Source: an uncultured Lentisphaerota bacterium
Lineage (GTDB): Bacteria > Verrucomicrobiota > Kiritimatiellia > RFP12 > UBA1067
Reading direction: 5' to 3'
Assembly: GCA_900320225.1 (NCBI GenBank)
Contig: ONRL01000045.1
Coordinates: forward strand, 1-50,295
Length of the DNA: 50,295 nt
Shown here: positions 1 to 50,295 of the stretch, in pieces
How the letters are laid out: each line of letters opens with the position of its first letter
Numbering within the stretch: the stretch's first letter is position 1
Translations under genes and position numbers: made by a program
The notes under the pieces: model-generated
Database searches by the model: none
Told to the model about the DNA's origin: nothing
Seen by the model: only the letters and a program-made list of their open reading frames with translations

Positions 1-3000
1 GGACGGTCGAAGGAATCGTATGAGCGGGAGATGCGATTGGTGGAGGCGGACGCGCAGGAGCGCGTCCCTCCCGTGGTGATGTATTCTTCGGAAAGGAGCG
101 GTGAATCGAAACCATACTCATACCGCCAGGAGTTGCCAGCGGCATCCTGTACGTTCGTGGCGTTGCCGTAGACGTCACGCTGGAGTTCGTAGTCCATGTC
201 CGGAGAAGAGTATACCACACCGCACAGATGACGCTGTGCGTCGTAGACATTTTCCTTCCACTTGCGGCTCGCATACGTGGTGCGGAGCGGGAGGTTGTCG
301 GGGGTGTAGGTGTAGGAGACAGTAGATCCGTCGGCATAGGTCTTGGAGATGCAGTTGCCCGTGACGGGATCGTAAGCCCATGCGGTCGTGTCCCATGTTG
401 TGCCGTCGCGTGTGGTCGAGAGCGAGGTGCGGCGGCCTTGCGTGTCGTAGGTGTAGCGCACGGGATAGGTCGCGCCATCCTCGACTATGACATTGCCAAA
501 CGGATCGTATGACTTGAAGATCGTATTGCCGAGCGCGTCTGTCGTCGCAATGCGGTTGCCAAGCATGTCGTAGGCGTAGGTTTCGGTTGTGTAGTCGGTG
601 CCGTTGGTATAGGTGTGCGTGGCTAGGCGGTCGCCGGCGGAGGAGTAGGAGAAGGAGGCAACGGGCAAGATGCCCGTTGTCCCAGTCGCCGCCGAGACGG
701 CGGCTCTCCATGTCTGGGCGACACGGGCGAAGGCGTCGTAGGAGTTGAAGGTGCTTTCTCCAGTGGTTTCCGAGGAGAGGAGAATACCGTGGAGCGAGCG
801 GCGGACGATGGTGGGGGCGGTGGAGGAGGTGATGGTTTCGGTTTCGATGCCGGTGGCGGGGTCGTAGGTGGTGAGGGAGTCGGTGACGGTTGCGGTCGCC
901 GAGGACGGCGACCCTCCCGGTGTTGTCCCCTGCGCCGCCAAGATGGCGGCTTTCCCAGTTAGCGTCACGACGTGGCGGCGGCAGGAATCGGAGAGGCCGG
1001 TGAGTTGCGTGCGGGTGATAGTGAGGGAGTTGGTGGACGGGCCGATGACGGTGGTGGTTTCAACCTTCCACCACTCGTTGGAGAATTGCTCGTAGGTGAC
1101 GTCGGTGCGGTTGGTGATGTTGTCGAGGACGGTGCCGACCTGCTCGCCCCAAGGATTGTAGAGGTAGATGGTGGTGCGGGGTTCGAGAGTGGGCGCGTAG
1201 CGCGTGGTCGTGAGGATGCGGGAGGTGGCGTCGGCGTAGGCGTTGGAGGTGATGAGCCAGGCGGTGCCGGATTGAAGCGGCGAGACGCCGCTTCCCCCAG
1301 CAGGGACGGCGGTGGTGACGAGGCGGCCGAGGAGGTCGTAGGTGGAGATGGAGTTGGTGACGGCCACGTACTCGGGTATCCCGTTGAAGGTTAGGCTATA
1401 GTGGTCGGAGGAGGTTGTGACGACGTAGTCGATGCGGTAGCCGTTAGGGGCGTATTCGGTGAAGCGGCGTTCCTCGGTCCATTTTTGCGACGACGAGGGC
1501 GCCGCCGCCACATCCAGCCATTCGCGGCGGGTGGAGGAGCCGCCGCCGTGGCAGGTGCGGGTGGTCGTGCGCAACACCTCCGTGTAGTTGGTGGTCGTGT
1601 AGGAGGATTGCTCCGTGTAGCCGGGTTCGTGGGTGGTGTAAGTGGTGGTGGTCGCGCCGCGTTCGTCGGTGCGGATGGAGTAGGAGGAGCCGCCGTAGGG
1701 GTAAATTGTGCAATTGTGCAATTGTGGAATTATGGAATTGTGGAAATGTGAAACTGCCGCCCCCGGTTCGGAACCGATGCAGACTACCGTGTTCGTCTCG
1801 CGGCCGAGCGCGTCGTAGAAGTGCTGGGTGACGCGGAAAGCGTGGTTCGTGGTTGGTGGTTCGTGGTTCGTGGCGGCCGTTAGGTTGGTGATCCAGATTT
1901 CCTCGTAGGCGTTGTAGAGGTGGTCGGTGCCGGTCCGGGCGGAGCGGAGGGTCGTGCGGTTCTGGCGGTCGCGCTTCCACAGAAGGCGGCAGCACGAGTA
2001 GGCGTTCGTGAGCGAGGTGCCGTCGAAGTAGGTAGTGGAGCGCAGGCGGTTCTGGCTGTCGTAGGTGGATTGTTCATCGGCGATGATCGCGTCGTTGGAG
2101 GTGAGGCGCGTGGTGCGGCGGAGGGTTGTGCCGTAGGCGGCGTCGGTCTCAGTCGTCTCGTAAGTCTTGAACTCTCGTCTCTCGTCTCCTGTCTCAGGTC
2201 CAAACCTCCGCGTCTCGCAAGCGAGCCTGCCGTTGGTGAGCGAGTAGGCGTTGACCGTAAGGATGCCGTCTTCGGAGAGGGATTCGGCCACGGCCCCGCG
2301 CATGAGGAGCGGCGTGCCGACGCCCGTCGAGGCGTAGGTGATTTCGTAGGAGTAGGCCGCGGTCGCCGAGGACGGCGACCCTCCCCGCCAGGTTTCGCGT
2401 TTGATGGCGGGGTGGCCGTCGCGCATGAGGCGGGTGTAGCGCGCGAGGGTACGGGCGGTGAGGGTGAGGGTGCCGTTCGTCACGACGTAGCGCGTCTCGG
2501 TGCGCCACTTCGCCGCGTCGTCCGGGTGGCGCGAGTCGCCGTCCAGCGGCTCGTAGTCGCGCACGGTCACGAAGGCGTTGGCGAGGGTGGACGCGTCGTA
2601 CAGCACGTTGGAGACGACGTACGGAAACGCCTCCGGCACGGGCGCGTCGCCACGCTGCTCGACGCGCAGGGTCATGTGTCCGTTCTCGTCGAAGTCGGTG
2701 TACGCCCATGCGCGGGCGTTGCCCCACACGAGGCGCGGCCGGCCGTGGCGTCCCCAGTGCTGCGGGTCATCCCAGTAGTCGGCCTTCGACCATGTCACGT
2801 TCCAGCCGTCGTTCTCCTCGCGGTACGTCTCGCGGAGGACCGCGTTGCCGCACTCGCCCACGCGGCGCTTGATCGTGGTGACGGTCCCGAGCGGGTTGTC
2901 CGCCGCGTCGTACGTCTCGCGCGTCTCCGTCACGGCGTTGTCGCCCCAGACGGAATAGTCGCCGGAGGAGGAGAGGCGCGTGCCGACCTGCGCCACGTTG

Positions 3001-5732
3001 TCGAACCGGATCCAGTCGCCGTTGTCGTACGTGAACGTCTCGTCGGACATGACGTTGTCGAGGCGGCTGACCTTCTTGAGGCGCACCTGTTCGGGATTGC
3101 CGTCCACGTTCCAGATCTCCCACGTGTGCTCCAGCGTCTGCGCGGCGTCGTAGATGGCGATCCGCACGCCGTGCGCAATATCGGCGATGCGGAGGTCGCG
3201 TCCGCGCGCGTCGCCGCACGCGATCCGGCGGATCCCCGACGCCGTCGTGTCCGAGACGTGGGCGTCGGGGTGTTCGGAGACGTCGAACGTGGACTTCGAG
3301 ACCAAGATCGGCCCGTTGGTCGAGAACCACGCGAAGCCGGCCACCTGCCCCTTCACGGGACGGCCGAGCGGGATGCGGAACCTGAACGACCCGAGCGACG
3401 CGCCTTCGAGGCCGCCGCAGTCGCCGTCCGGACAGTCCGGGTCCGGATCGGAGCCGCAGCTGTCGCACTCGTCGTCGAGGGCGCCGGCTCCGTCGCCCTC
3501 GCAGATGCCGTCGTCGTACACGTGCTCCGCCGTGCCCGACCACACCTCCACGCCGTCCACGTAGACCTTGCCCTTTCCGTCCGAGATCCCGGCCGACACG
3601 ACGTCCTCCCCTTCGACGCCCGACGAGACGCTCATCTCGCAGTCGACGTGCGTCCAGCCGCTGCCGCCGCCCCAGCTGCGGTGCAACGCCTTGCGCAGGC
3701 ATTTGGAGTCGAACGGGTAGTAGTCTTCCTTGCTGTAGCCGTCCTCCTCCGAGTAGCCGAGCCCGTCGTACCCGCAGCCGTGGTATTGGCACAGCCAGCA
3801 GACGCTCGGGGAGAGGACGACGAGCGAGCCGTCGACGCCCCGGGAGCCTCGGTTTCCAACGGGCGAGACGCCCGTTGTCCCAGGGGGGCCGAGCGTAAGT
3901 TCGGGGAGGCTGTAGATGCCGGGCTGGAAGACGGTGAGCGTGCCGCCGGTCAGGTCTCCGGGGAACGGGTATACGCCGAGGTACATCGAGAACATGTCCA
4001 GGAGATCCCTGTCGCCCTCCTCCTCCGTCGGCGGCGCGCGGTGGGGACGGCGCGAATGGTCGACGACGAACTGTATCTGCGACTTCGATCCCTCCGTGAA
4101 GACGAAGAACCGCGCGCCGCTCCGCCCCGTGATCTCCTGTCCGCCGCCGACGCGGAACTCCGGCGCGTAGGCGGCGAGGTAGAGAGGCGTCGGGCACCGC
4201 ACGGCGGACGCGCCCGTCGCGCGGAGGCGCAGGGCGAGGTTAGTCGGGAAGTCCGCGACTCCAAGCGGCAGGCGCCAGCTGTCGCCGACGAGCGAAGCGT
4301 TGAGCGAGCCGTGAATGTCGCAGTCGTTGCCGCCCAGCTCCCATTCGAGCACCAGCCCCTCGAGGTGCCACGGCGCGGCGTTGGACGGCGAGGCCGAGAC
4401 GAAGTACTGCTGCCACGCGCTCGTGCGGTCGAGCGCGAACGAGCGCTCCCAGAGGACGTTCGTCGCGCCCGGCGTCCAGCCGGCGGCGAAGCCGTCGAGG
4501 AGCGTCCACGCGGCGAGCGCGTTCGTGGCGACGACGTTCTCCGCGAGGAACGCCTCGTTCGTGGCGGACGCGTCGACGCGCGCGAGGATGTCCGCGTCGG
4601 ACACGTCGCGCGTGAGCGGGTTTGTTCCTGTGGCGATTTCCGCGCCGTCAAGGACGCCATCGCCGTCCGTGTCGGGTAAGCCGGGGTCGGTGCCGTAGAC
4701 GAAGATCTCTTCGGCAGAGGAAAGGCCGTCGCCGTCCCGGTCGCCGTCGAGGAGGTCGGCGGGCTCGACGCGACGGTAGAGGAGCGAAGTGAGGTTCGTG
4801 GAGGGTTCGGCAGATTCCCCGTACCCGCCGTTGAACGCACCCGCGAAGACGTTGGTTATGACGCCATCCGAATCGGTCGCAACAAGTTGCGACCCTCCCG
4901 GTAGGGCGCGCTCGCCGAGCGCGCCGCAATGCGAGAGGTCGTAGCGGTAGATGAAGTCGCCGTTCCAGAAGAATTCCGCCTGGAAAGAGACGGGCGTGGA
5001 CGGATCGCGGTTGTAGAGAAAATCGCAGTAGGTGAGCACGAGGGAGTTGGACGGCGTGCGCGTCCACCAGAATTGGCTGCGCGCACCCTCCTCGCCGGGC
5101 GCGGGCCAGTTCAGCTGGGGGACCGCGCCGAGGTCCGTGAGGAACGGAGCGAAGAGGAAGTGATTCGTTTCAACGGACAAGATGCCCGTTGTCCCAGTCG
5201 GGCCGAGTTGAAGCGGCGAGACGCCGCTTCCCCCAACGGGCGAGACGCCCGTTGTCCCAGTAAGCTGCCGAGACGGCGTCTCCTCATACGCGCGGCGGGC
5301 GCGGGGGACGAAGGGTTCGCCGACGAACTTCGGCACGAGCGCGCCAGAGGAGGAAACGAGCAGGCCGTCGAAAATATTGGTGCCCAGCGGAAACGCCCAC
5401 GGCGCGTTCGTCTGCGAGTTGAGGGCGAAGCGGTTGCGGTTCGCGCCCCTGAGCCGCCACGGCGCATGGACGTTCGCACCGACTGGCATCGAGAAGTCAT
5501 GCGTCTCGTTCGTCCCCGTGCGTGCGAGCGCGAAGCCCGCGTCGACCTGCGACGGTGTGATCACGTGCTCCACCTCGTTGGTTTCCCCGTCGCCCAACTG
5601 GAGCAACGGGCCGAGGCCGAGATTCGGCTTCGTCCCCGCCCAGACGATGAAACCGAACAGCGCCAACGCCAGGAACGCGCCGCGCGCGGACCAGAGCAGA
5701 CGCCGCGCGACCGCGCATTCTCCATTCTCAAT
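1..5732 (-). CDS. Giant YD/RHS-repeat cell-surface protein (C-terminus beyond left edge)
   Basis: One frame stays open on the minus strand from about 5753 to the left edge, over 1900 codons. An N-terminal hydrophobic segment (FLALALFGFIVWAG) suggests export or anchoring. Around residues 325-360 are thrombospondin-type-3 calcium-binding repeats (DGDRDGDGLSSAEE, DTDGDGVLDGAE). Around 740-775 is an acidic Cys-rich stretch (DPDPDCPDGDCGG). From about residue 865 to the edge come degenerate YD repeats (SYDPFGNV, RYTYDTQGRRTSL, YDMLGNRIATTD). RHS/YD proteins form large surface or secreted shells, often with toxin tips; any tip would lie outside the window. No ATG, GTG or TTG precedes the hydrophobic segment in frame; ATT at 5732 is used here as a tentative start, and a frameshift from the ATG at 5725 is possible. 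The gene holds at least a dozen in-frame hairpin inserts and three low-complexity inserts, listed separately. It follows the small exported protein by 16 bp. Confidence 0.85.
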   Translation of the reverse strand, partial: MENGECAVARRLLWSARGAFLALALFGFIVWAGTKPNLGLGPLLQLGDGETNEVEHVITPSQVDAGFALARTGTNETHDFSMPVGANVHAPWRLRGANRNRFALNSQTNAPWAFPLGTNIFDGLLVSSSGALVPKFVGEPFVPRARRAYEETPSRQLTGTTGVSPVGGSGVSPLQLGPTGTTGILSVETNHFLFAPFLTDLGAVPQLNWPAPGEEGARSQFWWTRTPSNSLVLTYCDFLYNRDPSTPVSFQAEFFWNGDFIYRYDLSHCGALGERALPGGSQLVATDSDGVITNVFAGAFNGGYGESAEPSTNLTSLLYRRVEPADLLDGDRDGDGLSSAEEIFVYGTDPGLPDTDGDGVLDGAEIATGTNPLTRDVSDADILARVDASATNEAFLAENVVATNALAAWTLLDGFAAGWTPGATNVLWERSFALDRTSAWQQYFVSASPSNAAPWHLEGLVLEWELGGNDCDIHGSLNASLVGDSWRLPLGVADFPTNLALRLRATGASAVRCPTPLYLAAYAPEFRVGGGQEITGRSGARFFVFTEGSKSQIQFVVDHSRRPHRAPPTEEEGDRDLLDMFSMYLGVYPFPGDLTGGTLTVFQPGIYSLPELTLGPPGTTGVSPVGNRGSRGVDGSLVVLSPSVCWLCQYHGCGYDGLGYSEEDGYSKEDYYPFDSKCLRKALHRSWGGGSGWTHVDCEMSVSSGVEGEDVVSAGISDGKGKVYVDGVEVWSGTAEHVYDDGICEGDGAGALDDECDSCGSDPDPDCPDGDCGGLEGASLGSFRFRIPLGRPVKGQVAGFAWFSTNGPILVSKSTFDVSEHPDAHVSDTTASGIRRIACGDARGRDLRIADIAHGVRIAIYDAAQTLEHTWEIWNVDGNPEQVRLKKVSRLDNVMSDETFTYDNGDWIRFDNVAQVGTRLSSSGDYSVWGDNAVTETRETYDAADNPLGTVTTIKRRVGECGNAVLRETYREENDGWNVTWSKADYWDDPQHWGRHGRPRLVWGNARAWAYTDFDENGHMTLRVEQRGDAPVPEAFPYVVSNVLYDASTLANAFVTVRDYEPLDGDSRHPDDAAKWRTETRYVVTNGTLTLTARTLARYTRLMRDGHPAIKRETWRGGSPSSATAAYSYEITYASTGVGTPLLMRGAVAESLSEDGILTVNAYSLTNGRLACETRRFGPETGDERREFKTYETTETDAAYGTTLRRTTRLTSNDAIIADEQSTYDSQNRLRSTTYFDGTSLTNAYSCCRLLWKRDRQNRTTLRSARTGTDHLYNAYEEIWITNLTAATNHEPPTTNHAFRVTQHFYDALGRETNTVVCIGSEPGAAVSHFHNSIIPQLHNCTIYPYGGSSYSIRTDERGATTTTYTTHEPGYTEQSSYTTTNYTEVLRTTTRTCHGGGSSTRREWLDVAAAPSSSQKWTEERRFTEYAPNGYRIDYVVTTSSDHYSLTFNGIPEYVAVTNSISTYDLLGRLVTTAVPAGGSGVSPLQSGTAWLITSNAYADATSRILTTTRYAPTLEPRTTIYLYNPWGEQVGTVLDNITNRTDVTYEQFSNEWWKVETTTVIGPSTNSLTITRTQLTGLSDSCRRHVVTLTGKAAILAAQGTTPGGSPSSATATVTDSLTTYDPATGIETETITSSTAPTIVRRSLHGILLSSETTGESTFNSYDAFARVAQTWRAAVSAATGTTGILPVASFSYSSAGDRLATHTYTNGTDYTTETYAYDMLGNRIATTDALGNTIFKSYDPFGNVIVEDGATYPVRYTYDTQGRRTSLSTTRDGTTWDTTAWAYDPVTGNCISKTYADGSTVSYTYTPDNLPLRTTYASRKWKENVYDAQRHLCGVVYSSPDMDYELQRDVYGNATNVQDAAGNSWRYEYGFDSPLLSEEYITTGGTRSCASASTNRISRSYDSFDR
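48..73 (-). repeat. Palindromic microelement, AGGA-loop type
   Basis: GGACGCGC-AGGA-GCGCGTCC with the tail CTCCCG on the plus strand. Read in the YD-repeat frame as GGTRSCAS. Confidence 0.7.
659..685 (-). repeat. Palindromic microelement, AGA-loop type
   Basis: CAACGGGCA-AGA-TGCCCGTTG with tail TCCCAG. In frame as TGTTGILPV. Confidence 0.8.
688..711 (-). repeat. Palindromic microelement, AGA-loop with CTCCA tail
   Basis: GCCGCCG-AGA-CGGCGGC with tail TCTCCA, directly beside the previous element. Confidence 0.65.
894..919 (-). repeat. Palindromic microelement, AGGA-loop type
   Basis: GGTCGCCG-AGGA-CGGCGACC with tail CTCCCG. In frame as PGGSPSSAT. Confidence 0.8.
934..958 (-). repeat. Palindromic microelement, AGA-loop type
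   Basis: GCCGCCA-AGA-TGGCGGC with tail TTTCCCAG. In frame as TGKAAILAA. Confidence 0.7.
1274..1300 (-). repeat. Palindromic microelement, AGA-loop type
   Basis: GAAGCGGCG-AGA-CGCCGCTTC with tail CCCCAG. In frame as GGSGVSPLQ. Confidence 0.8.
1702..1755 (-). repeat. AATTGTG-type low-complexity word insert
   Basis: Tandem variants of CAATTGTG/GGAATTATG inside the YD-repeat gene, read as SHFHNSIIPQLHNCTI. AT-rich in a GC-rich gene. Confidence 0.7.
1842..1874 (-). repeat. GTGGTTC-type low-complexity word insert
   Basis: Tandem GTGGTTCGTGGTTGGTGG-type units, read in frame as TNHEPPTTNH. Confidence 0.7.
2171..2202 (-). repeat. TCTCGTC-type low-complexity word insert
   Basis: Tandem CTCTCGTCTCTCGTCTCC-type units, read in frame as GPETGDERREF. 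Confidence 0.65.
2361..2386 (-). repeat. Palindromic microelement, AGGA-loop type
   Basis: GGTCGCCG-AGGA-CGGCGACC with tail CTCCCC; the stem-loop is identical to the copy at 894. In frame as GGSPSSAT. Confidence 0.8.
3857..3883 (-). repeat. Palindromic microelement, AGA-loop type
   Basis: CAACGGGCG-AGA-CGCCCGTTG with tail TCCCAG. In frame as GTTGVSPVG. Confidence 0.8.
4875..4925 (-). repeat. Two adjoining palindromes
   Basis: GGTCGCAAC-AA-GTTGCGACC with tail CTCCCG (4875-4900), followed by GGCGCGCTC-GCC-GAGCGCGCC (4905-4925). The first is read as PGGSQLVAT. Confidence 0.7.
5171..5197 (-). repeat. Palindromic microelement, AGA-loop type, one stem mismatch
   Basis: CAACGGACA-AGA-TGCCCGTTG with tail TCCCAG. 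In frame as TGTTGILSV. Confidence 0.75.
5210..5260 (-). repeat. Two overlapping AGA-loop microelements
   Basis: GAAGCGGCG-AGA-CGCCGCTTC with tail CCCCA (5210-5235) shares its last two bases with CAACGGGCG-AGA-CGCCCGTTG and tail TCCCAG (5234-5260). Both are in frame (GGSGVSPLQ and TGTTGVSPV). A degenerate third hairpin follows at 5264-5285. Confidence 0.8.
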
Positions 5733-5748
5733 TTTCCATTTGTTCCCG

Positions 5749-6366
5749 TCACCTCATTCTCACGGAAGTCCCGTCCGGCGTGACCTGCGCGAAGAAGCGC
5801 TCGCCCGCGCGGACGTTCTCGCCGCGACCGACGAGGCGCAGACGGTTCCAGCCCGATGCATGGAGCCACGGCGGCTTCGATGCGGAGAGTTCCGCGAAAA
5901 CCTCCGCGCCGTTGTCGAGGAAACGCACGTCGTCGATTGCGCCGCCGCGTCCAAGGCGTACGCGGACGACGAGCTCGTGCGCGCCGCAGCCGCCAGCTGG
6001 CGCGGCGGTGACGCGCTCGCCGGTGGCGCCTTCCTCCACGAACCACGCGCCGCAGTCCCAGCCGACCACGAGGTCGCATTCATCAGGGGATAGTGTGCCG
6101 TCTTCAACGGGCGAGACGCCCGTTGTCCCAGTCGCGCCGTCCGTTCCGAACGCCATCTCCACGTTGTTCGACGGCGTGGCGTCGAACGCCAACTTGAAGG
6201 TGAAGTGACGCAGATGCTCCTGCCACGCCGTGAACGGCACGTTGGTGACCGTCTCGGTGTCTAGATACTCCACCGGCGGCAATACGGGCCGCACCGGCGG
6301 AAGCGCTAACGCCACAGACGCGATGAATCCTCCCAGGAAGAGCGGGATGTATTTCGGGGCTAGCAT
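5749..6366 (-). CDS. Small exported protein upstream of the YD-repeat gene
   Basis: 205 codons, starting at the ATG at 6366. It opens with a signal peptide (MLAPKYIPLFLGGFIASVAL) followed by a proline-rich stretch. The mature part has no motif I recognise. Segments such as WDCGAWFVEEG and ELVVRVRLGRGGAIDDVRF suggest a beta-sandwich, but that is inference. It ends just before the YD-repeat frame opens, so the two are probably co-transcribed and may work together at the surface. An in-frame hairpin insert (6105-6131) encodes TGTTGVSPV, the same peptide and phase as the copies in the YD-repeat gene. Translation upstream of 6366 in this frame is antisense noise of the next gene. Confidence 0.75.
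   Translation of the reverse strand: MLAPKYIPLFLGGFIASVALALPPVRPVLPPVEYLDTETVTNVPFTAWQEHLRHFTFKLAFDATPSNNVEMAFGTDGATGTTGVSPVEDGTLSPDECDLVVGWDCGAWFVEEGATGERVTAAPAGGCGAHELVVRVRLGRGGAIDDVRFLDNGAEVFAELSASKPPWLHASGWNRLRLVGRGENVRAGERFFAQVTPDGTSVRMR
6105..6131 (-). repeat. Palindromic microelement, AGA-loop type, in the small exported protein
   Basis: CAACGGGCG-AGA-CGCCCGTTG with tail TCCCAG, identical to 3857 and 5234. In frame as TGTTGVSPV in a different gene and genomic frame. Confidence 0.8.
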
Positions 6367-6374
6367 ACTGTACC

Positions 6375-8654
6375 TCACCTGAAGTCGATCAGCGCCGAGA
6401 CGGCGTCGTGGTCGGACGGGAACTTGCCGCCCGGACGGTCGTCGTGCGTCCGGTACGAGAACACGCGGAACCCATCCGAGACGAAGATGTAGTCGAGCCG
6501 GGAGGTGGACACGGCCTTGTAGCCGTGCGACGAGAGGAGCGGCCCCGCGCGCGGAGTCTCCGTGACGTCGAACGCATCCTTCAGCACGGACTTCGCGAGG
6601 CGGATCGACGTGCCGATGGGATACCGCGCGTCGAACGGCGCCCACGCGTGGATCGACACCGCGCCCTCCATGTCGTTCATGTCTCCCGTGAGGATGACAA
6701 GCTCGCCCCTCTCCTTCGCGGCCTTGATCTTTCCGAGGACAAGCTCCATGCCCTTCACGCGCTGTTCCATGCTTTTCCAGTCCGGATGCTCGCTGAACAC
6801 GCGCACGAGGCGTCCCGTCGCCTTGTGCCGCAGGAGCGCCCACTGGCACACGCGCACGCTGGACGATCCCCAGGTGAGCGTTCCGAAATCGTCTGGCTTC
6901 GCCGACAGCGCGAAGCGCCCGGAGTCGAGCCGCTCAAAGATCTCGGGACGGTACGCGATCGGGTTCGGTCCCTGTTTGTCCGGCCCGTCGGCGAAACGGA
7001 ACTCGGAGAGGTCTGAAACCAGGTCGGGCCACATGGTCTTCGTGACCTCTTGGAAGCCGATCAACTGGAAACCGCCACGCCGGATCACCTCCGCGACGCG
7101 CGGCCGGCGCGCGGACCAGGCGATGTCGCCCGTGTCGATGGGATTCCCCTTTTCGTCCGTGTCGATGCGGATGTTGAAGGACGCAGCGACGAACGAGTCC
7201 TTCGACGGCGCCGGCGGCTCGTCATACTCGATAAGCAGAAACGACTGCGGATCCACGAACAGGCGCAGCTCGTTCGCCGACGACGCGGGCAGCGTCATCT
7301 CCGTGTGCCGCCGGTCGGCGTCCGTGAGGTGCACGGTCACCTCGGGCGGGAACGCGCCGGACGCCAGCCGCACCGTCACGGGGCGGAAGGCTGAGAAGTT
7401 GTCGTCGTCCGCGTACCGGGCGAGGAAGATGGCGCGCTTCCCGCCGGCGCCGCGCGCGGCCGCCGCGTAGATGTCGGGCACGTCAGCGGACGCCTTCACG
7501 GCGGTGGCGCATTTCGCGAACTGTCCCCAGGCGTAGAGGGCGTAGTACGCGGGCAGCGGACGCAGGGTGGTCTTGTCGAACATCCCGTTGAGGTGCGCGT
7601 CCGGCTTCGCGTCGTAGTACATCAGCATGTCCACGGGCGCGTACTGGCAGGCGATCATGCCGGCGGCCACGAGCGCGCCGCCCTTCTGCCCGGCGAGCTG
7701 CGTGATGGAGTAGTGGTAGGCGTCCTGCCAGCTCCGGACGTAGTTCCACTCGTTCAGGATCGACTCGGCGTTCCCGTAGCCGTGGCGCTCCATGATCTCG
7801 CGCGCCTTCTTCGCGCGCGCGACCAGCGTCGCCGGGTCGCGCGTGTAGTTGTGCCAGGAGAAGAAGTCGATCGGCGTGCCGTGCGCGCGCTGGTACTTGA
7901 GGAACCGGTTGCCGTAGTCCATGTGGCCCGCGAGCGCGGGGCCGCCGATCTTCAGCTCGGGGAACTTTCCCTTCAGGTGCTTCGCGGCGATCTCGAAGAA
8001 CGCGAAGAACTGCTCCTCCGTGCCGCCCCACATGCGGGGTAGTCCCGTCTTCCGCCAGTCCATGTCGATGTCCGGCTCGTTCCAGATCTCCCAGTACTTG
8101 ATGTTCCACTCAAAACCGTCCGCCCAGCCCCGGTTGTAGTGACGGATGACGTGCTCGCAGATCCGCGCCCACTTGGCGAAGTCCTTGGGCGGCCACACGT
8201 TGTAGCGCTTCGCGGCGTGCTCGATGCGCTGGCCGAGGCGGAAGAACGGCTCGGTGCCGGCCGCGCGCATGTTGCGCAGGTAGGCGTCGGTCACGGCGAA
8301 GTCGTAGCTCTTCGGGTCGTTTTCGTCCGCGTCGAAGTTCGGGAACATCGCCGTGATGTCGGCCACGTGGTCGCCGCCGTACACGATGTACTCGGCCGCG
8401 TCGTGCGTGCGCGCGAACGGGATGCGCGCGGCGCGGTACTCGGCGAAGTTGCCGTGCCGCGCGTCGGCGCTGCCGCCCACGGGGCCGTTGTTCACGGCGT
8501 TCATCGGCTTCACCGGACCGCAGGCGGCGGCGAAGTCCACCGCCACGGTCGCCGGTTTCGGCTTGCCGCCCTCGCTCGCCGCCGTGAACTCGTCCGCCTG
8601 AGCCGTGCTTGCAATCACCAGCAGCGCCGCCGTGAATGTTCCCAATCTCATCAT
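6375..8654 (-). CDS. GH39-like glycoside hydrolase fused to endonuclease/exonuclease/phosphatase-family domain
   Basis: 759 codons with a signal peptide (MMRLGTFTAALLVIASTAQA). Residues about 40-475 form a clan GH-A barrel resembling GH39 (beta-xylosidase / alpha-iduronidase). The acid/base Glu is E193 in WEIWNEPD and the likely nucleophile is E302 in ILNEWNY. A short beta-domain leads into residues about 487-759, an EEP (DNase I-like) hydrolase domain with N494 (SFNIRID), E536 (GFQEV), GDMND at 657-661 and the catalytic SDHD at 747-750. Both domains keep their catalytic residues. EEP domains cleave phosphodiesters, so the protein may remove sugar from a phosphorylated or nucleotide-linked glycan; that role is inference. 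It lies 9 bp upstream of the small exported protein and 28 bp after the GH20-like gene, in one minus-strand run. Confidence 0.85.
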   Translation of the reverse strand: MMRLGTFTAALLVIASTAQADEFTAASEGGKPKPATVAVDFAAACGPVKPMNAVNNGPVGGSADARHGNFAEYRAARIPFARTHDAAEYIVYGGDHVADITAMFPNFDADENDPKSYDFAVTDAYLRNMRAAGTEPFFRLGQRIEHAAKRYNVWPPKDFAKWARICEHVIRHYNRGWADGFEWNIKYWEIWNEPDIDMDWRKTGLPRMWGGTEEQFFAFFEIAAKHLKGKFPELKIGGPALAGHMDYGNRFLKYQRAHGTPIDFFSWHNYTRDPATLVARAKKAREIMERHGYGNAESILNEWNYVRSWQDAYHYSITQLAGQKGGALVAAGMIACQYAPVDMLMYYDAKPDAHLNGMFDKTTLRPLPAYYALYAWGQFAKCATAVKASADVPDIYAAAARGAGGKRAIFLARYADDDNFSAFRPVTVRLASGAFPPEVTVHLTDADRRHTEMTLPASSANELRLFVDPQSFLLIEYDEPPAPSKDSFVAASFNIRIDTDEKGNPIDTGDIAWSARRPRVAEVIRRGGFQLIGFQEVTKTMWPDLVSDLSEFRFADGPDKQGPNPIAYRPEIFERLDSGRFALSAKPDDFGTLTWGSSSVRVCQWALLRHKATGRLVRVFSEHPDWKSMEQRVKGMELVLGKIKAAKERGELVILTGDMNDMEGAVSIHAWAPFDARYPIGTSIRLAKSVLKDAFDVTETPRAGPLLSSHGYKAVSTSRLDYIFVSDGFRVFSYRTHDDRPGGKFPSDHDAVSALIDFR

Positions 8655-8682
8655 GTCCAGGTTCCTCTTGCAGACAACGGAA

Positions 8683-9729
8683 TTACACGGTGCCCAGCGC
8701 CTTCGCGAAAAGGTCGATGCCTTCGAGATTGGTGTGGTTCGAGGTCTCCAGGCAGTTGGCCCACGGTGCCATCATGAAGCCCTTGAGACGCGCGGCGGAG
8801 ATGTTCTCGCGGCAGAACTTCACGAGGCCGGCGATGCTGTTGTTCACGGCGGGGCCTTCCTTCTTGTAACGATCCGACTTCCAGTTGGACCCGCACGGCA
8901 CCTGGTCGAAACCGGCCTTGTCCAAGTCCAGGAACAGCTTGAGGATCTTCAGGCGACGGGCGTCCGGCTTGTACTTCGAAAGGTCGAATCCGTCGAGATC
9001 GCTGTAGTTCCAGTTGCTCTGGAGCACGCTCTTGGGGCATTTCTCGGTGAAATCGGCGTGGTCCCAGCCGTAGTCGCTCCACATCCACGGACGCATCCCG
9101 TTCGCCTCGACCGTCTTCACGAAGAAGAGGAAGTCGTGCCACCACACCTCGTCCACGCGCACGCACTGGTAGCCGCGCTGGAAGTTCGTCTTCTCCTCGT
9201 CGTAGCCGATGTGCAGGAAGCGCGGATGGTCGAACATCTCCGCCGTGTCCTTGATGACGTCGCGGCACACCTGGTAGTAGGGCTTCGTGGTGAGCATCCG
9301 CGAATACTCGCCCAGCCACGCATCGTGCGCGGCGGAGAAATTGAGCTTCGGGATCGGCTCGAGGCCCAGCTTCTTCAGCCGGCGCACCTCGCCGCGGATC
9401 CAGTCCGGCGAACGCGAACCCGGCAGCGCCAGCTCGGGGTGGCTGGGATAGACGGGGAACTCGCCGAGGTCGATGATGACCATGTTCATCTTCTTGGCGA
9501 CCATGTCGTCCACCAGCAGGTTCCACGCCGTGTCGCTGAACTTCACCCTGTCGTTGCAGAGCCGGCCGTGGGTGAGGGGCCCCTTGATGTCCGGCGGCAG
9601 GGATTCGCCCCACATGTTGAGTCCCCAGTGCAACAGCACCGAGCGGATCTCGTCGGGATTTTTCGCAAACGCCGGGGCCGCGGCACACGCCGCCGCGCCG
9701 GCCAGAAACGCCCTTCTTGTCAGTTCCAT
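8683..9729 (-). CDS. Tat-exported GH20-like TIM-barrel protein
   Basis: 348 codons from the ATG at 9729, chosen because AAGGAGAAGGAC lies just upstream and the product begins with a twin-arginine signal (MELTRRAFLAGAAACAAAPAFA). The mature part looks like a TIM barrel. FLHIGYDEEKTNF matches the Asp-Glu pair of GH20 hexosaminidases (HIGGDE), where the acid acts with substrate assistance, and PWMWSDYGWDH resembles the GH20 Trp-rich strand. It lacks an obvious GH20 N-terminal domain and is shorter than classic hexosaminidases, so substrate is open. It follows galactonate dehydratase by 16 bp and precedes the GH39 fusion in the same direction. Confidence 0.75.
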   Translation of the reverse strand: MELTRRAFLAGAAACAAAPAFAKNPDEIRSVLLHWGLNMWGESLPPDIKGPLTHGRLCNDRVKFSDTAWNLLVDDMVAKKMNMVIIDLGEFPVYPSHPELALPGSRSPDWIRGEVRRLKKLGLEPIPKLNFSAAHDAWLGEYSRMLTTKPYYQVCRDVIKDTAEMFDHPRFLHIGYDEEKTNFQRGYQCVRVDEVWWHDFLFFVKTVEANGMRPWMWSDYGWDHADFTEKCPKSVLQSNWNYSDLDGFDLSKYKPDARRLKILKLFLDLDKAGFDQVPCGSNWKSDRYKKEGPAVNNSIAGLVKFCRENISAARLKGFMMAPWANCLETSNHTNLEGIDLFAKALGTV

Positions 9730-9745
9730 TGTCCTTCTCCTTGTT

Positions 9746-10846
9746 TTACCACTCGGCGACGCTGCCGTCAGCATGGCGCCAGACGGGGTTCTTCCAGTTG
9801 TGGGGTGTCTTGTTTTCCTCGATCACGAGATCCTTGTTCACCTCCACGCCGAGGCCGGGCAGCTTCGGCAGCTCGACCCAGCCGTCCGTGAACGCGAAGT
9901 CGTCCTTGTTCGTCACGTAGTCGAGCACGGTCTTGCCCACGTTGTAGTGGATGCCGATCGACTGCTCCTGGATGACGGCGTTGTAGCACGTGGCGTCGAT
10001 TTGCAGGCAGGCCGCGAGCGCGATGGGGGCGGCGATCTTCTTCACTTCAGTGAGGCCGCCCGCGTGGGAGAGGTCGGGCTGGATGATGTCCACGCCGCCC
10101 GCGTTCAGGAGACGCTTGAAGTCGTACTTGGTGTAGAGGCGCTCGCCCGTCGCGATCGGGATGTCGGCGGCGGCGGCGATTTCCTTGAAGTCCTCCATGT
10201 GCTCGCACAGGACCGGCTCCTCGATGAACATCAGCCCGAACGGCTCCAGCTTCTTCGCGAGGACCTTCGCCATCGGCTTGTGGACGCGTCCGTGGAAGTC
10301 GACGGCAATGCCGAAGTCCTTCCCGCAGGCGTCGCGGATCTCCTGCACGCGCGCGAGCACGGCGTCCACCTTGTCGTAGGTGTCCAGCATCTGCAGCTCC
10401 TCGGTCGCGTTCATCTTGACGGCGGTGAAGCCGGCGTCCATCTTCTCCTTCGCGGCGCGGCCCGTGTCGCCGGGACGGTCCCCGCCGATCCACGAGTAGA
10501 CCTTCATGCGGTCGCGGCAGCGTCCGCCCATCAGCTCGTAGCACGGCGCGTTGAACGCCTTGCCCTTGATGTCCCAGAGCGCCTGGTCGATGCCGGAGAG
10601 CGCGCTCGTCATCACGCCGCCGCCGCGGTAGAACCCCGCGCGGTAGATCGTGCTCCAGATGTCCTCGATGCGCGAGGGGTCCTTCCCGACCAGGTAGTCG
10701 CGGTATTCCTCCACGCATGCGAGGACGGCCTTCGCGTGGCCCTCCAGCACCGCTTCGCCCCAGCCGACGAGGCCGGAGTCGGTGACGATTTCAACGAATC
10801 CCCAGCGGGGACGAACGAAGTAGACATTGACCGCAGTAATTTTCAT
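9746..10846 (-). CDS. dgoD: D-galactonate dehydratase-like enolase-superfamily protein lacking the catalytic-His segment
   Basis: 366 codons. It matches E. coli DgoD from end to end as I recall it (GWGE, GIDQALWDIKGK, YSWIGGDRP, DFHGRV, the C-terminal NPVWRHADGSVAEW). DgoD converts galactonate to 2-keto-3-deoxygalactonate. Metal ligands D183, E209 and E235 and the general base H185 are present. After GGLTEVKKIA (residue about 272) the sequence jumps to APIALAACL. E. coli has some 16 extra residues here, carrying the APHCPLGP motif with the second catalytic histidine (H285). The 16-residue length difference from the 382-aa E. coli enzyme fits an in-frame deletion, so the product may be inactive or altered. 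A -10 box (TATACT) ends 6 nt before the ATG, suggesting a leaderless transcript. Confidence 0.88.
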   Translation of the reverse strand: MKITAVNVYFVRPRWGFVEIVTDSGLVGWGEAVLEGHAKAVLACVEEYRDYLVGKDPSRIEDIWSTIYRAGFYRGGGVMTSALSGIDQALWDIKGKAFNAPCYELMGGRCRDRMKVYSWIGGDRPGDTGRAAKEKMDAGFTAVKMNATEELQMLDTYDKVDAVLARVQEIRDACGKDFGIAVDFHGRVHKPMAKVLAKKLEPFGLMFIEEPVLCEHMEDFKEIAAAADIPIATGERLYTKYDFKRLLNAGGVDIIQPDLSHAGGLTEVKKIAAPIALAACLQIDATCYNAVIQEQSIGIHYNVGKTVLDYVTNKDDFAFTDGWVELPKLPGLGVEVNKDLVIEENKTPHNWKNPVWRHADGSVAEW

Positions 10847-10934
10847 GCGGCTAGTATATCATGCGGGAGGACAAAAGACAAAGGGCAAAAGACAAAAACC
10901 GGTCCCCCGCATGGAGAGCCGCCTTCTTGGCGGC
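10847..10934 (-). promoter_or_regulatory. Gap with leaderless-type promoter, low-complexity word and inverted hairpin
   Basis: On the minus strand TATACT (10858-10853) is followed by AGCCGC and then the ATG of the dehydratase gene. Upstream lies a poly-purine word insert (10868-10900), and then a hairpin (10916-10936) touching the end of the HzsA-like gene. Confidence 0.5.
10868..10900. repeat. ACAAAAG-type low-complexity word, intergenic
   Basis: ACAAAAGACAAAGGGCAAAAG-like tandem word between the HzsA-like and dehydratase genes. Confidence 0.6.
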
Positions 10935-10936
10935 TC
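10911..10936 (+). repeat. Palindromic microelement, inverted orientation
   Basis: GAGCCGCC-TTCTT-GGCGGCTC on the plus strand, preceded by ATG-G; on the minus strand the loop is AAGAA and the tail TCCAT. It lies across the stop of the HzsA-like gene. Confidence 0.6.
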
Positions 10937-13775
10937 AGTCGTAGACCTTCTTGCCAGCGCGGATCGCCTCGTACACGCGGCGTTCCGCGGCGCGACGGCG
11001 CGCACTGCGCGCATCGCGTTCCTGATCCTTCGCGCACGGTGTGAAGCCTTCCTCCACGTCGCCGCGCGGCATCGCCTTCAGGCGTGCGGCACCTTGTTCG
11101 ATGAGGGCGAGCGCCTGCGCATAGGCGGGCTTGCCTTTCACCCCCTCCAGGATGCGGCTCAGCTCAGGCCTGTCGAAGTTCAGTTGCTCGCGCTGGCGCT
11201 TTGAATGAGTATTCTCGATCTTCACGCCGCAGAGTTTCTCCAGCTGCGCCTGCTCGGCGAACGAGAGCGGCATGCGCCCGCCAGGGTTGTCGGGATAGGC
11301 GCACTCGTAGCGCGGATAGTAGACCGCGTTGATGTCCATCCACGTGATCACGCGGTCACGTTCCTCGTCCGACAGCTTCGCCTTGCCGTGCCCGTAGAGC
11401 GTGCGCGTAAGCTTGGAGGCGTGCGAGCCCCACGAATAGGCCTGTTGGATCTCGGCCGGGCCGCCGCCGATGCATTTGATCGCGCCGGTCGCCCAGAGGT
11501 CCACGTAGCTCGTACAGAAGAACGCCCCGCGGTCGCCGCTCAGGTTCAGCTTGTTTCCCGCCTTCTTGCCGTAGTCGTGGCATGAGACGCAATGCTTCGT
11601 GAAGACGGGCTGCACTTCCTTCTGGAAGCTGAAGAGGCGCGCCGGACCGTACCAGCCGTTCATCTTCGACGGCGGGCGCTGCATGGCGAGCGGACGCTCC
11701 GTCACCGGCGCCGCCTCGCCCACGCGCTTCTCGTGGCAGCCCACGCACCCGTACGTCTCGCCCGGCTGCACGTTCACGCCGCTGCGCATCGACTGCACCA
11801 TCTTCCCCTCCGCGTCGAGCGCCTGGAAGTAGACGAACGTGTTGCCCGGCACCTCGAAGTACGCGCTGCCGTCCGCTTCCACCGGCACCGTGCCGAGGAT
11901 ACGCTTGTTCTCGAACGAGTGCCAGTTCATCGCGGCCGCCTCCTCGCCATGGCCGAACCAGCCGCGCGGACCCGTCCAGTTCCGCTTCGGCGGCGACTCG
12001 ACCACGCGCAGCGCCTTCACCGTCCCCGACTTCACGCCCTTCATGTGCGTGCCGATGTAGACGTTCTGCAGGTAGAACCTCCCAGGCGCGTCCGGCGCGT
12101 CGAAGTTGCGCTGCTGGCTCTGCACGACCGGCTTCTTCACGGAACGCAGGATGACGGGCGACCAGATGCCGGGCGCGTCCGCGAGGATCTCCGTCTCGTT
12201 TCCGTCGAGGTCGAGGTAGACGAGCGACATCTCGCCGTTCGCGCGCCCGGTCTGGCGCACGGCGAGGAAATGCGCCTCGTCGATCGGGAACGGGTCGGCG
12301 TACTTGCACACGAGCGGCTTCGAGGAGTCGAAGTCCTCCTTGCCGCCTGCGTGGATGCGGTCGCGGTAGGACGCCGGCCACGTGCGCAGCACGGGTTCCC
12401 GTCCGTCCACGCCGAGCGAGCGGTCGATGAGGCCCAGCGCGCCCCACGGACGGTCGTGGCAGCTCCCGAGGATCGCGATCGCCTTCGAGGAGTCGCCGCC
12501 CACGGCGCGCGCGTTGATCACACCGCCCGGGCTCGTGGTGTTGTTGCCCCACCAGACCGCGTGGCGCGTGCCGTCGGGGTTGCATGTCCAGAGTCCCTGC
12601 GCGTCGCCGAAGTCGCGGTCCACGTATTCCCAGCGGTCGTAGAGCACGCGCCCGTCGGGCAGGATGGAGGAATGTCCCTCAAAGAGCGTCGAGACGCCGA
12701 TCTGGTGGATGTTCGCGCCGTCCGCCTCCATGCGGTAGAGGTTGCACATGATGTGGCGGTTGCACATGCAGTACTTCGGGTCGCGCGTGGACGAGAACAC
12801 GATGCTGCCGTCCGGCAGGAATGCCGGATCGATGTCGCTCACGCCCTTCGCGCGCGTGAGCTGCTTCAGGCCCATGCCGTCCGCGTTCACGACGTAGATA
12901 TGATAGTCGTCTTCACGGCCGGCGCGCATCGAGAACACGATCCGCTTCCCGTCCCAGTCCACCTCCGGATCGCGGATGGTGCGTCCTTCCTTCTCCGGCA
13001 CGATCACGCGCACCTTGCCCGTCGTTGGATTCCACGCCTTGAGCGCGCCCTGCGTGCAGTAACTGCGTTCGTTGATCTCGCCGCACTGGAAGAGCGTCGC
13101 CGTGTTGTGGTGGTCCGCGCGGAACGCGGCGCGCGTCACGTACACGACCTCCGGCACGGACGCGAGCGCCCTCTTCGCGGCGTCCCTCGCGCCGGGTTTC
13201 TCCACGCTACGGATGTAGTCGTTGAACGGTGACGGACGCGGACGCGCCGCGAAATCGGACGCGCCGCGCACGCCCTCGCATGCAACGTCGTCTACCGTTA
13301 CGTGCCCCCAACTGCCGGTCGCATCGTCCACCACGCGAAAGTAGACATCCTTCCCCACCGCCTGCGGCACGTTCCACGTCACCGTGCGCATCCGCTCGCC
13401 GTCCTCGCCCGTCGCCGAGGCGAGCGCCTTGCCCGTCGCGCGCTCCACAAGCTCGAAACGCGCGTGGCGTCCGCCGCCGATCTTGAAGGTGACGGTCGGG
13501 CTCGTCAGCTTGATCGTCGGCGACTCGATCAGCCCCGTCTGCCGGTCATTCGGACGGTTCTGCGCGTTCTCAAGCGTCGAGACGAAGTACGTGCCGCCCT
13601 TCGTGTACGGTTTTCCCGTGTTGTGCTCTTTCGCGAGATCGGTCACGGGATGCGCGAACGCGCCCTGCGTCACCTGCCATCCCTGCAGGTCGCCCGTCTC
13701 GAAGTCGTAGACGATCCGTTCCGCCAGCGCACACGCACTCAGCGCAAGCATCGTTGAAATCAAAAGTCTCTTCAT
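10935..13775 (-). CDS. HzsA-like exported protein with two haem-c motifs
   Basis: 946 codons with a signal peptide (MKRLLISTMLALSACALA). Residues about 20-170 form a carbohydrate-binding-like jelly roll (YDFETGDLQGW, FRVVDDATGSWGHVTVDD). Residues about 200-640 form a beta-propeller with TolB-like blades (DPEVDWDGKRIVFSMR, DPAFLPDGSIVFSSTRD) and the CMCNRHIMCNLYRM cysteine cluster. The C-terminal part has two CxxCH haem sites, GCVGCH (C677-H681) and CVSCH (C729-H733). This order matches proteins annotated as HzsA-related, named for the hydrazine synthase alpha subunit. In non-anammox bacteria these are of unknown function; a role in anammox is not implied. AGGTGAAAC precedes the ATG. It lies 44 bp after the dehydrogenase/kinase remnant. 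Confidence 0.82.
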   Translation of the reverse strand: MKRLLISTMLALSACALAERIVYDFETGDLQGWQVTQGAFAHPVTDLAKEHNTGKPYTKGGTYFVSTLENAQNRPNDRQTGLIESPTIKLTSPTVTFKIGGGRHARFELVERATGKALASATGEDGERMRTVTWNVPQAVGKDVYFRVVDDATGSWGHVTVDDVACEGVRGASDFAARPRPSPFNDYIRSVEKPGARDAAKRALASVPEVVYVTRAAFRADHHNTATLFQCGEINERSYCTQGALKAWNPTTGKVRVIVPEKEGRTIRDPEVDWDGKRIVFSMRAGREDDYHIYVVNADGMGLKQLTRAKGVSDIDPAFLPDGSIVFSSTRDPKYCMCNRHIMCNLYRMEADGANIHQIGVSTLFEGHSSILPDGRVLYDRWEYVDRDFGDAQGLWTCNPDGTRHAVWWGNNTTSPGGVINARAVGGDSSKAIAILGSCHDRPWGALGLIDRSLGVDGREPVLRTWPASYRDRIHAGGKEDFDSSKPLVCKYADPFPIDEAHFLAVRQTGRANGEMSLVYLDLDGNETEILADAPGIWSPVILRSVKKPVVQSQQRNFDAPDAPGRFYLQNVYIGTHMKGVKSGTVKALRVVESPPKRNWTGPRGWFGHGEEAAAMNWHSFENKRILGTVPVEADGSAYFEVPGNTFVYFQALDAEGKMVQSMRSGVNVQPGETYGCVGCHEKRVGEAAPVTERPLAMQRPPSKMNGWYGPARLFSFQKEVQPVFTKHCVSCHDYGKKAGNKLNLSGDRGAFFCTSYVDLWATGAIKCIGGGPAEIQQAYSWGSHASKLTRTLYGHGKAKLSDEERDRVITWMDINAVYYPRYECAYPDNPGGRMPLSFAEQAQLEKLCGVKIENTHSKRQREQLNFDRPELSRILEGVKGKPAYAQALALIEQGAARLKAMPRGDVEEGFTPCAKDQERDARSARRRAAERRVYEAIRAGKKVYD

Positions 13776-13819
13776 AGTTTCACCTGTTTCATGTCATCTG
13801 TCTTCTTCTTGAAAAGCTG

Positions 13820-14228
13820 TCACGTCTGTGCCCATTCCCCCAACTTGTCGGTGAGCAACCGCCAACGGGCGTAGCGGCGAGCGTAGTCGGCGGCGGCCTC
13901 TGGGTCTGGCGCGGCCTCCGCGTCGGCATGCGAGATCGAATCGAGGATCGAGAAGTCGTCCCACACGCCCGCGCCCACGCCGGCCACGAGCGCGGCGCCG
14001 AGGGCCGCCGCCTGCCGCCTCCACCACGCCCACCACGAGGTCGGCCCCGAACGCCTTCGCCGCGTCCAGCAGTCCCTTCAGCGCGGCCAGCGTGCCAGCC
14101 ACGCTCGCGTCGCCGTATGAGACGACGAGCGCGCGCTTGCCCAGTTTCGCGGCCTCTTCGCCCGCCTGCTTCAGCGTCCCGAGGCCGAACACGACCTTCA
14201 CGGGATTGTGGTATGTAAAACTGTTCAT
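13820..14228 (-). pseudogene. Chimeric remnant: Fe-alcohol dehydrogenase N-terminus joined out of frame to FGGY-kinase C-terminus
   Basis: The ATG at 14228 opens an iron-containing alcohol dehydrogenase (FTYHNPVKVVFGLGTLKQAG, then GKRALVVSYG) for about 70 codons. Near 14010-14022 the similarity stops. In the next frame the sequence continues as the last 65 or so residues of an FGGY carbohydrate kinase such as xylulokinase (AAALGAALVAGVGAGVWDDF, then DYARRYARWRLL), ending at the TGA at 13820. Both pieces are in native order and on the same strand, so one deletion inside a dehydrogenase-kinase operon explains them. Reading the dehydrogenase frame onward gives an Arg-rich tail that ends at 13794. 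The product should have neither activity. Confidence 0.8.
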
Positions 14229-14421
14229 CGTTTTTTCCTTTTAACGAGTCATTCGGTACTTCAGCCTATAGTTACAACTCTCAAGCAAGCACAATTCCAC
14301 AAATCGGAGAGTTATAACTCTTTTAGATTTTGAGCCTAGCATACCAAATCTGACCAAGAAGGTCAACATCTGGAGAAAACACTGGGACGAATGCGATCGA
14401 TATGGTATAATTCCGTTCACT
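14229..14421. promoter_or_regulatory. Divergent regulatory gap with paired palindromes
   Basis: AT-rich compared with its surroundings, between the divergent dehydrogenase remnant and mtnA. It holds a perfect 14-bp palindrome AGAGTTATAACTCT (14308-14321) and a related imperfect one, AGTTACAACT (14270-14279), about 40 bp apart centre to centre. That is close to four helical turns, as for a dimeric repressor or activator with two sites. The mtnA promoter lies at the right end. Confidence 0.55.
14383..14411 (+). promoter_or_regulatory. mtnA promoter, leaderless type
   Basis: TATAAT at 14406-14411 is preceded by ATGG, making an extended -10. The -35 region is weak (TGGGAC at 14383). The ATG is at 14422, so transcription should begin about 3-4 nt before the start codon and no Shine-Dalgarno is available. 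Confidence 0.55.
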
Positions 14422-15411
14422 ATGAAAGTCAGGACAGAGTCCGGCACGCAAGAGCTACGTGCCGTGTGGTTCGAGAACGGACACCTGCGGTTGATCGACC
14501 AGCGCCGTCTGCCGCAGACGCTTTCAATCGTCGAGACGGCGGACTGGCGCCGCGCCACGGAGATGATCCGGGACATGACCGTACGCGGTGCGCCCGCCAT
14601 CGGCATCACCGCGGCCTACGCGATGGCGCTCGCCCTCCGCGCAGGCGAGGACGCCGCTACCGCCGCCACGTACGTGAAGTCTGCCCGCCCCACCGCCTAC
14701 GACCTCTTCTACGCCGTCGACCGAATTGTGGCCGCATGTGCCGCCGGAGCAGACCCAGCCGCTGCCGCCAACGCCTATGCGGACGAGATCGTCGAGAAAT
14801 GCCGGGCGATCGGCCTCCATGGAGCCCGGCTCATCACCGATGGCATGAAGGTGATGACGCACTGCAACGCCGGGGCGCTCGCAACCGGCGACTGGGGCAC
14901 GGCCCTGGCCCCCCTGCGCGTGGCGCACGACGAAGGCCGCCGCCTGTTCGTTTACGTCTCCGAAACGCGACCGCGCCTGCAGGGCATGCAGCTCACGGCC
15001 TGGGAACTCGTCCAGGAGGGCATTGACCACGCCATCATCCCCGACGGCGCCTCGGCCCGCTATCTTTCCGACGGCGTGGGGCTGGTCATCACGGGCGCGG
15101 ACCGCATCGCGGCGAACGGCGACTTCGCGAACAAGATCGGCACGCTCGACAAGGCGATCCTCGCACGGCATTTCGGCGTACCGTTCTACGTGGCCGCCCC
15201 GGTCTCGACCTTCGACCCCAACGCCGCCAACGGCCAGGCCATTCCCATCGAATACCGGGCCGAGGAAGAAGTGACCTGCCTGGCGGGGCAGCGCCTTGCG
15301 CCGACTGGATCGCGCGCGCTCAACCCGTCGTTCGACGTAACGCCGGGCGAACTTGTTACCGGCTTCATCACCGAACGCGGGATCTTCCCGCCGGGTCATC
15401 TGCCCGCATAG
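14422..15411 (+). CDS. mtnA: S-methyl-5-thioribose-1-phosphate isomerase
   Basis: 329 codons, a normal length for the family. MtnA isomerises 5-methylthioribose-1-phosphate to the ribulose form in methionine salvage, in the cytosol. Family landmarks are VRGAPAIG (54-61), MTHCNAG with catalytic C148, TGADRIAANGD with D227, and NKIGT (237-241). The C-terminal block (NPSFDVTPGELVTGFITERG) is also typical. Paralogues of the eIF2B-like fold isomerise ribose-1-phosphate, but the CN(A)G and GADR contexts fit MtnA. It stands alone on the plus strand. Its stop is 15 bp from the end of the convergent Gfo/Idh gene. Confidence 0.9.
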   Translation: MKVRTESGTQELRAVWFENGHLRLIDQRRLPQTLSIVETADWRRATEMIRDMTVRGAPAIGITAAYAMALALRAGEDAATAATYVKSARPTAYDLFYAVDRIVAACAAGADPAAAANAYADEIVEKCRAIGLHGARLITDGMKVMTHCNAGALATGDWGTALAPLRVAHDEGRRLFVYVSETRPRLQGMQLTAWELVQEGIDHAIIPDGASARYLSDGVGLVITGADRIAANGDFANKIGTLDKAILARHFGVPFYVAAPVSTFDPNAANGQAIPIEYRAEEEVTCLAGQRLAPTGSRALNPSFDVTPGELVTGFITERGIFPPGHLPA

Positions 15412-15426
15412 GGGATGGCCCCGCCT

Positions 15427-16824
15427 TCACGCCTTCAGCTCGTCTAGGTACTGCTTCACGCCGAAGCCGGCGCGTTCCTCGCGGAACAGCATCGCGTTCG
15501 CCTGCGCGTCGTCCACGAAACGCTCCGCCTTCGCGTCCCACGTGAGCTTGCGCCCGAGCTTCATCGCCATGTAGCCGAGCACGCAGGTGGTGGACGTGCG
15601 CTGCGCCTCCTCCAGCGGCATGGCGAGCGGGCCGCGCGTGCGCATCTCCTCCACCCACTCGCGGTTGTGCTCCAGCGGACGCAGAAGCGGTTTCGACACG
15701 GGATCCTCGATCAACCCCCTGCGGCTGGCCGCGATCGGCAATCCGGCGAGCTTGCTCGTGGAGACGCCCACGGGGTCGGACTTCGTCCGCTTGCGCGAGA
15801 ACCCGCAGAAGATCCAGTCGCCGCCCTCGCCAATGAAGCGCACGCCGCACGGATACTTGCGCGTGGAGCCGAGCTTGACGACCGCGCCCGAGGCGTAGGT
15901 CCACGTAATGTCGCACTCGCCGTGCACGTCCCACAGTTTGCGCCCTTTCGGGTACTCGCACGTGCCCTCCACCGACACGGGGCCGCCCAGCTCCTCGCAG
16001 AGGCCGCGCTGCGCGGAATCGAGGTGGTGCGCGCCCCAGTTGGCGATCATGCCCATGTCGTATGCCTGGATCGTCATCCAGCCGCCGCGCGCGAAGATCA
16101 CCTTGCCGGCGTCGCGTCCCACGCCGCGCTGGTGGCTGCGGAGGCGCGAATACGGCGCCTCGGGTGCACAGCCCTGCCACATGTTCCAGTCAAAGTCGCT
16201 GGGCACGGGCTCCTCCGCGGGCAGGTCGTACTCCTTCGGGTCGTCGGGCAGGCCCACCTCCACGCGCACGACCTTGCCGAGGCGCCCCTCGCGCACGCAC
16301 TCGACGGCGTGGATGAAATTCTCCTCCGTGCGTTCCTGCGTACCGGTGCGGAGGATGCGCCCGTACTTCTTCGCGGCGTCGACGATCGCGCGGCCCTCGC
16401 CGATGGTCATCGCCATCGGCTTCTGGAGGAACACGTCCTTGCCGGCACGGCACGCCTCGATGGCCATCTGCGCGTGCCAGTGGTCCGGTACGGCGATCAG
16501 CACGCCGTCGACGGCGGGATCGGCGAGGAGGCGACGGTAGTCCTGATAGCAGCGCGCGTCAAGGCGCACGAGGTCGACGTCCGACAGCGCGATGAACTCG
16601 CAGAACGCGCTTCCGCCGTTTTTCAGGCACGACGGCACGTTGTAGGCATTGGCGATGCGTCCGCACCCAATCACGCCGAGCGCGAGCTTCTTCGACGGCG
16701 CCCCGGCGCCCAGCACGCGCGCGGGCACGAAGACGGGCGCCGCGCCCGCCGCCACGATCCCCGCAAGCCCGGCGGCGGACCGCCGGCAGAATCCACGCCG
16801 CGTCATTTTCATGACCTTCTCCAT
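15427..16824 (-). CDS. Tat-exported Gfo/Idh/MocA-family oxidoreductase
   Basis: 465 codons. The start at 16824 has GGAGG 9 nt upstream. A twin-arginine signal (MTRRGFCRRSAAGLAG) ends near residue 40. A Rossmann fold follows (GVIGCGRIANA), with catalytic Lys K135 in VFLQKPMAM (EKP motif with Gln) and the usual downstream GTQERTEENF. Such exported PVC oxidoreductases probably carry bound NAD(P) and act on sugars in the periplasm; substrate unknown. Between strand 2 (ALSDVD) and YQDYRRLLADP only about 8 residues remain, whereas relatives usually have some 20-25, so a small in-frame loss is possible. The promoter has TGGTATAAT (16868-16860) with a leader of about 28 nt. Confidence 0.85.
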   Translation of the reverse strand: MEKVMKMTRRGFCRRSAAGLAGIVAAGAAPVFVPARVLGAGAPSKKLALGVIGCGRIANAYNVPSCLKNGGSAFCEFIALSDVDLVRLDARCYQDYRRLLADPAVDGVLIAVPDHWHAQMAIEACRAGKDVFLQKPMAMTIGEGRAIVDAAKKYGRILRTGTQERTEENFIHAVECVREGRLGKVVRVEVGLPDDPKEYDLPAEEPVPSDFDWNMWQGCAPEAPYSRLRSHQRGVGRDAGKVIFARGGWMTIQAYDMGMIANWGAHHLDSAQRGLCEELGGPVSVEGTCEYPKGRKLWDVHGECDITWTYASGAVVKLGSTRKYPCGVRFIGEGGDWIFCGFSRKRTKSDPVGVSTSKLAGLPIAASRRGLIEDPVSKPLLRPLEHNREWVEEMRTRGPLAMPLEEAQRTSTTCVLGYMAMKLGRKLTWDAKAERFVDDAQANAMLFREERAGFGVKQYLDELKA

Positions 16825-16883
16825 GTCTTTATCCTCCGTTATCGAAACACGAGAGTCGCATTATACCACATTTCCGCGTTCCC

Positions 16884-18065
16884 GTGTGTGAGCAAACAAA
16901 CCACATCCGCAGAATATGCTATACTTTCGTCGCGGAGGCGATCGAGTTCGCCGTACCGCAGAACGTCCCGCCCCTCTTTGAGCCGGGCGTCACCCCGAGA
17001 TCCGAGGCCGGATGGCGCAACACGCGCCGCCCCGAGCTGAAGAAAATGCTGGAGACCGAGGTCTACGGCCACCGTCCCGTGGAGCGGCCGCCCCACCTCG
17101 CCTTCTCCGCCGCCGAGCCAGACGCCGTGATGATGGACGGCAAGGCCGTGCGCAAGCGCATCCGCATTGAGTACGGCGGCAAGTTCGGCACGAACAGCTT
17201 CGTCTGCACGGCGTTCATCCCGCGTGCGCGGAAGCCCGCGCCGTCGTTCGTGTTCATCTGCAACCGCCCGCCGGAGGAGAACATCGACCCCACGCGCCGG
17301 GTCAAGAGCGGCTTCTGGCCTGCGGAGGAGATCGTGGCGCGCGGCTACGCGACGGTCGCGTTCCACACGAGCGACGTCACGCCCGACAAGCAGCACGGCA
17401 ACACGCGCGGCGTGTTCGCCGCGTTCGAGGACGTGGAGCGGCAGTACCGCTCCCAGACCGCGTGGGGCGCGCTCTCGGCATGGGCCTGGGCCGCGAGCCG
17501 CGTGCTCGACTGGATCGAGACCGAGCCGACGCTCGACGCCTCGCACGTGGCGGTGATCGGACACTCCCGCGGCGGCAAGACGGCCCTCGTGGCCGCGGCG
17601 TGGGACGAGCGCTTCGCGATGGCCGTCTCCAGCTGCTCCGGCGCGGGCGGCGCCAAGCTGAACCACGTGGACCTCCCCGACTCCGAACACATCGTGCAGT
17701 CCATCGCCTCCCACCAGTTCTGGTACTGCCGCCGCTACACGCGCTGGGTGAACCTCGACGCGCAGACGCCGTTCGACCAGCACATGCTCGTGGCGCTCAT
17801 CGCGCCGCGCCTCGTCTGCATCGGCTCCGCCACCGACGACGCCCACGCCGGACCCTACGGCGAATACTGCACCGCGCGCTACGCCTCGCCCGCCTGGACG
17901 CTCTTCGGCAGGCAGGGGTTCGTGTCGCGCGGCTTCCCCGAACCCGGCCAGCCTCAGCAGGAAGGCGACATCTCCTACCACATCCGCGCCGGCAAGCACG
18001 ACCTCACGCCGGCCGACTGGGCATTCTACATGGACTTCGCCGACAAGCATGGATGGCGTAAATGA
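16884..18065 (+). CDS. CE15-like (glucuronoyl esterase-type) alpha/beta hydrolase
   Basis: 393 codons counted from GTG at 16884. RNTRRPELKKMLETEVYGHRP is typical of the CE15/acetyl-xylan-esterase-like group that cleaves ester links between lignin and glucuronoxylan. The nucleophile elbow is GHSRGG with S228. A Glu region (GSATDDAHAGPYGEY) and the C-terminal His (AGKHDLT) complete the triad. No signal peptide is visible, unlike most relatives. The start is doubtful: a good -10 box (TATACT, 16920-16925) lies inside the proposed coding region, and GGAGG at 16934-16938 would serve a start near 16941-16950 where there is no ATG, GTG or TTG. The HtrA-like gene follows directly. Confidence 0.75.
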   Translation: MCEQTNHIRRICYTFVAEAIEFAVPQNVPPLFEPGVTPRSEAGWRNTRRPELKKMLETEVYGHRPVERPPHLAFSAAEPDAVMMDGKAVRKRIRIEYGGKFGTNSFVCTAFIPRARKPAPSFVFICNRPPEENIDPTRRVKSGFWPAEEIVARGYATVAFHTSDVTPDKQHGNTRGVFAAFEDVERQYRSQTAWGALSAWAWAASRVLDWIETEPTLDASHVAVIGHSRGGKTALVAAAWDERFAMAVSSCSGAGGAKLNHVDLPDSEHIVQSIASHQFWYCRRYTRWVNLDAQTPFDQHMLVALIAPRLVCIGSATDDAHAGPYGEYCTARYASPAWTLFGRQGFVSRGFPEPGQPQQEGDISYHIRAGKHDLTPADWAFYMDFADKHGWRK

Positions 18066-18076
18066 AAGGAACGGAC

Positions 18077-19462
18077 ATGACAAGACCACTCGTGCGCCGC
18101 GCGCTTCACGCCGGAAGCGTCGCCGCGCTTGCAGCCTGCCTTCTGACGGCAGGCTGCCTCTCGCCTGACGCCGGCGGCAACGGATTCCGCGGCGTCATCC
18201 TCGAGGCGCGGCAGAAGGTGTTCCCCACGCTCGCCTACATCCGCGTCGTGCGCGAGGCGCTCGAAAGCGGAAAGAACGAGAAGCAGGTCGTCTCGGGTTC
18301 GGGCGTGGTCATCTCCCCGGACGGCGAGCTGCTCACCAACCACCACGTGGTGGACAAGGCCACGGAGATCCGTTGCCAGCTCTCGGACGGCACGGCCTAC
18401 ACGGCCAAGGTGCTCGGGAGCGACAAGGACCTCGATGTGGCCCTGCTCAAGCTCGACTGCCCGTCGAACACGCTGCCCTTCGCCGCCGCGACGCTCGCGC
18501 CCGACCCCGTCACGGTGGGCGACGTGGTGCTCGCGATGGGCGCCCCGTGGGGTCTCGCGCGGTCCGTCACGATGGGCATCATCTCCTGCACCGACCGCTA
18601 CCTAGAGGGATGCGGACAGTACACGCTCTGGTACCAGACCGACGCCGCGATCGCCCCCGGCAACTCCGGCGGGCCGCTCGTCGACACGCACGGCCGCGTG
18701 GTCGGGCTCAACACGCGCGGCAGCCTCTTCGGCGGACAGGCGTTCACGATCCCCTCCCCCACCATCCTCGAGGTTCTGCCGCGCCTGCGCGAGCACGGAA
18801 ACGCCCACTGGGCCTGGTTCGGGCTCAACCTCCAGCCGCTCCACGACTTTAACCACGACATGTACTTCCCCGACAGCAACGGCGTCGTCGTGGCCGGCAC
18901 CGACGCCGGCAGCCCGGCCCGCAAGGCCGGCCTCCTGCCGAACGACCGCATCGTGGCCGTGGACGGCGCGCCCGTCACGGTGGTCAACAGCGAAGACCTC
19001 CCCGCCTTCAACCGGCGCCTTGGACGGCTCGCGTTCGACAAGGAGGTCGCCTTCACCGTCGTCCGCGGCGGCCAGGAGCGGACCTTCCGTTTCGCGCCCA
19101 CCGAAAAGGGCCGCGTCGAAGGCGCCCAGAAGGCGTTCGAGCGCTGGGGATTCACCGCGAAGGAGATCAACCGCTTCGACACGCCCGACCTCGCCTTCTT
19201 CGCGGAGGACGGCGGGCTCTTCGTGAGCGCGGTCGCCTGGGACGGCAACGCCTGGAGCTCCGGACTCAAGGAGAAGGACGTGCTCGTCTCCTGGAACGGC
19301 AAGCCCGTGAAGACGCTCGACGCGCTTTCCGCAATCTACGACGAGGCCCTCAAGGCCCTGCCGGACCGCTCGCGCGCGAACATCGAGGTGCTGCGGCGCG
19401 GACGCAAGGTCCAAGTCGTGCTCAACTACCTTGAAGACACGGAGAAGGAGGTGCTGGAATGA
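18077..19462 (+). CDS. HtrA/Deg-like serine protease lipoprotein with PDZ domains
   Basis: 461 codons from ATG 18077, preferred over 18062 because AAAGGA is correctly spaced. The signal peptide ends in the lipobox LTAGC (C27), so the mature protein is a lipoprotein. The trypsin-like domain has a complete triad: H90 in TNHHVV, D120 in DLDVALL, and S197 in APGNSGGPL. Two PDZ-like regions follow (GTDAGSPARKAGLLPNDRIV and the C-terminal SSGLKEKDVLVSWNGKPV). Deg proteases degrade or refold damaged envelope proteins. The alternative ATG at 18062 overlaps the esterase stop. The 3' end overlaps the next gene by 4 nt (ATGA), implying translational coupling. A 10-bp hairpin lies over the lipobox codons. 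Confidence 0.88.
   Translation: MTRPLVRRALHAGSVAALAACLLTAGCLSPDAGGNGFRGVILEARQKVFPTLAYIRVVREALESGKNEKQVVSGSGVVISPDGELLTNHHVVDKATEIRCQLSDGTAYTAKVLGSDKDLDVALLKLDCPSNTLPFAAATLAPDPVTVGDVVLAMGAPWGLARSVTMGIISCTDRYLEGCGQYTLWYQTDAAIAPGNSGGPLVDTHGRVVGLNTRGSLFGGQAFTIPSPTILEVLPRLREHGNAHWAWFGLNLQPLHDFNHDMYFPDSNGVVVAGTDAGSPARKAGLLPNDRIVAVDGAPVTVVNSEDLPAFNRRLGRLAFDKEVAFTVVRGGQERTFRFAPTEKGRVEGAQKAFERWGFTAKEINRFDTPDLAFFAEDGGLFVSAVAWDGNAWSSGLKEKDVLVSWNGKPVKTLDALSAIYDEALKALPDRSRANIEVLRRGRKVQVVLNYLEDTEKEVLE
18131..18157. repeat. 10-bp hairpin across a lipobox
   Basis: GCAGCCTGCC-TTCTGAC-GGCAGGCTGC, covering the AACLLTAGC codons of the HtrA-like lipoprotein. Membership of the microelement family is uncertain. 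Confidence 0.55.
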
Positions 19463-21633
19463 AGAAGACAATCTTGATGCTGGCCGCGCTCGCGCCTTTC
19501 GCGGCGATCCTCGCGGCGGACAAGCCTGAGAAGTCCCCCGAGGAGGAATCCGCCGAGAAGGCGGCGCGTGTCCGTGCGATGGCAACCGCCTACGCCCCCT
19601 GTACCGTGAACGTGCGTTTCCGATTGAAGAGACTACCCGACGGTTCGTTCCCGGACACCAAGATGCAGTACCGTTGCCCCGCCTGCGGAAACTCCGCACT
19701 CCATCTCTCGCGCGACAATGACGACGACCTCCCGTGCCTCGTCACGGGCTTCGTCATAGCGCCCAACCGCGCACTCGTGCAGGATCTCGCCCTGCGCGCG
19801 GATTGGCTGGACGGGCTGGAAGTCGTTTGCGGGACCAATGCAACGCCCGCGCGGCTGGTCGCATGCTATCCGGACGAGAACGCCGTTTTGCTCGAGACCG
19901 ACCGACCGCTTGCCGGCGTGCGCCCGCTCGCCTTCACGGGAGACGCCACCAACAAGCCCTCGCTCTTCCATCTGGTCACAGACGCGGACGGACGCGTCAA
20001 GGTCGGCCTGCGCAAGGTCAACCGCGAGTTCACGCACTACCCGGCGACGGGCGAGGACTGGTGCGGCGCCACGCCGAACACCCTTGTGGTCGATGCCTCG
20101 AACCGCGCCGTCTCAGTCCAGATGCGCCTGGAAAGGAAACTCAATGACGTCTTGCCGAAACCGCCCTCCTCATGGCGCAGCGAGCCGTTCGCGGAACGTG
20201 AAGCGCGCATCGCGGCGCTCGAGAAGCGCGTTCTCGCGTCCATCCTGCCCGTCTACCTCCACATCGACGAGGAGAAAGGCGGCAACTCGGGCCGCCTGTT
20301 CATGTTCTCCGACGAAAGCAAGTCTTCCGGCGACGTCGACACGTTCGGCATCGCGCTTGAGGACGGCGACGTGCTGATTCCGCTCAACCTCGACTCGGGG
20401 AAGATCGCCGCCCTCGACAAGATGGAGGCCACGCTCCCCGACGGGAAGAAGGTCCCGCTCGAGTTCGCCGGCGCGTTCGCCGAGTACGGGCTTTTCCTCC
20501 TGCGCTTCCCGGACGGGAAGACGCCCGCCGGCGTGGCATCCACGCGCTTCTCCGCGGCGGAGCCCGAGAAACTGATGCGCCAGGCCGCCTACCTCGTCCA
20601 GCCGAAGAACAGGAACGGAAAAATCCAGATTTCCCTCGCCCCACGCGCGATCTCGGGCTTCAGGCGCGTCCGCGGCGGCGCCGTGGTGCCAAACGAAGCC
20701 CCCGAACCCAACGGCCTCCTGCTGCTCGCCTCGGGCGAGGTTGCGGCCCTGGGTGGGCATGTGCGCTCCGGCGGCGAAAGCTGGCGTTCGCGCACGGCGA
20801 TTCCGGGGGACCGGCTCGCCCGGCTCGTGGCGGCGCGGGACTTCGACCCCGAGTTCTCCGTGCGCAAGGGCAAGGACCGCATCCGCGTCGCCTGGATCGG
20901 CGTCGAAACGCAGGCCATGACGAAGGAACTTGCGCGCGAAAAGAACGCGCAGGGCTATCTTTCTGCGGACATCGGGCGCGGCTCGCTCGTCGGCAAGGTC
21001 TACACGAACACGCCGGCGGCGCGGGTCGGCATCAAGGAAGGCGACGTGCTGCTGTGGGCGCGCCGCACGTCAAGCGAACGCCGGGAGAAACTCGAGACGC
21101 GCGACCGCGAATTCGGGATAGACATCGAAAGCCTCTTCGAGAATCTTCCGCCGTCGATGTTCGACCGCGTGAACGTGACGCCTTGGCCAAAAGTGGAGGA
21201 AGGCGTGAACGACGTGTTCACGCGGATGGGCATCGGCACGAAGGTGGTGATCGCCTGGGTCTCGAACGGCGAGAAGCGCGAGGCGGAACTCGTGCTGGAG
21301 CAGGCGCCCGTCCACTACCGCACGGCGCGCCGCATCCGCAACCGCACGCTCGGGCTTGTCGCGGCGGACCTCACATTCGAGGTTCGTTCGTTCCTCAAGC
21401 TCGCGAACGGCGCGCCGGGCGTCGTCATCTCGAAGATGCAGCAGGGCAGCCCGTCCGCCGTGGCCGGCCTGCGGCCTTTCGAGGTGATCACCTCGGTCAA
21501 CGGCGAACCGGTGACGTCGGTCATCCGCTTCGCCGAGCTGATCAAGGGCAAGAAGGACCTCACGTTCTCCGTGCGCCGCCTCGACGCCACGCGCATCGTC
21601 CGCATCCAGCTGAAGGCCGACCAGACGAAATAA
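19459..21633 (+). CDS. Pseudoprotease partner with degenerate trypsin fold, zinc-knuckle-like CPAC and PDZ domains
   Basis: 724 codons with a signal peptide (MKKTILMLAALAPFAAILAA). YRCPACGNS (C73, C76) resembles half of a zinc ribbon. Residues about 95-150 align with the Deg protease core (TGFVIAPNRALVQDL, then CYPDENAVLL), but the His of TNHHVV is replaced and the Asp of DLDVALL becomes Asn. A GGNSG motif survives later. Two PDZ-like domains occupy the second half (TPAARVGIKEGDVLLW; GSPSAVAGLRPFEVITSVNG). Because the neighbouring gene keeps a full triad and the two overlap by 4 nt, this is probably a regulatory or adaptor partner of it. It ends one base from the convergent aldolase gene, leaving no room for a terminator. 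Confidence 0.72.
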   Translation: MKKTILMLAALAPFAAILAADKPEKSPEEESAEKAARVRAMATAYAPCTVNVRFRLKRLPDGSFPDTKMQYRCPACGNSALHLSRDNDDDLPCLVTGFVIAPNRALVQDLALRADWLDGLEVVCGTNATPARLVACYPDENAVLLETDRPLAGVRPLAFTGDATNKPSLFHLVTDADGRVKVGLRKVNREFTHYPATGEDWCGATPNTLVVDASNRAVSVQMRLERKLNDVLPKPPSSWRSEPFAEREARIAALEKRVLASILPVYLHIDEEKGGNSGRLFMFSDESKSSGDVDTFGIALEDGDVLIPLNLDSGKIAALDKMEATLPDGKKVPLEFAGAFAEYGLFLLRFPDGKTPAGVASTRFSAAEPEKLMRQAAYLVQPKNRNGKIQISLAPRAISGFRRVRGGAVVPNEAPEPNGLLLLASGEVAALGGHVRSGGESWRSRTAIPGDRLARLVAARDFDPEFSVRKGKDRIRVAWIGVETQAMTKELAREKNAQGYLSADIGRGSLVGKVYTNTPAARVGIKEGDVLLWARRTSSERREKLETRDREFGIDIESLFENLPPSMFDRVNVTPWPKVEEGVNDVFTRMGIGTKVVIAWVSNGEKREAELVLEQAPVHYRTARRIRNRTLGLVAADLTFEVRSFLKLANGAPGVVISKMQQGSPSAVAGLRPFEVITSVNGEPVTSVIRFAELIKGKKDLTFSVRRLDATRIVRIQLKADQTK

Positions 21634-21634
21634 G

Positions 21635-22534
21635 TCAGCGCACGAGTTTCTTGAGCGCGGCCTTCACCTGCGCGCGTTCGCGTCCGGCAAACGGCGCGAA
21701 CGGCGCGGCGAGGACGTTCTGGATGAGGCCCATCTCGGCCAGCGCGCACTTGACGCCCTTCAGGAACCCGATCTGCCCCTGACCGAGTCCATAGAGCAGA
21801 TAGGAGCTCATCGTGGTGAAGCGCTGGAGACGGCGCACGGTCTCCACGTCGCCCGCCTTCGCGGCGAGATACATCGCCTTGAACTGGGCCGGCCACAGGT
21901 TCGCGCCCGTGCAGACGCCGCCGTCCGCGCCGAGCAGCACGGCTTCGCCCATTGCCTCGTCAGGCCCCATGAAGAGCGAGAACTTCTCCGCGTACGGTTC
22001 GAGAGCGATGCGGAACTTGTTGAAGAGTGCGATGATGGAGCTGGAATCCTTCATGGCGACGATGTTCGGGTGCGCGGCGAGCTTCGCGATCGTCGCCGGC
22101 TCGATGATGGTGTCCGTGTGGGCCGGCATGTCGTACACGACGAGCGGCAGCGGCAGACGGTCGGCCATCTCCGCAAACCACGCCACGCATTCCGCCTGCG
22201 TGAGCTTGAAGTAGTACGGCGGCGCGGCCACCACGGCTGCCGCGCCGTACGCCTTGCACTTCGCCGCAAACGCCACGGCGTCGTCCAGGTCGGTTTCGGT
22301 GATGCCCACGAGGACTGGCACGCGCCCCTTCACGAGTCCACACACCGTCTTCACCAGCTCCTCGCGGACGGCGTACGAGAGGTGCGGGCCCTCGCCCGTC
22401 GTGCCGAGGAGGAAGATGCCGTCCACGCCGCCCTTCAGCAGGTGGCGCACCATGTTCCTCGTTCCCTTCTTGTCCAGCCGCCGCTTCGCATCGAGCGGCG
22501 TGACCATCGGTGGAATCAATCCAGTTAGTTTCAT
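21635..22534 (-). CDS. Dihydrodipicolinate synthase / N-acetylneuraminate lyase family aldolase
   Basis: 299 codons, the standard length. These class I aldolases form a Schiff base with pyruvate or a 2-keto acid. The fingerprints are GTTGEG (44-49), Y134 in VVYDMP and the Schiff-base lysine K162 in VAMKDSS. AGGAAAGG precedes the ATG. Position after an SSF symporter and a sialidase-like gene suggests a catabolic lyase (Neu5Ac lyase or 2-keto-3-deoxy-sugar-acid aldolase) rather than lysine synthesis. Substrate cannot be fixed from motifs seen here. It is the last gene of the minus-strand run. Confidence 0.85.
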   Translation of the reverse strand: MKLTGLIPPMVTPLDAKRRLDKKGTRNMVRHLLKGGVDGIFLLGTTGEGPHLSYAVREELVKTVCGLVKGRVPVLVGITETDLDDAVAFAAKCKAYGAAAVVAAPPYYFKLTQAECVAWFAEMADRLPLPLVVYDMPAHTDTIIEPATIAKLAAHPNIVAMKDSSSIIALFNKFRIALEPYAEKFSLFMGPDEAMGEAVLLGADGGVCTGANLWPAQFKAMYLAAKAGDVETVRRLQRFTTMSSYLLYGLGQGQIGFLKGVKCALAEMGLIQNVLAAPFAPFAGRERAQVKAALKKLVR

Positions 22535-22556
22535 ATTTTCCTTTCCTGGTCGCGAC

Positions 22557-23790
22557 TTATCGGACCAAACGCAGCAGCACGCCCGATCCGCGCGTCAAGG
22601 CGAGGTCGAATGACGGACCGACTGAAGACCACGAGCGATCCTGTGCATTAAAACGCTCCGCCGAAGTCGGTGCCTTCACATGGATCTTGCGATCTCGGCG
22701 GTAGTCCAGGTTCACGACCATCAGGTGCGTCGACCGGCCTGGCGCCTCAAAGCGCGTCACCAGCGTCGTGTCAGTCAATTCCTGCCCCGGCTTGAGTTCG
22801 GCGATGGGCGTTTCCGGTGTCAGCTTCAGCAACGCCTGTTCACAGTAGGGCGTCGTGCCAGGCGCCTGCAGTCCCTGCTGGTAGGCGCCGACGAACTTGA
22901 GCGGGGACAACTCCTTTGCGATGGCGATGAACTCTCGATTGAGCGTCTTGATTACCTCGTATTTGACGTCCGGCGTACCGTTCGTCGAAACGATGGAGCC
23001 TTCGTGTCCCCTGTGGCAATAGACGTAGTAGTAGATGCCGTGCGCGCCGTATGCCGCCGTCGTATAGACGAGATAGCGCATTTCGTCCGGTCCCGGGATG
23101 CGCGGAGCGCTGGGCGAAGCGGCCTGTCCCGGCCGCCAGGTGCAGGCCTGCACGCCGTTGAAGAACGGCACGCCCAACGCGCTCGCGTTCTGGCGGATAA
23201 TGCCCAGGTTCAGCAAGTAGTGCGAGGTGTCACCGCCGTTCTGGAACTGGTAATGGTCGTACGTCAGAAAGGCCGGACGGTAGATTTCGCCGAAGAGGCG
23301 AACATGTTCCCAGTAGGCGCGGATGATCTCGCCCTTCACGCCGAGCTGCTCGTTGTTCGCGTACGTCGGCAGGAGATTGACCCACGCGGCATGGTTTGGA
23401 TCGTGGCGGGCAAGCCATTCTTTCGTGTGGGCGAGCGATGCGAAAAGCCCCGCCGCCGGTTCGTCGTAGAGTTCGTAGACATAGAGCGCCGGATGGTCTT
23501 TCACGCGGTTGACCATCGCCTCCATCGCCGCCCGCCTTGGGCTTGTAGATGGCGCGCATTCCGTACTTGGCCGCAAGGTCCAGTTCCTCCGGCGTCATCG
23601 CCCACACGGTGTTGAAACCGCCCTCCTTCAGCTGGGCAAGCCATCGATCGGAAAGCCTTTCGTTTCCGGGGAAACCGGGGCCGGCCCAGTATGTCGTCAC
23701 CGGCTCGCCCGGATCCCAGGCCGCGCAGGCAGTTCCTGCCGCGCAAACGCCAAGGATAACAGCCCCTAGCACCATCTTTGTCTTTTCCAT
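22557..23790 (-). pseudogene. Exported clan GH-A-like TIM-barrel hydrolase, frameshifted
   Basis: The ATG at 23790 has a strong AAGGAGG 8 nt upstream and opens a signal peptide (MEKTKMVLGAVILGVCAAG). The first frame runs to YGMRAIYKPK near 23535 and then degenerates into Gly/Arg-rich text. The second frame takes over with AMEAMVNRVKDHPALYVYEL and YDEPAAGLF and continues to a TAA at 22557 with a normal beta-sandwich end. YDEP resembles the acid/base strand of clan A hydrolases. Alignment by eye suggests a few residues are missing at the junction. The function was probably glycan cleavage. A sequencing or assembly error would restore a single gene of about 410 codons. Confidence 0.75.
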
Positions 23791-23795
23791 CTGAA

Positions 23796-24989
23796 TCAAC
23801 CTCCTTCGCATTCCGTCTTGTCTTGGTGCAAAAAGTATAGCAAATGGCAGGGATGGACGACAATCCTGTTCCTGCATTGCGAAACGAGCAGGAACGAGTC
23901 GCCGTCCAGCGGGCAGAGTGAGTTCCAGAGCGTGCTCTCCTTCGTGTTTTGGAACAGAGGCGGCACGGAGAGGACGCGCATCGTCGTGAAGCGTCCGTCC
24001 ACGATTTCGCTCTTCAGAACCGCCGCCACGCGGACGACGGAGGTGTGCAACTCGTTGCGCTTGAAATTCGCCGTCTCCTGCCAGGAGAGCAGGATGAAGT
24101 TTTCCGTCGCCGTGATGTAGGGCGCGCCGCCGTATGTCTTCTTCCAGTCGCGCGAAACGAGGAACGGGGAGAAACGGTCGGTCGAGGGACTGCCGACGGT
24201 GGCGGACCAATTGTTCGCCACACGTGAGCGGATGATCTCGGGATGCAGGTGCGTGCCCTTGCCGTTCGTCTCGATCGCGAGCCACCGCCAGTCGCCGAGT
24301 TGCAGCAGGACGGGCATCCCGTCGCGGCAACGCGGACTGTACGACGCCACGCGCACCGGTCCCCACGTGTCGCCGCCATCGGGCGATTCCATCACCGAGA
24401 TGTTCTGGTAGAGGCGCTTCCCGTCGACGTATGGCGTCTCGTCCGAGAAGTAGATCTGCACGTGGCCGTCCGCGCCCGGCAACACGAATGGCTCCCAGCA
24501 GCCGCGCCGGACGCCGTCCGAGAAGTTCTCGGAGCGGAAAATGACGCGTAGCTTCGACCAGGTGGCCCCGGCGTCATCGCTCGTCACGAAGCCGATCGAA
24601 TATGGATGAACGTCGGCGCGCTTGCCGTGTGGACGCAGGTTGCAGGCGAGGATGATGCGTCCTGAAGGAAGCTGCGCGAACTCGGCGTTGGCGAGCCCGA
24701 CGAAGATGCGGTTCGTGCCCGAGCCCGCTTCGAAGCGCGGGACGACCGTGCGCGGCAGCGACCATTCTTTCGTGTCCGAGCTGAAACGGATGGTCATGTT
24801 GCCACCGCGCGAATAGGCGGCCATGTAGCGTCCATCCGCAAGACGGCGGATGCGCGCGTAGCCGCCGGGGCCAAGGTCAACCGGCTGGCCCCACGTCGCC
24901 TGCAGCGGCGAAGGTTCCGATACGTCGCCCTCTGCCTCGACATTCCACGCGACCATCGCGGCAAGGCATGTCGCGAACAGCATTCTCAT
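23796..24989 (-). CDS. Sialidase-like (BNR/Asp-box) exported protein
   Basis: 397 codons from the ATG at 24989, chosen because AGAGG lies 8 nt upstream; an earlier ATG at 25010 has no Shine-Dalgarno. Signal peptide MRMLFATCLAAMVAWNVEA. The body is a beta-propeller with two clear Asp boxes, SDDAGATW (137-144) and SPDGGDTW (202-209), and GGYARIRRLADGR at the place of the FRIP-type arginine. Families of this fold include GH33 exo-sialidases and many related hydrolases, so sialic acid is only one candidate substrate. The last codons (Glu-Gly-Gly-stop) overlap the Shine-Dalgarno of the next gene. Confidence 0.75.
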   Translation of the reverse strand: MRMLFATCLAAMVAWNVEAEGDVSEPSPLQATWGQPVDLGPGGYARIRRLADGRYMAAYSRGGNMTIRFSSDTKEWSLPRTVVPRFEAGSGTNRIFVGLANAEFAQLPSGRIILACNLRPHGKRADVHPYSIGFVTSDDAGATWSKLRVIFRSENFSDGVRRGCWEPFVLPGADGHVQIYFSDETPYVDGKRLYQNISVMESPDGGDTWGPVRVASYSPRCRDGMPVLLQLGDWRWLAIETNGKGTHLHPEIIRSRVANNWSATVGSPSTDRFSPFLVSRDWKKTYGGAPYITATENFILLSWQETANFKRNELHTSVVRVAAVLKSEIVDGRFTTMRVLSVPPLFQNTKESTLWNSLCPLDGDSFLLVSQCRNRIVVHPCHLLYFLHQDKTECEGG

Positions 24990-25029
24990 CTTTATGGCCT
25001 CTTTCTTCATTTCGGATGTGAGGGATTTA

Positions 25030-26547
25030 TCAAACCCCTCTCACACCGCCAACAACTGAGCCGCGAGCCGCGATCACCGCCGCGACGCGCTGGGCGTCGG
25101 GCGTCATGTCGCGCGGCGAGAGGAGCGAGCCCACGATCACGCCGAGAAGCGACACCGACACGGCCGGAATCGCCGGTCCGCCGAAGGTCGCGTTGATCCA
25201 CGCCGCAAACGACGGAACCACGATGGTCGCCACGCCCAGCGTGGAGCCCGCCACCACCGACGCGAGCGCACCCTGCCATGTGGCGCGCTTCCAGAAGCGC
25301 CCCGCCAGCATGGCGACGGCCGCGCCCGGCAGAAACGCGCCGACGGCCTTCTGGATGTAGGCGATCATGTCGGTGACGAAGATCGTGATGGAGAACGCGA
25401 TCGCGAGCGCCACCAGAAGCGCGATGCGGCTCACGAGCGTGTATTTCTCCGGCGGAATCCTCCGTCCTGTCAGGGAGGGATAGACGTCCGTGAGGAGAAT
25501 CGTGATGCCAGAGATGGAACTTGACCCGCCGGAGCTGACAGCGGCGGAGAGTCCGCAGATGAGGAACATCAGTCCGAGCGCCGGACCGATCACTTGCGTC
25601 GCCATGTACGGGAAGGCGTGGTTCGGCGTGGCAAGGTGGTGTCCGTTATGCGTGGCGATCGCGAAGCAGCTCATGCCGATGATCGCCGTGACGATGCCCC
25701 AGCCGAACATCAGCGCGCCCTGGCCGAGAAACGCGCGGCGGGCCGTGCGCGCGTCACGCGCCGTGTAGATGCGCGTGCGGTTGCCGGGGCAGCCCAGCAC
25801 GCTCGTCGTCATCGCGAGGACGAGCGAGATGCCGGCCATCACGCCGTAGCTGCCGAGTCCGTAGAACCCCATTGCGCCGGACTTTCCGGCGGCAGCGTAC
25901 ACGCGGGCGATCTCGTCGTAGCCGCCCGCGAGCGGAATCGCCTTCCACGCGATGATCCCGAAGCCGAGGACGATCGCGCAGAACTGGATGACGTCCGCCT
26001 TCACCACCGCCACGTACCCGCCGATGAACACGTACGCGCCAAAGGCAAGCGCGGTGATGAGCTTGCACCAGATGGGGTCGATGCCGAACACGAACGAGAG
26101 GTACGTCGCGCCGCCCGTGATGTGGTTGCCGAGCCAGATGATCTCCGCCGCGAACATCGTAAAGCCCATCACCTGCCGGACGATCTTCTTGCCGCCGTAG
26201 TAGTACTGCGCCTCCTCGCTCATCGTGATGAATCCCTTCTCGCGCACGCCCGAGAAAGTTGAAAGCAGGAGAAGACCGATAGCCGATCCCGTGCAGAAGA
26301 GCGCCCCGCCCCAGGCGTGGCTGAAGCCGTCGCTGATCGCGCCAATCGTCGAACCCGTGCCGATGATCGTTGCGCCAAGCGTGCAGAAGATGAGGAACGC
26401 GTTCATGTCGCGTCCGCCCGTGACGAACTTCTCGCCGTCGTGGCGCCCCCGGCTGCCGAACCAGCCGATGGCCACGACGAACGCCATCCACAATACGATG
26501 CCGATGATGAAGCACGGCACCAACTTTGGATCAACCGTATAGGTCAT
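25030..26547 (-). CDS. Sodium:solute symporter (SSF family)
   Basis: 505 codons with about 13-14 hydrophobic segments. SSF signatures include GGRDMNAFLIFCTLGATIIG, GAISDGFSHAWG and the sodium-site region LMFLICGLSAAVSSGGSSSISG. The family co-transports sugars, sialic acids, amino acids or vitamins with Na+. The ATG at 26547 overlaps the stop of the alcohol dehydrogenase gene by 4 nt, and the sialidase-like gene follows, so it likely imports the sugar released or handled by this operon. The specific substrate is not visible. Confidence 0.88.
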   Translation of the reverse strand: MTYTVDPKLVPCFIIGIVLWMAFVVAIGWFGSRGRHDGEKFVTGGRDMNAFLIFCTLGATIIGTGSTIGAISDGFSHAWGGALFCTGSAIGLLLLSTFSGVREKGFITMSEEAQYYYGGKKIVRQVMGFTMFAAEIIWLGNHITGGATYLSFVFGIDPIWCKLITALAFGAYVFIGGYVAVVKADVIQFCAIVLGFGIIAWKAIPLAGGYDEIARVYAAAGKSGAMGFYGLGSYGVMAGISLVLAMTTSVLGCPGNRTRIYTARDARTARRAFLGQGALMFGWGIVTAIIGMSCFAIATHNGHHLATPNHAFPYMATQVIGPALGLMFLICGLSAAVSSGGSSSISGITILLTDVYPSLTGRRIPPEKYTLVSRIALLVALAIAFSITIFVTDMIAYIQKAVGAFLPGAAVAMLAGRFWKRATWQGALASVVAGSTLGVATIVVPSFAAWINATFGGPAIPAVSVSLLGVIVGSLLSPRDMTPDAQRVAAVIAARGSVVGGVRGV

Positions 26548-27653
26548 TGCTCAATCGCCTTCAGCGCCTCGCGCAGGCGCGGAACCGCGGACTCGCCGGC
26601 GGCCTTCATCTCGTCCGTGCGGCACATGTACTCCATGAACGCCGCAACGTCGTCATCGCCGAACGGAATGCCGAGATCGCCCATCGAGGCTGCGAGACCC
26701 CATCCGCGCAGACGTGCCGCGAACGCCCGCGCGTCGCCCATGCGCCCGTAGTACGCAAGCTGCAGCACAAGGCCAATGGCCACCAGTTCGCCGTGCGTAT
26801 ACTTCACCGCCTTGGCCGTGTAGCGCTCGCGCAGGAAGAAGTAGACCCAGTGCGCAAGGGCCGTCTGGCGCGCGCCGCCGGAGATGCCCGAGACCACGCC
26901 CGCGCCGACGACGGCCGAGAAGATGACGTCCTTCAGCGTCTGCGTGGGCTCGCCCTTGCGCAGGTCTTCGACGGCGGCGTCGAGCTTCGTGTCCAGTTCG
27001 CGGTAGATGTAGTCGGAGACGAGCGAGGCGATGCCGCAGGCGACGGGGTTGCCGACCGCGCCGGGCAGGGAGTTCCAGAACTCGATCTCGATCTTCTTCG
27101 CCATCGCGTCGCACGCGCCGGCCACCAGAAGCCGCGATGGCTGCTTCGCGAGGATCGTCAGGTCCAGGAGCGCGGCGGCGATCTCGCGGCGGAAGAACGA
27201 CGTGGAGATGTAGCGCCCCTCGGGCGTGTAGCAGGGAGCGATCGGCGTGAACGCGCAGCACGTCGCGGAGCTGGTGGGCATCGTGACGAGCGGCACGCCC
27301 GCGATGTCGGCGAGGCACTTCGAGAAGTCGAGCACGACTCCGCCGCCGCAGCCGATCACCATGTCGATGCCGTCCACCGCCCCCTTCTGCGCGAGGTCGA
27401 GCGCCGTCTCGCGGCAGCAGAATCCGTTGTACTTCAGCACCTTCGGCTCCACGCCCTCGGCCCGCAGCGATCCGGCGACCTTGTCGAAGCCGATCTCGTA
27501 GGTCGTGTCGTTACAGACGAAGAGCGGCTTTCGCCCAAAGCGAAGCACCTCTTCCGCGCAGCGTTCGAGGAGATGCTCCTCCATTCGGAAGCGTCCGCAT
27601 CCGAACTTGGACGCGACATCTTGTCCAACTGGGAATGAGTAGTCTTTATTCAT
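26544..27653 (-). CDS. Iron-containing (glycerol-dehydrogenase-like) alcohol dehydrogenase
   Basis: 369 codons from ATG 27653. The frame also opens at a TTG (27665), but that sits directly on the AAAGG. The NAD-binding loop is GCGGGVVLDFSK. Metal ligands are as in GldA-type enzymes: Asp in AGACDAMAKK, His in ALAHWVYFFL and His in YTHGELVAIG. The enzyme probably interconverts a polyol or deoxysugar and its keto form with NAD. It overlaps the symporter by 4 nt and follows the DUF1080 gene by 17 bp, placing it in the catabolic operon. Confidence 0.85.
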   Translation of the reverse strand: MNKDYSFPVGQDVASKFGCGRFRMEEHLLERCAEEVLRFGRKPLFVCNDTTYEIGFDKVAGSLRAEGVEPKVLKYNGFCCRETALDLAQKGAVDGIDMVIGCGGGVVLDFSKCLADIAGVPLVTMPTSSATCCAFTPIAPCYTPEGRYISTSFFRREIAAALLDLTILAKQPSRLLVAGACDAMAKKIEIEFWNSLPGAVGNPVACGIASLVSDYIYRELDTKLDAAVEDLRKGEPTQTLKDVIFSAVVGAGVVSGISGGARQTALAHWVYFFLRERYTAKAVKYTHGELVAIGLVLQLAYYGRMGDARAFAARLRGWGLAASMGDLGIPFGDDDVAAFMEYMCRTDEMKAAGESAVPRLREALKAIEQ

Positions 27654-27670
27654 CGGTAATTTCAACCTTT

Positions 27671-29180
27671 CTACAGTTCAATTTCGTAGACGGCATTCTC
27701 CGGAAGGCCGTCATGCTCCAAAAACATGAGAAAATACGCCGGCATGTAAACGACCTCTCCTGGGCTTCCGCCCTTGACGTCGGCTATGTGGAACCGCTTG
27801 TTGAGCTCTTTCGATGAATGAACCGTCCTTGTACTCGTAGAACGAGAGGCTGCCGTCCGCCGGACGCGGAAAGCCGGGTGACTCGCGCACGAACGCGAGG
27901 TCTTTCCCGTCGAACACCTGGATGCGACCCCGGTTCTCGCAGTTGTAGAGGCAGACCGAAGTGTAGACGTTGCCGTCGTGGAAGCAAATGTCGCCCGTGT
28001 GGCTGGCGTCCGAGTCGAGCACGTCCTCGAACACGACGTCGGAAACCCGTGTGCAAGGGCCGGACGGCCTCTTCGCAGGGCAGGAGAGGATTGGCGTCAG
28101 GACCATGTTGCGGAAGTCGCACCCGGAATGGTCCCCCTGCAGGATGATCGGGCCGAGCGAGTTCACGTTGGAATTCTTCGCCCCGCCGGTCACGCCGTAG
28201 ACCGGCGCGTTGTCCATCGTGACCTTCCCGTTCAGGATAATCGTGCAGTGGCGGTTCACGAACCAACAATCGACGTGCTGCCACTCGCCGAATTTCTTCT
28301 CGGCGGAAACGAGCGGCTCGAAGAGGCCACACAGGACGCCGCTGTTGCGGTTGTCGATCGCCCAACCGTAGGAGTCGCAGACGTTGATTTCGAAGTTTCC
28401 CCGCAGCCAGACGCCGGAGTTGCTCAGCTCCGGCAGGCGGAAGTCGAACGAGATCTTGCAGTCGCCATAATCACCCTTCTTGGTGCGGAGATTGCACCCG
28501 GCCACCCAGCCACCTGCAGGCGTAAGCTTGTGGGCCGTCGACAAAACCCCCTCCTTGAACGACCATTGGTTCGGCAGGCGATTTCCCTTCTGGTCTTCCT
28601 CCCAGTCGGCAAGGCCGTTCGCAAGAAGATCGACAGGCTTCCCGTAGACGGCCTTGTCCAAATCCGGCTCCGGACCGGGCGGAGGAATTCGCGTGCAGAC
28701 GAATGAGCCGAGGTCGACTTTCGTGCCCGTGATCGGCTGGGCCCAGTAGTTGAGGTCCTTCATTTCGACCTTGAGATGGTCGCTGTCGACGAGCGAGCAG
28801 AAGTACCACTTGAAATGCGTCTCGCGCCGCTGGACATACCGGTTCGCCCCCTTCAGGCTCGCAGGCGGGCCCTTGAGCGGCTGACGGAACGTGAAAACGC
28901 CCCCGGCGTAAGAAATCGTCTCAGGATACTGCAAGATACCCCAGCGCCAGAGCATCGACACATGCGGACGCCCGCCGCCGTCCCGGCTGAACGCGAACCA
29001 CACCGCTGGGTCAAACTTCTCGCCAGGCAGGTCCGCCGCCCAACGACCGAAGATCGGATCCTTTGCGCACGCCTCACACGCGCACACGTCGCCATTACGA
29101 CAAGTTCGCGCGGCGGTCATCGTCGCAGGAAGCGTGGCGGCGAGAGTCGCAAGTAGAGAGAAGCTAATTGCGTTTTTCAT
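27671..29180 (-). pseudogene. Exported DUF1080 (LamG-like) protein with C-terminal frameshift
   Basis: Signal peptide MKNAISFSLLATLAATLPAT. A Cys-containing stretch (CRNGDVCACEACAKDP) leads into a domain of unknown role, then a DUF1080/3-keto-disaccharide-hydrolase-like concanavalin fold (WSFKEGVLSTAH, SFDFRLPELSNSGVWLRGNF, GEWQHVDCWFVN). In the first frame YEYKDGSFIE near 27815 is followed by Arg-rich text ending at 27711. In the other frame a sensible end follows (KELNKRFHIADVKGG, EVVYMPAYFLMFLEHDG) to a TAG at 27671. A one-base error or mutation near 27815 explains it. The loss affects only the last 47 or so residues. First gene of the operon. Confidence 0.75.
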
Positions 29181-29331
29181 GCATCTTTCTTTCGTTCAAC
29201 GTAAGTGAAAGTGTATCAAAATAACTCCGTGTTGCCAAATCTTCATTGCGAGAATCTGGCGACACCTGAATTGCGCGGGGACACACATCCGGTGTATAAT
29301 ATCAATCGAATAACAACAAGGACGAAGACGG
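29181..29331 (+). promoter_or_regulatory. Divergent intergenic region with mannanase promoter
   Basis: TATAAT at 29295-29300 on the plus strand, preceded by GGTG. The AAGGA about 10 nt before the ATG at 29332 leaves a leader of about 25 nt. The other half is AT-rich and probably holds the minus-strand operon promoter, but I see no convincing pair of boxes there. Confidence 0.45.
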
Positions 29332-30675
29332 ATGAATGTGATCGAAAAGAGATATCCGAAGGCGCGCGTAGCCTCCTGGTGCGCGGCGCTGGCATTCGCG
29401 CTGACCACGGCTGCGTGGGCGGACGCACCGACGAATCAAACCGCCACGCCGCTGACGCCCCAGGCAAAGGCGGTGGTCGAGAACCTGCGCCGCATTGCGG
29501 ACGCGGGGCAGTTCGTGTATTCGTGGACGCATCCGTGGCAGGAGACGGATCCCGCGTTCCGCGCCGCAGACGGTGACGGATGGAGAGCGAAGGATCCGGA
29601 CGAATTCACGTTTTCGTCGCGCTTCAACGACCTGACCGGCGAGGAACCCGTGATGTACTTCGCGGACCTGCGGTTCGTCGTCGGCACGTACCTCGGCGAA
29701 GCGCAGTACGCGAAGAACCGCGCGTCGCTCACGGCGATGATCCGCAAGGCCTGGCACGACTACCATGCCGTGCCTGTGTTCAGCTGGCACGTCGAGAATC
29801 CCTACGTGCCGAGCGGCTGGAAGGACCCCAAACACGGCGAGGCCCCCTATCGGTACCGCCACAGTTCCAAGGGATACCCGCAGAAGAACAAGTACGTGTT
29901 CCGCGAGATTCTGGAGGGCACGGGCGACCCGTGCGGTTTCGGACGGCAGAAGTCATGCACGGCGTCCGCGCCTGTCACGACGAACGCGAACCCCCGCGCG
30001 TGGTATGACGCGCGCCTGGAGGAAATCGCGTCCTTCCTGGACGGACTGAAGGGAACGGACGGCACGCCGATTCCGGTCGTGGTGCGGCTCTTCCACGAAT
30101 GCGAGGACGACTGGCAGTGGTGGGGACTCGGATCCGCGAGCGTGAAGGAATATGTGGACCTCTTTCGGTACACGGTCACGCGCCTGCGTGAGCGGACGGG
30201 CGGCGCGCATCTCCTGTTCGCCTATTCGCCCGACCGCTACTGGTGGAACATGGGGGCCGAAGGCGACAACAATCCGCATTCGTTCATGGGACGCTATCCC
30301 GGCGACGGATTCGTTGACATCTTCGGCTACGACGACTATCAGATCGGCACGGAAACGAACATGCAAATCACTGTCAAGCGGCAGGAAAGCGCCATCCAGA
30401 AAATGCAGCAGATCACCGCCGAGGCGCGTCGACGCGGCAAGGTGTGCGGCCTGTTCGAGACCGGCGCGATCGGTTCAGCGCGTCCGGACTACTACGACTG
30501 GCTCTACAAGGCGCTCACGGCGGAAGGCGTAGGGTTCTCGTTCGTGAACCTGTGGGGCGGCTACGAGATTCCGCGTACGCCAGAGGGAAAGGAATGTCTG
30601 AAGCGCTTTCTCGCCCAGCCGAAGGTCCTCACCTTCCGCGACGGAATCGACCTCACGAATCCGAACTACCCATGA
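29332..30675 (+). CDS. GH26 beta-mannanase-like glycoside hydrolase
   Basis: 447 codons with a signal peptide ending near ADA (residue 32). GH26 hallmarks are clear: VVVRLFHECEDDWQWWG gives acid/base E256 after H255, with W261 and W263-W264, and GLFETGA gives nucleophile E376. WTHPW near 66-70 and FSWHVENP near 150 are substrate-cleft strands. GH26 enzymes cleave beta-1,4-mannan (a few act on mixed glucan or xylan). The protein is exported and stands alone on the plus strand. Its last 23 bases overlap the 3' end of the convergent membrane-protein gene. Confidence 0.9.
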   Translation: MNVIEKRYPKARVASWCAALAFALTTAAWADAPTNQTATPLTPQAKAVVENLRRIADAGQFVYSWTHPWQETDPAFRAADGDGWRAKDPDEFTFSSRFNDLTGEEPVMYFADLRFVVGTYLGEAQYAKNRASLTAMIRKAWHDYHAVPVFSWHVENPYVPSGWKDPKHGEAPYRYRHSSKGYPQKNKYVFREILEGTGDPCGFGRQKSCTASAPVTTNANPRAWYDARLEEIASFLDGLKGTDGTPIPVVVRLFHECEDDWQWWGLGSASVKEYVDLFRYTVTRLRERTGGAHLLFAYSPDRYWWNMGAEGDNNPHSFMGRYPGDGFVDIFGYDDYQIGTETNMQITVKRQESAIQKMQQITAEARRRGKVCGLFETGAIGSARPDYYDWLYKALTAEGVGFSFVNLWGGYEIPRTPEGKECLKRFLAQPKVLTFRDGIDLTNPNYP

Positions 30676-31819
30676 CGAGCTTCGGGTAAATCCACGCCGT
30701 CACGGCGGCGCATTCCACGCCAAACGGCAGATACCCGCCGAAGCCAATCAGCGGCATCTCCCAGATCTGGAAGCGGTGCACCCACGGCACCGCGTACACC
30801 CATTTCGCGGCGGCGTAGTAGTTCCACGTCTCCCAGCAGAACCCGCAGATCAACGCCGCAAGCGAGAAGCGGAAGAACACGGCCCAGTTGCCCTTCGCGA
30901 AGGAGTCCAGCACGCTCGGCTCCTTTAGCAGGTTCTGCACGAGGATGAACACCGCGAGCGGCGAAATCCAAAGAAACGGATAGGCGTACTGCGGGAAAAA
31001 GACGATGCCCGTCAAACCGATCGCCGACACCACGCCCAAGAACACGCACCAGCCCGGACGGCGCAAATTCACGCGCGCCATGCCGTCGTACGCCTCGTCC
31101 GCAAACGCGGGGAACGTATGCAGCCACGCCGCCACCGCGCACACGCCGGGCAGCACGGAAGCGAAACAGATCGTCGCGTAGAACGAATACTCGAAAGCGC
31201 CTAGATCGGCGATGCCCAGGTAGTACCAGTTCCACACGTAGCGGTTGAGGTACTCGAAGAACCACCAGAAGAGGGAACTCGCCGGGAAGGTGGCGAGGTA
31301 CGGCCAAAAGTGGTCCGTGAGCGGGGAGTGTCCGCTCCGCTTCACGCACAGCCCGTTCATGACGAGGATGAATCCGGTCCAGAGCGGGAAGTAGGAGCAA
31401 TGCACCTGGCACGGGCGGAACCAGTCGTAGCGGTGCCAGGAGAGCCACCAGCTCACGCCGAGGATCACGACGCCGAGCCACCCGAACCACGGGAATCGAG
31501 CAGGCGTGCGGTCGCGCAGGAGCGCGACCCTCCCGGCGCGCCAGGCCCGTTTGACGAACGGCTTCATGCACAGTACCGTGAAGAACACCATGCCCAAAAA
31601 CGCCCACCAGTTGAACGGACACCGGTAGTTCCAGAGTTTCTCGGTATGAAACCCGAAGTCCTCCGTGCGCGGCGGAAAATTCTTCACGCCCTCGAGGATT
31701 TCATGGTAGGACGCGCGGCTTGCGCCTTCGCTGGCATATTCACCCAGCAGGCAACAAGCCAGCGGCACGCCCACAAGGAGCGCCGCAAGAATGGCGTAGT
31801 GGAGGATGCGCTTGCCCAT
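30653..31819 (-). CDS. Polytopic membrane protein of unknown function
   Basis: 388 codons with about 8-9 hydrophobic segments, Trp- and Phe-rich. I do not recognise the family. Notable conserved-looking stretches are HRYDWFRPCQVHCSYFPLW, PASSLFWWFFEYLNRYVWNW and GFCWETWNYYAAAKWVYAVP, whose WE-W-Y pattern suggests a catalytic or ligand-binding membrane pocket. A hairpin insert (31510-31535) encodes GRVALLRDR in a loop between two membrane segments. The stop overlaps the convergent mannanase. It begins 4 bp after the HAD-FAD fusion gene would start downstream, so both are probably in one transcript with this gene first in position but not order: the fusion gene begins upstream of neither, each on the minus strand, fusion first. 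Confidence 0.6.
   Translation of the reverse strand: MGKRILHYAILAALLVGVPLACCLLGEYASEGASRASYHEILEGVKNFPPRTEDFGFHTEKLWNYRCPFNWWAFLGMVFFTVLCMKPFVKRAWRAGRVALLRDRTPARFPWFGWLGVVILGVSWWLSWHRYDWFRPCQVHCSYFPLWTGFILVMNGLCVKRSGHSPLTDHFWPYLATFPASSLFWWFFEYLNRYVWNWYYLGIADLGAFEYSFYATICFASVLPGVCAVAAWLHTFPAFADEAYDGMARVNLRRPGWCVFLGVVSAIGLTGIVFFPQYAYPFLWISPLAVFILVQNLLKEPSVLDSFAKGNWAVFFRFSLAALICGFCWETWNYYAAAKWVYAVPWVHRFQIWEMPLIGFGGYLPFGVECAAVTAWIYPKLVMGSSDS
31510..31535 (-). repeat. Palindromic microelement, AGGA-loop type, in the membrane-protein gene
   Basis: GGTCGCGC-AGGA-GCGCGACC with tail CTCCCG. Read as GRVALLRDR, a different phase from the YD-repeat copies. Confidence 0.75.
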
Positions 31820-31823
31820 TTCG

Positions 31824-34331
31824 TCAGTTCCCTTCCGGCACGATCGCGCCCGAGGCGCGGAGACGCCGCTTCAGTTCGTCAAGGGGAATCGCGTCCGCCG
31901 CCACGCCCCGCACGGCGGCCAGCGCGGCCGCCTCGCCCGCGGCCTGCCCCGTCGCCATGCACGTGGCCTCCACGCGGAGCGCAGAGTTCGCAAGGCGGTC
32001 CGAGCTCATGCACCGCCCCGCCACCCAGAGGCCGTCGCATCCGGCGACCTGCAACGCGCGCAGCGGCACGTTCGCCACCGTGCCCTCGGCCAGGTGCTTC
32101 GGGTGGATGCCGGACGCGGTGTCGTGCAAGTCGATCGGATAAAAGGCGTGGCACACGGCATCGGGGAACATCCGCCCTTCCACGTAATCCGCATGCGTCA
32201 TCACGTAGCGCCCCTTCACGCGGTACGTCTCGCGCACGCCCGTCTCGGCGGCCATCGCGGAGATCTGCACGCCCTCGTAGCCCGGCTGGCGGCGCAGGAA
32301 GCGGTAGAGGCGCAGCATGGACGCCCGTCCGCGGCGGGACGTGTCCGTCCGCAGCTCGGCCGTCGAATTGTCCGCCGCGTCCACGTAGTTGCCGAGCTGC
32401 GCGCCCGTGCGGAACGGATTGCCGAAACCCCACCGCGCGTCCGTCGATTGCAATTTCCCCGATGCGACGGCCGCCTTGAACGCCTGCGCGGCGGCGCGCG
32501 TCTGCTCCTTCGTCGGCGGCGTGGGATAGGAAAGCGCGTACCAGAACGACCCCGGCGCGGTCTTCTCGCCGCGCAGACGCTCCGCGCCCGCGAGGGCCGC
32601 CACGGCGCCGTTGCCCGTGCAGTCGACGATCTGCCGCGCGCGGATGTCGCGCAGTTCCCCGAGCATCGCCACCGTGAGAATCCACGTGCCGTCCGTCGCG
32701 CGCCGCACCGCCACGGGCGCGGAATGGTAACGGAGGTTTACCCCCGCCTTACCGAGCGCCTCTTCGGCGAGCGCCACCCACACGGGCACGTTGACGACGA
32801 TCTGGTGCCGCCAGTGCTGGCGGCCCGTGGGCTTCGAGAAGTCCGGCAGCGTGCCACCCGCCGTGGCCACCGCGTTCGTGACGAGGTCCCAGCCCGCGCC
32901 GGCGATCACCTGACGGCCCCAGGCGTGGAACAGGCCGGGGAAGTTCACGCCGCCGGACGTCATGTTGCCGCCCACCTGCGATCCCTGCTCGACGAGCAGC
33001 GTGCGCGCGCCCGCGCGCCCGGCCTGCAGCGCGGCCGACACGCCCGCCGTGCCGCCACCCACCACGCACACGTCCACCTGCTCGCCGCAGGCATCCGACG
33101 GAAGGTCGGGGTTGTAGACGAGCGGGGCGATGATCGTCTCCGCGGACGGTCTCAGCGTCCGCTTGACCTCGTCCCGCCCCTGCAAAACGAAACGCGGATC
33201 CGCCTGCCCCGCCATGATTTTGGCACACAGCGCGCCCAGCTTCGATGACGGAGGCAAGCCCGTGTTGAAGATCACGCCCACCTCCATGTTCGTGAACGCC
33301 GTCAGCATGGGGTAGTCGCCGTCTGAATCGCCAAACACCATGATGGGATCGCGTCCGTGGTGGCGCGTGGCGAGCTGCTGGCGGATGATGTCCGGCTTGC
33401 CGTCTGCCCACGGAAACGCGTAGTTCGGGTCGGCCCGTCCGGTGAGGCGCCCCTGCGCATCGACCTGGATATGGTTGCCGAGTATCTCGTCCGGCGCGAA
33501 CCCCGTGCCGTGCCGCGCATCGCCGGCGGCCACGACCTTGTCGTAGAAGGACCCGCTCACCGCGTAGACGGCGATGCCGTTCGCGCGCAAGACGGACAGC
33601 AGCTCGGTAATTTCACGCGGCACCGTGAAGCCGAACAGCATCGGCACCTCGATTACGCCGGAGCGTCCCGCATAGCGCGTGGGCGTGCGCCAGCACCCGC
33701 GCTTGAAGCCGATCTGGCCCCCCTTGTCGATGCCCCGGTGCACGAGCTCCGCGAAACGGTCGCGCGTCATGCCGTTGTAGAAGCGTTTGTTCCACGGGTA
33801 GCCGAAGGCGGTGCCGTAGACGCGCGGCACGCGTTTCCGGAGGAACCGCACCTTCGAGGCGAAGGCAGTGAACGACTCCGTGCGGCGCACCTCCTCCAGC
33901 GGACGCACGCGCGCCATCTCCAGCAGTTCCCGGTGCAGGTCGGCGCAGTCGAGCACGACGTTCCGCATCGTGGCGTTCGGGTAGGCGGGATCGAGCGGAA
34001 TGTCCGGATTAGGGACATCCGAGAGAAAAACCTTCTCTGCTTCATCGGGCGTGAAGGCGAAGGAAATCTCGCGGATGATCTGGTCGAGCGTGCAGTGCCC
34101 GCAGTCGCCGATCGGGCAGGTCATGTCGAAGTCGAACACGGCGTAGGCGTCGGGATCGCCGGCATGGCGCTCAATCGCCGCCTGCAGCGCGGCGTGGACG
34201 GGTGCGTGCCACGCCCCCTTCGGCAACGACGGCCCCGGAGCCGCCAAGGCGACTGCCGTCCAGCAACTCGCAACGCTCCACACGAAGCGGCGCCATGTTG
34301 TACGCACCTGAAATCTCAAAATGGTTTGCAT
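31824..34331 (-). CDS. HAD-family phosphatase fused to FAD-dependent oxidoreductase
   Basis: 835 codons from ATG 34331. The first in-frame ATG (34340) lies inside the -10 box and cannot be the start. A signal-like hydrophobic N-terminus is followed by a HAD-IB-like domain (residues about 60-400): D67-F-D69 in AVFDFDMT, YAVSGS near 256-261 and VFGDSDGDYPML near 332-343. Residues about 418-835 are an FAD_oxidored-type domain with VDVCVVGGGTAGVSAALQAG and VEQGSQVGGNMTSGGVNFPG, ending with WVAGRCMSSDRLANSALRVE. Each half has its key residues, so both may act. I do not know this pairing as a standard architecture. Located 4 bp upstream of the membrane-protein gene on the same strand. Confidence 0.82.
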   Translation of the reverse strand: MQTILRFQVRTTWRRFVWSVASCWTAVALAAPGPSLPKGAWHAPVHAALQAAIERHAGDPDAYAVFDFDMTCPIGDCGHCTLDQIIREISFAFTPDEAEKVFLSDVPNPDIPLDPAYPNATMRNVVLDCADLHRELLEMARVRPLEEVRRTESFTAFASKVRFLRKRVPRVYGTAFGYPWNKRFYNGMTRDRFAELVHRGIDKGGQIGFKRGCWRTPTRYAGRSGVIEVPMLFGFTVPREITELLSVLRANGIAVYAVSGSFYDKVVAAGDARHGTGFAPDEILGNHIQVDAQGRLTGRADPNYAFPWADGKPDIIRQQLATRHHGRDPIMVFGDSDGDYPMLTAFTNMEVGVIFNTGLPPSSKLGALCAKIMAGQADPRFVLQGRDEVKRTLRPSAETIIAPLVYNPDLPSDACGEQVDVCVVGGGTAGVSAALQAGRAGARTLLVEQGSQVGGNMTSGGVNFPGLFHAWGRQVIAGAGWDLVTNAVATAGGTLPDFSKPTGRQHWRHQIVVNVPVWVALAEEALGKAGVNLRYHSAPVAVRRATDGTWILTVAMLGELRDIRARQIVDCTGNGAVAALAGAERLRGEKTAPGSFWYALSYPTPPTKEQTRAAAQAFKAAVASGKLQSTDARWGFGNPFRTGAQLGNYVDAADNSTAELRTDTSRRGRASMLRLYRFLRRQPGYEGVQISAMAAETGVRETYRVKGRYVMTHADYVEGRMFPDAVCHAFYPIDLHDTASGIHPKHLAEGTVANVPLRALQVAGCDGLWVAGRCMSSDRLANSALRVEATCMATGQAAGEAAALAAVRGVAADAIPLDELKRRLRASGAIVPEGN

Positions 34332-34349
34332 GGCGCCCATTATACCAAA
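34332..34349 (-). promoter_or_regulatory. Leaderless extended -10 promoter
   Basis: Minus strand TTGGTATAAT, then GGGCGCC, then ATG. The -10 hexamer ends 7 nt before the start codon, which places the expected transcription start at or next to the ATG. Confidence 0.55.
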
Positions 34350-34395
34350 ACTCCGCTCACGTGCGGAGGGTAAAGGTGCGCGAAACCGCGATCGG

Positions 34396-35067
34396 TCACA
34401 GACGGCCGGCCAGCGCCGTGCTGCACACGAGGCCGGCGTCGCGCGACCCGTCCAGACGGGAGAAAGCCTCGCCCGCCTCGCGGATCAGTTCGGACGGGGA
34501 CAACTCGCCGATCCCGTGCGTGCGCAGGTAACGGAGTCCCCGGCGGCGGGGCGTGCGGGCGCGCGCCACGCCGGCCGTCTCCGCCTGGGCGAGCGCGGCC
34601 ACGTTCCGCGCGCTGAGCGCGGCGTTTCCCCACCCGCCGGCAGCGTCCTGCGTGCGGACAAGCGCATCCACGGCCAAGTCGAGCGCCGCGCGGTCGGACG
34701 ACGGATCCCGCGCCAGCACCGTCACGGCGAACGCCTGCACGTACGGCGCGGCGGACGAGGACGAGAACGAACCATCCGTGCGCTGGCATGCGGCCAGGCG
34801 CGCGACGGAAAACGTCGACACGGGACGGAAGACGAGCGACACGAACGCGCACATGGCGACGAACGAGGCCGCCGCAGCGAACAGCACGGGAGGCGAGAGC
34901 CACCGGGAACGGAAACGGACGAATCCACCCGCGCGCGGCAGACGTGCGAGCACGCGCGCGGCAAAATCCTCCTGTACGCGCGCCTGCGGCGCCCGCCGGA
35001 GCGCGGCCACGACGTCCGAGAGTCCGTCGCCGGCCTCGAGAAGATCATGTTCCAGATCTGCGCTCAT
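34396..35067 (-). CDS. Probable membrane anti-sigma factor with alpha-toroid-like repeats
   Basis: 223 codons. The N-terminal 50 residues are soluble and acidic (ADLEHDLLEAGDGLSDVV), then one membrane helix at about 58-80, then an outer domain. The outer part has two alpha-hairpin repeats resembling squalene-cyclase/prenyltransferase toroids (CQRTDGSFSSSSAAPYVQAF, then RTQDAAGGWGNAALSARNV). Its start overlaps the sigma-factor gene by 23 nt, the classic sigma/anti-sigma arrangement, which is the main evidence for its role. No zinc-type HxxxCxxC motif is present. The outer domain may sense a ligand or cell-wall state. Confidence 0.65.
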   Translation of the reverse strand: MSADLEHDLLEAGDGLSDVVAALRRAPQARVQEDFAARVLARLPRAGGFVRFRSRWLSPPVLFAAAASFVAMCAFVSLVFRPVSTFSVARLAACQRTDGSFSSSSAAPYVQAFAVTVLARDPSSDRAALDLAVDALVRTQDAAGGWGNAALSARNVAALAQAETAGVARARTPRRRGLRYLRTHGIGELSPSELIREAGEAFSRLDGSRDAGLVCSTALAGRL

Positions 35068-35638
35068 CCATTAGCTCCTTCAGTTTCCTCAGTGCGTTGA
35101 ACATTCTCGACTTGACGGTCCCCTCGGGGATGCCCAGGATCTCCGCGACGTCCGCGTACGGGAGGTCTTGGAAGACCCCCAGTTCCACGACGTCGCGCAT
35201 CCCGGGCGGCAGGGACGCCACGGCGCGGCGCACGCGTTCGCCCGATCCGCCGTCATCCGGATCGGACGGACGGCACCCCGCCGACGTCTCTCCGGACGTC
35301 GACATCGTGCCCGAGGTCGCCTCCACCTCCGCCTGGCGCTCCAGTTCCTCCTCCAGGCCGTGCCGATGGCCTTCGGCGCGGAAGAAGTCAATGGCGACCT
35401 GCCCCGCGAGAAGGAACAGAAACGTCGTCAGCTTCGCCGTGGGGGCGTACCGGTTCCGGTAACGCCAAAGCCGCAGCAGCGTGCGCTGGGCGAGATCCTG
35501 CCCGTCATGGTATGAAACGCCCTTGCGGAGGAAAAAGTTCAGCAAAACATCCTGATAACGCACAACCAGCTCGGCAAACGCGCGTTCATCGCCCCTCGCG
35601 GTCCGGGCCATCAGCTCGGCATCCGGGGTTTCGCTCAT
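35045..35638 (-). CDS. ECF RNA polymerase sigma factor
   Basis: 197 codons from ATG 35638. Region 2 spans about 20-88 (AFAELVVRYQDVLLNFFLRK, DGQDLAQRTLLRLWRYRNRY, LAGQVAIDFFRAEG). Region 4 spans about 142-190 with the helix-turn-helix (DLPYADVAEILGIPEGTVKS). The linker between them (95-135) is unusually long and Gly/Ser/Asp-rich. The start overlaps the cvpA stop by 4 nt and the stop overlaps the anti-sigma gene by 23 nt. The group therefore couples the sigma factor to a CvpA-TPR envelope pair. Its regulon cannot be read from the window. Confidence 0.88.
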   Translation of the reverse strand: MSETPDAELMARTARGDERAFAELVVRYQDVLLNFFLRKGVSYHDGQDLAQRTLLRLWRYRNRYAPTAKLTTFLFLLAGQVAIDFFRAEGHRHGLEEELERQAEVEATSGTMSTSGETSAGCRPSDPDDGGSGERVRRAVASLPPGMRDVVELGVFQDLPYADVAEILGIPEGTVKSRMFNALRKLKELMDERRSGT

Positions 35639-36138
35639 CCGCCGGCCTCCGACACCGCTTCGGGATGTTCTGCGACGTACGAATCGGCCCACGTGGCGAG
35701 CGCGTGGATCATCTGCGATTGCGTGGCCAGATAACCCTGCGCGTATGTGCCGGGGCGCAGGAATCCCACGCCCGTCAGCAGGAAAAGGAGGAGAACGCTC
35801 TTGAAGGCGCCGCTCAGAGCACCCAGCAGCGCGTTCGTGGGCTGCGGCACGAGAAAGGACACGAACCTGTCGACCAGCTTCCGCACGAGGCCGAACACGA
35901 CCAGTCCCAAGACGAAGTCGATGACGCCCGCCGCCACGAGTTCGGTCACGTCGCCCTTGTTGAACCCCAACGAACGGGCCCCGGCGTGTGCGCTCCCGTA
36001 CAGGACGTATCCCGTCGCCGCCGCCGCGGCAAAGCCGGCCAAGGAGGCAAGTTCCCCGGAAAGGCCCCTGTAGAGCCCAATGCCCACGATGAGCGCACAG
36101 CCCCCCAGAAGGGCCAAATCAAGGGGCGCGAGGTCCAT
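35635..36138 (-). CDS. cvpA: CvpA-family membrane protein
   Basis: 167 codons from the ATG at 36138 (a GTG one codon earlier is possible). Four hydrophobic segments are visible. DLALLGGCALIVGIGLYRGL resembles the start of CvpA/colicin V production proteins, as does the GLVVFGLVRKLVDRFV region. CvpA proteins are inner-membrane proteins linked to envelope stress and colicin export in other bacteria. The start codon shares one base with the stop of the TPR lipoprotein gene (TGATG), and the end overlaps the sigma-factor start by 4 nt. Confidence 0.75.
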   Translation of the reverse strand: MDLAPLDLALLGGCALIVGIGLYRGLSGELASLAGFAAAAATGYVLYGSAHAGARSLGFNKGDVTELVAAGVIDFVLGLVVFGLVRKLVDRFVSFLVPQPTNALLGALSGAFKSVLLLFLLTGVGFLRPGTYAQGYLATQSQMIHALATWADSYVAEHPEAVSEAGG

Positions 36139-37202
36139 CACCGGCCAAGGTCTTTCCGGTATTCGCTCCAGGCGGCCGCCAGCTTCCCGTTGCCCGCCTT
36201 GATCAACGCGCCGATGAGCTGGTCGAGGGCCTCCTTGTTCTGGGGGTCGTGGGCAATGGCGCGGTTCATGATCTCCACGGCCTGTACCCAGTACTGGTTC
36301 TCGCGCGCGAGACGCGCCACCTCCAAGTAGGTCTTCTGGACGGCAGGCTTCTGGTCAATGGCGGCGCGATAGGCCAAGATGGCTTTCCGCACGCCCTCCT
36401 TCGTCTTGTCCGTGCGCCTCACGAGCCGCGCGTAGCCCAGCGCGGCCGCGTATGACTGCGGATCGGCGGCGAAGGCGGCGGCGTACTTCTTCGTCGCCGC
36501 CGTCAACTGCTTCTTGTCCTCCAGCGCCTGGGCCTCCTGAATCAGCGTGGCCGCCTGGTTGGGCTTGCTGGTGCTGGCGCCCGGCCGCGCGGCGGCGATG
36601 GCGGCGAGCGTGCGGCGGAGTTCGGGCACGATCTCGTAGTTGACCTTCTTCGCGCGCTCGTCGTCCGGCTTCGACAGGCGGGCGAACATCCGGAAATGCT
36701 CTTCGGCGGCCTCGTAGAAACGATAGACGTCGCGGTAGATCAACCCGAGGTAATACCAGGCCGCTGCGTTCCTGTAGTCGAGCCGGCGCGCCTGGAAGAA
36801 CGAAATGCGCGACGCGTCGACGTCGTGCTGCACGAACTCGATCGTTCCCATGCCCGCATACGCCTTCGCCCGCAACGCGTCGGGAAGCGACTTCTCCTTG
36901 ATGATGGCGGCGAACTGCGCGCGCGCCTGTTCGTAGTCCTGTTTCAGGCAGGCCGCCTGCCCGGCCAGCAGACGCGCTTCGGCCGACTCGGACTGGAGCT
37001 CCAGCGCCTTCGCCGCCGCCTCGGCCGCGGCGGCGGCGTCCTTCTGCGCAATCGCGGACAGGCCCGTGCGCATGAGATCGTCGAAGCTCGGGGCCTCGAC
37101 CGGCGCGGGGGGCGTCTCCGCAACGGTCTCGGACTCTTTGCCGCATCCCGCGACACAGGCCGCGAGGAACGCCAGGGAACACCAGTAGAAGAGTTTTTTC
37201 AT
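36138..37202 (-). CDS. TPR-repeat lipoprotein
   Basis: 354 codons from ATG 37202, with GAAAGGA upstream. The signal peptide ends in a lipobox (FLAACVAGC), so the mature protein is lipid-anchored. At least five tetratricopeptide units follow (GLSAIAQKDAAAAAEAAAKA, NAAAWYYLGLIYRDVYRFYE, NQYWVQAVEIMNRAIAHDPQ). TPR scaffolds bind other proteins, so it may assemble an envelope complex with CvpA. It is the first gene of the TPR-CvpA-sigma-anti-sigma block. The frame can be read upstream to 37904, but that part is antisense to the YibE/F gene. Confidence 0.8.
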   Translation of the reverse strand: MKKLFYWCSLAFLAACVAGCGKESETVAETPPAPVEAPSFDDLMRTGLSAIAQKDAAAAAEAAAKALELQSESAEARLLAGQAACLKQDYEQARAQFAAIIKEKSLPDALRAKAYAGMGTIEFVQHDVDASRISFFQARRLDYRNAAAWYYLGLIYRDVYRFYEAAEEHFRMFARLSKPDDERAKKVNYEIVPELRRTLAAIAAARPGASTSKPNQAATLIQEAQALEDKKQLTAATKKYAAAFAADPQSYAAALGYARLVRRTDKTKEGVRKAILAYRAAIDQKPAVQKTYLEVARLARENQYWVQAVEIMNRAIAHDPQNKEALDQLIGALIKAGNGKLAAAWSEYRKDLGR

Positions 37203-37264
37203 CGGAAATCCTTTCGGGAGTTGGCTAATATGATACCACGAATCCGCGCGCGCGAAAAGCCGAA
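37203..37264 (-). promoter_or_regulatory. Promoter of the TPR-CvpA-sigma block
   Basis: Minus strand TGGTATCAT at about 37240-37232 looks like an extended -10 with one mismatch. It is followed by a leader of roughly 25-30 nt with GAAAGGA before the ATG. Confidence 0.4.
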
Positions 37265-38380
37265 TTACCGCCTTCTGAGAATTCGCGCCCCGACGGCCGC
37301 CGTGAACGGCGCCACGAGGACGAGCGAGAAACTGCCGATCAGCGTCTTCACGATCTCCGCCGAGACGAGCGGCGAGTTGAGGAAATCGCGCGGATGCGTC
37401 CCCTGCGCGGCGAACACCATGAGAAGCGTGAGGTAGCCGCCCGAATAGGCAAGCAGCAGCGTGGTCGTCATCGTGCCCACCACGCTCCGGCCGATGCGGA
37501 TGCCCGAGCGGAACAGTTCGCGCGCGGGCAGCTCGGGACGGCGCAGCGCCACCTCGTCGATGCCGCTCGCGATGTCCATCGCAAGGTCCATCACCGCGCC
37601 CGAGGCGGCCAGCACCATCGCGCCGATGAAGATGTCCTGCAGGTCGAGCGACTCGTATCCCGAGTAGAGGAGCGCCTGCGCGAACGGGAGCGTGGCGCCG
37701 TTCACGTGCATGAGCCAGCCGAACAAATGCGCGAGCGCGAGCCCCGCCGCGATGCCCAGCATGGAGCCGAGAAAGGCCGCGAGGCCCTTGCGCGTGGGCC
37801 CCGCCACGAGGTACATGATCACGCCCGTCAGGAGCGCCACGGCCGCGAAGGCTGTCCAGCTCGCGGGCCAGCCCCGCAGCGCGAGCGGAATCACGCCCTT
37901 CCACACCACGAGGCAGCTGAAGACGAAGCTGAAGATGGCCTTCAGGCCCGTCCAGCCGCCGAACGCGCAGAGGAGCGCGCAGAATCCGATGAACAGCGCG
38001 AGCGACCAGCCGTTGCGCCAGTGGTCGCGCGCGATGAGCGGCTCGTCGCCGTCCGCGAGGGCGGACTCCGGCATCGCCACCACGGCCACGTCGCCCGGGA
38101 CGAACTGCTTGTCGAGGTCAAGCTGCGCGCGGATCTCGTTGTAGGCGGTGAAGGTGCGTCCTTTCACGGGTCCCTCCAGGACCTCGACGGCGAGCTGCTG
38201 CGTGCCGTAGTCGAGCAGGCCGGTCTTCGTGACGCGGGAGTTGTCCACTTCCGTCACGCGCGCGCGGACGTGCGCCCCGTCGTCGGCGTCCGACGCGGCG
38301 GGACGCGGCCCCGGCACGTACCAGAGCGCCGCGCAGGCCAACGCAAGGACCGCCAAGGGGATGACGTCGCGCTTCCTCAA
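37265..38380 (-). CDS. YibE/F-like membrane protein
   Basis: 371 codons from a TTG start at 38380. That start overlaps the phoA stop as TTGA, with AAGGA 9 nt upstream. A first membrane helix is followed by a periplasmic beta-domain (AVEVLEGPVKGRTFTAYNEI), then about seven membrane helices carrying the YibE/F signatures (GASG-type loop LAASGAVMDLAMDIASGIDE and GTMTTTLLLAYSGGYLTLL). The function of the family is not established; transport has been suggested. Coupling to alkaline phosphatase is notable. Longer ORFs in this frame extend antisense-like through phoA and should not be used. Confidence 0.82.
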   Translation of the reverse strand: MRKRDVIPLAVLALACAALWYVPGPRPAASDADDGAHVRARVTEVDNSRVTKTGLLDYGTQQLAVEVLEGPVKGRTFTAYNEIRAQLDLDKQFVPGDVAVVAMPESALADGDEPLIARDHWRNGWSLALFIGFCALLCAFGGWTGLKAIFSFVFSCLVVWKGVIPLALRGWPASWTAFAAVALLTGVIMYLVAGPTRKGLAAFLGSMLGIAAGLALAHLFGWLMHVNGATLPFAQALLYSGYESLDLQDIFIGAMVLAASGAVMDLAMDIASGIDEVALRRPELPARELFRSGIRIGRSVVGTMTTTLLLAYSGGYLTLLMVFAAQGTHPRDFLNSPLVSAEIVKTLIGSFSLVLVAPFTAAVGARILRRR

Positions 38381-39798
38381 CGGAGCAGTTCCTTGAGGCG
38401 GCGGCCGACGTCGCAGTTCTCCAACAGGCCGATGAACCTCTCGGCCCCGCAACCGCGCGCGTTCGTCATCGTGGGCATGGCCGTGTGCGAGCCGGAGCTC
38501 CAGCCGACGCCCGTGTGGTTGCCGAGCAGGCGCTTCGCCGTGGCGGCGAACTTCTGGCGCCGCCGCACGTCGTGCTTGCGCGTCTCCTGCTGGCGCGCCT
38601 TCACGAATGCGACGTCGGCCGCGAAGGCGTCGGCCAGTTCCTTGATCTCGGCCTTCGACAGGACGAGAAGCCTGTCGTCCGCAGTCTTCGCGGCGGAGGC
38701 GTCGAAGATCAATCCGAAGTTCTCCGTGACAAGCGGCTTCACCGACTCGAACGTCAGGCCGGGGTCTTTCTCGAGCATTCCGTGGATGCGCTTCATGAAG
38801 GACTCGGTGGAGGTCTTCTGCCGCTCGAGCAGGTGGATGTGGAACTTGGAGCCCGTTCCCACGAACCCCATCGCGAGGCCGCCCGTCTCGTGGTCGCCCG
38901 TCACGAGGATGAGCGTGTCGTCCGGATGCCGCTCCGCAAACGCGCAGGCGACCTTCACGGCGTCGTCCATCGCGATGACGTCCTTGATCGTCGTCGCCGC
39001 GTCGTTCGCATGCGCGGCGTAGTCCACCTTGCCGCCCTCCGCCATCATGAAAAATCCCTGCGGGCCGTCCAGGAGCTCCACGCCCTTGGCGACCATCTCC
39101 TTCAACGTGGGATAGGCCGAGTGATCGTCGATGTCGAACTCCAGCCCCTCGTCGGCGAAAACGCCCCACACCTTCCCCGCGCCGGGCTTCAGCGCGAGGA
39201 ACGGCCCCTTCTCGCGCACGACCGCGTAGCCCGCCGCGCGCGCGAGGTCGAACACGTTGCCGCGGTACTGGGAGTCCTTCTTGTCGTCGTACTTGTTGTA
39301 CACGCCGCCGCCGGCGAAGAAGTCGAACCCGCTCGCCACGAGGTCGAGCGCGATGCGGTACGACTCGCCCCGGTTCTTCCGGTGCGCGTAGAACGCCGCG
39401 GGCGTGGCGTGGACGATCGTCACCGTGGTGACGATGCCCACCTTCATGCCCTTGCGCTTCGCGACCTCGGCGACGGACTCGATCCGCCGTCCGTCGGGCA
39501 TCACGCCGAGCGCGCCGTTGTTGGACTTCTCGCCGCACGCCATCGCCGTGGCCGCCGCCGCGGAGTCGGTGATCAGCGCGTTCGCGCTCGCCGTGCGGGT
39601 GAGGCACTGGTAGGGCAGGGCGTTCATCGCAAGCGGGCCGCGCCCGCTCCGGCGCGAGTAGTCTTCCGCCACCATCCGCTGCGGCATGCCCATGCCGTCG
39701 CCGATGAACATGAACACGTACTTGGGCGCCGCCGCGTGGAGGCCTGCAGCCAACGCCCCGCCACACGCCAACAACAAAATCTTCTTCTTCATTTGCAT
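38377..39798 (-). CDS. phoA: Alkaline phosphatase
   Basis: 473 codons with a signal peptide (KKILLLACGGALAAGLHAAA). Motifs of the PhoA superfamily: metal ligand D34 in FIGDGMGMPQ, nucleophile S79 in ITDSAAAATAMACGEKSNN, VTTVTIVHATPAAFYAH, GGKVDYAAHAND, TGDHETGG and the last His in SHTAMP. It hydrolyses phosphomonoesters in the periplasm with zinc and magnesium. A leaderless-type promoter is present: TTGGTATACT ends 6 nt before the ATG. The stop overlaps the YibE/F start. No Pho box was recognised. Confidence 0.92.
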   Translation of the reverse strand: MQMKKKILLLACGGALAAGLHAAAPKYVFMFIGDGMGMPQRMVAEDYSRRSGRGPLAMNALPYQCLTRTASANALITDSAAAATAMACGEKSNNGALGVMPDGRRIESVAEVAKRKGMKVGIVTTVTIVHATPAAFYAHRKNRGESYRIALDLVASGFDFFAGGGVYNKYDDKKDSQYRGNVFDLARAAGYAVVREKGPFLALKPGAGKVWGVFADEGLEFDIDDHSAYPTLKEMVAKGVELLDGPQGFFMMAEGGKVDYAAHANDAATTIKDVIAMDDAVKVACAFAERHPDDTLILVTGDHETGGLAMGFVGTGSKFHIHLLERQKTSTESFMKRIHGMLEKDPGLTFESVKPLVTENFGLIFDASAAKTADDRLLVLSKAEIKELADAFAADVAFVKARQQETRKHDVRRRQKFAATAKRLLGNHTGVGWSSGSHTAMPTMTNARGCGAERFIGLLENCDVGRRLKELLR

Positions 39799-39814
39799 GG
39801 TATTAGTATACCAA
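39799..39814 (-). promoter_or_regulatory. Leaderless extended -10 promoter of phoA
   Basis: Minus strand TTGGTATACT, then AATACC, then ATG. The spacing of 6 nt puts the transcription start at about the initiation codon. Confidence 0.55.
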
Positions 39815-39819
39815 ACCTC

Positions 39820-40686
39820 TCATCGGCGTGCGATTGATTTGTAGGTGGGTGGCATGGACTCGATCACGGCGCGGCCCCTGTCGAGCAGTTCGCGCAGACG
39901 CGGCGCGTCCTCCGCGTCAAGCGCGGCCTTGAACGCCGCGAGGCGTTCGACGAGACCGCCCAGCACGGACGACAGCGCCGCGCGGTTGTCGAGGAACAGC
40001 TCGGTCCAGATGTCGGGGTTGAGACGCGCGACGCGCGTCATGTCGTAGAAGCTCCCGGCGGAGAAGCCCGCGTGCTCCTTCGCGAGCGGATCCTGGATGT
40101 AGGCGGATGACACGACATGCGCGAGCTGGCTCGTGAGGGCGATCATCTCGTCGTGGTGCTCCGGCGTGGTGAACACCACGCGGCCGAAACCGAGTTCGCG
40201 GAAGAATGCCTCCAGCATGTCGAGCGGACCGCGTCCGCACGAGGGGTACGGCGTGAGGATCATCGACGCGTCGGCGAAGAGGTCGGGCGTCGCGTTCGCG
40301 TAGCCGGACACCTCCTTGCCCGCCATCGGGTGCCCGCCCACGAACGTCCAGGGCGTGTCATCGTAGGCGTACTTGCGCAGCGCCGTGCAGATGGTCCCCT
40401 TCACGCCCGTCGCGTCCACCACCACGGCGCCGGACTTGAACGCGAACTGGTGCGCGTCGATCCACGGCACGACGGCGTCGGGCGGCAGGGAAACGAGGTA
40501 GAGGTCGGGGCGGCCCGCCGCCGAGGTCATGTCCTCCTCCAGCACGGCCGCCGCCGCGCCGTCCGCCACCGCCCGCTCGGACGTGGCGCGCGTGCGGTTC
40601 CACGCGGCGACGCGGTGCCCCGCGCGCGTGGCCGCCTGCGCGAACGACCCGCCGATCAGGCCCAGCCCTACGATACCTACCGTCAT
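39820..40686 (-). CDS. tyrA: Prephenate/arogenate dehydrogenase
   Basis: 288 codons. TyrA oxidatively decarboxylates prephenate toward tyrosine using NAD(P). The Rossmann motif is GIVGLGLIGGSFAQA (residues 4-18). Catalytic His lies in GGHPMAGKE, and the helical domain has TTPEHHDEMIALTSQLAHVV. NRT after strand 2 suggests NADP preference, but that is weak. No ACT domain is present, so feedback control by tyrosine may be absent. The AAAGGG 11 nt upstream of the ATG belongs to a CGCAAAGG-type tandem word (40696-40727). Confidence 0.9.
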   Translation of the reverse strand: MTVGIVGLGLIGGSFAQAATRAGHRVAAWNRTRATSERAVADGAAAAVLEEDMTSAAGRPDLYLVSLPPDAVVPWIDAHQFAFKSGAVVVDATGVKGTICTALRKYAYDDTPWTFVGGHPMAGKEVSGYANATPDLFADASMILTPYPSCGRGPLDMLEAFFRELGFGRVVFTTPEHHDEMIALTSQLAHVVSSAYIQDPLAKEHAGFSAGSFYDMTRVARLNPDIWTELFLDNRAALSSVLGGLVERLAAFKAALDAEDAPRLRELLDRGRAVIESMPPTYKSIARR

Positions 40687-40695
40687 GACACGCCA

Positions 40696-40727
40696 AACCC
40701 TTTGCGCCCTTTGCGTCCTTTGCGGCT
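40696..40727. repeat. CTTTGCGC-type tandem word, intergenic
   Basis: Three near copies of CCTTTGCG(C/T) between icd and tyrA. On the minus strand it supplies the AAAGGG upstream of the tyrA ATG. Confidence 0.65.
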
Positions 40728-40742
40728 AAGAAGCCTCACACC

Positions 40743-41980
40743 TCACATCGCCGCGGCGAGGGCGTTGCCGAAGGCGGAGCAGGAGATTTCCGTCGCGCCC
40801 TCCATCTGGCGCGCAAAGTCGTAGGTCACGGTCTTCGCGGCGATCACCTTGTCCATCGCGGCGATGATCTTGTCGGCGGCCTCGGTCCAGCCCATGTAGC
40901 GCAGCATCATCTCGCCGGAGAGGATGAGCGAGCCGGGGTTCACCTTGTCGAGGTTCGCGTACTTCGGCGCGGTGCCGTGCGTGGCCTCGAAGACGGCGAC
41001 GCCCGTCTGGTAGTTGATGTTCGCGCCGGGCGCGATGCCGATGCCGCCGACCGTCGCGGCGAGCGCGTCCGAAACGTAGTCGCCGTTGAGGTTGAGCGTG
41101 GCGATCACGTCATACTCCGCGGGGCGCGTGAGGATCTGCTGGAGGAACGCATCGCAGATGCAGTCCTTCACCGTGATCGTGCGGCCCGTCTTCGGGTTCT
41201 TGAACTCGCACCACGGGCCCTTGTCGATCAGCGTCGCGCCGTAGTCGCGCTTCGCGAGGGCGTAGCCCCAGTCGCGGAACGCGCCCTCGGTGAACTTCTG
41301 GATGTTGCCCTTGTGGACGAGCGTCACGGACTTCCGGTCGTTCGCGATCGCGTAGTCGAGCGCGGCCTTCACGAGGCGCTCGGTGCCCTCGCGCGAGACG
41401 GGCTTGATGCCGATCGAGGCGGTCTCGGGGAAGCGGATCTTCTTCACGCCCATCTCCTCGAGCAGGAACTTCTTCACCTTCTCCACCTCGGGCGTGCCGT
41501 CCATCCACTCGATGCCGGCGTAGATGTCCTCGGTGTTCTCGCGGAAGATCACCATGTCGGTGAGCTCGGGGCGCTTCACCGGCGAGGGCACGCCCTTGAA
41601 CCAGCGCACAGGCACACGTAGAGGTCGAGCTGCTGGCGCATCGCCACGTTGATGGAGCGGATGCCGCCGCCGACGGGCGTGGTGAGCGGTCCCTTGATCG
41701 AGACGAGGTACTCGCGGCAGGCGTCGAGCGTTTCCTGCGGGAGCCACGTGTTCGGGCCGAACACCGCGTTCGCCTTCTCGCCGGCGTACACTTCCTTCCA
41801 TTCAATCTTGCGCGCGTCGCCGTAGGCGGCCTTCACGGCCGCGTTCCACACGACTTGCGCCGCGCGCGTGATGTCGGGTCCCGTGCCGTCGCCCTCGATG
41901 AACGGGATGATGGGGTTGTCGGGCACGACGAGGCGCCCGTCCTGCATGGTGATCTTCTCTGGTTTCATAAGCTGACTCAT
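40743..41980 (-). pseudogene. icd: NADP-dependent isocitrate dehydrogenase, frameshifted by a 7-nt deletion
   Basis: The N-terminal frame (ATG 41980) runs [33 protein letters not shown] and ends wrongly after [12 protein letters not shown]. From about 41610 the other frame continues [54 protein letters not shown] and a proper end (FGNALAAAM). Related enzymes read [19 protein letters not shown] at the join. The DNA has GCCTGTGCG where GCCTGCGCCCTGTGCG is expected, so 7 nt between two CCTG copies appear lost. Icd feeds the TCA cycle and glutamate synthesis, so a true knockout would be costly. An assembly error is a serious alternative. Confidence 0.85.
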
Positions 41981-42038
41981 TGACGATTCATGAACGATTG
42001 CGGATTTGCCATGTGCGCCTCGGCCGTGAATGCCGCGC

Positions 42039-43085
42039 CTACGCCCGAACGAGGAGGTCGTTTCGGTAAAGCGCGCGCACGGCGTCGCAGTCCTGCGTGT
42101 GGCCCGCGCGGTAGCTCACCACCGTGCCGACGAAGCGGTCGGGGCCCGTGAGCGCAAGCGCCGCCAGGAGGTCGAGCGTCGCGCGGTGCCACACCGGCTC
42201 GAGGAACTTCTTCGTGCCGTCGGGCTTCTCGAGCGGGAAACGGGGCTCCCCGTACCAGCGCTTGCGGCCGTGGATGAGGATGTTGTTCTTGTTGTAGCCG
42301 AGATGGCGCGTGTCGGCGAACAGCCAGCCGAACGCCCACGCGAGCTGGTACTGGCGGTGCGTCGCGTTCGTGCGCGCGTAGGCACCGTAGGCGAACGTCT
42401 CGGGCGTCACGTCGAAGACGACGCGCTGGTCGCCGATGATCGTCCGCCAGTTGATCGCCACGTCGAGCCGCAGGCGCCGCGACCCGTCGTCGGGAAGGAA
42501 GAGCAGGAAGTCGCCGCGCGTGCCGGCGAACGCAAGCGGCTCCCTTACGGTGACGTAGGTGGCATCTTCATCCGTCTCCACGATCCCGGCATTCCGCACG
42601 GCGTCGACCATCGAGCGGGAGGATTCGTCGAAGAGGGGCGGGTCGCCGCTGTTCGTCTCAAGCACCACGTTGTCAAGGCCGAGCCCTGCGCGGAGCGCCA
42701 CGATGTGCTCGACCATGCGCAGGTAATTGTGGGGGGAGCCTGAGCGCAGCACGAGGTTGCGCGCGGACGTCCAGAGGTTGGCGATGTCGACGGCCGTGTC
42801 CAGCTGTTCGGGTTGGTCCGTGCGGCGGATCCACCAGCCGGGGCGCGTGGATGGCGCGAACGTGATCGTGCGGCGTTCGCGTCCGCGGAACGTGCCGACG
42901 CCGGCCACGCTCGCCTCGGCGGCGAGCGTGGTGCGTTTCGTCGGCCAGCCGCTCCAGCCCTCCGGCGCGAGGCGCACTTCGTCGACCGGCTGCGCGCCGA
43001 ACCGCGCAAGCGCGGCGTCGAGAGAGGCCTGCGAGCCCCGCACGAGGCGGCAGGCCGGGTAGGCGAAGCGTGCAGGCTCCGGCAT
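42039..43085 (-). CDS. lpxC: LpxC-like UDP-3-O-acyl-N-acetylglucosamine deacetylase
   Basis: 348 codons from ATG 43085. LpxC performs the committed step of lipid A synthesis. The first domain has [21 protein letters not shown], in which E126-H127 match the catalytic E-H of LpxC. The second domain has [20 protein letters not shown], then H300 and D305 in [16 protein letters not shown] and H329 in YRAGHTQD. The normal zinc motif is HxxxD; here the Asp is five residues after the His. The N-terminus is about 50 residues longer than usual. Identification is good, but this is a divergent member. Confidence 0.75.
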
Positions 43086-43090
43086 CGTCT

Positions 43091-43885
43091 TTACTTCCAC
43101 TTCTTCGGTTCGGTGGGGTTCTCGAGGATTTTCTCGATGGCCTTGGACACCTCGGGCTCGAACTGGGCCGTGCGCATCATGTCGACGACCGTGGTGAGCC
43201 ACACGCCGAATCCTCCCTCCTTGTCGTAGCTCGGCATGCGGAAGAGCAGGCGCGTGCCATCCGGCGAGATGACCACAACGGCCGGGTAATTGCTCGCGTC
43301 ATCAAACTTCGGCTCGTCCTTGCCGTCGCGCTTCGCCCGCGCCACGGCCTTCTCGTCAAGACCGAAGTTCTCGAAGATCTTGCGGTCTGGATCCTTCATC
43401 TGGCGTGTGTTGATCTTCTTGGGATCCTTGCCGTCGCGCTTCGCCTTGAGCTTCAGCAGCACGAGGTTCTTCTTGGCGAAATCGTCCTTGAACTGCTTCA
43501 TGCCCATGAGCTTCTTCTCAATGAACTGCGAAATGGGAAACCCGCGGGGATTGTCCTCGATGAGCAGGAAGGCGACGAGGGGCTGCCCGCACATCTCGGC
43601 GGACTTGAGCGCCTCGGCGGACTTCATGTAGATCGGTTTCTTGAGCTTGCGGGCCTTTGCCATCTCGGCTTCGGTCGGACCCGTCTTCTCTTCGTCCTCC
43701 TTCGCCTCCTTGGCGCCCTTCGCCTCCTTGGCGTCCTTCGTGTCTTTGGCGGCCTCCTTTGCTCCCTTCTCCTCCTTGGCCTCCTTGGCGCCCTTTGCGT
43801 CCGCCGCCCAGGCGGATCCCAAGGGCGTGACGGCGAAAGCTGCTGCAAGAGCCAAACACAGTCCGAATTGCATCTTCATCTTCAT
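43091..43885 (-). CDS. Exported thioredoxin-fold-like protein with KGAKEAKE repeats
   Basis: 264 codons with a signal peptide ending at SAWAA. Residues about 29-65 are Lys/Ala/Glu repeats (KGAKEAKEEKGAKEAAKD), probably a charged coil or linker. The remainder resembles a thioredoxin fold (CGQPLVAFLLIEDNPRGFPI, FGLDEKAVARAKR, NYPAVVVISPDGTRLL), but the CxxC is reduced to a single Cys, so redox activity is doubtful. It begins 4 nt inside the murC stop (ATGA overlap) and ends 5 bp from lpxC. Confidence 0.65.
   Translation of the reverse strand: MKMKMQFGLCLALAAAFAVTPLGSAWAADAKGAKEAKEEKGAKEAAKDTKDAKEAKGAKEAKEDEEKTGPTEAEMAKARKLKKPIYMKSAEALKSAEMCGQPLVAFLLIEDNPRGFPISQFIEKKLMGMKQFKDDFAKKNLVLLKLKAKRDGKDPKKINTRQMKDPDRKIFENFGLDEKAVARAKRDGKDEPKFDDASNYPAVVVISPDGTRLLFRMPSYDKEGGFGVWLTTVVDMMRTAQFEPEVSKAIEKILENPTEPKKWK
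43690..43800 (-). repeat. Direct repeats encoding KGAKEAKE
   Basis: Imperfect tandem units of CTTGGCGTC/CTCCTTGGCG type within the thioredoxin-like gene, in frame. Confidence 0.6.
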
Positions 43886-45186
43886 TTTTCCTTTCCTGCG
43901 AGGCGCCGGGCGAGCACGGGGAGCCCCGGGTCGCGCGCGCCAGCCGTTACGATTACGCCGAATGCGTCGGCGCGCGCGCGGAGGTAGGCCTCCGCTCCTT
44001 TCAAGTCCTGAACGAGCTCCACGGCACCGGACGCGTCCGCGAGGCGCGCCGCGAGGGCGTCGGAGTTGACGCTGCGGTCAGCCGTGCCGCCCGCGTCGTA
44101 CACGGGCAGCAGCACGAGCGCGTCCTGCGGACGCATCACGCTGCGGAACGCCGCGGCGAGCGGCTCCAGCATCTTGCGCAGCGGACCGTAGCCGTGCGGA
44201 CGCCACACCGCCGCCACGCCGCGCGGAAACGCGTCCGCGAGCGTCGTCCACATCGCGTGCAGCTTCTCGGGGTTGTGGGCGTAGTCGTCGTAGACGGCGA
44301 CCTCGTGGTCGCCGCACGAAATCGAACCGACTCTCTGAAGGCGCCGTTCCACCCCGGGGAACGTGGCCAGCGCGGCGGCCGCCTGCACGGGATCCGCGCC
44401 GAGCGCGCAGGCCATGGCGAGCGCGAGCCGCGCGTTCGCGCGGTTGTGCGCACCCGGCATCGGGAACGTGCCAATCGCCGCTTCCACCTCTTGGTCGAAG
44501 CGGCCGGAGTGCCGCTTCCCCGACGAGTCACGTCCGTCAATGACCGGGCCCGGCACGTCGCGGACGAAGGCGTCGAAGACGGCATCCATCTCCTCCTTCG
44601 AGTAATGGTCGGCGGAGGCGTTCGTGATGATCGCGGCATACGGATGGAATGCGGTAAGCGACTTGTCGCTTTCATCCACCTCGGCGACGGCGTAGTCGCC
44701 CGCGCCCTTCCGCACGGAACCCACGCGCGTGCCGTTCTCGTCCCAGCCCGCGATCTGCGCGCCGTTCACGACCGTCGGATCGAAACCGCAAACAGACAGC
44801 ACGTAGCCGAGGATGGCGGTGACGGTGGACTTGCCGCACGTGCCGGCCACGGCGACGAGCTTGCGTGCGGACAACACCTCGGCGAGCGCGGCCGCGCGGT
44901 GCACCACGGGGATGCCGCGCGCGCGCGCCGCCACAAGGTCGGGATTCGCGTCCTCGATGGCCGTGGAGACCACCACGCGCGCCGTGCCGGCGTCCACGCC
45001 CGATCCGTCGTCCGGGGAAAGCCGCACGCCCTCTGCGGCCAGAGCCTCCAGAACGGGCGTGCGCGATCCGTCCGCGCGCAGCGAGCGGTCTGCGCCCGAG
45101 ACGGCATGCCCGGCGTCGAGATAAGCCTGCGCAAGCGCGCTCATCCCGACGCCGCCGATGCCGACCAGATGGATCGTGCCCGCCAT
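43882..45186 (-). CDS. murC: UDP-N-acetylmuramate-L-alanine ligase family
   Basis: 434 codons. Mur ligases add amino acids to the peptidoglycan precursor with ATP. HLVGIGGVGMSALAQ is the N-terminal Rossmann-like motif of MurC. The P-loop is AGTCGKST (114-121), with Cys in place of the more usual His. DESDKSLTAFHPYAAIITN fits the central domain, and VYDDYAHNPEKLHAMW is the C-terminal DDYAHHP-type motif. Mpl (recycling ligase) is a less likely alternative. It overlaps the thioredoxin-like gene by 4 nt and follows the AsmA-like gene by 12 bp. Confidence 0.85.
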   Translation of the reverse strand: MAGTIHLVGIGGVGMSALAQAYLDAGHAVSGADRSLRADGSRTPVLEALAAEGVRLSPDDGSGVDAGTARVVVSTAIEDANPDLVAARARGIPVVHRAAALAEVLSARKLVAVAGTCGKSTVTAILGYVLSVCGFDPTVVNGAQIAGWDENGTRVGSVRKGAGDYAVAEVDESDKSLTAFHPYAAIITNASADHYSKEEMDAVFDAFVRDVPGPVIDGRDSSGKRHSGRFDQEVEAAIGTFPMPGAHNRANARLALAMACALGADPVQAAAALATFPGVERRLQRVGSISCGDHEVAVYDDYAHNPEKLHAMWTTLADAFPRGVAAVWRPHGYGPLRKMLEPLAAAFRSVMRPQDALVLLPVYDAGGTADRSVNSDALAARLADASGAVELVQDLKGAEAYLRARADAFGVIVTAGARDPGLPVLARRLAGKEK

Positions 45187-45198
45187 CGTTCCCGTCGT

Positions 45199-46767
45199 TT
45201 ACTTGGCGAAGGGGTTGGGGACCTTCTTGAGCATGCCCTCAACCGCGCCTTTCGCTCCCTCGCCGAGGTTCTTCGCGCCCTCGCCGATCGCCTTGCCGGC
45301 GTCTTTCGCACTCTCGACGGCCTTGTCGGCCATCCCGGGATCGCCATCCTTCTTCTTCTCGTCCTTCTTCTCGTCGCCGCCGCCGGGCAACATGCCGCCC
45401 AACAGTCCCTTGGCGCTGCTCAGCACGTTGGAGGCGCCGCCGCTGATCGCGTCGGACGCGCCGCCCAACACGTTGGACGCGCTGCCCAGTACGTTGGAGA
45501 CACCGCCGCTCACAAGCTCGCTCGCGTTGCCGAGGAGATTTGTGGCGCCGGCGCCAAGCAGGTCCGCCGCGCCGCTCCCGATCATGCTGGCGAATTCCCC
45601 GAGGCCGCTCATCGCGCCCTTCGCCTTGTCGACCACCTGGTTGGCGACTTCCTTCACCGTCGCGCCGTCCTTCGAAGACTTGCCGATGTCGTTGAAGGTG
45701 GGCAACGGGATGGGCAGCGTCACCTTGCGGTACTGCAACTTCGTGCCGGTGATGTCGAGTTTGTCGATCACCACGCGCGGAATGTCATCCTCCGCGTCCT
45801 TCTTCTTCTCGTCCTTCGCGACGTCCTCCTTCTTCCCGTCCTTCTCCTCGCCGCCCTTGATCGGCTTGAGGATGACGTCGAAGTTGCTTTCGCCCGCGTC
45901 GTTGTAGACGAGGCCGGCGTAGGTGGAGTCGACGATGATGTCGTGGAACACCAGCGGCTTCTTCGACAGGTCGGCCGTCTCCATCCCGACATTGAGCGAC
46001 TTGAGGCTGAAGGCGTTCGGCTCGGGGAACCCGTTGGGGTTCACGAGCTTCACGCCGGCGATCTCGAGCTTCGCGGGCGTGTCCTTTCCGAAGTCCGACA
46101 GCGTGAGCGACGAGAGCTCGAACACGCCGGTGTTGACGACGACCCGCACGTTCTTGATCGTCACCTTGTCAAGCAGAACCTTCGTCTCGCTCGGCTCCTT
46201 CTTCTTTTCTTTCTTCGGTCCGAGTTTCTCGTTGACCGCCGCGATGATGCGGTCGAAGTTGTTCGTGCCCTCCGCGTCAAAGACCCAGCTCGCGAACGGC
46301 GCGTCGATGGTGACGTCGTGCACCCGGATCGTGTTCGACAGCAGCGACAGGGTCTCGAACTCCGCGCTGAGCGAGCCCAGCGTGAACGCGTCCTTCTCGG
46401 CATAACCCTTGGGGTTTTCGAGCTTGACGCCGGCGATGAGCAACTTGCCCGTATAGGGGTTCAGGTTGAGGCGGTCAAGGCTGAATGCCGTACCCGTGTA
46501 GCCCGGCACAAGCGCCTTCGTGAGCGACGTCGCGGCAGGGTTGATCCAGAGCGGCAACGCGAGGAGCGCCAAGACGACGATGGCGAGCAGACAACCCACG
46601 AACTTCAACAACCCCTTGAGAATCCGCCATGGCAACGGCTTCTTCTTCGGCGGTTCGGCCGCGGGCGGTTCGATCGCGGGCGTCTCGGCTGCGGGCGTCT
46701 CGACCGCAGGTGTCTCGGCCGCAGGCGTTTCGGCTGCGGGCTTTTCTGAATCTTGTTTAGTATCCAT
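45199..46767 (-). CDS. AsmA-like envelope protein
   Basis: 522 codons with CAAAGGAGA before the ATG. The first 40 residues are an ETPAA repeat facing the cytosol, followed by a membrane helix at about 50-72 (ILKGLLKFVGCLLAIVVLAL). The periplasmic part has AsmA/DUF748-like beta-repeats (FSLDRLNLNPYTGKLLIAG, and again at residues about 235 and 350, VVIDKLDITGTKLQY). Residues about 385-500 are Gly/Ala/Ser-rich amphipathic repeats (GGVSNVLGSASNVLGGASDA). AsmA-like proteins take part in lipid or outer-membrane homeostasis, which fits lpxC, murC and LolA-like neighbours. Confidence 0.7.
   Translation of the reverse strand: MDTKQDSEKPAAETPAAETPAVETPAAETPAIEPPAAEPPKKKPLPWRILKGLLKFVGCLLAIVVLALLALPLWINPAATSLTKALVPGYTGTAFSLDRLNLNPYTGKLLIAGVKLENPKGYAEKDAFTLGSLSAEFETLSLLSNTIRVHDVTIDAPFASWVFDAEGTNNFDRIIAAVNEKLGPKKEKKKEPSETKVLLDKVTIKNVRVVVNTGVFELSSLTLSDFGKDTPAKLEIAGVKLVNPNGFPEPNAFSLKSLNVGMETADLSKKPLVFHDIIVDSTYAGLVYNDAGESNFDVILKPIKGGEEKDGKKEDVAKDEKKKDAEDDIPRVVIDKLDITGTKLQYRKVTLPIPLPTFNDIGKSSKDGATVKEVANQVVDKAKGAMSGLGEFASMIGSGAADLLGAGATNLLGNASELVSGGVSNVLGSASNVLGGASDAISGGASNVLSSAKGLLGGMLPGGGDEKKDEKKKDGDPGMADKAVESAKDAGKAIGEGAKNLGEGAKGAVEGMLKKVPNPFAK
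46665..46745 (-). repeat. 15-bp minisatellite encoding the ETPAA repeat
   Basis: About five tandem units of 15 bp (GCGGGCGTCTCGGCT-like on the plus strand), in frame in the AsmA-like gene. Confidence 0.7.
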
Positions 46768-46799
46768 TGCTGTCTCCTTTGAGATGTGCGGGTAATATT

Positions 46800-47618
46800 T
46801 TACCCTTCTTTGAGTACTCCGGTCAAGGCGAGAAGTACATCTTCTTCAGAAACCACTCCGACGATTTCACCCGTCTCCTCGTCAAAAACGCTCGCCACGG
46901 GCTGCCGGACGCGGCGCATCAGCGGCAGAATGTCGTCGCCGCGCGTCTGGGAGGCGATGCGCAGCGCGCCCGGCGCGCCGTCCGCCGCGCCCACCGGGTG
47001 CATCAGGTCCGCGGCCGCAAGCGCCTGGAGGTCGAGGACGCGCGCGATGAGCGTTCGCTCGAAGGGCGTGAGGCGGGTCGAGCCGTCCTTGTCGGAGACG
47101 AGCGTCCGCAAACCGGCGCGGGACACGCCCAGGCGCCCGCTCTTCATCGGCCGCACCTTGAACACCACGCGCGTGACCGCCGCAAACACGCCCACCAGCG
47201 GCGCGAGGAGGACTTCGAGCAGGCGGTAGGCACGCATGGCCGAAAGCGACCGGCGGAGCGGACGCGTCGCGAAGAGGAGTTTCGGCAAGTACTCCCCGAC
47301 GAAGAGCATCAGCGCGGCGACGAACAGCGTCCACCCCGTCTGGAGCAGGGGCGAGGAGGAGAACAGCCGCAGGGCCAGTACCGCCGACACCGTCGACACC
47401 GTCACCGCCGCGAGGTTGTTCCCGACGAGCAGCGTCGTCACCACGCGCGACATGTCCCCCAGCGCCTTCGCGAGCCGCCGCGCCCGCGTCGAACCCTGGC
47501 GCACGAGCGACAGCAGGCGCACGCGCGAGACGGAGAGGAATCCCGTCTCGACTCCGGCGCAGAAACCGGCCGCGCAGACGGACGCCAACAACAGGAACAT
47601 CAGGAGAATGTCTTTCAC
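46800..47618 (-). CDS. CNNM/HlyC-type DUF21-CBS protein (short)
   Basis: 272 codons with three to four hydrophobic segments at residues 1-150 (DUF21: GVETGFLSVSRVRLLSLV, VGNNLAAVTVSTVSAVLAL, FVGEYLPKLLFA). The tail carries one clear CBS-like motif (EETGEIVGVVSEEDVLLALT). Members include magnesium/cobalt efflux proteins of the CorC/CNNM group. It is shorter than its neighbour and lacks the terminal CorC_HlyC domain. Its start overlaps the stop of the neighbour by 4 nt, so the two likely form a complex or a coupled pair. Confidence 0.8.
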   Translation of the reverse strand: MKDILLMFLLLASVCAAGFCAGVETGFLSVSRVRLLSLVRQGSTRARRLAKALGDMSRVVTTLLVGNNLAAVTVSTVSAVLALRLFSSSPLLQTGWTLFVAALMLFVGEYLPKLLFATRPLRRSLSAMRAYRLLEVLLAPLVGVFAAVTRVVFKVRPMKSGRLGVSRAGLRTLVSDKDGSTRLTPFERTLIARVLDLQALAAADLMHPVGAADGAPGALRIASQTRGDDILPLMRRVRQPVASVFDEETGEIVGVVSEEDVLLALTGVLKEG

Positions 47619-48592
47619 CGGCCGTCCTCCTCGTCGTCGTCCACGACCGGCTTCACAATCAGCTCGAGGATGTCGCCGCGCGTGATCACGCCCGCCGTGC
47701 CGCCCCAGCGGTCCGTGACGAGCGCGATCTTCCGTCCCGTTTTCATGAAAGTGACGAGCAGGTCGTCCAGTCCCTCGTGTTCCGGGACGCGCAACGGGCG
47801 CTCCGTCGCGTCGGACACGCGACGGGCGGGATCGGACAGCAGCCGCTCCGTGTCGAGAAAGCCCTCCACGTGGTCCATGTCGCCGCGGTAGACCGGAAGG
47901 TACGGGTATTCGGACGCCTCGGCGCGCGCGATCTTCTCCGCGTCCGGCAACGTGGCCTCCACGCCCACGAGGCGGACGCGCGGCGTCATTTCGTTGAGCG
48001 CGTAGAGATCCGGTAACCGCATCACGCCCTCCACCATCGACGCCTCCTCTCGGTCAAGCTCGCCCGAGGCGGCGGCGGACTCCACGACCGTGCGCATCTC
48101 GTCGTCCGAGAGCGCGCGGCGCTCGCGCGTGAGCAGGTTCCCGAACACGCGCGAACCCGCCACCATCAGGCGCGAGAACGGCGCCAGCAGCACGAGGCAC
48201 GCCTTCAGCGCGCGTGCGCAGGCGGGCGCCAGCCGTTCCGCATGGCGCAACGCGAACTGCTTGGGCACGATCTCGCCGAACATGAGCAGCAGCAGGGTGA
48301 ACAGCGGCACGGACAGAACTTCCGCGTATCGGGGCACCGTCCGCTCCAGCAACAGGTAGCCGAGGCCGGCAATGGCGAAGTTGACGAGCGTGTTGCCGGC
48401 GAGAATCGTGGAGAGCACCCGCGACGGCTCCTCCAACCACGCGGCAATCCGCGCGCCCACCGCCGGACGGTGGTCCTTCAACCGCCGCACCTGCAACGGC
48501 GTGAGCGAAAAGAGCACCGTCTCCGAAGCCGAGAAGAAGGCCGAGAGCAGGAAAAGGACGATCAGCGCGGAAATGGACAACAGGATGAACAA
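47615..48592 (-). CDS. CNNM/HlyC-type DUF21-CBS protein
   Basis: 325 codons. The DUF21 membrane part (FFSASETVLFSLTPLQVRRL, ILAGNTLVNFAIAGLGYLLL, MFGEIVPKQFALRHAERLAP) precedes a CBS pair (LPVYRGDMDHVEGFLDTERL and VTDRWGGTAGVITRGDILEL). The E-P-K motif of GEIVPK is typical. The protein likely moves divalent metal ions across the inner membrane with control by the CBS domains. It lies upstream of the shorter paralogue with a 4-nt overlap, and 12 bp after the LolA-like gene. Confidence 0.83.
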   Translation of the reverse strand: MFILLSISALIVLFLLSAFFSASETVLFSLTPLQVRRLKDHRPAVGARIAAWLEEPSRVLSTILAGNTLVNFAIAGLGYLLLERTVPRYAEVLSVPLFTLLLLMFGEIVPKQFALRHAERLAPACARALKACLVLLAPFSRLMVAGSRVFGNLLTRERRALSDDEMRTVVESAAASGELDREEASMVEGVMRLPDLYALNEMTPRVRLVGVEATLPDAEKIARAEASEYPYLPVYRGDMDHVEGFLDTERLLSDPARRVSDATERPLRVPEHEGLDDLLVTFMKTGRKIALVTDRWGGTAGVITRGDILELIVKPVVDDDEEDGR

Positions 48593-48604
48593 CGCCCCGG
48601 CCCG

Positions 48605-49378
48605 TCACAGTTCCTTGAGATCTTCCACGGTAATCTTCGTCCGGTGGCGCGATCCGAGCGTCTCGACTTCGAGCACGCTCACCATCCACCGATTGTCAAA
48701 CTTCTTCACGCGCGTGCCCCAGAGGCGCCGCAACGGCTTCAGCCCAGCGCCCAGCTGTTCCGCCTGCATGAGGCATCCCGTCTTCTTGTCCGCCCACAGG
48801 CGCACGGCCTCAAGCCCCTCGATCTTCTCCGGCGGGCGCACGAGGATCACCATGCAGGTCTGCCCGTGCACCGTCTCCCCCTCGCGCTCCACCTCGTAGG
48901 CGGCGTCCGTCCACCAGAGGAAGTCGAAGGTGAGGTCCAGCCACGTCACGTCGGTGTCCATCACGCGATCAAGCGGCGACCCGACCGTCTGGGTCGTTCC
49001 GCCGGACATGAGCTGGATCGTCGGCCGCGCCGCGCCGCGGCGCGCGATCGTCACGGACGCGAGTTCGTTCGTCTCATGCCGCGCGAACAGGCGAACCGAC
49101 AGGAGCGTCGCCTCTTGGCTCCTCCGCATGACGAGACGGTAGTCGCACTCCTTCTGGACAATGCCCTTGCGGTTGCGCAGGATCAACGCGCCCGTCAGCT
49201 CGATCGGGCGCCTCGGCAACATCTCGCGGCAGGCCGCCAACACGTCCGCCGCAGACGCCTCCAGCGTCAGCTTCGGCGGCGCCTTCGCCGCACGCGCCAC
49301 CTCATCCACCACGGTTGAGTCCTGAGCGGCGGCCACCGTCACGGCCACCGCACACACATACGCCAGCAGAATCCTCAT
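48605..49378 (-). CDS. LolA-like outer-membrane lipoprotein-sorting protein
   Basis: 257 codons with a signal peptide (MRILLAYVCAVAVTVAAAQ). The body matches the LolA-like outer-membrane lipoprotein-sorting group: ELTGALILRNRKGIVQKECD, DTDVTWLDLTFDFLWW, VRLWADKKTGCLMQAEQLG. These proteins form a half-barrel that binds lipid or lipoprotein in the periplasm. It overlaps the TPR gene by 4 nt (ATGA). Confidence 0.75.
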   Translation of the reverse strand: MRILLAYVCAVAVTVAAAQDSTVVDEVARAAKAPPKLTLEASAADVLAACREMLPRRPIELTGALILRNRKGIVQKECDYRLVMRRSQEATLLSVRLFARHETNELASVTIARRGAARPTIQLMSGGTTQTVGSPLDRVMDTDVTWLDLTFDFLWWTDAAYEVEREGETVHGQTCMVILVRPPEKIEGLEAVRLWADKKTGCLMQAEQLGAGLKPLRRLWGTRVKKFDNRWMVSVLEVETLGSRHRTKITVEDLKEL

Positions 49379-50295
49379 TGTCCTTTTCCCTTCAACCGTG
49401 TTTCAAGCGCCTTGTTGACGGGCCCGCCGACCGTCCGGCCCAGTTCGTAGTATTCCCGCGCCGCTTCGAGGTCGCCGTTTTGCTGTATCAGCAAGTTCGC
49501 GAGATTGTAGTACGGGAGATACGACCGCGGATGCGCGCGCATCGCCCGCTCCAGAGTCCGCTGCGCCGCATAATAGCTCTTCGTGCCCGCCTGCGCGGCC
49601 GCACGCAACAGCAAGGCGTTCAGGTCCTTCGGACGCTCGTGCAACATCGACTCCAACAACACGTCCGCCGCCGCGTAGTCCTGCGCGCGCAGATCCGACA
49701 TCGCCTGCGCAATGCGTCCGCTCCAATCCGCCGGCAACGGCACGGGCTTCTTTTCCTCGGGCGGGGACAGAGGTTTCTTTTCCTCGGGCGGAGGAGTCGG
49801 CTTGGCCTCTTCCTTCGGCGGGGGCGCCGGCTTGGCTTCTTCTTCCTTCTTGCTTCTTCTTCCTTCTTCGGCGGAACTGGTTTTGCCTCTTCCTTTTCCG
49901 TCGTCGGGGGCGCCTGTTTTGTTTCTTCCTTCGACGAGGCCTGGACAGGTGTTTTTTCCTCGTCCTCCTCGTCCGCGAAACCATGGAGTTTTTCCCAGCG
50001 CTTCTGCAGCTCGGTCGTGTCCGTGACGGACACGGGGCGCACGTTTTCATTGACCTGCGCAAAGCGGATGGCGTCGATGGCCGCCATGCAGGTCGCTCGG
50101 CGGAGACGGAGCGGCGCGAACTCGGAACTCTCGGCGCGATCGGGGTGCTCGGCCTCCACCCGGTCGAGCTCACCGAGCGCGAGACGATAGTTCTCAATCG
50201 CCTTTTCCGAATCCCCGTTCAGCGACGCGTCCTGCGCAAGTTCGATGTAGTCGTTCGCCGGTTCGAGCAGACGGTGCAGGCGCGGCGGCGCATTC
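49375..50295 (-). pseudogene. TPR protein with charged linker, frameshifted by 17-bp duplication (N-terminus beyond right edge)
   Basis: From the right edge the frame reads TPR-like text (LNGDSEKAIENYRLALGELD), then a Glu/Lys/Pro linker (TEKEEAKPVPPKKEEEA). At 49835-49868 a 17-bp unit is duplicated exactly, shifting the frame into Arg-rich text. With one copy removed the linker continues as AKPAPPPKEEAKPTPP into DWSGRIAQAMSDLRAQDYAA and more TPR units to the stop at 49375. The protein may be a periplasmic scaffold for the downstream LolA-like protein. Phase-variable expression by slippage, or an assembly error in the repeat, are both possible. Confidence 0.78.
49835..49868 (-). repeat. 17-bp exact tandem duplication
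   Basis: Two adjacent copies of GCTTCTTCTTCCTTCTT (plus strand) at 49835-49851 and 49852-49868. Seventeen is not a multiple of three, so it breaks the TPR frame. Confidence 0.9.

Follow-up and report, generated by a model that had tools for sequence, protein, structure and literature searches.

Two gene remnants between mtnA and an HzsA-like gene

The window, by which we mean the entire 50,295-nucleotide stretch of DNA that was analysed, is a contig of a 5.2 Mb MAG (95% complete, 351 contigs). The locus of interest lies on its minus strand, bounded upstream by the divergent mtnA gene for S-methyl-5-thioribose-1-phosphate isomerase (14422..15411, plus strand) and followed by a gene for an HzsA-like protein (10935..13775, minus) and, downstream, one for galactonate dehydratase (9746..10846, minus). 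The HzsA-like protein carries the HZS_alpha middle domain (PF18582) and a c-type cytochrome domain; it has several paralogues per genome in the genus, and at 60.6 bits it scores far below the equivalog cut-off of 800 bits. Upstream of its gene, a mechanical list of open reading frames reports one frame of 144 codons (13794..14228, minus). An earlier note on this DNA had claimed that an alcohol dehydrogenase (ADH) is joined here to the tail of a sugar kinase, in different frames, at about position 14015.

The first part of the frame is the remnant of an Fe-type ADH (Fe-ADH). Its N-terminal part matches Pfam PF00465 (E = 5e-6), and codons 1-57 (14058..14228, minus, with the start codon at 14228) share 95% amino acid identity with the intact ADH of genome G005 (E = 4.2e-27; tblastn E = 1.5e-29) and 70-93% with those of other relatives. 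Codons ~84-95 follow (14024..14057, minus) and end just ahead of the GGGS motif of the nucleotide-binding domain. Relatives align to this ADH part as two separate pieces, 14014-14068 and 14051-14228, and carry the sequence TGGACGCGGCG twice, at a spacing of exactly 78 nt in G011 and G013; the window retains one copy (14058..14068, minus). The missing 78 nt correspond to 26 codons (ADH codons 58-83), in frame and flanked by 11-bp direct repeats, and the single remaining repeat is the scar of their deletion.

Past ~14024 the ADH frame turns arginine-rich and has no conserved counterpart, while the adjacent frame reads QAAALGAALVAGVGAGVWDDFSILDS...LGEWAQT followed by a stop, which is the C-terminus of an FGGY kinase. 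This kinase remnant (13820..14019, minus) covers the 64 C-terminal codons together with the original stop (13820-13822). It matches NCBIfam FGGY families (best E = 1.2e-5), shares 69% amino acid identity with the intact kinase of G031 (E = 2.8e-20) and 84-86% nucleotide identity with the kinase tails of G009-G013 and G006, and returned no Pfam match. Pfam, NCBIfam and the comparison with relatives between them confirm the joining of ADH to a kinase tail, whose frame indeed differs from that of the ADH part; the junction exists as well, with its position corrected to 14019..14024 (minus), kinase homology starting at 14019 and ADH homology running to 14024. No clear direct repeat was found at this junction, a G-rich stretch in which homology never exceeds a few bases. 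Neither remnant can encode its enzyme: the ADH part, despite its PF00465 match, is without the GGGS motif and the entire metal-binding domain (PF25137), and the kinase part, from codon ~431 to the end, has lost both FGGY_N and FGGY_C save the extreme C-terminus.

A promoter-like site, TTGACC-17-TATGCT in the element TTGACCTTCTTGGTCAGATTTGGTA (14338..14366, minus), faces the scar and the HzsA-like gene. Only 18 bases separate the stop of the scar frame (13794) from the HzsA-like start (13775), so what remains after the deletion would plausibly still be an intact transcription unit. The promoter-like element, TTGACCTTCTTGGT-N4-TTTGGTA (14342-14366), occurs as a single copy in its own genome. Contig C310 of G005 holds two close copies (L099 1490-1541 and 9407-9447) as well as an open reading frame for a GntR-like regulator, which suggests that the element may serve a shared regulon as its operator or promoter.

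The earlier note had also described an intact-looking regulatory palindrome pair next to the lost sugar module. The pair is real (14268-14281 and 14308-14321, the latter reading AGAGTTATAACTCT, 40 bp apart) and is the sole such pair in its own genome, while its tie to the module finds no support among the retrieved loci: none of them has the pair upstream of an intact ADH gene, and the only related pair, in G008 (C310, L100 122-173), sits just upstream of the start of an AAA_14-like ATPase. As it is not conserved upstream of intact module copies, we rejected it as the module's operator. Among AAA_14/ATPase_2-type matches in the window's own genome (L112-L138), at least 20 of 27 score above the family cut-off, and long inverted repeats, all different in sequence, occur at most 150 bp upstream of the ATPases at L113, L117, L118, L119, L127, L128, L131 and L134. 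The ATPases found beside the module in G009, G011 (L027 8960-9096) and G004 (L041 7863-8030) have an inverted repeat upstream too. Judged from these repeats, AAA_14-type ATPase genes seem to possess palindromic operators of their own.

The intact module in relatives and the missing stretch

Our DNA search for the two scar halves covered 59 relatives; those that are publicly named are MAGs labelled as Kiritimatiellae or as related Verrucomicrobia and Lentisphaerae, from goat omasum, cattle and sheep rumen, and roe deer. Both halves were matched in several genomes of the same genus at 84-88% nucleotide identity, and the two correspond by homology to separate genes in a single intact module, with matching order and strand. 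This module consists of an Fe-ADH, a DeoC-type aldolase and an FGGY kinase and is contiguous in G031 (L033 6249-9693; genes at 6249-7442, 7439-8119 and 8203-9693, respectively) and in G005 (L026 320-3995; 320-1513, 1518-2186, and 2664 to the contig end). Compared with these two genomes, and computed from the coordinates, the window lacks ~2.96 and ~3.35 kb, extending from ADH codon ~95 to kinase codon ~431 and including the whole aldolase. The proposed internal deletion in sensible operon order is thus borne out by G031 and G005, with three amendments: the deletion, put at roughly 2 kb or more, measures ~3.0-3.4 kb; the supposed dehydrogenase-kinase sugar module does hold these two genes but has three in all, the DeoC aldolase lying between; and a second deletion, the in-frame loss of 78 nt within the ADH piece, had been overlooked.

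The intact ADH matches PF00465 and PF25137, the aldolase TIGR00126 above its cut-off, and the kinase FGGY_N and FGGY_C. By family profiles and solved-structure searches the kinase is nearest to xylulokinase and the ADH to YqhD/butanol dehydrogenase; the structure searches on the module proteins returned the family and not the substrate. In G053, which belongs to the same order and another family, the three genes also lie together but are arranged DeoC, kinase, ADH, and their clustering in so distant a relative supports a functional unit. In G009 (L025 10516-11997) and G011 (L027 9096-10577) an AAA ATPase gene is inserted between the module's ADH and DeoC. We rejected the apparent 11.5 kb gap between ADH and kinase in G009 as the window's parent state, because the module there is intact, though rearranged and interrupted by other genes. 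Two further candidate scars, a truncated kinase on contig C203 of G008 and a kinase tail on contig C133 of G006, were rejected as contig ends.

On this comparison, one deletion would have joined ADH codon ~95 to kinase codon ~431, and the 78-nt deletion between direct repeats would have removed ADH codons 58-83 either as a separate step or as part of one complex template-switching event; since the two junctions lie ~35-40 nt apart, a single complex event and two steps are equally possible. Slippage or joining at short homology is the probable mechanism.

The deleted stretch is absent elsewhere in the window's own genome. In this 95% complete MAG we found no further close copy of any of the three, and the best matches to the intact genes are paralogues at 31-39% amino acid identity (kinase 31%, DeoC 35%, ADH 39%). 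Across the genus, a close ADH (87-100% amino acid identity) is present in 10 of 16 genomes, the copies in G001 and G002 being truncated where their contigs end; two of the 16, the window's genome and G004, carry a scar, and the ADH is missing in the remaining four, although several of these genomes are incomplete MAGs and absence from a single one is weak evidence. No genome of the same species with an intact module was found.

A different scar in a sister species

In G004 (C36, L041 6283-6405, minus strand), ADH codons 1-23 are fused in frame to the tail of DeoC, the fusion reading MNGFTYRNPVRVVFGLGTLKQAG up to the junction and ARRFGVGVNSVRSIIVEVK from there to the stop. The junction falls at the 7-bp sequence GCCGGCG, a short direct repeat present in both parent genes, and the scar lies upstream of the orthologous HzsA-like gene (91% amino acid identity). 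The window retains ADH codons that are missing in G004, and G004 retains a DeoC tail that is missing in the window, so neither scar can be derived from the other. Scars that are not nested in this way imply at least two losses of the module at that place, and the window's species and its sister species would each have lost it separately.

The frame in the window is very probably the scar of a lost Fe-ADH/DeoC/FGGY operon that formerly had the HzsA-like gene on one side and the promoter region of the divergent mtnA on the other. This reading draws on the two halves, their order, their intact counterparts, the absence of another copy and the independent scar in G004, all of them visible in the sequences compared; that an intact module once occupied this exact place we infer from the order of the remnants and from G004. 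Counting against a module at this site, intact relatives carry it away from the upstream side of the HzsA-like orthologue. The earlier note had proposed looking in relatives for an intact dehydrogenase plus FGGY kinase upstream of the HzsA-like gene; the intact module was found, but not in that position. Genomes G005, G013 and G001 have an intact ADH downstream of an HzsA-like paralogue, and among relatives only the scarred sibling G004 has remains of the module upstream of the orthologous gene. The failure to find an intact module within the same species and the missing repeat at the main junction also weigh against the reading as a lost operon. That upstream slot is itself variable, holding an ATPase in G003, an ATPase and the scar in G004, a low-molecular-weight phosphatase in G007 and another large open reading frame in G005.

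Such variability between species, together with the location of intact modules elsewhere, would be expected if the two fragments had arrived separately at a site that never held the whole module. The fragments, however, represent the opening of the module's first gene and the close of its final one, arranged and oriented as in the module, and G004 preserves another set of module ends at this locus; we find separate arrival hardly credible. A faulty assembly could likewise imitate a deletion, if the assembler had merged two parts of one intact module, or parts of two strains, and lost the 3 kb between them. The MAG is divided into 351 contigs and the junction is G-rich and of low complexity, both of which favour this explanation. 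Yet the homology at the junction amounts to a few bases and the repeat at the second scar to 11 bp, both shorter than usual assembler k-mers, which counts against an artefact, as do the failure to find the missing 3 kb anywhere else in the bin and the presence, in an independent MAG (G004), of a different scar at the same locus. We consider an artefact unlikely.

Age and meaning of the loss

The pN/pS of the window's ADH remnant against close relatives is 0.09-0.15 (57 codons), compared with 0.08-0.22 for intact close copies among themselves, and that of the kinase tail against its closest relatives is ~0.23 (62 codons), compared with 0.04-0.31 for intact close copies. Within these small samples neither remnant shows signs of prolonged neutral drift, and values inside the range of intact copies suggest that the window's deletion is recent or nearly so. 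Low values might also be expected if the truncated ADH frame were kept for use, as a leader coupling transcription or translation into the HzsA-like gene, an arrangement that its end at 13794 close to the HzsA-like start at 13775, the promoter-like site upstream and the retention of the ADH 5' end in both scars would fit. A recent deletion, however, explains the low pN/pS equally well, other genes separate the scar from the HzsA-like gene in G004, and the out-of-frame half is without a conserved counterpart, which makes a retained leader very improbable.

Read as the scar of a lost operon, the locus recalls several known systems. The fucose-type pathway comprises an FGGY kinase (FucK), a class II aldolase (FucA) and an Fe-ADH (FucO), and the module follows the same enzymatic scheme, with a kinase of the FGGY family, an aldolase and an aldehyde reductase of the Fe type; by this analogy the kinase would act first, then the aldolase, then the reductase. 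It differs in that a DeoC-family aldolase (TIGR00126) replaces the class II enzyme, and in that its kinase is nearest xylulokinase and its ADH nearest YqhD/butanol dehydrogenase. We found no description of an Fe-ADH/DeoC/FGGY module in the literature, and for these Kiritimatiellae nothing beyond community surveys. A survey of prokaryotic pseudogenes reportedly finds truncated, non-functional gene remains with known intact relatives, and the remnants in the window are of this kind; unlike those surveyed, they result from a single deletion across three operon genes, and a second species has its own deletion of the same module. In Haloquadratum walsbyi, deletions occur between short direct repeats of 4-20 bp (PMC3119063), likewise leaving one repeat copy and precise scars that are found by comparing near relatives. 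Here the repeats are of 11 bp (78-nt scar) and 7 bp (G004), with no clear repeat at the window's main junction, the bacterium belongs to the gut Kiritimatiellae, and the comparison runs across species and not strains.

The biology is ordinary, short-repeat deletion and operon decay, and the class of mechanism is already well known, with none that is new. The deletions in the window and in G004 both spare the 5' end of the operon and the genes downstream; selection for repeated loss of a costly module within the genus, with the expression of its neighbours kept, is conceivable but rather doubtful. What the locus offers is a cleanly resolved case of uncultured gut bacteria that recently lost an operon, with the same module lost independently in a sister species, and an example in which the reading of an operon scar from one genome is directly testable from relatives. 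The combination of a DeoC-family aldolase, an FGGY kinase and an Fe-ADH would in addition represent an uncharacterised candidate sugar pathway.
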